DNA from: Plantactinospora alkalitolerans
GTDB taxonomy: Bacteria > Actinomycetota > Actinomycetes > Mycobacteriales > Micromonosporaceae
Assembly (NCBI RefSeq): GCF_015690345.1
Contig: NZ_JADPUN010000116.1
Span: 1-44,000 of the forward strand
Reading direction: 5' to 3'
DNA: 44,000 bases
This document shows, in pieces, positions 1 to 44,000 of the stretch (position 1 is its first letter; the number at the start of each line of letters is the position of its first letter). Position numbers and translations under genes: made by a program. A model generated the notes under the pieces. The model was not told where the DNA came from. It saw only the letters and a program-made list of their open reading frames with translations, and made no database searches.

Positions 1-808
1 GCGCGCGGCCGGCCAGCACGCCCGCCGTGCCCCGGCAGGGGCGCCCGTCGGCGAGCGCGACCGCCTCGTCGGCCAGGGCGATGATCTCGTGTATGGGCCG
101 CCGCTCGTAGGTGCCGTTGACGGTCTCCCAGTCCCGGGCCCAGAGTCGGGTATCGACGTCGCCGGACTGGTCGGCCTTGTGCCGGGCGGTACGCCACCAG
201 CGGCGGGCCATCGTGGTCTGCCCGGTGGAGGCGAGCGCCATTGCCATGATGACGGCGAGCTGCCCGGCGGCCCGGAGCAGGTCGCGGTTGGCGGGGTCGG
301 CCGACAGCATGTGCTGCAACATGGTCAGGTCCAGGCCGAGCTGCTCGACGAGTCGGGCCGGCGGGGTGGTGTAGAAGTCCCGGGCGTAGTCCTCGGTGAT
401 CGTCTGCCACTCGTCCAGGTCGGCGCCGATAGCGCTGTCGAGGCCGTGCCGGAGTGCCTCCACCGCCACGGCCGGGGATGATGCGCCGAGCGCCAGTCCC
501 ATCACTACCGTACGCCGTCGCACTTCGGCCCCCGTTCCCGTCGCGTTCTCCGCCCGATGCGCCGCCATCAGCTCGCCCTCGGCGCCGACTGTCTGATCGC
601 AGATCTCGGCCCACTCGGGGGAGCAGCGGCGTTCGCCCCGCTCGATCTGCCCGACGTACCCGAAGTCGATCCCAGCGACCTCGGCGAACCGGCGCAGCGA
701 CATTCCGCGGTCTTGCCGGAGGCGACGAAGCATCTGACCGAAGTGTTCTACAGACCCTCCCGGGGCGGTGTGGGCTGCGTGTATGACCCACACGAGACCA
801 CTGCTCAC
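1..808 (-). CDS. XRE-family helix-turn-helix regulator (partial, runs off window start)
   Basis: This minus-strand frame stays open from about 808 to the window edge, so the C-terminus is missing. The N-terminal part has the pattern HFGQMLRRLRQDRGMSLRRF, then AEVAGIDFGYVGQIERGERR, a classic XRE helix-turn-helix where helix 3 carries the YVGQIERG motif. The rest (MLQHMLSADPANRDLLRAA, then a Trp-rich helix) looks like the alpha-helical TPR-like sensor tail common in streptomycete and micromonosporal regulators of this type. GTG at 808 or 793 and ATG at 733 are possible starts; the reading is already family-like before 733, so I favour an upstream GTG. Two palindromes just upstream (823-846, 849-868) suggest autoregulation. 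The family is clear; its target is not. Confidence 0.8.
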   Translation of the reverse strand, partial: MSSGLVWVIHAAHTAPGGSVEHFGQMLRRLRQDRGMSLRRFAEVAGIDFGYVGQIERGERRCSPEWAEICDQTVGAEGELMAAHRAENATGTGAEVRRRTVVMGLALGASSPAVAVEALRHGLDSAIGADLDEWQTITEDYARDFYTTPPARLVEQLGLDLTMLQHMLSADPANRDLLRAAGQLAVIMAMALASTGQTTMARRWWRTARHKADQSGDVDTRLWARDWETVNGTYERRPIHEIIALADEAVALADGRPCRGTAGVLAGRA

Positions 809-822
809 TACTCGCGGTTGCG

Positions 823-846
823 CTCGGTACCTGTGACGGTACCGAG
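823..846. promoter_or_regulatory. Perfect inverted repeat upstream of XRE gene, candidate operator
   Basis: Nine-base arms CTCGGTACC and GGTACCGAG are exact reverse complements around the 6-bp spacer TGTGAC. The site lies about 15 bp upstream of the furthest GTG start of the XRE gene, where an autoregulatory operator would be expected. The binding protein is inferred. Confidence 0.55.
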
Positions 847-848
847 GC

Positions 849-868
849 GGGATAACGAGCGGTATCCC
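849..868. promoter_or_regulatory. Second inverted repeat, candidate operator
   Basis: GGGATA and TATCCC are exact complementary arms separated by 8 bp. It follows the first palindrome by two bases. The pair could bind the XRE regulator, or could serve the divergent small genes that begin at 1025. Confidence 0.4.
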
Positions 869-916
869 CAGCTCGGCGCGGTGATCGCTGGCTGGGAATA
901 GCGCCTCGTGTCCCGG

Positions 917-953
917 CCGGTCCGGGATACCCGTCCCCGGAGTCCCGGACCGG
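917..953. other. Long GC-rich hairpin (terminator or leader structure)
   Basis: An 11-bp perfect stem (CCGGTCCGGGA with TCCCGGACCGG) encloses a 15-nt loop in the gap between the divergent XRE and small-protein genes. There is no T-run on either side, so it may be a leader structure for the 1025 gene rather than a simple terminator. Confidence 0.4.
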
Positions 954-1024
954 GGCCGGCTCAGGTGGAGAGTAGCGCTCCGTGACTGGATCTCCGGGGC
1001 GCCACGTACCGGGAGGACACGACA

Positions 1025-1171
1025 ATGGACACATGGGCCCGCCAGCGGGCAGACCGGTGGATCGAGCGGCAGCACCGCGACGGCGGCCGGTGCACGGAAT
1101 GTGGAACCCGAGGCTGCTGCGTCGCGCTACTCCGCGCCGTACGCCGCAGGGTCGCCCGGACCAGCCAATGA
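1025..1171 (+). CDS. Small Cys-rich protein (48 aa), start-stop coupled to next gene
   Basis: The 48-codon ORF begins with ATG about 8 bp after a strong GGGAGG ribosome binding site at about 1010-1016 and ends in an ATGA overlap with the next gene. Its N-terminus is a basic, Trp-containing helix (MDTWARQRADRWIERQHRD). A Cys cluster CTECGTRGCC follows at residues 23-32 and could hold a metal, although with CxxC plus CC it is not a standard zinc ribbon. A basic tail ends the protein. I do not recognise the family. The RBS, the coupling and the shared Cys theme with the next protein make a real gene likely. Confidence 0.6.
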   Translation: MDTWARQRADRWIERQHRDGGRCTECGTRGCCVALLRAVRRRVARTSQ

Positions 1172-1575
1172 GCATGGTCCCGGAGAGCGCGCCGGGAATG
1201 GCGATCGACTGGGCATGGGCGACGATCACCACGCACGCCGAGGCCCGGCACTGCGCCGGCTGCCGGGGCACCTGGTGCCCGACTGCCGAGTGGGCGCTCT
1301 GGGTCGTCATCACGGACCGGGTCGTCCCGGCCGAGCGCCGGCAGCTCGTCACCGTGGTGGCCCGGCAGACGATGACGGCACACTGGCCGCGCGGGGTCGA
1401 CGGCTGCCGGCCGTGTGGGCTGCCGAACTGCTCGCGGATGCAGCTGGCGGGCACCTGGCTGGAGGTCGTGCGGGATGACTACGTGCCGGAGTCGGTCCGG
1501 CTCCTGATGCGGTCGGCAACACCGACGGACGCTGAGCTGCGCGGAATCACCGGGATGGACGGGCCGGCTGAATGA
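1168..1575 (+). CDS. Hypothetical Cys-containing protein (135 aa)
   Basis: The ATG at 1168 overlaps the stop of the preceding small ORF (ATGA), so translation is probably coupled. The protein (MSMVPESAPGMAIDWAWATI at the start) has two Cys clusters, CAGCRGTWC near residues 29-37 and CRPCGLPNC near residues 85-93, which suggest a metal site or disulfides. No membrane segment or signal peptide is evident. The frame stays open upstream to 982, but that stretch is the wrong frame of the 48-aa gene and should not be used as its N-terminus. Function is unknown; it probably acts with its Cys-rich neighbour. Confidence 0.7.
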   Translation: MSMVPESAPGMAIDWAWATITTHAEARHCAGCRGTWCPTAEWALWVVITDRVVPAERRQLVTVVARQTMTAHWPRGVDGCRPCGLPNCSRMQLAGTWLEVVRDDYVPESVRLLMRSATPTDAELRGITGMDGPAE

Positions 1576-1720
1576 AGCGGATGACGTCTAACCTCATGCT
1601 GACCGCCGCCGCGAGGACTGGCCCGTACCCCCAACCCGCACGATCAAGCCACCGTTCCTCTTGGACAGCCGGTGCCACCAGTCAGCCCACCGTCCGGACC
1701 ACTTGACGGATCGTGATCAT

Positions 1721-2119
1721 TTGAAGCGGAGCTTCTGGTCCAGTCCGGGCGGCGTCTTCGCGATCATCGGCATCATCGTCGGGTCGGTGGTCGTGGTCTG
1801 CGTGGGTCTGGCCATCGCCGGGGCGCTCATGAGCGGGTCAGCGGCGTCGAAGATGGACGCCTCGGTCGTGTCCTGCACGTTCACCCCCGGCCCGCTCAGC
1901 AGCGCCACGGTCGGCATCCAGGTGAAGAACAACGGCGTCTCGACACGGACAGCCAAGGTGGGGATCGAGTACCGGGATGGCAGCGGGAACCGGATCGACA
2001 CCGACACCGCGTACGTGCGGAACATCCGGCCGGGTGACACGGCGCGGGTTGAGGAAACGACACTGCTCGACGCCGAGGTGACGAGCGCCGGCACGTGCAA
2101 GATCGTAGACGTGAGCTGA
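1721..2119 (+). CDS. Membrane-anchored FxLYD-like protein (132 aa)
   Basis: From TTG at 1721 the protein starts MKRSFWSSPGGVFAIIGIIV, a short basic end followed by a single membrane helix (about residues 10-35). The extracytoplasmic beta-rich domain contains VSCTFTPGPLSSATVGIQVK, then VGIEYRDGSGNRIDTDTAYV and a late Cys in AGTCKIVDVS. This layout (beta-sandwich with RxGDTA-type turn, Cys pair, Ser/Thr-rich strands) matches the FxLYD-domain proteins of actinobacteria. The frame extends upstream to TTG at 1661, but those residues (His/Arg-rich) do not look like a signal or domain, so the later start is preferred. It probably displays a small ligand-binding domain outside the membrane. Confidence 0.65.
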   Translation: MKRSFWSSPGGVFAIIGIIVGSVVVVCVGLAIAGALMSGSAASKMDASVVSCTFTPGPLSSATVGIQVKNNGVSTRTAKVGIEYRDGSGNRIDTDTAYVRNIRPGDTARVEETTLLDAEVTSAGTCKIVDVS

Positions 2120-2138
2120 CCCCGGATACAGGCGAAGC

Positions 2139-2168
2139 GGCCCCACCTTCCGTGGGAGAGTCGGGGCC
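2139..2168 (+). terminator. Hairpin after FxLYD-like gene
   Basis: GGCCCC (2139-2144) pairs with GGGGCC (2163-2168), and an alternative inner hairpin CCCAC/GTGGG sits in the loop. It begins 20 bp after the stop codon at 2119. No U-tract follows, as is usual in high-GC actinomycetes. Confidence 0.4.
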
Positions 2169-2188
2169 CTCGGCTGATGTGAGCGATC

Positions 2189-2296
2189 GTGCTGCGTTAC
2201 GAGCGACCGGTGCCGATCGCGCGCTGGGATGAGGACCGGTCGGGCCAGGCGATCGACGACGTTTCCGGCGCGATGTGCCCCGCCTGCGCCCCGTGA
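2189..2296 (+). CDS. Possible 35-aa small protein ending in CPACAP
   Basis: A GTG-initiated ORF starts VLRYERPVPIARWDEDRSGQ and ends with a CxxC tail (MCPACAP). The sequence looks like protein rather than random translation (balanced charge, a CPAC tail), but no good ribosome binding site is visible. It lies in the gap between the FxLYD-like gene and the membrane-protein pair. Treat as tentative. Confidence 0.3.
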   Translation: MLRYERPVPIARWDEDRSGQAIDDVSGAMCPACAP

Positions 2297-2422
2297 AGAA
2301 GGCGTGATCTATGCCGCCGCAGGTCAAGGGCCATGACCCTGCCAACCCGCCTACTACGCCGATTAGTAGACTTTGGCGGTGAGCCAGCCACGGATCGCCG
2401 TGCCGACCCGGCGGGTCGAGCG

Positions 2423-2788
2423 GTGAACGACTACCTCGTCACGCTGACGATCGTGCTGTCGCTCGTACTGGCGGTGTGGAGTCTGGTCACCACGATGCGC
2501 AACCGGCCGCCGGACCGGTCCCACCTCGGCGGCCTGGCCGTGCTGGAACTGGCCCTCCTGGCGCTCGCCGCCACGGCGATCGCCACCTGGATCGGCGGCG
2601 AGCAGCCCGCCGAGGCCGGGACGTTCGCCGGCTACCTCGTCACGCTGATCTGCCTGCCACCGCTGGCCGGAGTGCTGGCCCGGATGGAGCCGACCCGCTG
2701 GGGATCGGTGATCGTCACCGTCGTCTGCCTGGTGGTTCCGGTGGTCGTGATCCGCCTGCAACAGACCTGGCAGATCCCCGGTGCCTGA
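2423..2788 (+). CDS. Conserved hypothetical integral membrane protein (121 aa)
   Basis: Translation from GTG 2423 (VNDYLVTLTIVLSLVLAVWS) places a membrane helix at the N-terminus, followed by helices around GLAVLELALLALAATAIATW, a Gly/Pro-rich loop and two more hydrophobic stretches, about four helices in all. The frame is open back to 2333, but the extra residues are Arg/Asp/Pro-rich and unlike the rest. The stop overlaps the start of the next gene by 8 bp. Both proteins are small polytopic membrane proteins, so they may form one complex. No catalytic motif is visible and function is unknown. Confidence 0.7.
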   Translation: MNDYLVTLTIVLSLVLAVWSLVTTMRNRPPDRSHLGGLAVLELALLALAATAIATWIGGEQPAEAGTFAGYLVTLICLPPLAGVLARMEPTRWGSVIVTVVCLVVPVVVIRLQQTWQIPGA

Positions 2789-3251
2789 CCCGATCCCGCC
2801 ACAGAGCCCACCGCCGCACAACCCGGCCCCGCCGGTCCCGCCGCCGCCCGGCGGGCGCCGGGTGAACAGCGGTCCCGGGCGGGTGCTCGTCGCGGTCTAC
2901 ATCCTCTTCGCGATCGCCGCCACCTCCCGGGCAGCCCTGCAGATCGCCACCAGGTTCCACGAGGCTCCGGTGGCGTACCTGCTCTCCGCACTCGCCGCGG
3001 TGATCTACATCGCGGCGACCGTGGGCCTGGCCCGGGGCGACCGGATCGGGCGCCGGACCGCGATCGTCTGCTGCACCGTCGAACTGGTCGGCGTACTGAC
3101 GGTAGGGGCGCTGAGCCTGCTCGACCCGGCACTCTTCCCCGACGACACGGTGTGGTCGGACTTCGGTGGCGGCTACGGCTACGTTCCGCTGGTGCTGCCG
3201 GTGCTCGGCCTGCTCTGGCTCCGCCACACCCGGTCCGCCGTCACCGCCTAG
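2781..3251 (+). CDS. Conserved hypothetical integral membrane protein (156 aa), Pro-rich N-terminus
   Basis: Starts at GTG 2781 inside the end of the previous gene (8-bp overlap), indicating an operon. The first 30 residues are a Pro-rich cytoplasmic tail (PPQSPPPHNPAPPVPPPPGG). Four hydrophobic segments follow: VLVAVYILFAIAATS, YLLSALAAVIYIAATVGLA, AIVCCTVELVGVLTVGALSL and YGYVPLVLPVLGLLWL. The layout is typical of the many small four-helix membrane proteins of Micromonosporaceae. No catalytic signature. The Pro-rich tail could mediate protein contacts (inference). Confidence 0.75.
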   Translation: MPDPIPPQSPPPHNPAPPVPPPPGGRRVNSGPGRVLVAVYILFAIAATSRAALQIATRFHEAPVAYLLSALAAVIYIAATVGLARGDRIGRRTAIVCCTVELVGVLTVGALSLLDPALFPDDTVWSDFGGGYGYVPLVLPVLGLLWLRHTRSAVTA

Positions 3252-3285
3252 CCCTCGCGACGACGACCACCGGCATCCACTCCGC

Positions 3286-4941
3286 TCACTCGACCGCGTC
3301 GCTGCGGTGCAACCGGATCCAGCGGTAGCCGTACCCGGCCAGGTGCAGCGCGTCGAGCTTGCCGACCGGGTCGTACTCGCGATCGGCGAGCACGTCGCCG
3401 GGCAGGTCCGCCTCCGGGGCCAACGAACTCAGGTCGACGATGGCCGGCTTGGTACCGAGGTTGTGCAGGAAGAGCATGCAACCGGTCGGGCCGTCGGCAC
3501 GGTGCGCCAGCACGCCCGGCGGCAGTTCCTGATCGATATGAGTACAGGTGCCGGACCCGACCTCCGGGGACTCACGCAGGGTCCGGGTCATCCGCTCGAA
3601 CCATGCCAGCAGGGACGACTGATCGTGCCGCTGCCTGGTGACGTTGACCCGCTCGAAGCCGTAGTCGCCGGTGTCGAGCACCGGACGGATCAGCTTCTCG
3701 GCCTCCGCACTGGAGAAGCCGGCGTTGGGTTTCCCGGACCACTGCATCGGGGTACGGATCGCCTCCCGGCCCGGCAACGACAGGTCCTCGCCCATCCCGA
3801 TCTCCTCGCCGTACCGCAGCACCGGCGTTCCGCGCAGCGAGAACTGCAACGCGTACGCCAGCTCGATGCGGCGGCGGTCGTTGCCGAGCATCGGAGCCAG
3901 CCGTCGGCGGATGCCCCGGTCGTAGATCCGCATGTTCTCGTCCGGGCCGAACTGCTCGTACACCTCGGCGCGCTGCTCGGCGGTGAGCCGGGACAGGTCG
4001 ACCTCGTCGTGGTTGCGCAGGAAGGTGGCCCACTGCGCACCGGCCGGCAACGCCGGGGTGTCACGCAGGGCGTCGATGATCGGTTCCGGATCCCGACGGG
4101 CCAGCGCGAGCATCAGCCGGCCGTTGAGCATGAAGTCGAAGAGCATGTGCAGCCGGTTGGCGGAGCCGCCCGAGTCACCGAAGTAGTCGACGAGCTGGGC
4201 CGCCTGCACGTTCGCCTCGGCCAGCAGCAGCGCGTCCGCCCGCCGCCACTGCACGTGCTGGCGCAGCTCGGTCAGGAACTCGAAGTCCTTGGGCGAGTTC
4301 GGGTTGCCGGGTTCGGTCTGCTCGATGATGAACGGCGCCGCGTCGATCCGGAACCCGGCGACGCCGAGTTGGAGCCAGAACGACATGATCTTCTTGATCT
4401 CGGCCCGTACCGCCGGGTTGCCGAAGTTGAGGTCCGGCTGGAACCGGTAGAAGCGGTGGTAGAACCACGCCTTCGCCGTCCGGTCGTAGCTCCAGGTCTC
4501 GTCCTGCTCCCCGGGGAAGACCATGCCCTGACACCGGTCCGGCGGCTCCTTCTCCGACCAGACGTACCAGTCCCGGTACGGCGAGTCGGGCGAGGACCGG
4601 GCCGAGACGAACCACGGGTGCTCGTCGGAGGTGTGGTTCACGACCAGGTCGATGATCACCCGGATGCCCCGGTTGGCGGCCTGGTGCAGCAGTTCCGCGA
4701 AGTCCCCGAGGGTGCCGAGCCGAGGATCGACCGCGTAGAAGTCGGTCGCGTCGTATCCGTCGTCGCGGTGCGGCGACGGATGGATCGGGTGCAGCCAGAG
4801 GCAGGTCACGCCGAGCCGGGCGAGGTAGTCGAGCCGTCCGATCAGACCGTTGATGTCACCGATCCCGTCGCCGTCCGAGTCGGCGTACGTATCGATGTCG
4901 AGACAGTAGACGACCGCCTCGGCATACCACCTGTCCGTCAT
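3286..4941 (-). CDS. GH13 alpha-amylase-family protein, trehalose-synthase-like (551 aa)
   Basis: From ATG at 4941 the protein starts MTDRWYAEAVVYCLDIDTYA and continues with the GDGIGDINGLIGRLDYLARL block that begins GH13 (beta/alpha)8 barrels. The catalytic triad is visible: GFRID with the nucleophile Asp200, LLLAEAN with the acid/base Glu242, and FLRNHDEVDL with His311-Asp312. IIDLVVNHTSDEHPWF (about 96-111) is conserved region I. The sequence pattern is closest to trehalose synthase/maltose glucosyltransferase (GH13_16) proteins, but close paralogues of unknown specificity share these motifs. No signal peptide is seen, so it should act on glycogen, maltose or trehalose inside the cell. The frame continues upstream of 4941 into a repeat, which is not coding. 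Stands alone, convergent with the membrane-protein pair. Confidence 0.85.
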   Translation of the reverse strand: MTDRWYAEAVVYCLDIDTYADSDGDGIGDINGLIGRLDYLARLGVTCLWLHPIHPSPHRDDGYDATDFYAVDPRLGTLGDFAELLHQAANRGIRVIIDLVVNHTSDEHPWFVSARSSPDSPYRDWYVWSEKEPPDRCQGMVFPGEQDETWSYDRTAKAWFYHRFYRFQPDLNFGNPAVRAEIKKIMSFWLQLGVAGFRIDAAPFIIEQTEPGNPNSPKDFEFLTELRQHVQWRRADALLLAEANVQAAQLVDYFGDSGGSANRLHMLFDFMLNGRLMLALARRDPEPIIDALRDTPALPAGAQWATFLRNHDEVDLSRLTAEQRAEVYEQFGPDENMRIYDRGIRRRLAPMLGNDRRRIELAYALQFSLRGTPVLRYGEEIGMGEDLSLPGREAIRTPMQWSGKPNAGFSSAEAEKLIRPVLDTGDYGFERVNVTRQRHDQSSLLAWFERMTRTLRESPEVGSGTCTHIDQELPPGVLAHRADGPTGCMLFLHNLGTKPAIVDLSSLAPEADLPGDVLADREYDPVGKLDALHLAGYGYRWIRLHRSDAVE

Positions 4942-5058
4942 GCCGAAAGGCTTTCTCCGATCCGCCGTACCGGCAAACCGTCCTCGCGTATCGACGCACC
5001 TCGGCCTGCCGCCGATAGGTGTAGGGACCGCGATCTTCGGGTACGGAAGTCCTTCTCC

Positions 5059-5170
5059 CGCCGACCGCCGAAACCCGAAGCCGCCGACCGCCGGAGCCCT
5101 GGCCGCCGACCGCCGAACCCGCCGACCGTCGGAGCCCCGGCCGCAGACAGCCGAAGCAGCCGAAGCCGAT
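5059..5170. repeat. Degenerate short direct repeat (GCCGACCGCCG core)
   Basis: The core GCCGACCGCCGAA or a one-base variant recurs about four times between 5059 and 5133, then decays into AGCCGAAGC units to about 5170. It fills much of the 283-bp gap (4942-5224) between the GH13 and DedA genes. It creates long false reading frames on both strands. No function is evident. Confidence 0.6.
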
Positions 5171-5224
5171 GAGGCTCGACCAAGCCCGAGCAAGCCCACG
5201 AACGACCCGAGGAGTGATTGCGGC

Positions 5225-5884
5225 GTGACCCTCGCGCAGGACGTCGACCCGACCCGATTCGGCGGGCTGACCGGCTGGATAGCCGGCGTGATCGAGGCCA
5301 TGGGCGCCCCCGGCGTGGGCCTGCTCGTCGCGTTGGAGAACGTCATCCCGCCGGTGCCGAGCGAGATCGTGCTGGCCATGGCCGGTTATCTGGCCGGCGA
5401 GGGGCGGATGAACGTCTTCCTCGTGGTGCTGGCGGCCACCGCCGGTTCCGTGCTCGGCGCGCTCGCGCTCTACTGGCTCGGCGCGGCCCTCGGCGAGGAT
5501 CGGTTGAAACGCTGGCTCGACCGGCTTCCCCTGGTGGACACCGACGATCTGGAACGCGCCGACCGCTGGTTCGAGCGGTACGGATCGTGGGCCGTGCTCT
5601 TCGGCCGGATGATCCCGGTGGTCCGGAGCCTCGTCTCCGTACCGGCCGGGGCCAACCGCATGCCGATGGGCCGGTTCCTGGCGCTCACCACCCTGGGCAG
5701 CGGTCTCTGGAACGCCATCTTCGTGGGACTCGGCTTTGCGCTCGGTTCCCAGTGGCAGCAGATCGACCGGTACGCGAGCTTCTTCGACTACGGACTGCTG
5801 GCGATCTTCGTGACGATGATCGCCGTCTGGGCGGTCAGGAAGCGTCGCAAGCGCCTGCGCCAGCGCCGAACCGCCGACGTGTAA
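5225..5884 (+). CDS. DedA family membrane protein (219 aa)
   Basis: GTG at 5225 follows a GAGGAG ribosome binding site by about 10 bp and gives MTLAQDVDPTRFGGLTGWIA. The hallmark DedA/SNARE-associated block is present: ALENVIPPVPSEIVLAMAGY with the conserved PVPSE glutamate, then GSVLGALALYWLGAALGE, FERYGSWAVLFGRMIPVVRS with the conserved FGRxxPxxR, and VPAGANRMPMGRFLAL. Five or so membrane segments and a basic C-terminal tail (RKRRKRLRQRR) complete it; 219 residues is normal for the family. DedA proteins are linked to undecaprenyl-phosphate or phospholipid flipping and membrane energetics. The stop codon lies inside the downstream palindromic element. Confidence 0.9.
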   Translation: MTLAQDVDPTRFGGLTGWIAGVIEAMGAPGVGLLVALENVIPPVPSEIVLAMAGYLAGEGRMNVFLVVLAATAGSVLGALALYWLGAALGEDRLKRWLDRLPLVDTDDLERADRWFERYGSWAVLFGRMIPVVRSLVSVPAGANRMPMGRFLALTTLGSGLWNAIFVGLGFALGSQWQQIDRYASFFDYGLLAIFVTMIAVWAVRKRRKRLRQRRTADV

Positions 5885-5933
5885 GGAAGGGCCCCTTCTT
5901 ATCGTTTTCTGCATAAGAAGGGGCCCTTCCTAA
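5882..5933. terminator. Palindromic GGGCCC element, copy 1 (bidirectional terminator)
   Basis: Near-perfect inverted repeat with arms TAAGGAAGGGCCCCTTCTTA and its complement around a short AT-rich loop containing CGTTTTCTG. It supplies the stop codon TAA of the DedA gene and separates it from the convergent glucanase gene. Two relatives occur at 21216-21269 and, in opposite orientation, 38035-38080. The position between convergent genes fits a bidirectional terminator. Confidence 0.75.
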
Positions 5934-5949
5934 CAGTTCTGCGCCGGGG

Positions 5950-7398
5950 TCAGCGGCGGAAGGTGAACCAGTTGAGATTGGCGAAGTCGCTGGGCTGACC
6001 GCTGCTGAAGGTCAGGTAGACGGTGTGCACCCCCGTCACCGCCGACACGTTGCCTGGCACCGACTGCCAGCTTTGCCAGCCGCCGGTGTTACCGACCGCG
6101 AAGCTGCCCAGCACCGATCCGGTCGGGCTGTCGACCCGGACCTCGACCAGGCCGCTCACCCCGCCCCCGGCTCCCGAGGCGACCCTGGCGACGAAGTCCC
6201 GGGGCGGCGTCGAGCCGAAGTCGACCCGGTCGTACCGGGCCCAGTCGCCGTTGGCGAGCCAGCCGATGTTCTGCCCGCCCTCGCTGCACGCCTCGGTCCC
6301 GACGCCCAGCTGACCGTTGTATGCCTCGCCCTGGATCGTCGAGTAGGCGCTCACCGTGCCGCCGGAAGGCGGCGTGGTCGGCGGCCCGGTGGTGGGAGGC
6401 ATGGTGGTGGGAGGCATGGTGGTGGTACCGCCACCACGGCTCCACACCGCGACGTAGTCGACCAGCATCGACCGACCGGAGACGGTCGTGGCCGTCGGCG
6501 TGGTGCCGCCGGCCACCCCGTTGGGGAACGAGCCGCCCATGGCGACGTTCAGCAACAGGAAGTAGCCGGCGTGGCTGGTCATCTGCGACCAGTACGATCC
6601 GACCTGGGCCTGGGTCACCGTGTGGTAGTGCTGGCCGTCGACGTACCAGCGCAGTTGCTGCGGGCTGACCGAGGTGTCCCACTCGAAGCGGTAGGTGTGG
6701 AAGGCCGACTGGCAGGTCGAGCCGGGACATGCGCGGTTGGCGCCGTTCCCGTTGAACTCGTTGCACGGACCGCCGGGCGCGACCCCGCAGTGCAGCACAC
6801 CCCAGACCGAGTTGATCCCGTTGACGTTCTCCATCACGTCGAACTCGCCGATCCCCGGCCAGTTCTGGTAGTTCCCCCGGTACGGCGCGCCCAGCGCCCA
6901 GAAGGCCGGCCAGTACCCGGCCGCCTCGGCGCCGGTGACGTTCGGCATCTGGATCCGGCCCTCGATGGCCAGCACGCCACCGGCCGGAGGCTTGAAGTTG
7001 GTCCGGACCGTCTCGATCCGGGACGACGTCCACTGCCCGGACCCGTTGCGGATGGGCGTGATCCGCAGGTTGCCACCGCCGTCGTGACTGACGTTGGCGG
7101 TGCTGCTGGTGTACGTCTGGATCTCCCCGGTGCCCCAGTTCGCCGGGCCGCCGGGGTAGCTGGTCCCGGTGTCGATGATCCAGTTCGCGGACGAGGGCAG
7201 GGTGTTGGCGGCACCGGTGAAGTCGTCGCCCCAGACCAGGGACCAGCCGGGTGCGGGGGATGGGATGGCGGCACGGGCATTGACGGTGACCATGGCCGAC
7301 ACCGTGCCGATCAGGGTGAACGCGGCGAGGAGCAGCGTGAGACGGCGCTTCGCCGTCCGGCCGGGATGGACCGGCGGAACGAACCCGATGGTGTTCAT
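5950..7398 (-). CDS. Secreted GH16 beta-glucanase with C-terminal CBM6 (482 aa)
   Basis: ATG 7398 follows a GAGAGG ribosome binding site. Residues 1-44 form a signal peptide: a basic TAKRRL end, the hydrophobic core TLLLAAFTLIGTVSAMV, and a likely cut after NARA. The GH16 domain spans about 50-335 and holds the catalytic signature GEFDVMEN with nucleophile Glu185, Asp187 and acid/base Glu190, plus WPAFWALG and the late LLLNVAMGG strand. A Thr/Pro linker (TTTMPPTTMPPTTGPPTTPP, about 343-365) leads to a carbohydrate-binding module of CBM6 type (about 375-482) with IQGEAYNGQLGV and GWLANGDWARYD. The likely substrate is a beta-1,3- or mixed-linkage glucan. The 16-bp palindrome upstream suggests sugar-responsive repression. 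Confidence 0.9.
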   Translation of the reverse strand: MNTIGFVPPVHPGRTAKRRLTLLLAAFTLIGTVSAMVTVNARAAIPSPAPGWSLVWGDDFTGAANTLPSSANWIIDTGTSYPGGPANWGTGEIQTYTSSTANVSHDGGGNLRITPIRNGSGQWTSSRIETVRTNFKPPAGGVLAIEGRIQMPNVTGAEAAGYWPAFWALGAPYRGNYQNWPGIGEFDVMENVNGINSVWGVLHCGVAPGGPCNEFNGNGANRACPGSTCQSAFHTYRFEWDTSVSPQQLRWYVDGQHYHTVTQAQVGSYWSQMTSHAGYFLLLNVAMGGSFPNGVAGGTTPTATTVSGRSMLVDYVAVWSRGGGTTTMPPTTMPPTTGPPTTPPSGGTVSAYSTIQGEAYNGQLGVGTEACSEGGQNIGWLANGDWARYDRVDFGSTPPRDFVARVASGAGGGVSGLVEVRVDSPTGSVLGSFAVGNTGGWQSWQSVPGNVSAVTGVHTVYLTFSSGQPSDFANLNWFTFRR

Positions 7399-7428
7399 GG
7401 TGGCCTCTCTGCAGGGGGACGGGGGGCC

Positions 7429-7444
7429 GAGAGAGCGCTCTCTC
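7429..7444. promoter_or_regulatory. Perfect 16-bp palindrome GAGAGAGCGCTCTCTC, LacI-type operator
   Basis: The site is a perfect dyad centred on GC, about 31 bp upstream of the glucanase start. LacI-family regulators of polysaccharide-degradation genes in actinomycetes (CebR and relatives) bind 14-bp dyads of the type GGAGCGCTCC, and this site has the same AGCGCT core. The regulator itself is not in this window. Confidence 0.7.
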
Positions 7445-7740
7445 ACGAGTTGTACGTCCCCGACTGCCACATGTCAACATCTGTCGATATCTGCACCCGG
7501 CGCGGCACCGTCCGCTCCAGCCAGTCCAGGTGGCGGTGGTGATCAGGTATGGAACACCACCGGTGTCAGCCGGCATGCGAACAGCCGGTACGTGACGAAG
7601 AAGGGCGCTGTGCCAGCGCGGGCAGGCAACCGGCGCCCGCCGAAGAACGCCGGAGCCCATGGGTGGACGGGAGGAACGGAAGGAATCGCCGCCCGGCGGC
7701 GGACGGGAACGCGGCTACTCCGCACCCGGGGCCAGCGGCA
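7445..7740. other. Intergenic region without a convincing gene
   Basis: Between the glucanase operator and the repeat array I see only short ORFs of poor composition, for example an Arg/Pro-rich 60-codon frame at 7543-7725. A small hairpin GCGCT-GTGCC-AGCGC lies near 7604-7618. The glucanase promoter is expected in the first part of this region. Confidence 0.5.
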
Positions 7741-7813
7741 GCCGGTTCAGCGCAGCCGGTTCAGCGCAACCGGTCGTCCGGCTACCGGTTCAGCGCAACC
7801 GGTCGTCCGGCGA
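7741..7813. repeat. 29-30-bp tandem repeat over the 3' end of the next gene
   Basis: Units start at 7741 (partial), 7755 and 7785 and share GCCGGTTCAGCGCAACCGGT or a close variant. Each full unit can fold as CCGGTT-CAGCGC-AACCGG with a TCA triplet in the loop, which is the stop codon of the minus-strand gene at 7790. It may act as a terminator made of duplicated hairpins. Confidence 0.7.
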
Positions 7814-8014
7814 CGGCATCGGCACCGCCCGCTCCTCCTGCACCCGGATCTCGATCCGGGCCCGCTGCCCGGCCGGATGCCAGATCTCCTCGAAGGGTCC
7901 CATCATCGCGTCGCCGATACCTCGGCGGCGAACCCGGCGGGCGAGCCACATCAAGCCGGCCAGGACCGCGCCGAGTGCGGTCACGCCGACGAGGACCGCC
8001 AGGAAACTCTCCAC
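7790..8014 (-). CDS. Small conserved membrane protein (74 aa)
   Basis: Starting from GTG 8014 the protein reads VESFLAVLVGVTALGAVLAG, a single membrane helix, then LMWLARRVRRRGIGDAMMGP, and a soluble tail FEEIWHPAGQRARIEIRVQE ending MPSPDDRLR. The pattern (one helix, RRVRRRG, GPFEEIWHP, MPSPDDR end) is that of a short conserved actinobacterial protein of unknown role. The frame is open upstream to 8155, but that part is Arg/His-rich and not protein-like. The stop codon lies inside the tandem repeat. Confidence 0.75.
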   Translation of the reverse strand: MESFLAVLVGVTALGAVLAGLMWLARRVRRRGIGDAMMGPFEEIWHPAGQRARIEIRVQEERAVPMPSPDDRLR

Positions 8015-8161
8015 CCGGCCGAGGCTACCCGCGTCGCCACGACGCCACATCGTGTGGTGGGCGGGAACCCGGAGGGTACGGGCGGGAACCAGCAAGGTGC
8101 GCAGCCGGGGCCGGCCCCGATGGCACGATTGGTGCTCACGGGTGTTTCCGGGCATCCGGCC

Positions 8162-8197
8162 CGGGGGTATTGAACCCCCGAGGTCGCCGGAAGCGAC
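8162..8197. other. Twin hairpins, one resembling a tRNA T-arm
   Basis: On the minus strand CGGGGG-TTCAATA-CCCCCG has the stem and 7-nt TTCRA loop of a tRNA T-arm. It is preceded by GTCGC-TTCCG-GCGAC, a 5-bp stem with a loop two bases too short for an anticodon arm. No matching acceptor stem is visible, so this is not called a tRNA. It may be a leader or terminator structure in the gap between the divergent genes at 8014 and 8229. Confidence 0.35.
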
Positions 8198-8228
8198 GCG
8201 GCCACCAGACGGACGGGCGGTGAGGGCG

Positions 8229-9389
8229 ATGGGCAGCGGACTGGCCGTACCGGTTGACCCGACAGTGCACGCCGGAACGGATCAGCTCACGGTCGGCGTC
8301 GAGGAGGAGTTCCTGCTCGTCGATCCGGTGACCGGAGCTGCGGCACCGGCTGTCGAGGCCGTGATGGCCGAGGTGCCGGACGAGTTGCGCGGACAGGTGC
8401 AGCACGAGTTCCAGACCAGTCAGATCGAGATCGGCACGCCACCCGGACTGGAGCTGAGCGCCCTGCGGCACTCGCTGGGGCTGCTCCGTACCGGTCTGGC
8501 CGACGCCGCCGAGGCGGCCGGGGTACGGCTCGTCGCGGTCGGTACCGGTCCGGCCGGGGGTCCGGTACCGCCGGTGGTGGACAACCCCCGGTTCCACCGG
8601 ATGATCGAGCGGTTCGGCCTGGTCGTACCCTCGCCGGGCGTCAACGGCATGCACATCCACGTGGGCGTCCCCGAACCGGAGATCGCGGTGCAGGTGCTCA
8701 ACCACCTGCGCCCCGCGCTGCCGATCCTGCACGCGGCAACCGCGAACTCGCCGTTCTACGAGGGCCGGGACACCGGGTACGCAAGCTGGCGGTCGGTGCT
8801 CTGGGAGCGCTGGCCGTCCGTGGCGCCGACGCCGTGGCTGGAGTCGTACCGGCACTACGAGGGGTTCGTCGACGAGCTGATCGGCACCGGGATGCTGCTC
8901 GACGAGGGCATGCTCTACTGGTACGCCCGGCTGTCGTCGCACTACCCGACCGTGGAGATCCGGATCGGTGACGTCTGCCCCGGCCTGGACGACACGATCC
9001 TGATCGCCTCGTTGGTCCGGGCCCTGGTCGACACCGCGCTTACCGACATCTCCATGGGCCTGCCAGCGCCCCGGGTGCCGCACCACATGCTCGCGGCGGC
9101 GCACTGGCGGGCGGCGCACGACGGCCTGGAGGGAATGGCGGTCGATCCGGTCGGCGGTGGGCTTCGGCCCGCCTGGTACCTGATGCACCGGCTCGTCCAA
9201 CGGGTAAGCCCCGCCCTGGAGCGGCATGGCGACCTTTCCCTGGTCACCGAACTGCTGAGCCGGTTGCAGGCGCACGGCACCGGCGCCGCCCGTCAGCGGG
9301 CCGCCTATGCCCGGCGAGGGGAGATCTCGGACGTACTCGAGGACCTGGTCCAGCGGACCCGGGGCAGCGCCGGCGGCCATGGCGGCTGA
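8229..9389 (+). CDS. Carboxylate-amine ligase, GCS2/YbdK family (386 aa)
   Basis: ATG 8229 lies just after a GGTGAGG-type site. TVGVEEEFLLVDPVTGAAAP at about residues 21-40 is the N-terminal signature of the glutamate-cysteine ligase type 2 (YbdK) family. Other family blocks include HEFQTSQIEIGT, GVNGMHIHVGVP, and SSHYPTVEIRIGDVCPGLDD near residue 240. The 386-residue length is normal. Members have weak glutamate-cysteine ligase activity; in actinobacteria, where mycothiol replaces glutathione, the real substrate is usually unknown. It overlaps the following flavoprotein gene by 11 bp, so the two probably act together in thiol or redox metabolism (inference). GTG 8220 is an alternative start. 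Confidence 0.88.
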   Translation: MGSGLAVPVDPTVHAGTDQLTVGVEEEFLLVDPVTGAAAPAVEAVMAEVPDELRGQVQHEFQTSQIEIGTPPGLELSALRHSLGLLRTGLADAAEAAGVRLVAVGTGPAGGPVPPVVDNPRFHRMIERFGLVVPSPGVNGMHIHVGVPEPEIAVQVLNHLRPALPILHAATANSPFYEGRDTGYASWRSVLWERWPSVAPTPWLESYRHYEGFVDELIGTGMLLDEGMLYWYARLSSHYPTVEIRIGDVCPGLDDTILIASLVRALVDTALTDISMGLPAPRVPHHMLAAAHWRAAHDGLEGMAVDPVGGGLRPAWYLMHRLVQRVSPALERHGDLSLVTELLSRLQAHGTGAARQRAAYARRGEISDVLEDLVQRTRGSAGGHGG

Positions 9390-10752
9390 GCGCCTGGTGG
9401 TGATCGGCGGCGACGCGGCCGGGATGTCGGCCGCGTCGCAGGCCCGTCGCCGTCGGGACGCCACGGACCTGGAGATCGTCGCCTTCGAACGCGGGCACTT
9501 CACGTCGTACGCGGCCTGCGGGATCCCGTACTGGGTGGGTGGGCTGGTCGAGGACGAGGAGCAGCTGATCAGCCGGGATCCGGAGACGTTCCGGAACAAG
9601 CACCAGGTCGACGTCCGGCTCCGGCACGAGGTGACCATGATCGACCTGGAGCGGCGCGAGGTGGTCGCCCGGGACCTGGAGAACGGCGGCACAGAGGTCC
9701 GCGAGCGCTTCGACCAGCTCGTGTACGCCGCCGGAGCCGTACCCGTCACTCCGGACTGGGCCCGGACCGACGCCGACGGGGTGTTCGGGGTGCAGACCCT
9801 CGACGACGGCGCCGCGCTGCTGGCCTGGCTGGACGGGGATCCCCGGCCTCAGCGGGCCGTGGTGGTCGGCGGCGGCTACATCGGCGTCGAGATGGCCGAG
9901 GCGATGATCCAGCGCGGCCTGTCGGTCAGCCTGGTCGAGCGGAGCCCGGAGCCGATGTCCACCGTCGACCCGGACATGGGCGCGCTGGTCCGCAAGGCGC
10001 TCTGCGGGCTGGGCCTCGACGTTCGCAGCGGAGTCAGCGTCACCGGGCTGGAGACCAGGGACGGCCGGGTCAGCGCGGTGGTCACCGACGACGGGACGCT
10101 GCCGGCCGACGTCGTGGTGCTGGGTCTCGGGGTACGTCCCAACACCGCGCTCGCGGCCGAGGCCGGGTTGCCGATCGGGCCGACCGGCGGGATCCGGGTC
10201 GACCTGCGGATGCGGGTGGTCGACGTGCCCGGGGTGTGGGCGGCGGGTGACTGCGTCGAGTCGGTGCACCGGGTCTCCGGACAGCCGGTGTACGTGCCGC
10301 TCGGCACCCACGCCAACAAGCAGGGCCGGGTCGCCGGCATCAACATCGGCGGCGGTTACGCCACCTTCGCCGGCGTGGTCGGCACCGCCGTCACCCGGGT
10401 CTGCGAGCTGGAGGTCGGGCGTACCGGCCTGCGTGAGGACGAGGCGGCCGCCGCGGGTTTCGAGTTCGTCAGCGTACGGGTGGAGTCGACGAACCGGGCC
10501 GGCTACTACCCCGGCGCCCGGCCGATGACGGTGAAACTGATCGCCGAGCGCCGTTCCGGGCGGCTGCTCGGCGCCCAGATCGTCGGCTGGTCCGAGGCGG
10601 CCAAGCGGATCGACGTCCTCGCCGTGGCGCTGTGGAACCGGATGACGGTGGACGAGATGGCCGGACTCGACCTCGGCTACGCGCCACCGTACGCCCCGGT
10701 CTGGGATCCCGTGCTGGTCGCGGCCCGCAAGGCGGTCGACGCGATCCGCTGA
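9379..10752 (+). CDS. FAD/NAD(P)-dependent oxidoreductase, CoA-disulfide reductase/NADH oxidase type (457 aa)
   Basis: The ATG at 9379 is inside the previous gene. RLVVIGGDAAGMSAASQARR is the FAD-binding Rossmann motif, SYAACGIPYWVGG carries the single redox Cys (Cys47) of the CoA-disulfide reductase/NADH oxidase group, and AVVVGGGYIGVEMAEAM is the second (NAD) nucleotide motif near residue 160. VWAAGDCVESVHRVSGQPVY is the C-terminal FAD-contact block, followed by the dimerisation domain (about 340-450). Members reduce CoA disulfides, polysulfides or oxygen. A single active-site Cys argues against glutathione- or mycothiol-reductase chemistry, which uses CxxxxC. Strong pairing with the YbdK-like gene. 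Confidence 0.87.
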   Translation: MAAERLVVIGGDAAGMSAASQARRRRDATDLEIVAFERGHFTSYAACGIPYWVGGLVEDEEQLISRDPETFRNKHQVDVRLRHEVTMIDLERREVVARDLENGGTEVRERFDQLVYAAGAVPVTPDWARTDADGVFGVQTLDDGAALLAWLDGDPRPQRAVVVGGGYIGVEMAEAMIQRGLSVSLVERSPEPMSTVDPDMGALVRKALCGLGLDVRSGVSVTGLETRDGRVSAVVTDDGTLPADVVVLGLGVRPNTALAAEAGLPIGPTGGIRVDLRMRVVDVPGVWAAGDCVESVHRVSGQPVYVPLGTHANKQGRVAGINIGGGYATFAGVVGTAVTRVCELEVGRTGLREDEAAAAGFEFVSVRVESTNRAGYYPGARPMTVKLIAERRSGRLLGAQIVGWSEAAKRIDVLAVALWNRMTVDEMAGLDLGYAPPYAPVWDPVLVAARKAVDAIR

Positions 10753-10785
10753 ACCGGACGACCGGATCCGGTTCGTCAACTCCGG

Positions 10786-13707
10786 TCAGCGCGGTGCGAC
10801 CAGGCTCTCGATCACGAGCAGGCGGTCCAGCACGGGATCGACGTCGGGCCCGGTGAGGTCACCGATGATCCCGAGCGCCTCCAGGCAGCGGCGGCGGGCG
10901 GCCGGCCGGTCCCCTCGGGCCGCGAGGATGTCGGCGAGTACCGCAAGGCCGGCGGCCCGCCGGAGGGAGTCCGCGATACCGTCGCTGAGCGAGATCGCGG
11001 CCACGGCATGCTCCATCGCCTCCGGGTACCGGCCCAACGCGCGCTCGGCGTCGGCGGCGGTGACCAGGGTGTCGCAGCGGGTGGCGTCGTCCTTGGCCCT
11101 GACCTGGATCTGCAGCGCCAGCGTGCAGTGTCGCAGCGCGGCCTCCGGCTGACCGGTCTTCAGTCGCAGCGCGGCGAGCCGCCCGTGGGTCGCACCCTGG
11201 TCGCGCAGGGAACCGATGCGCTCCCGGATGAGCAGCGCCTCCGCGTAGCACCGGGCCGCCCGCTCGTACCTGCGTGACTGCTCGTAGGCGTCGCCCAACC
11301 GGTGCAGGCTGGCCGCCTGGCCGCCCGGGTTCCCGATGTCCCGACAGGTGGCCAGGACCCGCTCGAAGATGCCGATCGCCTTCCTGACCTCGCCGGTCTT
11401 CAGGTGCACGCTCGCCAGGTTGTGCGAGCAGACGCAGACGGCGGTGACGTTGTCCACCCGGTGCGCCAACCGCAGTCCGGCCTCGAACCCGCTGGCCGCC
11501 CGGTGGTAGTCGTGCAACGCGAAGAAGGTCCAGCCGAGGTTGTTGAGTGTTCCGATCTGGCCGATCTGGTGGCCGTCCGCCTCGGCGGCGGAGAGCGCGA
11601 CCTGATGCATGGCCAACACGTCGTCCTGCCGGCCGTACCGGCCGAACACGTCGTGGATCGCGCCGGGAATCTGCCACGCGTGCCGGTGGAACCCGCTGTC
11701 CGCCGCCGCCCGGACCACGGCGTTCAGGTTCGCCCGTTCCGCCTCGCACCAGCGCAGCGCCTCGTCGTCCGTACCGAAGCGGAGCGGCTCGACCGCCTCC
11801 GGTGTCGGCAGATCCGGGACCGGCGGGCGTTGCGGAGCCAGCAGGGCGGCGGCGTTGACCGCCGAGAGCAGGTACCAGTCGAGCAGTCGCCGGGTGGCGG
11901 CCCGGCGGGCCTCGGCGGCCTCGTCGTGCGCGGCCCGGTCCGCGGCGTACCGCCGGAGCAGGTCGTGCAGCCGGTACCGGCGAGCCGTGTCGTGGTTGAC
12001 CAGGTGGCGCTTGGCGAGCGCGTCGAGCAGGCGTTCCGTCCGCCTCGGGTCGGCGCCGAGCAGTGCGGCCGCGGCGGCGGAGCTGACGTTCCGGCCCGGA
12101 TGCAGGCCCAGCAGCCGGAACAGCCGGCCGGCCTCGGGGTCCAGTTCGTTGTAGGACCACGCGAAGACGGTGCTCAGGGTGGCGTCGTCCTCGTCCTCGT
12201 CACCGGCGGAGTCGAGCAGCCGGCTCCACAGTTCGTCGACGAGGTCCGCGATGCTCGCCCGGGACCGGGTGGTGATGTGCTCGCCGATGACGCGCAGCGC
12301 CAGTGGCAGTCCGCCGGAGAGTTGCGCGAGAACCTCCACCGGTCCCGGTTCGTCGGCCGCGCGCGCGGTGCCGATCACGTGACCGAGCAGGGTACGACGC
12401 TCGTCGTCCGGCAACGGCGGCACGGTGAGGCTGCGGATGCCCTGCCGGATGGTCAGGCTCTTGAGCCGGTTTCGGCTGGTTATCAGGGTCACACAGCCCT
12501 CGGCCGTGGGCAGCAGTGGACGGACCTGGTCGGAGTTCCGGACGTTGTCCAGTACGACGAGGATCCGCCGCCCGTCGAGCATCTGGTTGAAGCGTTCCCG
12601 GCGCTGCTCGCCACCGGTCGGTATCCGGTCGGCGGGTACGCCCAGCGCGTGCAGGAACCGGCCCAGGGCGTCCTCCGGATTCACCGGCGGAGTGGGCCCG
12701 TACGCGTCGGCACTGAGAAACAGTTGCCCCTCCGGGAACCGGTCGCGCTGTCGGTGCGCCCAGTGCACCGCGAGGGTCGTCTTGCCCACTCCGGGCATTC
12801 CGTCGACGACGACGATCCGGGCTCCCGCCGTCGGCGTTCCCAGCATCGCGTCGAGTTCGGCGAGAACCTCACGCTGCCCCGTGAAGTCGGAGATGTCGGC
12901 CGGCAACTGCTGCGGCGGCCGGAAAAGCACCGGCCCCCCGTCGGGCGTTCCCGGCGACGTACCGGGCGTCGATCGTCGATCTCTTCCGCGAAGTGGCGAC
13001 AGATCAATTGTCGGCTCGGCCCGCATTCTCCGCCGGTAACGGCTCCGGAAATCGACCGAGAAGCGGCGTGCCTCGTCATCGCGTCCACTCGCGTAGAGAG
13101 CGTTGATCCAAAGTTGTGCGAGAGTCTGATCCACATCGTTGGTCAACAGCAGCGGTTCCAGCCGACCGAGCACCGCGTCATGCTGCCCGATTCGGCTCTG
13201 GCTCTCACTGAGAAGCTTGTGCGCCGTCAGTAGCCCCTCTTTCATCGCGCGACGGATGTGTTCGGAGCGGGCGCCACGAAGATCGGCGAGCGGTTCGTCG
13301 CGCCACAGTTCGATCGCCTCGCACAGCAGTGCCGCCGACCGCTCGTGGCGGCCCTCCTCCGTCGCGCGGCGGGCCTGGTCGACGAGGCGCCGGAACCGGT
13401 GGTAGTCGACCAGTGCCGCGTCGACGTCGAGCCGGTACGCCTCGCTGCCCGGCATCCGGACGAGCGCGTTCGGCAGGCCGACCGCCTTCAGTACGGCCCG
13501 GCTGCGGCTGATCAGCGCCTGGAGATTGCCTCGACAGGCATCGAGCGACCGGTTTCCCCAGAGATGCTCGACGACCATGTCGACCTGAACCGGCCGACCC
13601 GCGTGATAGAGGAGTACGGCGAGCAGCCCGCGCTGTTTGGCCGCGCCCAACGGCACGGCCCGCCCGTCGATGTTGAGCGCCGTGGGGCCGAGGATGACGA
13701 ACTCCAC
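10786..13707 (-). CDS. SARP-family regulator with NB-ARC and TPR domains, AfsR-like (973 aa)
   Basis: GTG 13707 follows a GGAGGGA ribosome binding site. Domains in order: OmpR-type winged helix (about 1-95, starting MEFVILGPTALNIDGRAVPL), bacterial transcriptional activator domain (about 100-245, with DYHRFRRLVDQA), NB-ARC ATPase (about 270-540; Walker A GMPGVGKTT at 303-311, Walker B RILVVLDN at 381-388, then TSRNRLKS and SGGLPLALRV), a winged-helix/HD region with YRLHDLLRRYAADRAA, and TPR repeats (about 690-930). This is the AfsR/DnrI architecture: the ATPase senses a signal and the N-terminal domain binds direct repeats next to the -35 region. Such a repeat occurs at 13821-13842, in front of the divergent gene. 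No biosynthetic cluster is visible, so the target is probably local. Confidence 0.9.
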   Translation of the reverse strand: MEFVILGPTALNIDGRAVPLGAAKQRGLLAVLLYHAGRPVQVDMVVEHLWGNRSLDACRGNLQALISRSRAVLKAVGLPNALVRMPGSEAYRLDVDAALVDYHRFRRLVDQARRATEEGRHERSAALLCEAIELWRDEPLADLRGARSEHIRRAMKEGLLTAHKLLSESQSRIGQHDAVLGRLEPLLLTNDVDQTLAQLWINALYASGRDDEARRFSVDFRSRYRRRMRAEPTIDLSPLRGRDRRSTPGTSPGTPDGGPVLFRPPQQLPADISDFTGQREVLAELDAMLGTPTAGARIVVVDGMPGVGKTTLAVHWAHRQRDRFPEGQLFLSADAYGPTPPVNPEDALGRFLHALGVPADRIPTGGEQRRERFNQMLDGRRILVVLDNVRNSDQVRPLLPTAEGCVTLITSRNRLKSLTIRQGIRSLTVPPLPDDERRTLLGHVIGTARAADEPGPVEVLAQLSGGLPLALRVIGEHITTRSRASIADLVDELWSRLLDSAGDEDEDDATLSTVFAWSYNELDPEAGRLFRLLGLHPGRNVSSAAAAALLGADPRRTERLLDALAKRHLVNHDTARRYRLHDLLRRYAADRAAHDEAAEARRAATRRLLDWYLLSAVNAAALLAPQRPPVPDLPTPEAVEPLRFGTDDEALRWCEAERANLNAVVRAAADSGFHRHAWQIPGAIHDVFGRYGRQDDVLAMHQVALSAAEADGHQIGQIGTLNNLGWTFFALHDYHRAASGFEAGLRLAHRVDNVTAVCVCSHNLASVHLKTGEVRKAIGIFERVLATCRDIGNPGGQAASLHRLGDAYEQSRRYERAARCYAEALLIRERIGSLRDQGATHGRLAALRLKTGQPEAALRHCTLALQIQVRAKDDATRCDTLVTAADAERALGRYPEAMEHAVAAISLSDGIADSLRRAAGLAVLADILAARGDRPAARRRCLEALGIIGDLTGPDVDPVLDRLLVIESLVAPR

Positions 13708-13820
13708 AGGCGTCGTCCCTCCGTCGGTCCGACTTACCCTTTCTCAGTCTGTTCCCGGGAAACTTACCCGCCAACCTGAGTTCCCATCGTCAAACTTCCG
13801 ACATTCCGCTATGTGGGCGT

Positions 13821-13842
13821 TGCAAGTCAACTGCAAGTCACT
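13821..13842. promoter_or_regulatory. Direct repeat TGCAAGT with 11-bp period, candidate SARP box
   Basis: TGCAAGTCAAC and TGCAAGTCACT are adjacent, and a weaker third copy (CCACAAGTGCG, 13843-13853) follows in phase. Heptamers on one helical turn are what SARP DNA-binding domains recognise. TACACA at 13854-13859 is a possible -10 element for the plus-strand gene at 13913. The regulator gene lies directly on the other side of this region. Confidence 0.7.
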
Positions 13843-13912
13843 CCACAAGTGCGTACACAACATTGTCTCCCACTCTTCTGTCGTCCCGATCGGACACAGG
13901 GGAGGACATGAA

Positions 13913-15130
13913 ATGAGTGCGCATGAATGGTCACGGGTGCCTATTGGCATCGATGCGTCCCGGTGGGTTACCCGAATTGGCTGTCGCAGCGTATTGATCG
14001 TTGCGCACACCATTGTCAGCTGCCAACGGCTCTTGGACGTCGCGGAACTTCTGGAGGAGGACCCGAGGGTGCAGACGGTCTTCACGGTTCCTCCGGACGC
14101 GTTCAACCGCGGGGTCACCCGACACCTACGTCGCCTCGGCGCGCTCGTGCTGCCGTGGGCGCAGGCTGTCCGGGAGAGATTCGACCTCGCGCTCGCGGCG
14201 GCGTACGGCGGCCTGTCCGACCTGCACGCGCCGCTGATGGTGATGGCCCACGGGGCGGGGTACGGCAAACCGACCCGGCCGACCGGCCGTGGCCCGGCGA
14301 TGTCGACCCTGCCGCCGGTCTACGGTCTCGACGCGCAACGGTTGACCCGCAACGGCGAGGTGCTGGCCGCGGCGATCGCGCTCTCCTGCGACGACCAGCT
14401 CGACATCCTGCGCCGGCAGTGCCCGGAGGCGCTGCCGGTGGCGGTGGTGACCGGGGACCCGTGCTTCGACCAGCTCGTCGCGAGCCTGCCGGAACGGGAG
14501 CGGTACCGACGGGCGCTGGGCGTCGACACCGAGCAGGAGCTGGTGGTGGTGAGTTCGACCTGGGGGCGGACGGGCCTGTTCGGGAACTGGCCGGACCTGC
14601 TGCCACTTCTGCTCGACCAGCTTCCCGCGCAGCGGTTCAGGGTCGCGGCCCTGTTGCACCCGGCCGTCTGGTGCGCGCACGGACACCGGCAGGTACGCGC
14701 CTGGCTGCGGAGCTGCCGCGAGGCCGGGCTGATCCTGCTGGACCCGGAGGAGGACTGGCGCAGCCTGGTCGTCTCGGCGGACCACGTCATCGGCGACCAC
14801 GGATCGGTCACGGCCTACTCGGCGGCACTGGGACGCAACGTCCTGCACCTCGCCCCGGGGCTGGAGGCCGTCACCGCCGGCTCGGCGCAGGAACTGGTCA
14901 TCAACAGCGCGAGCCGGCTGGACCCGCGCCGCCCCCTCCTGCCGCAACTGCGCTCGGTCCGTACCGTCGACCACGCGGCGGTGGCCGGGATGATCACCTC
15001 TCGGCCGGGCCAGGCCGGTCCGCTGCTCCGGCAGACCATGTACCGGTTGTTGCAGCTCACCGAGCCGGGTCGGCACCGCCGGGCGACACCGGTTCCGGTG
15101 CCTCGACTCCGGTCGGAGGTGACACGTTGA
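13913..15130 (+). CDS. Hypothetical protein with GT-B-like C-terminal half (405 aa)
   Basis: The ATG at 13913 follows the strong site GGGGAGGAC. No signal peptide or membrane helix is visible. The N-terminal half contains SVLIVAHTIVSCQRLLDVAE and VQTVFTVPPDAF, Rossmann-like strands. The C-terminal half has VVVSSTWGRTGLFGNW and then SADHVIGDHGSVTAYSAALG (about 288-307), which resembles the donor-site motif of CDP-glycerol glycerophosphotransferase-type GT-B enzymes (Asp, Ser, Tyr in the same order). I infer a transferase or epimerase-like GT-B fold; the substrate is unknown. It is divergent from the SARP gene across the SARP box and TTGA-coupled to the next gene. Confidence 0.65.
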   Translation: MSAHEWSRVPIGIDASRWVTRIGCRSVLIVAHTIVSCQRLLDVAELLEEDPRVQTVFTVPPDAFNRGVTRHLRRLGALVLPWAQAVRERFDLALAAAYGGLSDLHAPLMVMAHGAGYGKPTRPTGRGPAMSTLPPVYGLDAQRLTRNGEVLAAAIALSCDDQLDILRRQCPEALPVAVVTGDPCFDQLVASLPERERYRRALGVDTEQELVVVSSTWGRTGLFGNWPDLLPLLLDQLPAQRFRVAALLHPAVWCAHGHRQVRAWLRSCREAGLILLDPEEDWRSLVVSADHVIGDHGSVTAYSAALGRNVLHLAPGLEAVTAGSAQELVINSASRLDPRRPLLPQLRSVRTVDHAAVAGMITSRPGQAGPLLRQTMYRLLQLTEPGRHRRATPVPVPRLRSEVTR

Positions 15131-15657
15131 GCCCCGGGACCGGGCCGGTGATCGGGCACCTCGGGCCGGGGTCGGGGGAACCACGGCGCGGCGGCCTGGC
15201 GGACGTACTCGTCGGGGAGGCCGACCGCCGGTCCGCCGCGGAGCGTTGCGCGGACCTGTTCGGTCGGTATCCGGGGCTGACCCTCGTCCTGCTCCTCGAG
15301 GCCCGCGGACCCGCCCGAGGGCAACGGCTCGGCGGTCCGGGTGGGTACGCCGGGACAGCCCTCGACGGCCGGATGCGGCTCACCGCCGGGCTCCGTGACG
15401 GGCTGCTGTTGCGCCTGCGGTCCGGACGACCGGGCCGGTGCGTCCCGGTGCGGATCGGGGACGTCGCCCGGTGGCTCTACCTGCGCTGGTCGGTCGGGGT
15501 CGACCTGACCGGGTCAGCGGGGCGCGAGTTGGCCGACACCGCCGGCATCCGGCTCTCCGCCCGGGTCGACCGCTGGTCCGACCGGATTCTCCGGCCCGTC
15601 CGGCCCGAGGTCCCCGGCCGGCTCGTCGAGTCGGCGGCGGAGGCCGAGCGCCCGTGA
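15127..15657 (+). CDS. Hypothetical protein (176 aa), TTGA-coupled to the GT-B-like gene
   Basis: The TTG at 15127 overlaps the stop of the preceding gene (TTGA); GTG 15149 is out of frame. The frame then runs to 15657. The product includes GGLADVLVGEADRRSAAERC, YPGLTLVLLLEARGPARG, a Gly-rich stretch and VARWLYLRWSVGVDLTG, with no membrane segment and no motif I recognise. It is Arg/Gly-rich. The last 144 bp overlap the convergent NLR-like gene. Coupling and SARP-box context support a real gene; function unknown. Confidence 0.5.
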   Translation: MSPGTGPVIGHLGPGSGEPRRGGLADVLVGEADRRSAAERCADLFGRYPGLTLVLLLEARGPARGQRLGGPGGYAGTALDGRMRLTAGLRDGLLLRLRSGRPGRCVPVRIGDVARWLYLRWSVGVDLTGSAGRELADTAGIRLSARVDRWSDRILRPVRPEVPGRLVESAAEAERP

Positions 15658-17811
15658 GGAACCGAGCCGGATGAAGATCTCCAGTGCCTGAAGGTGGTAC
15701 GCCCGCGCGGCGACGGTCTCCCCGCGCCGCCGGGCGACCTGGCCGAGCTGGTCCAGAGCCTCGGCGTACTCGTGCTCCGAGCCGAGTTCCCGCATCCGCC
15801 GGGCGGCCTCGGTCGCGGCCCGCTCGGCTCCGGCCAGGTCATCCGTGCCGAGCAGGGCGCCCGCGAGCCCGATGAGCACCCGTGCCCCGTTGTGCGGGTC
15901 GACGTCGGCCAGCCCGGCGAAGATGACCTCCGCCTGTCGCAGCAGGACGGTCGCCCGCTCCGGCTGCCCCAGTCCGGTGAGCAACATGCCGAGGCTGATC
16001 AACGAAAGGCCGGTGCTCCGCTCGTCGCGCTGCTCCCGGTTGGCGTCGACGAGCCGGGAGAACATCTCGACGGCCCGATCCTCCCGCCCCGAGTCGCGGT
16101 ACAGCGCGGCCAGCCCCTCCTCGGCGTCGAGGCCCCCCCGGATGTCGCCGGCCTCCCGGTACCGGAGGATCGCATCCCGGATGTGCCGCTCGGCGGCCTC
16201 GTGGTCACCGAGCTTGGTGCAGACCCGGCCGAGACGTTTCAGCATGTCGGCCTCGGCCCAGGGGTCGCCCCACGACCGCGCCGCCTCGACGCCACGCTGG
16301 TCGATCTCCAACCGGTCCCGATAGTGCTTGCGGTGCAACAGCAACGGCCAGGTCACGTCCGAGAGTTGCCAGGCCAGTGCGGCATGCCCGTGGCGCAGCG
16401 CGGTCCGCCCCGCGCCGATCAGGTTGACCCGTTCACGCTCCAGCCAGTCCAACGCCTCCTGCCGGTCGGCGAACCGGGGCAGGTTCCACGGCCGGGTCAG
16501 GTAGCCGTACGGCAGCCGCCGACGGTACGGCGTCACGACGAGATCGGCCTCCCTGGCCGCGGCGAGATACCACTCCAGGATCCCGCGCAGTACCGCCTGC
16601 CGTTCCGGTTCCGGCTCGTCCCGCTCCAGTTTCTGTCGGGCATGCAGTCGAACCAGGTCGTGGAACCGGAAGTGGCCCTCCGTCACCTCCTCGAGCAGGC
16701 TCGCCTCGAGCAGTGCCTCCAGCATCGCGTCCGCCCGCGTTCCGGGGTCGTTCGGGTCCGTCTCCCCGGACGGGTCCCCGGTGTTCCCGTCCTCCGCCGG
16801 TAGCAGCGCGGCGGCCACACCCGCACCGAACTCGGGCCCGGGATGCAGTGCCAGTCGCCGGTAGAACCTCGCCACGTCCGGTTGCAGGGAGCGGTACGAG
16901 ATGTCGAAGGTGGCCTGGACCGACAGTCCGTCCGTCCGGGAGAGCCGGCTCAGCCGGTACGTCTCGGAGGCCAGGTCGAGCGCCATCCGCCGTACGGAGA
17001 GACGGGGCCGGGCCGCCAACCGGGCGGCGGCGACACAGAGCGCGATCGGCAGGCCGGCACAGATGTCGGCGATCTGGGCGGCTTCGACGGGCTCCCGGTC
17101 GATCCGTCCCGCCCCGGTCGCCCGGGACAGCAGCAGGACGGACTCGGCCGGGCACAGCGGCGCCAGGTCCACCAGCCGGGCACCGTCGGCGACCAGCCCG
17201 ACGAGCCGGACCCGGCTGGTGACCAGCACGCCGGACCGCCCGGCCGGAAGCAGCGCCCGTACCTGGGCGGTCGAGTACGCGTTGTCCAGCAGCACCAGGA
17301 GGGTCCGCTCGGCGGTGACCGACCGGTACAGCGCCACCTGCTCGGCGAGGGTGACCGGGACCCGCTGCGGAGCCGTCCCGAGCGCCCGGAGAAGTTCACC
17401 CAACGCCTCGCTCGGATCGACGGGGTCATTTCCGCCGAATCCGCCCAGGTCCACGTAGAGCTGCCCGTCCGGAAAACGGTCCCGCGCATTGTCGGCCCAT
17501 CGCACCGCCAGTGCGGTCTTGCCAACTCCACCAGGCCCGAGGAGCACGACGAGAGCCGGTCCCGCGGTCCGGAAAAGCGCGTCGATATCGGCTAGCTCCG
17601 CAGTTCTCGCCACGAAGTGCGGGGACGGAGTCGGCAGTTGTCGCGGAATCGGCGACGTGTCCGGAGAGGCTTCGTGAATATGTACGCCACCGTGAATCGC
17701 ACCGGCTTGCAGACTCGGCCCGTACACCGTTCCGGACATCGCATTGGACGTACCCGTTTCCGGCCTCTCCGGGCCGCCCGCGTACTGGTCGTCGCCGCGC
17801 CGCTGCCGCAC
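15514..17811 (-). CDS. NLR-like NB-ARC/TPR protein with N-terminal amyloid-type motif (765 aa)
   Basis: GTG 17811 follows a strong GGAGGTG site. Residues 23-45 carry a Gly/Ser-rich motif (NAMSGTVYG, then QAGAIHGGVHI) matching the C-terminus of the preceding small protein. NB-ARC follows (about 65-330): FVARTAELADIDALF, Walker A GPGGVGKTA at 92-100, Walker B LLVLLDN at 171-177, VLVTSR at 195-200, CAGLPIALCV near 251-260, and a winged-helix tail with the NLR-like HD motif FRFHDLVRLHARQ near 381-393. TPR repeats fill about 490-730. There is no DNA-binding domain, unlike the SARP protein, so it is a signal-sensing STAND ATPase, not a regulator of the AfsR type. The C-terminal tail is low complexity and overlaps the convergent gene. 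Operon with the 17844 gene, 32 bp apart. Confidence 0.85.
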   Translation of the reverse strand: MRQRRGDDQYAGGPERPETGTSNAMSGTVYGPSLQAGAIHGGVHIHEASPDTSPIPRQLPTPSPHFVARTAELADIDALFRTAGPALVVLLGPGGVGKTALAVRWADNARDRFPDGQLYVDLGGFGGNDPVDPSEALGELLRALGTAPQRVPVTLAEQVALYRSVTAERTLLVLLDNAYSTAQVRALLPAGRSGVLVTSRVRLVGLVADGARLVDLAPLCPAESVLLLSRATGAGRIDREPVEAAQIADICAGLPIALCVAAARLAARPRLSVRRMALDLASETYRLSRLSRTDGLSVQATFDISYRSLQPDVARFYRRLALHPGPEFGAGVAAALLPAEDGNTGDPSGETDPNDPGTRADAMLEALLEASLLEEVTEGHFRFHDLVRLHARQKLERDEPEPERQAVLRGILEWYLAAAREADLVVTPYRRRLPYGYLTRPWNLPRFADRQEALDWLERERVNLIGAGRTALRHGHAALAWQLSDVTWPLLLHRKHYRDRLEIDQRGVEAARSWGDPWAEADMLKRLGRVCTKLGDHEAAERHIRDAILRYREAGDIRGGLDAEEGLAALYRDSGREDRAVEMFSRLVDANREQRDERSTGLSLISLGMLLTGLGQPERATVLLRQAEVIFAGLADVDPHNGARVLIGLAGALLGTDDLAGAERAATEAARRMRELGSEHEYAEALDQLGQVARRRGETVAARAYHLQALEIFIRLGSSRALGLRRRLDEPAGDLGPDGPENPVGPAVDPGGEPDAGGVGQLAPR

Positions 17812-17843
17812 GGGGCACCTCCAGGGTCGACGTGGGAGGGGGG

Positions 17844-18218
17844 TCAGAACGAGACGTCGCCCCGGATGTCCCGAGCCTGGACCACCCGGTCGGCACTACC
17901 GCTGAACTGGTTGATCACTCCGCCGGTCTCCGCCGACGGCTCCCCCGCGCCGTCCCGCCAGAGCGCCTGCACCCGCTCCTCGAGGTCGGGGTCGGCGGCC
18001 AACAACCGGGCGAGCGCCTCGGCGAGGTCGGCCCGGTTGGTCTCGTCGGGATTCGCGACCGCCGCGTCCAGAGTGTCCTCGCCCCTTCCCTCTGTTCGGA
18101 AACGGTTTCGGACCAGGCGGTAGAGCTGCCCGAGCAGACCGCCACCACCGGCGATGAGCGCTTCTCCGCCCTTGGTCGCCAATCCGGTCGCGATGGCCAG
18201 AACAAGTTGATCCTGCAT
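17844..18218 (-). CDS. Small helical protein with C-terminal amyloid/RHIM-like motif, putative NLR partner or effector (124 aa)
   Basis: ATG 18218 is preceded by a GGGGGAAC site. Residues 1-40 contain hydrophobic, Gly-rich helices (QDQLVLAIATGLATKGGEAL, then IAGGGGLLGQLYRLVRNRF) that could insert into or associate with membranes. Residues 48-88 form an acidic helical region (DTLDAAVANPDETNRADLAE and following). After a flexible stretch the last 22 residues read NQFSGSADR, then VVQARDIRGDVSF, matching the N-terminus of the NLR-like protein: both have SG, then QAxxIxGxV and a hydrophobic residue. Such shared motifs connect NLRs to small effectors of the HeLo/Bell type through amyloid templating. 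I infer that role here; the N-terminal fold is not proven. Confidence 0.7.
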   Translation of the reverse strand: MQDQLVLAIATGLATKGGEALIAGGGGLLGQLYRLVRNRFRTEGRGEDTLDAAVANPDETNRADLAEALARLLAADPDLEERVQALWRDGAGEPSAETGGVINQFSGSADRVVQARDIRGDVSF

Positions 18219-18503
18219 TGGCGTTCCCCCAGCACCCCGAGACGTCGCGCCGCCCGGGCCGGCAATTGATCACGCTACGATCCATCCGACTCGATCGCCG
18301 GCCCACCCACCACCTTACCGCCGGCCCCGCAGATGCCGTCCCAAGGGACGATTCTCGGGAATTGCCCTCCGTAGGCAAATGTCATTGATAAGCACAGGCA
18401 TTGACCTATTTTGATGTCCATTTCGTGAGAACCCGCCACAAGCCCCACGAGAGCCGCCCATGATGGCCTATTCCTCCCCGCGTCGCTCGGGTAGCCTACG
18501 GCG

Positions 18504-18647
18504 GTGCGGATCATGGACCTGCCACGATTTCTCCAGCAAATTACGGAGAGCATCCCCTTGATTACTCATGAGGCCACCACCACCTGGATGGACTGGCTCG
18601 CCATCGGAATGCACTCACTTAGCGTGATTACAACTTCACTTATTTGA
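18504..18647 (+). CDS. Possible small protein in low-GC region (44-47 aa)
   Basis: An ORF from GTG 18504 or ATG 18513 reads MDLPRFLQQITESIPLITHE and continues with a Trp-containing hydrophobic half. About a third of its third codon positions are A or T, far from the neighbours, so it is either recently acquired, very lightly expressed or not coding. No good ribosome binding site. A hairpin 6 bp after the stop (18653-18667) suggests a short transcript, coding or not. It lies upstream of, and divergent from, the NLR-like operon. Confidence 0.25.
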   Translation: MRIMDLPRFLQQITESIPLITHEATTTWMDWLAIGMHSLSVITTSLI

Positions 18648-18918
18648 TAACACGGCCCCTTCGGCCGAATTCTTCAACACCGCCCGCAATCCGATATCCC
18701 CATCCGACCGGCCGGGTCAGCGAGGTGACACTCGGCCGGCGATTCCCCCTGCCCGGGACATGGCTGTTCACCGACTCCGCCGATGGGGCGAGGTAGACGC
18801 GGTTGCCGGCGGCGGCGCCGCCGTACCTCCAGGCACCGAGGGGTCCGGCGACGAGCAGTCCGGTCGCGGCCATCGACATCGGTAGCAGCCCGAACGCCAG
18901 CCGTCGTCGTACGCCCAT
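18640..18918 (-). CDS. Hypothetical small secreted or anchored protein (92 aa)
   Basis: ATG 18918 has a GGAGGT ribosome binding site 7 bp upstream on the minus strand. The start MGVRRRLAFGLLPMSMAATG, then LLVAGPLGAWRY, is a plausible signal peptide or anchor. The rest (NRVYLAPSAESVNSHVPGRG and on) has no known motif, and the last 30 codons become less GC-rich and end overlapping the low-GC region. It is divergent from the GntR operon at 19157. The good RBS favours a gene; the 3' end may be degenerate. Confidence 0.4.
   Translation of the reverse strand: MGVRRRLAFGLLPMSMAATGLLVAGPLGAWRYGGAAAGNRVYLAPSAESVNSHVPGRGNRRPSVTSLTRPVGWGYRIAGGVEEFGRRGRVIK
18653..18667 (+). terminator. Short hairpin after the low-GC ORF
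   Basis: CGGCC-CCTTC-GGCCG forms a perfect 5-bp stem and is followed by AATTCTTC, a weak T-rich run on the plus strand. It could terminate a small transcript from 18504-18647. It also falls within the minus-strand ORF at 18640-18918, so only one of the two interpretations may hold. Confidence 0.35.
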
Positions 18919-19043
18919 CTCGACCACCTCCGGCTCCACCGGACCGACGGCGGTGTGGTTTCCCGGGTCGAGACAAATGGATGACCTCGCCGTAGGTCAG
19001 GCCCGCAGCGATTCGGCGACCCGACGGGCAAGCATCCTCAGGC

Positions 19044-19089
19044 TTGACAAACAGCCACACCGGTCGGATGGTTAGCTACATGAGTAACC
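19044..19089 (+). promoter_or_regulatory. Promoter and operator of the GntR/ABC operon
   Basis: TTGACA at 19044-19049 is a perfect -35 element. GGTTA (19070-19074) and TAACC (19085-19089) form an inverted repeat around 10 bp, placed where a repressor would cover the -10/start region. The GTTA-N10-TAAC shape is compatible with YtrA-type GntR operators. The exact -10 hexamer is not clear. A leader of about 70 bp leads to the regulator gene. Confidence 0.55.
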
Positions 19090-19156
19090 AACCAACTAGG
19101 TCGAGCCCGGGCGGCACCACGCCCAGGGCCCGGCCGTCGGCGGGCGGGTCGGCGTG

Positions 19157-19516
19157 ATGGAGGACGGGCGACCGATCTTCCTTCAGATCGCGGAGCTGAT
19201 CGAAAACTCGATCATCGACGGCACGCTCACCGAAGAGGGCCAGGTGCCCTCGACCAACGAGTTGGCGGCGTTCCACCGGATCAATCCGGCCACCGCGGGC
19301 AAGGGCGTCAACCAGCTGGTGGACGACGGGATTCTCTACAAGAAGCGAGGTATCGGCATGTTCGTCGCCACCGGCGCCCGCGCGAAACTGCGGGACCGTC
19401 GTCGTGAGGAATTCGCCCAGCAGTTCCTGCATCCGCTGCTCACCGAGGCGAGCAAGCTCGGCATCGACGCCGACGACCTCAAGCGAATGATCGACCGATG
19501 GGAGCAGGGGCGATGA
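19157..19516 (+). CDS. GntR-family regulator, YtrA subfamily (119 aa)
   Basis: ATG 19157 (GTG 19154 directly before it is an alternative) gives MEDGRPIFLQIAELIENSII. The winged helix continues with LTEEGQVPSTNELAAFHRIN, PATAGKGVNQLVDDGIL, and the wing YKKRGIGMFV. The rest is a short helical tail (to residue 119), lacking the large FadR or HutC effector domain; this length and tail define the YtrA group, which usually represses its own ABC transporter operon. The stop overlaps the ATPase start (ATGA). Likely autorepressor acting at 19070-19089. Confidence 0.9.
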   Translation: MEDGRPIFLQIAELIENSIIDGTLTEEGQVPSTNELAAFHRINPATAGKGVNQLVDDGILYKKRGIGMFVATGARAKLRDRRREEFAQQFLHPLLTEASKLGIDADDLKRMIDRWEQGR

Positions 19517-20442
19517 GCACGGTGGTGAGCGCTCAGGGCATCACCAAGCGGTTCCGGGACGTGACCGCCCTGGACCAGATCAGTTTCTCGCTGGCGGAAA
19601 ACAAGATCCACGGGCTGCTCGGCCGGAACGGGGCCGGCAAGACGACCCTGATGCAGATCATGACCGGCCAGGGATTCGCGACGTCAGGAAACATGACGAT
19701 CTTCGGTCAGTCGCCGTACGAGAACGAGACCGTGATGGCCCGGGTCTGCTTCATCAAGGAGAGCCAGACCTATCCGCAGCACTTCAAGGTCCGGCACGCG
19801 CTGGAGTCGGCCCGGCTCCTCTTCCCCGATTGGGACGAGGAGTTCGCGCAGGCACTGCTGGCGGACTTCCGGCTGCCGCTCGGCCGGCACATCCGGAAGC
19901 TGTCCCGAGGCATGCATTCCATGCTCGGCATCATCATCGGACTCGCCTCCCGGGCCCCGCTGACCCTCTTCGACGAGCCGTACCTCGGCCTCGACGCCGT
20001 CGCCCGGCACCTCTTCTACGACCACCTGCTCACCGACTACGCCGAGCATCCCCGCACGGTCGTCCTCTCCACCCACCTCATCGACGAGGTCGGCGAGCTG
20101 ATCGAGCACGTACTCCTGCTCGACCAGGGGCGGGTGCTGCTCGACACCACGGCCGAGGCCCTGCGCGGCCAGGTTGTCACCGTCGCCGGGCCGGCCACGG
20201 CCGTCGACGAGTTCGCCGCGAACAACGAGGAACTGCACCGCGAGCGCCTGGGCCGGTACGCCCGGGCGACCCTGCGCGGCACCTTCGGCCCGAGCGAACG
20301 GGCCCAGGCGAAGGGGCTCGGACTCGACATCGAGGCGGTCTCCCTCCAGGACATCGTCATCCGGCTCACCACCTCGCAGGCAAAGACCGGCGGCACGACC
20401 AGCGGCAGCGCCGCCAGCACCCCGAAGGAGACCGTCCGATGA
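19513..20442 (+). CDS. ABC transporter ATP-binding protein, YtrB-like (309 aa)
   Basis: The ATG overlaps the regulator's stop. SAQGITKRFRDVTALDQISF begins the NBD; Walker A GRNGAGKTT at residues 37-45, a degenerate signature LSRGMHSML near 135, Walker B LTLFDEPYLGLD near 157-168, and the switch region VVLSTHLIDE near 190. The signature LSRGM replaces LSGGQ, common in this subfamily. The last 90 residues form a regulatory tail typical of ABC-2 type exporters. Energises the permease at 20516. These GntR-ABC operons often respond to cell-envelope antibiotics or related stress; no substrate can be read from the sequence. Confidence 0.9.
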   Translation: MSTVVSAQGITKRFRDVTALDQISFSLAENKIHGLLGRNGAGKTTLMQIMTGQGFATSGNMTIFGQSPYENETVMARVCFIKESQTYPQHFKVRHALESARLLFPDWDEEFAQALLADFRLPLGRHIRKLSRGMHSMLGIIIGLASRAPLTLFDEPYLGLDAVARHLFYDHLLTDYAEHPRTVVLSTHLIDEVGELIEHVLLLDQGRVLLDTTAEALRGQVVTVAGPATAVDEFAANNEELHRERLGRYARATLRGTFGPSERAQAKGLGLDIEAVSLQDIVIRLTTSQAKTGGTTSGSAASTPKETVR

Positions 20443-20519
20443 GCGAGCACCACGACCGAGTCGGTCGGCTCGGTCCAGAAGCCCAGAACGCCGGCGAGCG
20501 AACCGAGGAGGGGGCATGA
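20439..20519 (+). CDS. 26-codon linker ORF between ATPase and permease genes
   Basis: Starts in an ATGA overlap with the ATPase gene and ends in an ATGA overlap with the permease gene, so ribosomes can pass from one to the next without a gap. The peptide (MSEHHDRVGRLGPEAQNAGE, then RTEEGA) is charged with no hydrophobic core. Its job may be only translational coupling; a stable peptide is less likely. The precise double overlap argues against chance. Confidence 0.45.
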   Translation: MSEHHDRVGRLGPEAQNAGERTEEGA

Positions 20520-21208
20520 GCCGTCTACTTCCGGTGATCCGGGTCCAGCTCGTCGGCTGGCCGAACACGCTGGGCTTCCCCTGGCTGCTGCTCACCCTCA
20601 TCTTCGGGGTCAACTACGCCATCTTCCTGGCCATCGGGGACGTCGACGACGGACCCAAGACCGGCGCCATCGCCTCGATCTACATCGTGATGTTCGTCGC
20701 CGCCATCAACTCGATCACTCAGCTCCTCCCGTTCACGATGGCGCTGAGCGTGATCCGGCGGACCTTCTACCTGGCGGCCTCGCTGCTCCTGCTCGCCGAG
20801 TCGGCGGTCTTCGGCACCGCCCTCTACCTCTTCGCGCTGCTCGAGGACGCGACCGGCGGCTGGGGGCTGGGACTCGAGTTCTTCGGCCTGGGCTTCCTCG
20901 ACCAGGACAACCCGCTGTTGCAGATCCTGGTCTACACGGTGCCGTTCATCGCGCTGGGCTTCCTGGGGATCTTCATCGCCGTCTACTACAAGCGTTTCGG
21001 GATGACCGGCATGTACCTCCTGGTCATCTGCAAGCTCCTGGTACTGGCCGCCCTCGCCCTGCTGGCGACCTGGCTGGACCTGTGGAGCGGCATCGGACAA
21101 TGGCTGGGCGACCAGCCGACCGCCGCCTGGCTCGCCGGCTGGCCGGCCCTGCTCGCGGCACTCCTGGCCGGCGCCGGCTATGCCACCATCCGCCGCGTGA
21201 CACCCTGA
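20516..21208 (+). CDS. ABC transporter permease, ABC-2 type (230 aa)
   Basis: ATG 20516, coupled to the linker ORF. MSRLLPVIRVQLVGWPNTLG leads into about six membrane segments, including FPWLLLTLIFGVNYAIFLAI, YIVMFVAAINSITQLLPFTM, FYLAASLLLLAESAVFGTAL, TVPFIALGFLGIFIAVYY and LLALLATWLDLW. The size and the short N-terminal amphipathic stretch fit membrane partners of YtrB-type ATPases. It ends just before copy 2 of the palindromic element. Confidence 0.85.
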   Translation: MSRLLPVIRVQLVGWPNTLGFPWLLLTLIFGVNYAIFLAIGDVDDGPKTGAIASIYIVMFVAAINSITQLLPFTMALSVIRRTFYLAASLLLLAESAVFGTALYLFALLEDATGGWGLGLEFFGLGFLDQDNPLLQILVYTVPFIALGFLGIFIAVYYKRFGMTGMYLLVICKLLVLAALALLATWLDLWSGIGQWLGDQPTAAWLAGWPALLAALLAGAGYATIRRVTP

Positions 21209-21215
21209 CGAGCCT

Positions 21216-21269
21216 GTAAGGAAGGGCCCCTTCTTATCGTTTTCTGTAGAAGAAGGGGCCCTTCCTAAC
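21216..21269. terminator. Palindromic GGGCCC element, copy 2 (bidirectional terminator)
   Basis: Same element as at 5882-5933: arms GTAAGGAAGGGCCCCTTCTT and complement around CGTTTTCTG. It separates the plus-strand permease gene from the convergent glycosylase gene and supplies the glycosylase stop codon (TAG, read on the minus strand at 21265-21267). Confidence 0.75.
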
Positions 21270-22110
21270 GCTTCTTCCGCTTCAAGCCGGAGCGGGTACG
21301 AGGGGTGGGTTGGCAGGTGGGGCACCAGTAGGAGTTTCTACCGGCCAGGTCAGCGCGCAGGATTTCGGTGCCGCAGACGTGGCAGGGCTGGGCGGCCCGG
21401 CGGTAGACGTACACCTCGCCACCGTGCCGGTCGACCCGGGGCGACCGACCCATCGCCTCCGGCAGGTGCCGGTCGTACACCGTGTCGATCTGGCCGGTGC
21501 GGACGGCCGTACCCATCAGCTCGACGAGATCGGCCCAGATCTTCCGCCATCCCTCCGGGCTCAGTTCACGCCCCGGAGTGGTCGGCCGGAGGCCAGCCCG
21601 GAACAGTGTCTCGGTCACGAAGATCAGGCCGGTGCCGGCCACGACCGACTGGTCGAGCAGCAACGCGAAGAGCGGGGTGGGGCTGCGGCGGATCCGGGCG
21701 TACGCCTCGTCCGGGTCGGCATCGGCCCGCAACGGATCCGCGCCCAACCGGGCCTGTAGCGCCTCGACCTCCGGCGGCGACAGCAGTTCGCAGGCGGTCG
21801 GGCCGCGCAGGTCGAGCCAGTGCAGGTCGGTCGTCAGCCGCAACCGGACCTGACCGACCGGCGCCGGCGGCTCACCGTCCCCGTCGGCGAACTTCCCGTA
21901 AAGCCCCAGGTGTACGTGCAGCGCCTGCCCGCCGTCGTAGTGGTGCAGCAGGTGCTTGCCGTACGCCTCCGTCCGGTCCAGCACCGCGCCGGAGAGCAGT
22001 GCGGCGCCCTCGGCGAACCTGCCCTGCGGGCTGCTGGCGAGCACCTTCTCGCCGGCGAACATCGCCTGGTGGCGTGCTGCCAACCGGTAGATGGTGTGAC
22101 CCTCGGGCAT
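21265..22110 (-). CDS. Fpg/Nei-family DNA glycosylase-AP lyase (281 aa)
   Basis: From ATG 22110 the protein begins MPEGHTIYRLAARHQAMFAG. Pro2 and Glu3 are the catalytic residues of the family and Lys52 (AYGKHLLHH) is the conserved beta-elimination lysine. An H2TH region (DPLRADADPDEAYARIRRSP and LLDQSVVAGTGLIFVTETLF) is followed by a C-terminal four-Cys zinc finger: CHVC at 243-246 and CPTC at 263-266. MPEGHT rather than MPELPE marks the Nei-type (endonuclease VIII) branch, which removes oxidised pyrimidines. The stop is in the palindromic element. Confidence 0.9.
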   Translation of the reverse strand: MPEGHTIYRLAARHQAMFAGEKVLASSPQGRFAEGAALLSGAVLDRTEAYGKHLLHHYDGGQALHVHLGLYGKFADGDGEPPAPVGQVRLRLTTDLHWLDLRGPTACELLSPPEVEALQARLGADPLRADADPDEAYARIRRSPTPLFALLLDQSVVAGTGLIFVTETLFRAGLRPTTPGRELSPEGWRKIWADLVELMGTAVRTGQIDTVYDRHLPEAMGRSPRVDRHGGEVYVYRRAAQPCHVCGTEILRADLAGRNSYWCPTCQPTPRTRSGLKRKKR

Positions 22111-22142
22111 GGTTGCCAAGCATAGCCAGCAGCAGATCCCGC

Positions 22143-22250
22143 CCCGCCCTGCCGGCGGGTCGGTCAGCCCTCGCCCTGCCGACGGGTCGGTCAGCTCTCG
22201 CCCTGCCGGCGGGTCGGTCAGCCCTCGCCCTGCCGACGGGTCGGTCAGCT
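22143..22250. repeat. Four 27-bp tandem repeats over the 3' end of the VOC gene
   Basis: Units start at 22143, 22170, 22197 and 22224 and differ only by single bases. Two variants alternate, so the array also reads as two 54-bp units. The unit begins CTCGCCCTGCCG, and its GGTCAGC contains the TCA that is the VOC stop codon (22245-22247), so the array looks like outward duplication of the gene end. Each unit can form a CCGAC/GTCGG hairpin. Confidence 0.85.
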
Positions 22251-22682
22251 CTGCGGCTGGGCGATGTTGACCATCCACGGGACGCCGAAGCGGTCGGTGC
22301 AGGCACCGAACTCGTCGCCCCACATCTGCCGCTCCAGCGGAACCGTCACGATTCCACCGTCCGACAACGCCGACCAGTAGCCGCGCAGTTCGTCGGCGTC
22401 GTCCCCGCTCAGGCTCACCGTGATGGTGTTGCCCGGGTCGTACTCCATGCCGGGTGGCGTGTCCGCGCCCATGAGCGTGAACCCGCTGTCGGTCTCGAGC
22501 ATGCCGTGCATGATCTTGTCCCTCTCGGCCGAGCCCTCCGCCGAGCCCTCGGCCGAGCCTCCGGCACCAAACTCGCCGAACGTGTTGAGGGCCAGGCTTC
22601 CGCCGAAGACGCGCTGATAGAACTCCATGGCCTGCCGGGCGTTGCCACCGAAGCTGATGTACGGGTTGAGCCGAGTCGGCAC
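22245..22682 (-). CDS. VOC-fold protein, PhnB/glyoxalase-like (145 aa)
   Basis: GTG 22682 follows a GGGGAG site. MPTRLNPYISFGGNARQAME, FYQRVFGGSLALNTFGEF and the ending FGVPWMVNI are the signature of the PhnB-like branch of the vicinal oxygen chelate superfamily. Residues 39-53 carry a simple-sequence insert of GSAE repeats in a loop, from a 12-bp DNA repeat; insertions there are unusual, and one loop may have expanded by slippage. The enzymatic role is not predictable. The gene stands alone between the glycosylase and the coupled pair at 22814. Confidence 0.82.
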   Translation of the reverse strand: MPTRLNPYISFGGNARQAMEFYQRVFGGSLALNTFGEFGAGGSAEGSAEGSAERDKIMHGMLETDSGFTLMGADTPPGMEYDPGNTITVSLSGDDADELRGYWSALSDGGIVTVPLERQMWGDEFGACTDRFGVPWMVNIAQPQS

Positions 22683-22813
22683 TGGTGCTCCCCTGGTCGG
22701 AATCGACGTCGTCCTCGGAAACCAACGAGACATCCCCCGTCGAGGTTCCTGCGCGACGCCTCCTATCGTCAGGGCAGCTTGACGTCAAGGTGATCTGACG
22801 GCATGCTGACGAC

Positions 22814-23173
22814 ATGCCAAACCCGGACGACCTGGAGAGACAGTTCACGCTGCTGACGGCGGCGGCCCGGTACGACCAGCTTCGGATGCGGGACGCGCTC
22901 GCCCCGCCGACCGAGGAACCGATGGACGGCGACGATCCGGAACTGCGGCCGCTGTCGAAGGAGGAGGCGCTGGAACTCCTCGCTCTCGGCGAAGTGATCA
23001 TGAGGAAGGCGAGCTACGGACGGCAACTGACCGTACGGACGGCACGGGCGACCGGCGCCTCCTGGGCACAGATCGGCGCTTCGCTCGCGACCAGCAAGCA
23101 GGCGGCCTGGGAGACCCACGCCCGCTGGCTCGACGAGCAGGAAACCAACACGCGAAGCGAGGAGACCCCATGA
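22814..23173 (+). CDS. Hypothetical helical protein with HTH-like C-terminus (119 aa)
   Basis: ATG 22814. MPNPDDLERQFTLLTAAARY begins a charged helical protein. At residues 80-105 the pattern GASWAQIGASLATSKQAAWE resembles a helix-turn-helix (TGASWAQIGA as helix 2-turn). Similar small proteins are common in actinobacteria and usually annotated as hypothetical. The stop overlaps the start of the epoxide hydrolase gene (ATGA), so it may regulate or accompany that enzyme. Confidence 0.65.
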   Translation: MPNPDDLERQFTLLTAAARYDQLRMRDALAPPTEEPMDGDDPELRPLSKEEALELLALGEVIMRKASYGRQLTVRTARATGASWAQIGASLATSKQAAWETHARWLDEQETNTRSEETP

Positions 23174-24324
23174 CTTCCGTACTCCCCCGCCCCTTCCGGC
23201 TCGACGTCGCCGACGCCGACCTGGCCGACCTGCGTCGACGGCTGGCGGAGACCAGATGGCCGGCCGAGGTCCCCGACCTGCCGTGGCGGCGGGGCGTACC
23301 GCTGGCCTACCTGAAGGAGCTGGTGGAGTACTGGCACACCGGCTACGACTGGCGTCGTCTGGAGGCACGACTGAACGAGATTCCCCAGTTCACCACCGTG
23401 CTCGACGGCACCAACGTGCACTTCCTGCACGTACGCTCGCCGGAACCCGACGCACTGCCGTTGATCGTCACGCACGGCTGGCCAGGCTCCATGGTGGAGT
23501 TCCTCGACGTACTCGGCCCGCTGACCGACCCGCGCCGGCACGGTGGTGACCCCGCCGACGCGTTCCACCTGGTCGTACCCTCCATTCCGGGCTTCGGACT
23601 CTCCGGGCCGCTGCCCGAGGCCGGCTGGGACCTCACCCGGGTCGCCCGAGCCTGGGCCGAACTGATGCACCTGCTCGGCTACCGGCGGTACGGCGCGCAG
23701 GGCGGCGACTGGGGCCACGCCATCAGCCGGGAACTGGGCATCATCGACGCCGAGCACGTCGTCGGCGTACACCTCAACACCCTGCTCACGCTCCCCTCCG
23801 GCGATCCGGCCGAAGCCGCCACGCTGATTGACGCGGACCGGGCCCGACTCGACCAACTGTTCCGCGCCGAACCGGAGATGTCCGGCTACGCGAAGCTCCA
23901 GGGGACCCGGCCGCAGACCCTGGCGTACGCCCTGACCGACTCACCGGTCGGGCAACTGGCCTGGATCGTGGAGAAGTTCAAGGAGTGGACGGACTCGACC
24001 GACGCACCGGAGGACGGCGTTCCCCGGGACCTGCTGCTGACCAACGTCATGCTCTACTGGCTGACCCGTACGGCCGGCTCCTCGGCCAACATCTACTACG
24101 AGACGTCCCACCCGACGGCCGTCACACCGCCACGACGGTTGACGGTCCCGACCGGGGTCGCCGTGTTCGGCCACGACGTCGCGCTACCGGTCCGCCGGCT
24201 CGCCGAGCGGGACAACAACATCGTGCACTGGTCGGAGTTCGACCGCGGTGGGCACTTCGCGGCGCTGGAGGAGCCCGACCTGTTCGTCGCCGATCTGCGG
24301 ACGTTCTTCGGCCTGGTCCGCTGA
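23170..24324 (+). CDS. Epoxide hydrolase, alpha/beta-hydrolase fold with EHN domain (384 aa)
   Basis: The first 110 residues are the epoxide hydrolase N-terminal domain (PFRLDVADADLADLRRRLAE, then TRWPAE). HGWPGSMVEF at 102-111 is the oxyanion motif, GGDWGH carries the nucleophile Asp180, and RGGHFAALEEPD has the general base His362; the cap region lies between. Catalyses trans-addition of water to epoxides via a covalent alkyl enzyme. Substrate is unknown; the family acts on juvenile-hormone-like or xenobiotic epoxides in other organisms. Coupled to the HTH-like gene. Confidence 0.9.
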   Translation: MTSVLPRPFRLDVADADLADLRRRLAETRWPAEVPDLPWRRGVPLAYLKELVEYWHTGYDWRRLEARLNEIPQFTTVLDGTNVHFLHVRSPEPDALPLIVTHGWPGSMVEFLDVLGPLTDPRRHGGDPADAFHLVVPSIPGFGLSGPLPEAGWDLTRVARAWAELMHLLGYRRYGAQGGDWGHAISRELGIIDAEHVVGVHLNTLLTLPSGDPAEAATLIDADRARLDQLFRAEPEMSGYAKLQGTRPQTLAYALTDSPVGQLAWIVEKFKEWTDSTDAPEDGVPRDLLLTNVMLYWLTRTAGSSANIYYETSHPTAVTPPRRLTVPTGVAVFGHDVALPVRRLAERDNNIVHWSEFDRGGHFAALEEPDLFVADLRTFFGLVR

Positions 24325-24330
24325 GCCGGA

Positions 24331-24355
24331 ACGGCGCCCCCGAACTCGGGGCCGT
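24331..24355. terminator. Hairpin between convergent epoxide hydrolase and ABC genes
   Basis: CCCCG-AACT-CGGGG forms a perfect stem, extended by ACGG/CCGT across a 3-nt bulge. It sits 7 bp after the hydrolase stop and 22 bp before the ABC gene stop (minus), so it can serve both. Confidence 0.55.
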
Positions 24356-24377
24356 GGTCACCCCGATCGCCGACGGA

Positions 24378-26108
24378 TCAGCCGTGCCACGAGTGCCACA
24401 GGGCGGCGTACGCCCCATCGGCCCGGAGCAGTTCGTCATGGCTGCCGAGTTCGGTGACCCGGCCGTCCGCCAGCACCGCCACCCGGTCCGCGTCGTGCGC
24501 GGTGTTCAGCCGGTGTGCGATCGCGATCACCGTACGCCCGGCGAGCACGCTGCCCAGGGCCCGCTCGGCACGGCGGGCGGTCGTCGGGTCGAGCGCGGCG
24601 GTCGCCTCGTCGAGGATCAGCGTGTCCGGGTCGGCGAGGACGAGGCGGGCCAGCGCCAACTGCTGGGCGTCGGCCGGGGACAGGTCACGGGCGCCGTCGC
24701 CGAGCTGCGTGTCGAGGCCGTCGGGCAGGTCGTCGTACCAGTCGGCCCCGACGGCGGCCAGCGCGGACCGCATCTGCTCGTCGGACGCGGCCGGTGCGGC
24801 GAAGGCGAGGTTGTCCCGCACCGAGCCGATGAAGACGTGGTGCTCCTGGGTCACCAGGGCGATCCGGCGGCGACGTTCGGCCGGGTCGAGGTCGACGACC
24901 CGGCAGCCACCGATGCTCACCTCGCCGTGCTGCGGCGTGTCGATTCCGGCGAGCAGGCGGGCGAGGGTCGACTTGCCGGCACCCGAGGGTCCGACGATGG
25001 CGAGCCGTTCACCGGGACGGACCTCCAGGTCGATCCCGTGCAGCACCTCCGGGCCGTCGGCGTAGCCGAACCGCGCACCCCGGACGACGAGCCGCTGCCC
25101 CCGGGGTACGGACACCCGGCCCCGGGGCTCCGGCGGCACCTGGCCGACCCCGAGTACCCGGGCGAACGAGGCAAGGCCGCGCTGCGCCTGCTCCATCCAC
25201 TGGAGGATCTGGTCCAGCGGACCGATCGCCTGTTGCAGGTAGAGCGCGGCGGTGACCACCTCGCCGAGGGTGACCAGGTCGTTGTCGAGGAAGAGGCCGC
25301 CGACGAGCAGCACCGCGGCGATCGGCAGCGCGTAACTTCCCTCCACCACCGGGTAGAAGACCGACCGCAGCGCGAGGGTACGACGCCGGGTCGCCCACAC
25401 CTGGCCGATCCGGGCGTTGCCGTGTACGACGCGATCCTCGCCGAGCCGGAGCGCCTCGACGGTGCGGGCGCCTTCGGCGGTCGTGGTCAACGCCTCGGTC
25501 AACTCCGCGGTCGCCGCGCCCTCGGCAAGGTACGCGGTGCGGGCCCGCCGCAGGTACCAGCGGGTCACCGCGTAGATCGACGGCAGCCCGGTCAGCGCGA
25601 CCAGTCCGAGCATCGGATGCAGCAGGAACACCGCCCCGAAGAGCAGCACCAGTTGCGCCGACGCGATCACCACGACCGGCACCACCTCGCGGACCGTGAC
25701 CCCGACCGTGGTCACGTCGACCGAGCTGCGGGTGGCGAGGTCCCCGGTGCCGGCCCGCTCGACGACCGAGACGGGCAGGGCGAGCGTCCGGCGTACGAAC
25801 TCCTCGCGCAGCCGGGCGACGGCACGTTCACCGAACCGGTGGCCGGCGTACTGCGCGTACCTGCTGAGCAGGCACTGGGCCAGCACGCAGCCGGCGATGG
25901 CGATGGCCAGCCGGTCCACGGTGCCGACCCCGGCGCCGGATCCGACCTCGTCCACGATGGTGCCGAGCAGCCAGGGTGCGGCGAGCCCGGTGATCGTGGC
26001 CGCGATGTGCAGCACCAGCATGACCGCGACCGCCCGGCGATCCCGGCCGACGAGGTCCACCATTGCCCGGCGAATCGCCGGCCGGTCGGCCACCGGAAGC
26101 CCGTTCAC
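24378..26108 (-). CDS. ABC transporter, fused permease-ATPase (half A, active Walker A/B) (576 aa)
   Basis: GTG 26108 overlaps the stop of half B (GTGA). Six membrane helices fill about residues 20-310. The NBD has a canonical Walker A (GPSGAGKST, 373-381), Q-loop, Walker B TLILDE with catalytic Glu501 and H-loop His532. Its signature is degenerate: LSPADAQ (476-482) replaces LSGGQ. It therefore supplies nucleotide binding and hydrolysis residues but not the partner signature. Half B supplies the missing LSGGQ, so the pair should make one working ATP site. Probable exporter; substrate unknown. Confidence 0.9.
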   Translation of the reverse strand: MNGLPVADRPAIRRAMVDLVGRDRRAVAVMLVLHIAATITGLAAPWLLGTIVDEVGSGAGVGTVDRLAIAIAGCVLAQCLLSRYAQYAGHRFGERAVARLREEFVRRTLALPVSVVERAGTGDLATRSSVDVTTVGVTVREVVPVVVIASAQLVLLFGAVFLLHPMLGLVALTGLPSIYAVTRWYLRRARTAYLAEGAATAELTEALTTTAEGARTVEALRLGEDRVVHGNARIGQVWATRRRTLALRSVFYPVVEGSYALPIAAVLLVGGLFLDNDLVTLGEVVTAALYLQQAIGPLDQILQWMEQAQRGLASFARVLGVGQVPPEPRGRVSVPRGQRLVVRGARFGYADGPEVLHGIDLEVRPGERLAIVGPSGAGKSTLARLLAGIDTPQHGEVSIGGCRVVDLDPAERRRRIALVTQEHHVFIGSVRDNLAFAAPAASDEQMRSALAAVGADWYDDLPDGLDTQLGDGARDLSPADAQQLALARLVLADPDTLILDEATAALDPTTARRAERALGSVLAGRTVIAIAHRLNTAHDADRVAVLADGRVTELGSHDELLRADGAYAALWHSWHG

Positions 26109-28018
26109 CGCAGCGACCCCTCGACGTCGACGGGGGCGAATTCGGTCGACCCGTCGAAGCCGCCGGTCTCGGCACCCGGGTCGGGTTCCTCCTCCCGGGA
26201 GACAAGTGCCCGGTACCCCGGATCCCGGTCGAGCAGCTCGGCGCGGGTGCCGGTGGCCACGATCCGTCCGTCGCGCAGGTGAGCCACCGTGTCGGCGCGG
26301 CCGAGCAGCAACGGCGAGGTGGCGAGCACGATCGTGGTCCGCCCGGCCCGCGCCGTCCGGATCCGCTCCGCGATCCGCGCCTCGGTGTGCGCGTCCACCG
26401 CCGAGGTCGGGTCGACGAGGATCAGCACCTCCGGCTCGGCGAGCAACGCCCGCGCCAGCCGTACGCGTTGCCGTTGGCCACCGGAGAGCCGGCGGGCCCG
26501 GGCGTCGATCGGGGTGCCGAGCCCCTCGGGCAGGGCATCTACGACGTCCTCGGCCGAGGCGACCCGTAGTGCAGCCCGGAACTCGTCGTCGCCGAGGCCC
26601 TTCCGGACCCGGAGAATCTCCCGCAGCGTTCCGGCGAAGAGGTACGAGTCGTGGTCGGCGACGAGGATCCGGCCGCGCACCTCGGCGAGTGCGATCCTGG
26701 TCAGCGGCACCCCGCCCCAGATCACCTCGCTGACGACGAACCGCCCGAGCCGGTCGGCCAGCGCGCTCGCGTCGGCCGGGTCGTCGGCGGCGACGGCGAC
26801 CAGTCGGCCGTGGTGTACGACCAGTCCGGAGGCGGGGTCCCGCAGTTCGGCCGGACCGGTCGGCGCCGGCCGGTCTCCGGGTGGCCCACCGGCGTCGTCC
26901 ACGCTCCGTCCGCGTACACCGCCCGGAGTCCGCCCGCGTACGCCGCCGGGCCTCGACCGCCCGCGTACACCGCTCGGCTTCGACCCGGGCACGTCGTCCG
27001 GGGCGGTCCGCCCGTCGACGTGGTCCGGGGTCAGGTTGAGCAGCGCGACGATCCGGCGGGCCGCGACCCGCCCCCGGATCATCTGGTAGCTGCCCTCCAA
27101 CAGGAACCAGACCGGTACGACGAGGACCGCCACGTATCCGTAGACGGCGACCAACTGCCCGATGGTGATGTCCCCGGTCGCGGCCATCCGCGCCGCGACC
27201 CAGACCACGGCCGCGAGGAACAGTCCCGGGATGGCGAGGGTCAGCGCGTCGATCCAACTGTTGACGGCGCCCACCCGGTAGCCCTCGGCCAGCAGGTCCT
27301 GGGACCGGGTCGCGTACCGGCGGGCGAAGAGGTCGCGCCCACCGACCCCGGCGAGGACCCGCAGCCCGGCCACGATGTCCCCGGCCCGGGTGGTGAGAAC
27401 TCCCTGCTGGTGCCGGTAGACGGTCTCGGCGCGCTCCAGCCGGCGCAGCAGCGGCCCGATCACGACGGCGATCACCGGCACGCCCAGCAGGACGCAGAGC
27501 GCGAGCAGCGGCGAGATCGACCAGAGCACGACCGCCACCACCGAGTACGCGACGACCGCGCCCACTCCCGGACCGGTCATCGTCAACACGTGCGACGTGT
27601 TTCCGATGTCGGAACCACCGACGGTGGCGACCTCGCCCGCGGCGAGCTTGCGCGGCAGCACCGCGCCGATCCGGGACAGCTGCCGCAGCAGTACGGCTGC
27701 GGAGCGGGCGGTCGCGTCCTCCCGGATGAAGGTCATCGTGCGGTGTCGCAGGATTCCGAGCTGGGCCATGACGATCCCCGCGACGACGATCGCGCCGACC
27801 CAGAACAGCAGGGCGCGGTTGTCGCGGCCGCGTAGCCCGTCGTCGATGGCCCGCGAGATCAGGTAGGGCCGGAGCGACAGCCCGGTCATCCAGGCCGTGC
27901 CGACCAGGCTGGCGCGCAGTACCCGCCAGGGCTGGCAACGGACCAGCCACCAGATGTACCTCAGCGGCCCCCTCGTGTCCGGAATGCCGGGATGGGGGTG
28001 CGGGAGCTGCGGAGGCAC
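26105..28018 (-). CDS. ABC transporter, fused permease-ATPase (half B, degenerate NBD) (637 aa)
   Basis: GTG 28018; no strong ribosome binding site is visible upstream, so the start may be slightly later. The permease part (about 20-320) starts PLRYIWWLVRCQPWRVLRAS. After a long linker with three GVRGR repeats (350-371) and Pro/Gly-rich sequence, the NBD has an intact signature (LSGGQRQ, 511-517) but no Walker A lysine motif (VAVAADDPADAS in its place), Pro537 instead of the catalytic Glu after Walker B VLILVD, and Ser568 where the switch His should be. It is thus an allosteric, non-hydrolysing half. It must pair with half A, to which it is translationally coupled. Confidence 0.88.
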   Translation of the reverse strand: MPPQLPHPHPGIPDTRGPLRYIWWLVRCQPWRVLRASLVGTAWMTGLSLRPYLISRAIDDGLRGRDNRALLFWVGAIVVAGIVMAQLGILRHRTMTFIREDATARSAAVLLRQLSRIGAVLPRKLAAGEVATVGGSDIGNTSHVLTMTGPGVGAVVAYSVVAVVLWSISPLLALCVLLGVPVIAVVIGPLLRRLERAETVYRHQQGVLTTRAGDIVAGLRVLAGVGGRDLFARRYATRSQDLLAEGYRVGAVNSWIDALTLAIPGLFLAAVVWVAARMAATGDITIGQLVAVYGYVAVLVVPVWFLLEGSYQMIRGRVAARRIVALLNLTPDHVDGRTAPDDVPGSKPSGVRGRSRPGGVRGRTPGGVRGRSVDDAGGPPGDRPAPTGPAELRDPASGLVVHHGRLVAVAADDPADASALADRLGRFVVSEVIWGGVPLTRIALAEVRGRILVADHDSYLFAGTLREILRVRKGLGDDEFRAALRVASAEDVVDALPEGLGTPIDARARRLSGGQRQRVRLARALLAEPEVLILVDPTSAVDAHTEARIAERIRTARAGRTTIVLATSPLLLGRADTVAHLRDGRIVATGTRAELLDRDPGYRALVSREEEPDPGAETGGFDGSTEFAPVDVEGSLR

Positions 28019-28091
28019 GGGCCCAGGCTACCGACCGGCCCGGGACGTACCCATTCATTTACCTGGCCGAGCGCTGCCGGCAGCCAGGTCA

Positions 28092-28700
28092 CTACGACGT
28101 GAGGTGCTGGTCCGCGAAGGCCTTGGCCAGGCGTTCTACGTCGGGCCGACAGGTGTCGGTCGGTGCGCGCTGAGCGAACGTGGCGACGATGTTGCTGTAG
28201 CGGACGACGAGCGAGCAGGTGGGCTTCGACCACCAGGCCTCGTCGCCCCAGCCGGTCACGGCCTCGGCCTTACCTGCCTCGGACTTGGCGAAAGTGGCCG
28301 CCCCGCTGCTCGCCAGTTTCGCCGGGAAGAGCCGGAGCGAGATGGTCAGCGCCACCGTCCGTCCGGCGAGCATGCCGAGGCAGGCGGCGCCGGCCGTCCA
28401 CTTCTCCGATGCCTTCGGCTCCTGGTCGATCTTGAGCATGTCGCCCTGGAAGGTCCCCCGCATCTCCTCGGGCAGCACGTTGCAGGCCGGCAGCTTCGAG
28501 AATGGACCGGAAGCGGCCTGGGCGGCCGTGGTGGGCGCCGCCGTGGTGGGCGCCGGTCCGGTGGTGGCTGGCGGCGTACTCGTGCTGGCGGACGGCGCCT
28601 GGTCCGGTTCGTCCGACCCGCCGCATCCGGACAGGGCGGAACAGGCCAGCACACCGAGCAGCAGCAGGGACGCGACGGAAGAGCGGGCGGAAGTGCGCAT
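28092..28700 (-). CDS. Secreted lipoprotein, DUF3558-like (202 aa)
   Basis: ATG 28700 follows GGAGG. Residues 1-26 are a lipoprotein signal peptide (MRTSARSSVASLLLLGVLAC, then SALSGC) with lipidated Cys26 in the LSGC lipobox. A Ser/Thr/Pro/Ala-rich linker follows (to about 65). The folded domain contains CNVLPEEMRGTF, AACLGMLAGRTVALTISLRL and CSLVVRY, with four Cys that could form disulfides; this fits the DUF3558-like actinobacterial lipoproteins. It is anchored on the outer face of the membrane. No catalytic site is visible. A palindrome overlies its promoter region. Confidence 0.75.
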   Translation of the reverse strand: MRTSARSSVASLLLLGVLACSALSGCGGSDEPDQAPSASTSTPPATTGPAPTTAAPTTAAQAASGPFSKLPACNVLPEEMRGTFQGDMLKIDQEPKASEKWTAGAACLGMLAGRTVALTISLRLFPAKLASSGAATFAKSEAGKAEAVTGWGDEAWWSKPTCSLVVRYSNIVATFAQRAPTDTCRPDVERLAKAFADQHLTS

Positions 28701-28732
28701 CGTGCCTCCAGGGGAGACTAGATAGCGAGGTC

Positions 28733-28747
28733 CGTCTATTTTAGACG
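28733..28747. promoter_or_regulatory. AT-rich palindrome CGTCTATTTTAGACG at the lipoprotein promoter
   Basis: A perfect dyad (CGTCTA/TAGACG around TTT) in otherwise GC-rich DNA, about 33 bp upstream of the lipoprotein start. On the minus strand TAAAAT lies inside it and resembles a -10 hexamer, so a bound repressor would block the promoter. The regulator is unknown. Confidence 0.45.
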
Positions 28748-28797
28748 TCGCCGGATTCCCCGGACGCACGGCACCACGACGCCCCCGCTCCGGCGGC

Positions 28798-28859
28798 GTG
28801 CCGCCACGGCCGGCAAGCGTGCCACCACGGCCGGCAAGCGTGCCACCACGACCGACGGC
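28798..28859. repeat. Three 21-bp tandem repeats
   Basis: Units start at 28798, 28819 and 28840 with core GTGCCACCACGGCCGGCAAG; the third is diverged. The array ends 18 bp before the stop codon of the frameshifted GNAT gene (read on the minus strand). Confidence 0.7.
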
Positions 28860-28877
28860 GTCCGGCCGGTGGCCCGG

Positions 28878-29476
28878 TCAGAGACGCAGGCCCAGGTAGG
28901 TCAGCGGGCCGGAGTCGGCGACGTCGACCACCTGGAAGCCGAGCCGGTCGTAGAACGCCCGCGCGGGCCGGTTCTCGGTGATCATCCCGACGTGCAGCCC
29001 GGGTACGCCGGCCCGGCGCATCGCCCCGGTACAGGCGTCGATCAGGGCCCGACCGTGCCGGCCCGCTGGTACCCGGGCAGCAGGTCGATGTGCAGGTGCG
29101 CCGGATAGTCCGCCAGGTCGGCCAGGATCATGCGTTCCGGGGTGTGCAGCAGGTGCGCCATGACCGCGTCCGGGGTGCCGGGTTCATCCACCGGCTCCGG
29201 GTAGCGGTCGGCGACCCGGGGCAGCCACTCGGCGCGGAACCGGCGGACGAAGACTGCGGTGTCGGCGGTGCCGAGGACGTACCCGACGGCCCGGCCCCGG
29301 TCGTCGAGGACGAACGCCAGATCCGGTTCCAGTTGGGCGTACGGGTGGGCGAAGATGTTCGGCAGGATGTCCGGGTCGTCGTACGAGCCGGAGGCGTCCT
29401 GCCCAGCGTCGGCGGTACGGATGCAGATGTCGTGTACGGCGTCCCGGTCGCCGGGCCGATACGGGCGAATGATCAT
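28878..29476 (-). pseudogene. GNAT N-acetyltransferase with frameshift near 29060
   Basis: From ATG 29476 the frame gives MIIRPYRPGDRDAVHDICIR and reaches HLHIDLLPGYQRAG, then meets a premature stop at 29042. Another frame continues the protein from RHGRALIDACTGAMRRAGVP through GLHVGMITENRPARAFYDRL to LTYLGLRL and the stop at 28878, which is the expected acetyl-CoA-binding end (Q/RxxGxG/A pattern, then the conserved RAFYDRLGF). One missing base near 29060 would explain it, for instance a lost C between GGC and ACG. It is a recent pseudogene or a sequencing error. Confidence 0.75.
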
Positions 29477-29682
29477 TCTGTGCAATCTATCGGGACCGGT
29501 CGTCGTGGCCGTGCCCCTGTCGGATGTTCAACGTCAACAACAGATCCGGAATAGCGCGACAAGATGGACATCGACGTACGCCTGCGCCTCGCCGCCGGGA
29601 GCGGCGTAGCTTGGTGGTCGGCTTTGTCGACCGCCCGCGCCGACCGCGACCCGGGCCCGAGGCTTCGCAGGAGGTGGACCCG

Positions 29683-30387
29683 ATGATCATCCATGCGCGG
29701 TTCAACGGGCCGCCCGGCTCGGGCAACGGCGGCTACTCCGCCGGGCTGTTCGCCCACGGCGACCCGTGCGAGGTCACGCTCCGGACGCCGCCGCCGCTGG
29801 AGACCCCGCTGTCCCTGCTCGACTGCCAGGTCCGAACCCCGGACGGCACCGTCGTGGCCGAGGTCGCACCGGCCCCGGAGATCGACACGGTGGTCCCGCC
29901 GATCGGGTACGCCGAAGCCGTCAGCGCCGCCACCGGGTACGTCGGGTTCGCCGACCATCCCTTCCCGACCTGCTACGTCTGCGGGCCCGACCGGGCCGAG
30001 GACGACGGATTACGCATCTTCCCCGGTCGGGTGGCGGACGGCAGCACCGCCGCCCCGTGGACCGTTCCGGCCGATGTCTCCACCGAACTGGTCTGGGCGG
30101 CGCTGGACTGCCCCGGCGGTTGGGCCGTGATCGGCCCCGTCCGGCCGTACGTGCTGGGTCGGATCGCCGTACAGGTGGACCGGCTGCCCGCCCCCGGCGA
30201 CCAGTGCGTGGTACGCGGTGCCCTGACCGCGACCGAGGGTCGTAAGGCCCTCGTGCACACCACCCTGTACGGCCCGGACGGCGCCGAGTTGGCCCGCGCC
30301 CGCGCCACCTGGATCGCGCTGCCCAGCGAGGTCCCGGCCCAACCCACACGACCGGCCCGGCCGACCCAATCCACTCAACCGGCCTGA
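29683..30387 (+). CDS. Hypothetical protein, hot-dog/thioesterase-like (234 aa)
   Basis: ATG 29683 has a strong AGGAGGTGG site. The frame extends upstream to 29524, but the RBS and sequence favour 29683: MIIHARFNGPPGSGNGGYSA. Recognisable features are GYVGFADHPFPTCYVCGPDR with a CxxC, then APWTVPADVSTELVWAALDC and VHTTLYGPDG; the N-terminal GGYSAG and the C-terminal half are like the hot-dog-fold thioesterases of actinobacteria. The acyl substrate is unknown. It ends convergently with, and overlaps by 13 bp, the response regulator gene. Confidence 0.65.
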   Translation: MIIHARFNGPPGSGNGGYSAGLFAHGDPCEVTLRTPPPLETPLSLLDCQVRTPDGTVVAEVAPAPEIDTVVPPIGYAEAVSAATGYVGFADHPFPTCYVCGPDRAEDDGLRIFPGRVADGSTAAPWTVPADVSTELVWAALDCPGGWAVIGPVRPYVLGRIAVQVDRLPAPGDQCVVRGALTATEGRKALVHTTLYGPDGAELARARATWIALPSEVPAQPTRPARPTQSTQPA

Positions 30388-31070
30388 CCGGTCGGATCGG
30401 CCTGACCGGTCGGATCGGCTACCCGGTAACCCACACCCGGTGTCGTGGCGATGATCGCCGGGCTGCCGAGTTTCCGTCGCAGCCGCCCGATCGTCACCGC
30501 GACGGTGTTGGTGAACGGGTCGGCGTTCTCGTCCCACACCTGTTCGAGGAGATCCTCGGCGCTGAGGAAGGCGGGGCTGGCCCGGAGGAGGGCTTCGAGT
30601 AGCGCGAACTCCTTGACCGAGAGGGCGAGCTGCCGGTCGTCGCGGGTGGCGGTGCGGCACACGGGGTCGAGTTCGATCCCGGCCACGTGCAGTCGCCGGG
30701 CTCGGGCGGACGGCCGTCGGCGGGCCAGGGCGCGGATCCGCAACACCAGTTCGGGGAAGTGGAAGGGCTTGCCGAGGTAGTCGTCGGCACCGAGGCGCAG
30801 GCCCGTGACCCGGTCCCCGGGAGAGCCGGCCGCGGTCAGCATCAGGACCATCGGTCGGTCGTCCCGTTCGGTGATCATCTGGCAGAGGGTGTCGCCGTGG
30901 ATTCCGGGCAGGTCGCGGTCGAGGAGGACCACCTCGTAGGCGTTGACGTCGAGTTTGCCGGCGGCGGCCAGGCCGTCGTGGGCGACGTCCACGGCCATTC
31001 CCTGATCCCGCAGTCCCTCGGCGAGGACCTCGGCGAGCGAGCGGGCGTCCTCGACCACCAGGATTCTCAT
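30375..31070 (-). CDS. OmpR-family response regulator (231 aa)
   Basis: ATG 31070 overlaps the kinase stop (ATGA). Receiver domain: acidic pair Glu7-Asp8, phosphoacceptor Asp51 (VVLLDRDLP), conserved Thr/Ala TAAGSPGDR near 79-87 and Lys101 (LGKPF). The C-terminal winged helix spans about 125-222 (SVKEFALLEALLRASPAFLS, then TIGRLRRKLG). The last residues are a duplicated ADPTGQ, created by an 18-bp tandem repeat in the DNA. Partner of the kinase at 31067-32257; the divergent membrane protein gene at 32369 is the most likely target. Confidence 0.93.
   Translation of the reverse strand: MRILVVEDARSLAEVLAEGLRDQGMAVDVAHDGLAAAGKLDVNAYEVVLLDRDLPGIHGDTLCQMITERDDRPMVLMLTAAGSPGDRVTGLRLGADDYLGKPFHFPELVLRIRALARRRPSARARRLHVAGIELDPVCRTATRDDRQLALSVKEFALLEALLRASPAFLSAEDLLEQVWDENADPFTNTVAVTIGRLRRKLGSPAIIATTPGVGYRVADPTGQADPTGQAG
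30380..30415. repeat. 18-bp direct tandem repeat at a convergent gene end
   Basis: CGGCCTGACCGGTCGGAT occurs twice in tandem (30380-30397, 30398-30415), with a partial third. It contains the stop codon of the plus-strand gene at 29683 and adds the repeated ADPTGQ to the end of the response regulator. Confidence 0.8.
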
Positions 31071-32257
31071 CCGGTGACGCCGTGCGGTGCGGTCGCCAGC
31101 GGTAGTGCGATGGTGACGCGCAGGCCGCCCTCGGACCGGGCGTGCAGGTCGAGGCGTCCGCCGTGCGCGCCGACGATGGCGGTGACGATCGACAGGCCGA
31201 GGCCGGAACCGGTCTCCGAGCCGGTCCGGTCGGGAGCGAGCCGCCGGAAGGGCTGGGCGAGTTGGGCGACGTGTCCGGGGTCCAGGATCGGCCCGCCCGT
31301 CTCCACGACGAGCTGCGCCGAGGTGGCCTCCGTCCGGGTCGACACCCGGATCCAGCCGCCGTGCCGGTTGTGGATGACCGCGTTGTCGATCACGTTGTCC
31401 GCCATCCTCGACAGCAGGGCGGGGCTGCCCCGGGTCCATGCGGCTTCGGAGAGGTCGCCGTCGTCCAGGGTGAGGCGCTTCGCCGCGATGGTGGCGGCGC
31501 GGGCGGTCACGGCCTGCGACACGAGGTCGCCGAGCGACACCGGAGTGCCGTCCGCGAGTGTGCCGTGCTGCGCACGGGCGAGTACGAGGAATCCCTCCAG
31601 CAGGTGGTCGACCCGGTCGAGTTCGGTACGGAGCCGGTCCGCCAGCGCGATCGTCTGCGGTGGCGCCGGCTGCGGCTTGGCCAGGGCGACGTCCAGCGCC
31701 GCCCGCACGGTCGTCAGCGGCGTCCGTAGCTCGTGGGAGGCGTTGGCGACGAACCGCCGTTGCGCCGCGAACGACGCCTCCAGGCGTTCCAGCAGCCCGT
31801 CGATGGTGTCCGCCAGGTCTTTCACCTCGTCGGCCGGTCCCGGCGCCGCCAGCCGCTCGTGCAGGTTCTCGGCGGAGATCCGCCGGGTCGCCGCGGTGAT
31901 GGTCCGCAGCGGGCGCAGCACCCGGCCGGCGACGGCCTTGCCCAGCAGGACCGAGACGACCGCCATCACGGCGAGCGCGATCAGCGAGCCCATCAGCAGT
32001 TGGCGGGAGTGGATCGAGTGGATCTCCGCGAGCTGCGCTTCGAGCTGGTGCACGCGCTGCTCGGCAGCCGGAAGGCCGGACTGCCCGGTGGACGGGTTCT
32101 GTCCGGGCACGGCCCGGGTCACCTGGATCTCACCGGCGAACAGGTTGGTGAGGGCCAGCAGGCCGACTCCGGACACCAGGAACAGGGCGGCGTACAGGAT
32201 GGTGAACCGCAGCCGTACGGTCCCTCCGAACAGTGCTGGACGTCGCCGCTGGCTCAT
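31067..32257 (-). CDS. Sensor histidine kinase (396 aa)
   Basis: ATG 32257 follows GGAAGGGA. Two membrane helices (about 18-40 and 87-108) flank a short, probably extracytoplasmic loop of about 45 residues. A HAMP region (about 110-160) precedes the H-box NASHELRTPLTTVRAALDVA with phospho-His175. The N-box (ADNVIDNAVIHNRHGG, about 285) and G-box (GSETGSGLGLSIV, about 350) are intact. The order kinase first, regulator second on one operon is the reverse of the common order. The small sensor loop suggests membrane or envelope signals rather than a big ligand. Confidence 0.93.
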   Translation of the reverse strand: MSQRRRPALFGGTVRLRFTILYAALFLVSGVGLLALTNLFAGEIQVTRAVPGQNPSTGQSGLPAAEQRVHQLEAQLAEIHSIHSRQLLMGSLIALAVMAVVSVLLGKAVAGRVLRPLRTITAATRRISAENLHERLAAPGPADEVKDLADTIDGLLERLEASFAAQRRFVANASHELRTPLTTVRAALDVALAKPQPAPPQTIALADRLRTELDRVDHLLEGFLVLARAQHGTLADGTPVSLGDLVSQAVTARAATIAAKRLTLDDGDLSEAAWTRGSPALLSRMADNVIDNAVIHNRHGGWIRVSTRTEATSAQLVVETGGPILDPGHVAQLAQPFRRLAPDRTGSETGSGLGLSIVTAIVGAHGGRLDLHARSEGGLRVTIALPLATAPHGVTG

Positions 32258-32368
32258 TCGTTCCCTTCCCGTCGTCGTCCTGGCCCCCAGGATGCCGCGC
32301 CGGGCCTAACAACGGCATGACAGCGGCGGTTCCGGCGGTGTTACCCGAGGAACCGTAGAACCGGACCC

Positions 32369-33934
32369 ATGCCAGCAACCAACGAGCTTCCCGTCGAGCC
32401 CTTGACAACATTGGTACGCCGGGAATGGGCCACCTTCCGCAGCCGCCGCCGACTGGTCGCGCTGACGGCCGCGACGCTTGTCGTCATCCTGATCGGCCTG
32501 CTCGTCGGGGTCGTCAACCGGAGTGTGTGCAGCGAGGGTCCGATCGAGGTCGCCTGCCCCACCGATCCCGTGGGCCCGGCCGGGCAGACGGTCAGCGACC
32601 AGTTCTACTTCGCCCACCAGCCGTTGGGGGAACACGGCAGCATCACCGCCCGGATGACCGCAATGACGGGGACCATCACCTATCCGCCGCCCGACCATGA
32701 CGAGATCGTTCCCGGTCTCGTACCGTGGGCGAAGGCCGGCGTCATCGTCAAGGACGGCACCCGGCAGGGTTCCTCCTACGCGGCGCTGATGGTCACCGGC
32801 AGCCACGGCGTACGGATGCAGCACGACTATGTCCACGACACGGCGGGCCGCCCGGGGGGCGTCTCGACCTCCTCGCCGCGCTGGCTGCGCCTGACCCGAG
32901 CCGGGAACACCATCACCGGCGAGGAGTCGACCGACGGCGTGCGCTGGACGACGGTCGGGACCGCCCACCTGCCGGGGCTTCCGCGTACGGTGCTGGTGGG
33001 ACTCTTCGCCACCTCGCCGGGAGATCTCACGTTGCGCCCGACGGGCCTCGGCGGGAGCATCGTCGAGTCGCGCTTCACCCAGGCCAGCGCCGTCTTCGAC
33101 AACGTCGCCCTGGCGGGCGGCGGGACGGGGAGCCGGTGGAGCCACGGCAGCGTCGGGGAGATGGGCCACACGGACTGGGAGCGTTATCACCGGCCGCCCG
33201 GCTTCGTCGAGTCGAACGGCACCGCGACCGTCACCGGCTCCGGTGACATCGCACCGCTCGGCATGGCGGGTCAGCACACCGTGGAGGACACCCTCGTCGG
33301 CCTGGCCATCGGCCTGGTGATGCTGATCGTGCTGGCGACGCGGTTCGGCTCGGGCAGGTACCGGCCGGATTCGACGGGTGCCGGGGCGCCGGGCAGCCGT
33401 GTCCTGGCGGCGAGGGCGGTCGTGGTCGGCGCGGTCACCTTCCTCACCGGCCTGGTCGCCGCGGGCGCCGTGTTGCCGCTCGGTACGGCGGTCCTGCGCG
33501 CCAACGGCACCGCGGTCCTCGCGGCACCCGCCCTCACCCAGGTACGGGTCGTCGTCGGGGTCGCCGCGCTGCTGGCCGTCGCCGCCGTCCTCGCGCTCGC
33601 CCTCGGTGCCCTGTTCCGGCGTACCTGGGTGGCGATCCTGGTCGCGATCTCCGCGGTCGTCCTTCCCTACGTCCTCGGGGGCCTGCCACTCCTGCCCGAC
33701 GCCGTCTCCGAATGGCTGCTGCGACTCACTCCCGCCGCCGGCTTCGCCGTGCAGCAGACCATCCGCGAGTACCCGCAGGTGCTCGGCCACTACGCACCAT
33801 CGGCGGGCTACTTTCCGCTGCCGTGGTGGGCCGGGCTCGCCGTACTGTGCGGCTATGCCGCCGTCGCACTCCGGATGGGGATGATCCGGGCGCGCCGAAC
33901 CGTCGCGACGCGACGCCAGGCGGAGTGGAGGTAG
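32369..33934 (+). CDS. ABC-2-like membrane protein with large extracytoplasmic domain (521 aa)
   Basis: ATG 32369. A first helix (RLVALTAATLVVILIGLLVG, about 28-47) is followed by a large external domain (about 50-305) rich in Trp and Ser; AGVIVKDGTRQGSSYAALMV, TGSHGVRMQHDYVHDT and SPRWLRLTRAGNTITGEEST resemble the concanavalin-like DUF1349 type. The C-terminal part has about six membrane helices of ABC-2 permease type. No ATP-binding gene is adjacent, unlike the usual pairing. It faces the kinase/regulator pair across 111 bp, suggesting control by them. Confidence 0.7.
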   Translation: MPATNELPVEPLTTLVRREWATFRSRRRLVALTAATLVVILIGLLVGVVNRSVCSEGPIEVACPTDPVGPAGQTVSDQFYFAHQPLGEHGSITARMTAMTGTITYPPPDHDEIVPGLVPWAKAGVIVKDGTRQGSSYAALMVTGSHGVRMQHDYVHDTAGRPGGVSTSSPRWLRLTRAGNTITGEESTDGVRWTTVGTAHLPGLPRTVLVGLFATSPGDLTLRPTGLGGSIVESRFTQASAVFDNVALAGGGTGSRWSHGSVGEMGHTDWERYHRPPGFVESNGTATVTGSGDIAPLGMAGQHTVEDTLVGLAIGLVMLIVLATRFGSGRYRPDSTGAGAPGSRVLAARAVVVGAVTFLTGLVAAGAVLPLGTAVLRANGTAVLAAPALTQVRVVVGVAALLAVAAVLALALGALFRRTWVAILVAISAVVLPYVLGGLPLLPDAVSEWLLRLTPAAGFAVQQTIREYPQVLGHYAPSAGYFPLPWWAGLAVLCGYAAVALRMGMIRARRTVATRRQAEWR

Positions 33935-33977
33935 CGACCTGGTACCCGGTCGCTACCACAGGCACGGCCCCTCGGAC

Positions 33978-34109
33978 GCTGCCTCACCTGGCTCCGGAAG
34001 TTGCCCCACCTGGCTCCGGACGCTGTGCCAGCTGGCCCCGGCAGCGGTCTCAGCTGGCCCGCCGGGGGTCTCACCTGACCCCCGGCGGCTGCCTCAGGTG
34101 ACCCGGGGG
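33978..34109. repeat. Six 22-bp degenerate tandem repeats
   Basis: Unit starts are 33978, 34000, 34022, 34044, 34066 and 34088; the period is exactly 22 bp. Almost every unit has a CACCTG/CAGCTG/CAGGTG core. The last unit contains the stop codon of the minus-strand gene at 34094, so the array seems to have expanded from a gene end. Confidence 0.8.
34061..34086 (-). terminator. Strong hairpin inside the 22-bp repeat
   Basis: GCCGGGGGTC and GACCCCCGGC form a perfect 10-bp stem around TCACCT, lying directly downstream (minus strand) of the stop at 34094. It is the likely terminator of the NAD(P)-binding gene and of any readthrough from the convergent gene. Confidence 0.65.
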
Positions 34110-34795
34110 ACGACGGCGACGCGGGCGCCGTGGACGGTCGGAGTTCCGAGTTCGGCGGCGACGGCGTGGGCGTAGCGGGCGTGCGACAGCTGTGCCGTCG
34201 CCTGCTCCCGGGTGACGGGTTCCGCCGCCAACTGGTACTCCTGCCCGGTCGCCGGCTCCGGTTGGGCTCCGAATCCGGCCGGCGGGGTCAGGATGGCCCA
34301 GTCGAGCGTGGTGGTCCGTAGCGCGAGAAGTTCCCGCGCATGCGCCTCGGCGAACGGTCTGAGCTGGGCCGGGAACAACGTCGGATCGTCCATCACGCGC
34401 TGGCCCGAGTCGAGCGTCAACGTGGCCGTCAGACCGACCGCGATGAGCCGTCGATCCGGCCGGTCCCAGACCTCGTCGATCGCGATTACGATCTTGGCGT
34501 AGTAGTCGAGGTCGAAACCGTCGAACGACTGTGGCGGAGCCGTGAACGGCGTCACGGCCAGCACGACGGCTTCGACGGTACGGAGCACCGGCGCCAACCG
34601 CTCTGGGTGCTGGGCGTCCCCCTGGATGGCGCGTAGCTGCGGGTGCGGCGGTAGCTCGTGCCGGGTCGGATCGCGGAGCACAGCGGTGACGTGATGGTCC
34701 TGGTGAAGCAGGGCAGCGGTCACCGCACGGCCGACGCGTCCGGCGGCACCGAACACGGCGACGCGCTGTCGGGTGTTGTCGGAAGTGGCGGGCAT
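34094..34795 (-). CDS. NAD(P)-binding, NmrA/SDR-like protein (233 aa)
   Basis: ATG 34795. RVAVFGAAGRVGRAVTAALL (about 11-30) is a GxxGxxG Rossmann motif for NAD(P). ALLHQDHHVTAVLRDPTRHE gives the cofactor-specificity loop, and AVGLTATLTLDSGQRV resembles the NmrA-like/atypical SDR strand. No YxxxK pair is evident, so it may be a redox sensor or reductase of the atypical group. It is divergent from the HxlR regulator at 34856, the typical arrangement for a regulated oxidoreductase. Confidence 0.82.
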   Translation of the reverse strand: MPATSDNTRQRVAVFGAAGRVGRAVTAALLHQDHHVTAVLRDPTRHELPPHPQLRAIQGDAQHPERLAPVLRTVEAVVLAVTPFTAPPQSFDGFDLDYYAKIVIAIDEVWDRPDRRLIAVGLTATLTLDSGQRVMDDPTLFPAQLRPFAEAHARELLALRTTTLDWAILTPPAGFGAQPEPATGQEYQLAAEPVTREQATAQLSHARYAHAVAAELGTPTVHGARVAVVPRVT

Positions 34796-34823
34796 GGGCG
34801 CGACAGTAGGTGAGACAGGCCCG

Positions 34824-34840
34824 GTAACCGCAACGTAACC
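34824..34840. promoter_or_regulatory. Direct repeat GTAACC-N5-GTAACC in the divergent promoter
   Basis: The two hexamers lie 11 bp apart, on one helix face, in the 60-bp gap between the oxidoreductase and the HxlR gene. This is a plausible binding site for the HxlR regulator. The role is inferred from position only. Confidence 0.4.
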
Positions 34841-34855
34841 ACGTACGCTGAGTGG

Positions 34856-35239
34856 GTGATCAGGGCCGACGGGCCGTTACCGGGATTCGATCCGGCTTGC
34901 CCGATGAGCAGTTTTCCGATCCAGGTCGGCGGCAAGTGGACCGCGATGATCGTGTTGTGCCTCGAGGACGGCCCGCGACGCTTCGGGGTCCTGCGGCAGC
35001 ATCTCCGTCCGATCAGCGCGAAGGTCCTCGCGGAAACCCTGTCCGCGATGGAGCGCGACGGGCTGGTCAGTCGTTGCCCGCTGATCGGCGCCGACGACGG
35101 CGGCGTCGAGTACCGGCTGACATCGCTCGGCCGGACACTGCTCGACGTGATCGAACACATGCGGGCCTGGGCGCGGGACAACATCGACGAACTGACGCGC
35201 GCCCGGGACTCCTTCGACCGGGCCGATTCCACCTGGTAG
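34856..35239 (+). CDS. HxlR-family transcriptional regulator (127 aa)
   Basis: GTG 34856. FDPACPMSSFPIQVGGKWTA gives the family's conserved Cys and GGKW, followed by GPRRFGVLRQHLRPISAKVL (recognition helix region), ERDGLVSRCP and VEYRLTSLGRTLLDVIEHM. The single Cys near the N-terminus is where several HxlR members sense oxidants or electrophiles. Length is typical. Probably controls the divergent NAD(P)-binding gene. Confidence 0.9.
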   Translation: MIRADGPLPGFDPACPMSSFPIQVGGKWTAMIVLCLEDGPRRFGVLRQHLRPISAKVLAETLSAMERDGLVSRCPLIGADDGGVEYRLTSLGRTLLDVIEHMRAWARDNIDELTRARDSFDRADSTW

Positions 35240-35252
35240 AGACCCACGTGGA

Positions 35253-36023
35253 CTACGGACGAGCAGTCCCGCCGCCGCCCGGCTGGATCCGACTGATCAG
35301 GTCGTGCATCGGCTTGGTGCCGCTGCCGACCATGATTCCGGTGACGATGCCGTCGATCCAGACCGGCAGACCCTTCCACTCGGGGCCGGCGATCGCGTGC
35401 AGCAGGTAGAACCCGCCGGCCGTGGCGGCGAGTGTCGCGACCGCGACCGCGATCCCCCAGGCCACGATGGTGCGGTTGCCCCGGCCCCGGTCCGCCCGCT
35501 CGCGGAGCCCGGCCAGCGCCGCCTGCTCCGCCACGGTCGCGTCGCGGGACAGGTTCGCCAACTCGGCCTCGGCACGCTGTACGGCGGCCTCGACACGACG
35601 GCCCGGCAACCAGCGGGAGAACGGTTCCAGGATCCGTTCGATCGCGGCGGCGAAGACGATCAGGATGCCGAAGACGGCGACGGTGTCCGGCGGCCGGATG
35701 ACCTCCCCACCACCACCGCTGGTCCAGAGGGCCCACGAGCCCGCCCCGGCGGCGCCGATCAGGAGGAAGGCGGTCAGCACCGCCCCGAAACTGGCCGGGC
35801 TGCCGCCGGTCCGGCTCGTCGATCCGGCGGTCGATCCGGCGGCGGGCGTACCGCCCACTGCGGTCGGTGCCGCCCGGCCGAGCTGTCCGGCACCGGCACC
35901 CGGTCCCGGGCTGTCCACGTCGGAGAAGGCTCCCGGCGCGGGGGCCGCCGCGACGCGGCTCACCGTGGCCTCGACGAACTGGCCCGCCTGCCCCACAAGG
36001 GAAGTACCCCGTTCCACCGCCAC
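35253..36023 (-). CDS. Hypothetical membrane protein (256 aa)
   Basis: Start chosen at GTG 36023, just after GGGGGAAG; the frame extends to 36239 but the extra part is low complexity. MAVERGTSLVGQAGQFVEAT is followed by a Pro/Ala/Gly-rich stretch (to about 80). Hydrophobic segments lie at GAVLTAFLLIGAAGAGSWAL, VAVFGILIVFAAAIERILEP and IVAWGIAVAVATLAATAGGF. A charged coiled region (VEAAVQRAEAELANLSRDAT) separates helices 2 and 3. The C-terminus SGTKPMHDLISRIQ occurs in other conserved membrane proteins. Function unknown. Confidence 0.6.
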   Translation of the reverse strand: MAVERGTSLVGQAGQFVEATVSRVAAAPAPGAFSDVDSPGPGAGAGQLGRAAPTAVGGTPAAGSTAGSTSRTGGSPASFGAVLTAFLLIGAAGAGSWALWTSGGGGEVIRPPDTVAVFGILIVFAAAIERILEPFSRWLPGRRVEAAVQRAEAELANLSRDATVAEQAALAGLRERADRGRGNRTIVAWGIAVAVATLAATAGGFYLLHAIAGPEWKGLPVWIDGIVTGIMVGSGTKPMHDLISRIQPGGGGTARP

Positions 36024-36257
36024 GACTTCCCCCCGAGTCAGCGCATCTCCGAACTGCCGAGCGGGAAGGCTACGCCTCGGCGGTGACGGGAATACGACCG
36101 GGTGCTCGGGCCGCCCGAACCGACGACAAACTTCCGATCCCCCTTGATACATGGGAAGCTGTCGATGCTTCGCGGGGAGGTCACGCGTGTCGCGCCGCCG
36201 ACGGGCTCCGGCGGTGACGCAGTCGCGCCCACCACCCATGCCACGCGAAGGAGACCA

Positions 36258-36983
36258 ATGAACGCCATCCCCGTACGCCGCCGGTCCACGTTGACCTGCG
36301 CGCTGACCCTGGCCGCCCTGGCGGTCCTCGTACCCGCCAACCCGGCGCAGGCCGCGGTCGGCTGCGAGGTCACGTACACCTCGTCGAGCTGGAGCACCGG
36401 CTTCGTCGGCAACGCGCAGATCAGGAACCTCGGCGACACCTGGACCGCCCCCACCGTCCAGTTGACCTTCACCGGCAACCAGCAGATCACCAGCGGCTGG
36501 GGCTACGAACTCAGCCAGAGCGGCACCCAGGTGACCGCCCGCAGCATGACATGGAGCCGTCCGATCGCGACCGGGGAGACGCTCGCGTTCGGCTTCGGCG
36601 GCAGTTACACCGGAATCAACCTGCCGCCGACCGACTGGCGGGTCAACGGCGTGCCCTGTGTCCTCACCGGTCAGCCGCCCGCGGTTATCGCCGAGCCGAC
36701 CTCGCTGTCAGTGCCCGAGGGCCACGGCGTTTCGTTCTCCATACGGTTGAGCCATCCGCCGGCGCAGGCGACCTCTCTCCGGATGACGACCCGGGGCACC
36801 GGCATCTGGGCCAGCCCGCCGGTGCTGCTGACCTTCAACTCGACGAACTGGAGCACCCCGCAGTCGTTCAGCGTGTACAGCGCCCAGGACCAGGACACGG
36901 TCGACGACGTCGTCGTCTTCACGCTCGCCTATCCGGGCTACGTCTCCGACACGGTCACCGTCACCCAGGTCGACGACGACTAG
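36258..36983 (+). CDS. Secreted protein with CBM2 and C-terminal beta-domain (241 aa)
   Basis: ATG 36258 follows AAGGAG. Signal peptide residues 1-32 (MNAIPVRRRSTLTCALTLAA, with cleavage after NPAQA). A CBM2-type cellulose/chitin-binding module spans about 34-135, with Cys36 and Cys134 for the conserved disulfide and aromatic residues Trp45, Trp62, Trp81, Trp99 and Trp127 in family-like positions. Residues 142-241 (AVIAEPTSLSVPEGHGVSFS, ending TVTVTQVDDD) look like a Calx-beta or Ig-like repeat. No catalytic domain is present; it could be an expansin-like or adhesion protein. Confidence 0.82.
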   Translation: MNAIPVRRRSTLTCALTLAALAVLVPANPAQAAVGCEVTYTSSSWSTGFVGNAQIRNLGDTWTAPTVQLTFTGNQQITSGWGYELSQSGTQVTARSMTWSRPIATGETLAFGFGGSYTGINLPPTDWRVNGVPCVLTGQPPAVIAEPTSLSVPEGHGVSFSIRLSHPPAQATSLRMTTRGTGIWASPPVLLTFNSTNWSTPQSFSVYSAQDQDTVDDVVVFTLAYPGYVSDTVTVTQVDDD

Positions 36984-37000
36984 GTTCGGCGGCACGCGTC

Positions 37001-37045
37001 GCCGGCGGGCGGACGGGGCACCCGGCGCCCGGACCGCCCGCCGGC
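37001..37045 (+). terminator. Long hairpin after the CBM2 gene
   Basis: GCCGGCGGGCGG and CCGCCCGCCGGC form a perfect 12-bp stem with a 21-nt loop, starting 18 bp after the stop. Confidence 0.6.
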
Positions 37046-37176
37046 TCCGGTGTCGTCGCGGACCTGCCATCCTGCCCGCCGAGGTGTGACGGAACGGGCA
37101 TCGGGGTACACCGATCGAAGCTGCTGCGTAGGCGCCAAGAGATCAAGGGCTCCACGCACTTATCAGGAGGTGTGTT

Positions 37177-37884
37177 GTGGTCAGGATTCCTTCACTTTCG
37201 CGCCACTCGGAGCCGACGCCGACGCCGACGCGCGACGAGAACGGCGACGGTCGGATCGATGCTCGTGACGAGACGCCGGCAACCGGTGACACCACGCCGA
37301 AGACGGGCGAGACCCGGGTCGCCGACGCCGTGCCCGCGCGTACCGAGCCCCGCACCGAGCCCGTACCGGCCGACCACGACGGTGTCGCCAAGACGCCGAC
37401 GAACCGCGCCCGGAGCGCGGTGGCCGAGCGGGACACCACCACCCGACCGACTCCCCCGGGTACGTCCGAGACCGATCACCGGCCGGAGGCCGAGCGCGGG
37501 TTGGGCGAGCGCACGCCGAGCACCGAGGAGCGGCCGGAGGTCGTGGTGCCCGCCGGACCCCGGCCCCGGGCCAGCATGCTCGCCACGCTCAGTTTGATCG
37601 TCGGCGTGGCCGGTGCCGCGTTCGTGCTCACCGGCGCCCTCGCCGGGTACGGCATCGCGCTGGGCGCCCTCGCCGTGCTGTTGGCGATCGGAGGCGTCTC
37701 CGCGACCGCCCGCCGGCACGTGGCCGGCAAGTCCGACGCCCTCATCGGGCTGGTCCTCGGCCTCGGCGCCATCGTGGTCGGCGTGATCGCGATGACCGGG
37801 CAGTTCAACTGGCCGACCACCGACGGCGACACGGTCGTGCAGTTCCGCGAGTGGCTTGATTCACAGTTTGTCGACCGGTTCTGA
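37177..37884 (+). CDS. Hypothetical membrane protein, charged N-terminus with EF-hand-like loop (235 aa)
   Basis: GTG 37177 follows AGGAGGTG (about 37165-37172). The N-terminal 120 residues are hydrophilic and disordered, with DENGDGRIDARDE at about 20-32 resembling a calcium-binding loop (DxNxDGxID). The C-terminal part has two or three membrane helices: MLATLSLIVGVAGAAFVLTG, ALGALAVLLAIGG and LIGLVLGLGAIVVGVIAMTG, similar to DUF4190-like proteins. Similar proteins are common in Micromonosporaceae; no function is known. Confidence 0.75.
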   Translation: MVRIPSLSRHSEPTPTPTRDENGDGRIDARDETPATGDTTPKTGETRVADAVPARTEPRTEPVPADHDGVAKTPTNRARSAVAERDTTTRPTPPGTSETDHRPEAERGLGERTPSTEERPEVVVPAGPRPRASMLATLSLIVGVAGAAFVLTGALAGYGIALGALAVLLAIGGVSATARRHVAGKSDALIGLVLGLGAIVVGVIAMTGQFNWPTTDGDTVVQFREWLDSQFVDRF

Positions 37885-37903
37885 CCGGGTAGTTAGATCC
37901 GCG

Positions 37904-37997
37904 GAGCGGTGGTGCACCGCTCTGGCCTCGCCAGCCGGTGGTGGTTCACCACCAGTGCGCACGTTTTTTCGGGGGCGGCGATACTGCCGCCCCCGAA
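37904..37997 (+). other. Run of four consecutive hairpins (structured RNA or tandem terminators)
   Basis: Stems: 37904-37922 (GAGCGGTG/CACCGCTC, loop GTG), 37922-37934 (CTGGC/GCCAG), 37937-37953 (GGTGGT/ACCACC) and 37968-37997 (TTCGGGGGCGGC/GCCGCCCCCGAA, 12 bp, loop GATACT). They begin 20 bp after the membrane-protein stop. With the palindrome at 38035-38080 they fill most of the 365-bp gap before the DDAH gene. The T-run GTTTTTT lies before, not after, the last stem. Could be an unrecognised RNA element; no tRNA or known riboswitch fits. Confidence 0.5.
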
Positions 37998-38034
37998 GTG
38001 CTGTCCGGCCCCCGTTGCCCGAGGTGTTAACCGG

Positions 38035-38080
38035 GGGCCCTTCCTCTACAAAAAGCGATAACAAGGGCCCCTTCCTTACG
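38035..38080. terminator. Palindromic GGGCCC element, copy 3 (inverted orientation, arms diverged)
   Basis: GGGCCCTTCCT and AAGGGCCCCTTCCTTAC flank CTACAAAAAGCGATAAC. The right half matches the complement of copies 1 and 2, including the loop sequence CGATAA. The left arm is shortened. It lies in the long gap upstream of the DDAH gene rather than directly at a stop codon. Confidence 0.65.
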
Positions 38081-38249
38081 CCTTGGCGCAACGGAACGGT
38101 GGTGGAGGGCGGCGGAGACGCAACGATCAACGGTGGTAAGCAACTTCCAGCGATGGATTCGGTCGAGCAGCGGCACATAGCGTTGGGTTCAGCGCCAGCC
38201 CGTGGGCCGGAAGAAGGCCGGGCGCGCCCGATCCGCTGGGAGCAGGACC

Positions 38250-39110
38250 ATGACGTTGGAGTCGACGACCGTACCCGACGGGCCCGGAACGGCCCGCTCG
38301 GCAGTTCACCGGCGATATCTGATGTGCCGGCCGACGTACTTCGCCGTCGAGTACGCGATCAATCCGTGGATGGACCCGGGTGCTCCGGTCGACCCGGCAC
38401 TCGCGATCCGGCAGTGGGAGACGCTGCGGCGGACGTACCTGGATCTCGGCCACACGGTGCAGGAGATCGAGCCGGTTCCAGGGCTGCCGGACATGGTGTT
38501 CGCGGCGAACGGCGCGACGGTGGTCGACGGCAGCGCGCTGGCGGTGCAGTTCCGCGACCCGGAGCGGGCCGACGAGGCGCCCGCCTACGCCGCCTGGCTC
38601 GACCGGGCCGGCTTCGAGGTGTACGACGCCAAGCACGTCAACGAGGGCGAGGGCGACATCCTGCCGGTCGGCGACCTGCTGCTGGCCGGCACCGGGTTCC
38701 GGACCTCGCACGCCGCGCACGCCCACCTGCAGGAGGTCTTCGGCCGGCCGGTGGTGACGTTGCAACTGGTCGACCCCCGCTTCTACCACCTGGACACCGC
38801 GCTCTGCGTACTGGACGAGGAGACCGTGGCGTACCTGCCGGAGGCGTTCTCCCCCGGTAGCCAGGCGGCGCTGCGCCGGCTCTTCCCGGACGCGGTGCTG
38901 GCCAGCCCGGCGGATGCCGAGGTGCTCGGGCTGAACGCGGTGAGCGACGGACGGCACGTCGTACTTCCGGCCCAGGCGACCGGGCTGTCGGCCGCACTGC
39001 GCAGCCGGGGATACGACACAATTGGTGTTGATTTGTCCGAGCTGCGTAAGGCCGGCGGCGGACCGAAGTGCTGCACCCTGGTGCTGCGGGAACGAGAGGC
39101 GAACAAGTGA
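38250..39110 (+). CDS. Dimethylarginine dimethylaminohydrolase-like amidinohydrolase (286 aa)
   Basis: ATG 38250 follows GGGAGCAGG. The guanidine-modifying (pentein) fold is clear from RYLMCRPTYFAVEYAINPWM near the start, GLPDMVFAANGATVVDG near 78, GEGDILPVGDLLLAG near 133-147, the catalytic His in RFYHLDTALCVLDEETVAYL and the C-terminal Cys274-Cys275 (GPKCCTLVL), one of which is the nucleophile. It hydrolyses dimethylarginine or arginine-like substrates, releasing citrulline or ornithine. The next gene is a coupled ornithine aminotransferase, as in the Mycobacterium tuberculosis Rv2323c-rocD region, so a role in arginine catabolism is likely. Confidence 0.88.
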   Translation: MTLESTTVPDGPGTARSAVHRRYLMCRPTYFAVEYAINPWMDPGAPVDPALAIRQWETLRRTYLDLGHTVQEIEPVPGLPDMVFAANGATVVDGSALAVQFRDPERADEAPAYAAWLDRAGFEVYDAKHVNEGEGDILPVGDLLLAGTGFRTSHAAHAHLQEVFGRPVVTLQLVDPRFYHLDTALCVLDEETVAYLPEAFSPGSQAALRRLFPDAVLASPADAEVLGLNAVSDGRHVVLPAQATGLSAALRSRGYDTIGVDLSELRKAGGGPKCCTLVLREREANK

Positions 39111-40321
39111 TCGTGGACGACACCCTGCGCACCCCGGCGGCAATACGCGAGGCGGAACGCTGGACCGCGCACAACTACCACCCGCTGCCGGTGGTGATCT
39201 CCTCGGCCGAGGGTGCCTGGGTGACCGACGTCGACGGACGGCGTTACCTGGACTGCCTGGCCGGATACTCGGCGCTGAACTTCGGGCACCGGCATCCGAC
39301 GCTGATCGCCGCCGCGCACGCCCAACTCGACCGGCTCACCCTCACCAGCCGCGCCTTCGTCCACGACCAGTTCGCCGACTTCTGCCGCGAGTTGGCCCAG
39401 CTCTGCGGCAAGGACCTGGTGCTGCCGATGAACACCGGCGCCGAGGCGGTGGAGACCGCGATCAAGGTGTCCCGCAAGTGGGGCTACCGGGTCAAGGGCG
39501 TACCGGCGGGGCAGGCCACGATCGTGGTGGCGGACGGCAACTTCCACGGCCGTACCACCACCATCGTCAGCTTCTCCACCGATCCGGACGCCCGGGACGA
39601 CTTCGGCCCGTACACCCCGGGGTTCCGGATCGTCCCGTACGGCGACCTGGCGGCCCTGGCCGAGGCGGTCGACGAGACGACGGTGGCCGTACTGCTGGAG
39701 CCGATCCAGGGCGAGCAGGGCGTCGTCGTGCCGCCCCGGGGTTACCTGCCCGGGGTACGCCGGCTCTGCACCGAACGGAACGTGCTGTTCGTCGCCGACG
39801 AGATCCAGTCCGGGCTCGGCCGGACCGGCGAGACCTTCGCCTGCGACCACGAGGCCGTCAAGCCCGACATGTACGTCCTCGGCAAGGCACTCGGCGGCGG
39901 GATCGTCCCGGTCTCGGCGGTCGCGGCCGACGCCGACGTCCTCGGGGTGCTGCGTCCCGGCGAACACGGATCGACCTTCGGTGGCAACCCGCTGGCCTGC
40001 GCGGTGGCCACCGAGGTGGTTCGGCTGCTCGCCACCGGCGAGTTCCAGCGCCGATCGGCGGAGCTGGGCGCGCGGTTGCACGGCGCGCTGCGCGACCTGG
40101 TCGGGGACGGTCTGGTCGCCGTCCGGGGCCGAGGGCTGTGGGCCGGCATCGACATCGACCCGGCGCTGATGACCGGGCGGCAGGCCTGCGAACGGCTTGC
40201 CGAGCGCGGGGTGCTGGCCAAGGACACACACGGGTCGACGATCCGGCTGGCGCCGCCGCTCGTGGTCCGGGCCGACGAACTGGACCACGCCGTCGAGCAG
40301 CTCAGCGCGGTGCTGCACTGA
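39107..40321 (+). CDS. rocD: Ornithine aminotransferase (404 aa)
   Basis: GTG 39107 overlaps the previous stop (GTGA). A class-III PLP aminotransferase: WVTDVDGRRYLDCLAGYSAL at about 38-56, PMNTGAEAVETAIKVSRKWG at 107-126 (the ornithine aminotransferase signature), VADEIQSGLGRTGE with Asp231, and the PLP lysine Lys260 in MYVLGKALGGG. Produces glutamate-5-semialdehyde from ornithine. With the DDAH-like gene it converts arginine-derived ornithine to glutamate or proline. The specificity call rests on these motifs; related aminotransferases cannot be excluded fully. Confidence 0.88.
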   Translation: MIVDDTLRTPAAIREAERWTAHNYHPLPVVISSAEGAWVTDVDGRRYLDCLAGYSALNFGHRHPTLIAAAHAQLDRLTLTSRAFVHDQFADFCRELAQLCGKDLVLPMNTGAEAVETAIKVSRKWGYRVKGVPAGQATIVVADGNFHGRTTTIVSFSTDPDARDDFGPYTPGFRIVPYGDLAALAEAVDETTVAVLLEPIQGEQGVVVPPRGYLPGVRRLCTERNVLFVADEIQSGLGRTGETFACDHEAVKPDMYVLGKALGGGIVPVSAVAADADVLGVLRPGEHGSTFGGNPLACAVATEVVRLLATGEFQRRSAELGARLHGALRDLVGDGLVAVRGRGLWAGIDIDPALMTGRQACERLAERGVLAKDTHGSTIRLAPPLVVRADELDHAVEQLSAVLH

Positions 40322-40343
40322 CTCCGTGCGCGGTGCTGCACTG
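40305..40343. repeat. 16-bp direct repeat across the aminotransferase stop
   Basis: GCGCGGTGCTGCACTG occurs at 40305-40320 and again at 40328-40343. The first copy holds the last codons and leads into the stop TGA; the second is in the intergenic region. A gene-end duplication. Confidence 0.75.
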
Positions 40344-40380
40344 CATCGTGTGTGACCCGAATCGGAAGCGGCGCCGGCCC

Positions 40381-40411
40381 GGATCGGAGCGACGCGGCGC
40401 CGCTCCGATCC
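40381..40411. terminator. Hairpin between convergent aminotransferase and FHA genes
   Basis: GGATCGGAGCG and CGCTCCGATCC form a perfect 11-bp stem with a 9-nt loop. The placement between two convergent genes fits a bidirectional terminator. A direct repeat CGGAAGCGGCGCCG flanks the stem on both sides. Confidence 0.65.
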
Positions 40412-40437
40412 GGAAGCGGCGCCGCGTCGATCTCCGG

Positions 40438-41589
40438 TCAGGCGCGGTCGACCACCCGCATCGCCATGGTGGGGGCCTCGGCCATCACCGACGTCGGATT
40501 GGTCATGCCGCCCGAGTTCCAGGTGCTCGACCGGCTCACCTGCACCCCTGGATACAGCTCCACGATGTCGCCGCCGCGCATCACCCGGGACTGCTTGCGG
40601 GCCAGCGCGACCCGCTCGGCCTCGTCCATGTTCCCGCCGGGGCGTATCCCGGAACCGTTCGTGCTCACGTCCTGCGCGACCAGGTCGGCGCCGCGCAACT
40701 CGAACCGTACGTGGCTGCGGCTGATCCACCGTCGCGCCTCGTCGTTGAGCCACTGGCCGAGCCGGACTCCGCCGGTCTCGTCCGGAGCGCGGCCGACCAC
40801 CACCGGCTGTTCGGCGGTGACCACGAACCGGCGCCGGACCATGCCGCCGATCCGCACCGACAGCACCTCGCTGGTGGGCCGGGGACCTGCATCGGTGAGC
40901 CGCTGCTCGTGCCGGGGGCACATCGGCATTCCGGTACGCAGCGTCGGCGGCGGCTGCCCGCTCGGCTTCCGGTCGATCTCGGCGAGGTCGGCGAACGCGC
41001 CACCGCCACCGCCACCACCGAACAGCACGCAGCCGGGCTCCCTGCACCGCCACGTCCGGGCGAGCAGCTTCCGCCCGCTCGGCGACGGCCCGGTGGGCAT
41101 CGGCCCGTTGCCCTTCACCCGGGCCATCAGGACCGGACCGCCCGCACCCGGTAGCGGGGCGAGCAGCCGACCCGGTTGACCGGTCACCCACGGGAACCGC
41201 CCGGCCTGGCCTTCGAAGCGGCCCCGGCTGAGCACCGGCAGGCCCAGTAGATCGGCGACCTCCAGCATCCGGTCGCCGGGATTGTTCAGCACCTCGACCA
41301 AGCCGTCGTCGGCCCATCGACGAACCACCATGCGTTCGTTCGAGGTCAGGTCGGCGTCGCTGAGCAGCGCGCGGTGCACCACCGCGTACACCGGGACGTT
41401 GTCCTCCTCGAGTTGCCGGCCGAGCGCGTCGATCACCATGCCCAACCGCATCGTGCTGGCCGGTCGGCCACCGTCCAGGTCCTGGAACCGGACCACCTCG
41501 GCCAGGTCGAGCACGGCCCGGACCAACGAGGGATCTGTACTGACCCGGCCCTCGATCGCGTCGAGGACCTTACTTATCTCGAATCTCAC
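40438..41589 (-). CDS. FHA-domain protein with zinc-ribbon-like insert (383 aa)
   Basis: GTG 41589 overlaps the upstream stop (GTGA) and follows GGGGAGC. Residues 1-130 are helical with MRFEISKVLDAIEGRVSTDP and no clear domain. Cys182, Cys187, Cys224 and His227 could form a zinc ribbon interrupted by a Gly-rich run. The FHA domain (about 260-325) is unmistakable: VVVGRAPDE, ISRSHVRFELRG and DVSTNGSGI. FHA domains bind phosphothreonine, so it probably reads a Ser/Thr kinase signal; no kinase gene is in the window. Coupled to the pterin dehydratase gene upstream. Confidence 0.82.
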   Translation of the reverse strand: MRFEISKVLDAIEGRVSTDPSLVRAVLDLAEVVRFQDLDGGRPASTMRLGMVIDALGRQLEEDNVPVYAVVHRALLSDADLTSNERMVVRRWADDGLVEVLNNPGDRMLEVADLLGLPVLSRGRFEGQAGRFPWVTGQPGRLLAPLPGAGGPVLMARVKGNGPMPTGPSPSGRKLLARTWRCREPGCVLFGGGGGGGAFADLAEIDRKPSGQPPPTLRTGMPMCPRHEQRLTDAGPRPTSEVLSVRIGGMVRRRFVVTAEQPVVVGRAPDETGGVRLGQWLNDEARRWISRSHVRFELRGADLVAQDVSTNGSGIRPGGNMDEAERVALARKQSRVMRGGDIVELYPGVQVSRSSTWNSGGMTNPTSVMAEAPTMAMRVVDRA

Positions 41590-41879
41590 GCCGCTCCCCG
41601 GACGATCTCGTCGATCCGCCGCGCCAACTCGATGTCGCGTCGGGTAACTCCACCAACGGAATGGGTGGCGCACCGGAAGGTCACGGTGCGCCACCGGATG
41701 TCGATGTCGGGATGGTGGTCGAGTTCTTCGGCGACCACCGCGACCCGGTCCACCACGTCGATGACGTCACGGAATCCGGGCAACTCGACGGTACGGCCGA
41801 TGCCGGCCGGGTCACCGGTCCAGCCGTCCAGCCCGTCGAGCCCGGTCCGCACGGCCTCCGTGTCCAGCACCTCTGCCAT
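41586..41879 (-). CDS. 4a-hydroxytetrahydrobiopterin dehydratase, PCD family (97 aa)
   Basis: ATG 41879. A typical short PCD/DCoH sequence: ELDHHPDIDIRWRTVTFRCA places His55-His56-Pro57, and THSVGGVTRRDIELARRID supplies His73 and the helix, the conserved catalytic set. Recycles pterin cofactor after aromatic amino acid hydroxylases. No hydroxylase gene is nearby; the coupled partner is an FHA protein. Length is typical. Confidence 0.9.
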   Translation of the reverse strand: MAEVLDTEAVRTGLDGLDGWTGDPAGIGRTVELPGFRDVIDVVDRVAVVAEELDHHPDIDIRWRTVTFRCATHSVGGVTRRDIELARRIDEIVRGAA

Positions 41880-41956
41880 GGCCAGACCTTACCGCCGGGA
41901 TTCCCTCCCGTGGTGTCCAACCGGTTCGACGAGGCGACGGAGCGGCGTACGGCCTG

Positions 41957-43012
41957 CTACCTGGCGGCCCCCGCTACCTCGGCGGCCCGCAGCGGCGCGC
42001 CGACGTAGTGCAGGTGCCGCAGCGCCTGGCGGTACGAGTCGAACAGGCTGGTCTCCTCGTACGGAATGCCCTGCTCGGCGCAGTACTCCCGGACGATCGG
42101 CTGGGCCCTGCGCAGGTTGATCCGCGGCATGCTCGGGAACAGGTGGTGCTCGATCTGGTAGTTGAGGGCGCCCAACGCGAAGTCGACCAGCACTCCGCCC
42201 CGGACGTTGCGCGAGGTCAGTACCTGCTTGCGGAGGAAGTCCAGCTCGTCCTCGGCGGTCGGCATCGGCATGCCCTTGTGGTTGGGCGCGAACGAGCAGC
42301 CCATGTAGAACCCCCACAGCCCCTGGTGGATGGCCATGAAGACGAGCGCGTGGACCGGCGACAGCACGGTGAACACCACGCCCAGGTAGGCGATCGTGTG
42401 CACCACCAGCAGCAGGGCCTCGACCCTGCGGTGCCGCATCGGCGTTCCGTCGAAGATCGCCCGGATGCTCGACACGTGCAGGTTCAGGCCCTCCAGCAGC
42501 AGCAGCGGGAAGAACAGGTACGCCTGCCGGCGTGCCATCCAGCGGCCGAACCCGCGGGTCTCCAGCGCCTGCTCGTGGGTCCAGACCAGGGCCCCCGCGC
42601 CGACGTCCGGATCGTCGTCCTCGTGGTTCGGGTTGGCGTGGTGCCGGTTGTGCTTGTCGATCCACCAGCCGTTGCTCAGTCCGATCGCCAGGTTGCCGGC
42701 CAGCAGTCCGGCCACCTCACTCGCCCGGCGGTTCCGGAACATCTGCCGGTGTCCGGCGTCGTGTCCGAGGAAGGCGACCTGGGTGGTGCCGACGGCCAGG
42801 AAGACGGCGACCAGGGTCTGCCACCACGAGTCCCCGACCAGGGCGAAGGCCACCCAACCGGCGATGAAGAGCCCGACCGTCAACGCGATCCGAACCACGT
42901 ACCAACCGGTGCGGCGGTCCAGCAGCCCGGCCTCGCTGATCCGGCGAGATAACTGTGAGTAGTCGCTCCCTCGCCGAACAACAGCAGGCTCCGCCGTCGC
43001 AGTGGCCGCCAT
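41957..43012 (-). CDS. Membrane fatty acid desaturase (351 aa)
   Basis: ATG 43012 follows GGGAGC. Three histidine boxes are intact: HDAGH at 84-88, HNRHH at 121-125 and QIEHH at 286-290, the last with the Q/HxxHH pattern of acyl-lipid or acyl-CoA (delta-6/omega type) desaturases. Hydrophobic pairs around 37-82 and 165-235 span the membrane. The Gln in box 3 resembles the front-end group, though no fused cytochrome b5 is present. Probably introduces a double bond in membrane lipid acyl chains. Confidence 0.9.
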   Translation of the reverse strand: MAATATAEPAVVRRGSDYSQLSRRISEAGLLDRRTGWYVVRIALTVGLFIAGWVAFALVGDSWWQTLVAVFLAVGTTQVAFLGHDAGHRQMFRNRRASEVAGLLAGNLAIGLSNGWWIDKHNRHHANPNHEDDDPDVGAGALVWTHEQALETRGFGRWMARRQAYLFFPLLLLEGLNLHVSSIRAIFDGTPMRHRRVEALLLVVHTIAYLGVVFTVLSPVHALVFMAIHQGLWGFYMGCSFAPNHKGMPMPTAEDELDFLRKQVLTSRNVRGGVLVDFALGALNYQIEHHLFPSMPRINLRRAQPIVREYCAEQGIPYEETSLFDSYRQALRHLHYVGAPLRAAEVAGAAR

Positions 43013-43161
43013 ATTTCAGCTCCCAACGTCGCATTTCGCCGCGCCGGTTGGCGAGCGCTTATCTCCAGTCTCCGGAGGACGCTCGCACTCCGTAAACCCG
43101 GAAGCCCCCGTGTTCGGGGTAGGGTAAGCCCCACCACATCACGGTCCGAAACCGGGGGCCG

Positions 43162-44000
43162 TCAATTCATCCGGCCGACCGCCGCGCGCAACCGGCGAAG
43201 GTCCCTGCGCCGCCGTTCGTACGTCATGGCCAGGCCGATCAGGACGAAACCACCCACGGCGAGGAAGATCCACCGGGGCAGCCGGTCCCATACGTCGACC
43301 ATCTCCCGCAGCGCCAGTGTCGCCAGCACGCCGCCGCCGAGCACCACCGGAGCCTGACGTCGCCACTGCGCACCGGCCAGCACCACCAGCAACGCGCCAC
43401 CGCCGAGCAGCAGCCGCCGCCACGGCTGGTCCCCGGCCACCCCGACCGAGACCAGGCTCGGCAGCAGTGCGGCACCCAGCCCCGGCCCGTACGCCAGCCA
43501 ACTGCTCCGGTCCGGCCAGGCCCGTAGGGCGAGCCACCCGGCCAGCAGCCCGAGTACCGCCGCCGGCAACGTGTACGCCTCGACCAGCGCCACCCGTGCC
43601 GCCCAGAGCAGCAGCCAGGCCGCGACCAGTTCGGCGGCGCCGGCCGCCGCGGCATGCGCCCACCGACGCGCCGCCGACTCCGCCGGCCGCAGTGCGCGCA
43701 GTCCGAGGGCCACCCCCCAGAGCGTGCAGACCGCCGCCGCGTGCCGGACCTCGCCGACCGTCAGCAGCAGCGCGAGCGCCGCGACGACGTGGCTGGCCAC
43801 CTGGACCGCGGTCCCCTCGGCCCGACGGGCCGGAGCCGTGCCCGTCGGCGGGACCGCCGCGATCTCCCGGGCGCCCCGGCCCGTCAGCACGATCCCGCCG
43901 GCCAGGGTCAGGGCGGCCACGCCGGGCACCACCAGTGCGGCAACCCGCAGCGGCAGGTCGGCGGCGAGCGGTCCGGCGACCGCCAGCGTCGCACCGGCCC
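43162..44000 (-). CDS. Polytopic membrane protein, SCO7613-like C-terminal part (partial at window end)
   Basis: The frame ends at the stop codon at 43162 and is still open at 44000, so the N-terminus is outside the window. The visible part has about eight hydrophobic segments, for instance VVAALALLLTVGEVRHAAAV, GAAELVAAWLLLWAARVALV, LPAAVLGLLAGWLALRAW and LPRWIFLAVGGFVLIGLAMT, ending with an Arg-rich tail (YERRRRDLRRLRAAVGRMN). This matches the ending of large SCO7613-type actinobacterial membrane proteins. No enzymatic motif is visible. Confidence 0.65.
   Translation of the reverse strand, partial: AGATLAVAGPLAADLPLRVAALVVPGVAALTLAGGIVLTGRGAREIAAVPPTGTAPARRAEGTAVQVASHVVAALALLLTVGEVRHAAAVCTLWGVALGLRALRPAESAARRWAHAAAAGAAELVAAWLLLWAARVALVEAYTLPAAVLGLLAGWLALRAWPDRSSWLAYGPGLGAALLPSLVSVGVAGDQPWRRLLLGGGALLVVLAGAQWRRQAPVVLGGGVLATLALREMVDVWDRLPRWIFLAVGGFVLIGLAMTYERRRRDLRRLRAAVGRMN

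What the first reader, a model, noticed from the sequence alone, without database searches (positions are those of the whole stretch)
15514..18218. Two-gene NLR-like module with matching amyloid/RHIM-type motifs: candidate undescribed cell-death or conflict system
Seen directly: a 124-residue protein (17844-18218) ends with NQFSGSADR then VVQARDIRGDVSF, and the NB-ARC/TPR protein encoded 32 bp downstream begins with NAMSGTVYG then QAGAIHGGVHI. Both have SG followed 7-8 residues later by QAxxIxGxV and a hydrophobic residue. The motif is C-terminal in the small protein and N-terminal in the ATPase. Established: bacterial NLRs and small HeLo/Bell-like effectors encoded next to them can share short amyloid-forming motifs (BASS motifs described by Dyrka, Saupe and colleagues), and mammalian RHIM works similarly. 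Inference: the TPR-sensed signal opens the NB-ARC switch, exposes the motif and templates the small protein, whose Gly-rich hydrophobic N-terminus then damages a membrane. The ATPase has no DNA-binding domain, which separates it from the SARP next door.
Basis: partly seen in the sequence, partly recalled or inferred. Interest (0 to 1): 0.85.

Follow-up and report, generated by a model that had tools for sequence, protein, structure and literature searches.

The report
Bacterial NLR–effector pair sharing amyloid-like motif
Two neighbouring genes in an actinobacterium encode an immune-receptor-like switch protein and a small helical protein that carry the same short tag, which fits a known kind of bacterial signalling pair thought to control cell death.

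Summary
The 124-residue protein ends in NQFSGSADRVVQARDIRGDVSF; the NB-ARC/TPR protein starting 32 bp later carries NAMSGTVYGPSLQAGAIHGGVHI near its N-terminus. A motif model built only from other genera finds these two places in the 9.2 Mb genome at E=6.1e-10 and 1.4e-8; the next hit is E=0.39. In 354 genomes of the family, 112 of 146 motif hits lie within 3 kb of another (0.2 expected by random placement), including 54 small-plus-large ORF pairs. AlphaFold (two-sequence alignment) gives helices to residue 90 and a low-confidence tail holding the motif. Three loci have the helical domain on an NB-ARC-type protein with no motif hit. This matches the described NLR/Bell/BASS pairs (passages), so it is not an undescribed kind of system. 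RHIM is the wrong label. Amyloid state and membrane damage are inferred only, and I found no cognate-specific motif matching. The pair lies in a conserved four-gene block with a glycerophosphotransferase-like gene and the SARP gene; one library search listed no paper on that block.

The parts
17844..18218 (-). Small Bell-like protein, 124 aa: helices to about residue 90 plus low-confidence C-terminal tail
   Evidence: ORF; no Pfam match above cut-off, no NCBIfam match; AF2 helices 2-22, 28-43, 47-55, 59-75, 77-90, residues 97-124 pLDDT below 50; match in 85 of 354 family genomes, own genome included
17847..17912 (-). Effector-side motif NQFSGSADRVVQARDIRGDVSF at the very C-terminus
   Evidence: Genome-wide E=6.1e-10 with a model from other genera; N103, G107, Q114, G120 invariant in 51 aligned relatives (five divergent ones left out); 2 of 22 residues differ from L006 against 46 of the first 95
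15514..17811 (-). NLR-like STAND protein, 765 aa: N-terminal motif, NB-ARC, TPR repeats
   Evidence: Pfam NB-ARC E=4.4e-8 and TPR_12 E=1e-16; dN/dS about 0.28 (0.032/0.114) to the closest relative L036
17677..17745 (-). Receptor-side motif NAMSGTVYGPSLQAGAIHGGVHI
   Evidence: Genome-wide E=1.4e-8 with a model from other genera; 3 nucleotide and no residue differences to L036 in 24 codons
17812..17843 (-). 32-bp spacer with a Shine-Dalgarno-like GGAGG before the GTG start, fitting one transcript (inference)
   Evidence: Sequence
13850..15130 (+). Convergent glycerophosphotransferase-like gene, third member of the conserved block (frame used from 13850; first in-frame ATG/GTG 13913 or 13937)
   Evidence: Found convergent to the NLR in 19 of 21 short-tail loci, window included; one match in the own genome at E<=0.001; PF04464 at E=0.01-0.02, below cut-off, in 2 of 4 proteins scanned, not in the window's own
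10786..13707 (-). SARP-NB-ARC-TPR regulator gene, fourth member of the conserved block; no motif hit
   Evidence: BTAD, NB-ARC, TPR; the N-terminal part of this protein matches beyond the third gene in 17 other loci (39-98% identity); no motif hit here

Best explanation
A two-gene NLR-effector signalling module of the published bacterial amyloid-signalling (BASS/Bell) kind. The TPR region senses an unknown signal; the NB-ARC switch oligomerises and brings the N-terminal motifs together; these nucleate a cross-beta stack that recruits the same motif at the C-terminus of the small helical protein; the clustered helical domains then act, most likely on the membrane, to kill or arrest the cell. 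Shown here: domains, conserved pairing, shared motif private to the pair in this genome, a predicted disordered tail, selection on both genes, and motif-free fusions. Inferred: oligomerisation, amyloid state, templating, trigger, membrane action and cell death.
For: A model from other genera finds these two adjacent places and nothing else below E=0.39 in the genome. In 354 genomes, 112 of 146 motif hits are within 3 kb of another, 54 small+large pairs, 0.2 expected by random placement in 7 Mb. Of 61 family loci looked at, 58 have a motif-bearing small ORF and 50 of these also a motif-bearing partner ORF (model trained on these loci). Small-protein and NLR domain distances correlate (r=0.64, 0 of 5000 permutations), though common descent alone can give that. 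Motif is the most conserved segment. AF2. Fusion L089 confirmed by Pfam; L225 and L226 by the small-protein model (22.7 and 18.7 bits) ahead of a P-loop; none has a motif hit of 9 bits or more. NLRs with neither motif hit nor small-protein hit: L214, L216, L217, L220, L221, L224. L223 has a separate small protein, and its NLR N-terminus reads NEFSGSGSAGAVVQAGYHLGDVIV by eye, below 9 bits. Published architecture (passages).
Against: No amyloid or toxicity data. Cognate motifs are not more similar than non-cognate ones (family 0.484 vs 0.497; partial Mantel r=0.066, 846 of 5000). First helix is not a clear transmembrane helix. 34 of 146 motif hits are solitary. Seven loci keep the NLR motif with no clear small partner in the fetched DNA: L193, L194, L198, L199, L200, L201, L218. 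With the family-trained model, only 9 of 25 class-level loci with a motif-bearing small ORF showed a partner. Published BASS/Bell profiles could not be run. The AF2 model rests on two sequences.
Confidence: 0.75

Rival explanations
1. The shared motif is a non-amyloid docking element: the two tails bind each other, or a third protein, as short peptides, and the NLR recruits the small protein without a templated fibre.
For: In the window's branch the two sides differ systematically (small protein QARD and often GD, NLR mostly QAG and HGGVH), and cognate pairs are not more alike than non-cognate ones. In L047, L054 and L056 the Asp sits on the NLR side (QA[LV]DI) while the small protein has S or T, as if complementary.
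Against: In many loci of the other branch both sides read QARDV. Published relatives of this architecture form fibrils or foci (BASS3; passages).
Confidence: 0.18
2. The NLR is an AfsR/SARP-like regulator that lost its DNA-binding domain, and the small protein is its regulatory partner; the block controls the phosphotransferase-like gene rather than cell death.
For: AfsR model match below cut-off (342.7 of 1430 bits); conserved block with a SARP and an enzyme-like gene.
Against: Most loci of the long-tail branch have small protein, motif and NLR with no such gene in about 4.5 kb either side (L062 and L064 do have it). The NLR has no DNA-binding domain in Pfam.
Confidence: 0.1
3. The resemblance is a chance or compositional match between two Gly/Val-rich stretches.
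Confidence: 0.01

Closest known systems
BASS / Bell / NLR bacterial amyloid signalling pairs (Dyrka et al. 2020 J Mol Biol; not held, seen only through passages of PMC8086366, PMC7889193, PMC12261475, PMC9815663)
   Same: Adjacent genes; motif at the C-terminus of a small helical protein and the N-terminus of an NLR; actinobacterium
   Different: Which BASS family, or whether a new one, could not be tested; extra conserved neighbours (phosphotransferase-like gene and SARP)
Fungal HET-S/HELLP/NLR amyloid signalling and mammalian RHIM
   Same: Logic: receptor motif templates effector motif
   Different: Motif sequence differs; RHIM core absent; small domain not shown to be homologous
Effector-associated domain (EAD) pairing in bacterial STAND systems (Kaur et al. 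2020, 2021; seen in passages of PMC10907252 and PMC8195603)
   Same: Receptor and effector carry matching adaptors encoded nearby
   Different: EADs are described as adaptor domains; here the shared part is about 23 residues, predicted disordered in the small protein
AfsR/SARP STAND regulators
   Same: NB-ARC plus TPR core
   Different: No BTAD or winged-helix DNA-binding domain in this protein

Membership tests
BASS/Bell NLR amyloid module | NB-ARC/NACHT receptor with repeat region | tested here: met
   Pfam NB-ARC and TPR
BASS/Bell NLR amyloid module | Receptor and effector genes adjacent or overlapping, conserved | tested here: met
   in the long-tail branch the partner is usually divergent, about 1 kb away
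BASS/Bell NLR amyloid module | Same short motif at effector C-terminus and receptor N-terminus | tested here: met
BASS/Bell NLR amyloid module | Small effector is a helical bundle | tested here: met
   AF2, two-sequence alignment; fold comparison not possible
BASS/Bell NLR amyloid module | Hydrophobic transmembrane-type helix in the effector | tested here: inconclusive
   Best 19-residue mean 1.44 in the window; 9 of 51 relatives reach 1.6
BASS/Bell NLR amyloid module | Match to a published BASS1-10 or Bell profile | not testable with these tools
   Profiles not held; source paper not held
BASS/Bell NLR amyloid module | Motif forms amyloid and propagates as a prion | not testable with these tools
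   Needs bench work
RHIM | (I/V)Q(I/L/V)G core tetrad (recalled) | tested here: not met
   Window motifs read VQAR and LQAG; no RHIM family in the Pfam scan at E<=1
EAD adaptor pairs | Matching folded adaptor domains in receptor and effector | tested here: not met
AfsR/SARP regulators | DNA-binding and BTAD domains | tested here: not met
   Absent from the 765-aa protein, BTAD present in the neighbour

The most novel reading that the evidence does not exclude
The unit is not two genes but four: a SARP-NB-ARC protein, a glycerophosphotransferase-like enzyme, an amyloid-motif NLR and its small effector form one conserved defence or development locus, in which the enzyme is a guarded target, second output or signal maker. 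The effector has switched repeatedly between being fused to the receptor without the motif and being a separate protein recruited through the motif.
Probability: 0.3. Interest if true: 0.65.

Novelty: new member of a known kind. Interest (0 to 1): 0.45.

Why it matters
The biological role of microbial NLR amyloid cascades is called a major blind spot in a 2021 review (PMC7889193, passages). This locus has a motif pair unique in its genome, a stable gene neighbourhood and natural fusions that bypass the motif. That gives a clean genetic test of whether the motif is a replaceable bridge, and a candidate third component to test.

Tried and rejected
RHIM label: rejected, core absent. Chance: rejected. 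Pair-specific homotypic matching: tested, not supported (one search was an earlier version with wrong core extraction and 52 of 59 pairs; one core, L059, is still mis-set). Separation from the SARP: the gene order argues otherwise. Orphan small proteins: many proved to have a divergent motif-bearing partner that my first P-loop pattern missed. Plasmid and viral-contig searches with the small protein: no relatives. PDB sequence searches with the phosphotransferase-like protein, the small-protein profile and the motif profile: none, four at E 0.18-0.85, and one at E 0.093, none convincing. Fold comparison could not be run. Alternative effectors: L206 holds a TIR-like protein and a 247-aa protein with related tail motifs (TIR by eye; Pfam was run only on the 247-aa one, no match).

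Full report
CHECK. The two ORFs, the 32-bp spacing and both motif strings are as reported. The NLR has Pfam NB-ARC and TPR. The small protein has no Pfam match above cut-off (best E=0.052) and no NCBIfam match. Of 51 aligned relatives, at most 3 match any one Pfam family at E<=0.01, and none an NCBIfam family. A Shine-Dalgarno-like GGAGG precedes the NLR's GTG start.

IS IT MORE THAN CHANCE? Yes. Cross-side models with the window and L036 left out (L006 kept) each pick the other gene as second best in the window (17.0 and 15.5 bits; next 7.6 and 4.7). A motif model from other genera only, 28 copies, finds the two places in the 9.2 Mb genome at E=6.1e-10 and 1.4e-8, then 0.39. With models that hold copies of the genus the values are similar. 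In six of seven genus genomes, 20 motif hits are listed at E<=0.5, 16 of them in same-locus pairs (that model holds copies from this genus).

RELATIVES. Small-protein matches occur in 85 of 354 family genomes (E<=1e-3, own included) and 55 of 394 genomes drawn from the class (E<=1e-5, own included). Motif hits at E<=1e-4 number 146 in 74 of 354 genomes. 112 lie within 3 kb of another hit: 108 in 54 small+large pairs and 4 between ORFs both under 310 aa. 34 are solitary (23 small, 11 large). Random placement in 7 Mb gives 0.2. Of 61 family loci looked at, 58 have a motif-bearing small ORF and 50 of those a motif-bearing partner ORF; of 40 class-level loci, 25 and 9, with a model trained on the family. 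In the window's branch the small protein ends with the motif and the NLR usually follows directly. In the other branch the small protein has a short extra tail and the NLR is usually divergent, about 1 kb away.

ANATOMY. I aligned 51 of the 56 relatives, leaving out L068, L074, L076, L077 and L078 as divergent; of these L074 and L077 lack the second half of the motif. In the 51 the invariant positions are D76 and the motif's N103, G107, Q114 and G120. Against L006 (60% identical) the motif differs at 2 of 22 residues and the first 95 residues at 46. AF2 with a two-sequence alignment gives five helices to residue 90 and residues 97-124 below pLDDT 50; mean pLDDT 73.4, pTM 0.64. dN/dS to L036 is about 0.48 (small protein, only 7 nucleotide differences) and 0.28 (NLR). 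The first helix is moderately hydrophobic, short of a clear membrane helix.

COMPARATIVE GENETICS. In L089 the helical domain is fused to NB-ARC/TPR in one 803-aa protein. L225 and L226 show such an N-terminus (22.7 and 18.7 bits) on P-loop proteins with similarity to the NLR; Pfam was not run on them. None of the three has a motif hit of 9 bits or more. NLR homologues in L214, L216, L217, L220, L221 and L224 have neither a small-protein hit nor a motif hit; L219 and L222 are cut or fragmentary and cannot be judged. Against the trend, L193, L194, L198, L199, L200, L201 and L218 have the NLR motif and no clear small protein in the fetched DNA. So the motif tends to be present when the effector is a separate protein, with exceptions; I made no formal test.

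NEIGHBOURHOOD. Among 21 short-tail loci (window, L006, L036-L051, L054, L056, L057), 19 have the phosphotransferase-like gene convergent with the NLR. In 18 of those 19 (window included) the N-terminal, DNA-binding end of a SARP follows, divergent from it; L006's DNA ends before that point. L049 is a short contig. In L046 the NLR is divergent and the third gene, outside the fetched stretch, is stop-interrupted. The gene has one match in the own genome. Of the 74 relatives I entered, 22 of 31 at 55% identity or more lie within 6 kb of a small-protein hit, 2 of 9 at 45-55% and 6 of 34 lower. Of 20 further loci with this gene and no small-protein hit nearby, 13 have an NLR- or SARP-type homologue in 11 kb and 7 have none, so the gene also lives without the pair.

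AGAINST. Cognate motifs are not closer than non-cognate ones; the partial Mantel test is reached by 846 of 5000 permutations for the family, 1007 for the non-redundant family set and 1397 for all pairs. Motif variation is small and the test is weak, but it gives no support to private matching. The strong domain-domain correlation could reflect common descent alone. Oligomerisation, amyloid formation, trigger and output are untested.

KNOWN WORK. I saw passages of PMC8086366, PMC12261475, PMC7889193, PMC9815663, PMC7885112, PMC10907252 and PMC8195603; a term search in PMC7159879 found none of amyloid, RHIM, SARP, HeLo, glycerophosphotransferase. They describe ten BASS families in neighbouring Bell C-termini and NLR N-termini, mainly in actinobacteria and cyanobacteria. 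The founding paper is not held. A search for five motif words found no paper. The listings showed no title on this motif, and that none on the four-gene block; most subscription papers are not in the library. I could not assign a BASS number and claim none.

HOST. One genome of the window's genus has a contig of the same length and hit position as Plantactinospora endophytica NZ_BONW01000002.1, so a Plantactinospora-like actinomycete is inferred.

VERDICT. A genuine, well-conserved member, by architecture, of the published NLR/Bell/BASS kind, with a conserved four-gene setting that deserves study.

Noticed in passing
window 13850-15130 (+) with 10786-13707 (-): Glycerophosphotransferase-like gene and SARP gene form a conserved block with the pair across several genera.
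   Followed up: yes
L089:2510-4921 (-); L225:1515-4070; L226:1921-4251: Small-protein-like helical domain fused to NB-ARC-type proteins, without a motif hit.
   Followed up: partly
L161, L163: The small protein's tail carries a second, different motif (around RDVIGTQNN) that the adjacent P-loop protein's N-terminus resembles.
   Followed up: no
L206:4370-6249: A 247-aa protein and a TIR-like protein carry related tail motifs (NVVQARDIHGGVVMGD and AVLARDIYGDVILGD) next to a STAND-like gene.
   Followed up: partly
L204:4593-5661: Two small motif-bearing ORFs in tandem near one NLR.
   Followed up: no
L047, L054, L056: The motif's Asp sits on the NLR side instead of the small-protein side.
   Followed up: partly
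window about 15001-15657 (+): An open frame overlapping the NLR 3' end on the other strand matches L036, L006 and weakly L050; a small convergent gene or a by-product of NLR conservation.
   Followed up: no
window 19154-20442 (+): GntR-type regulator beside the pair matches only L036 and L006 of the loci searched; the ABC ATPase gene matches them closely (88-91%) and five others weakly.
   Followed up: partly
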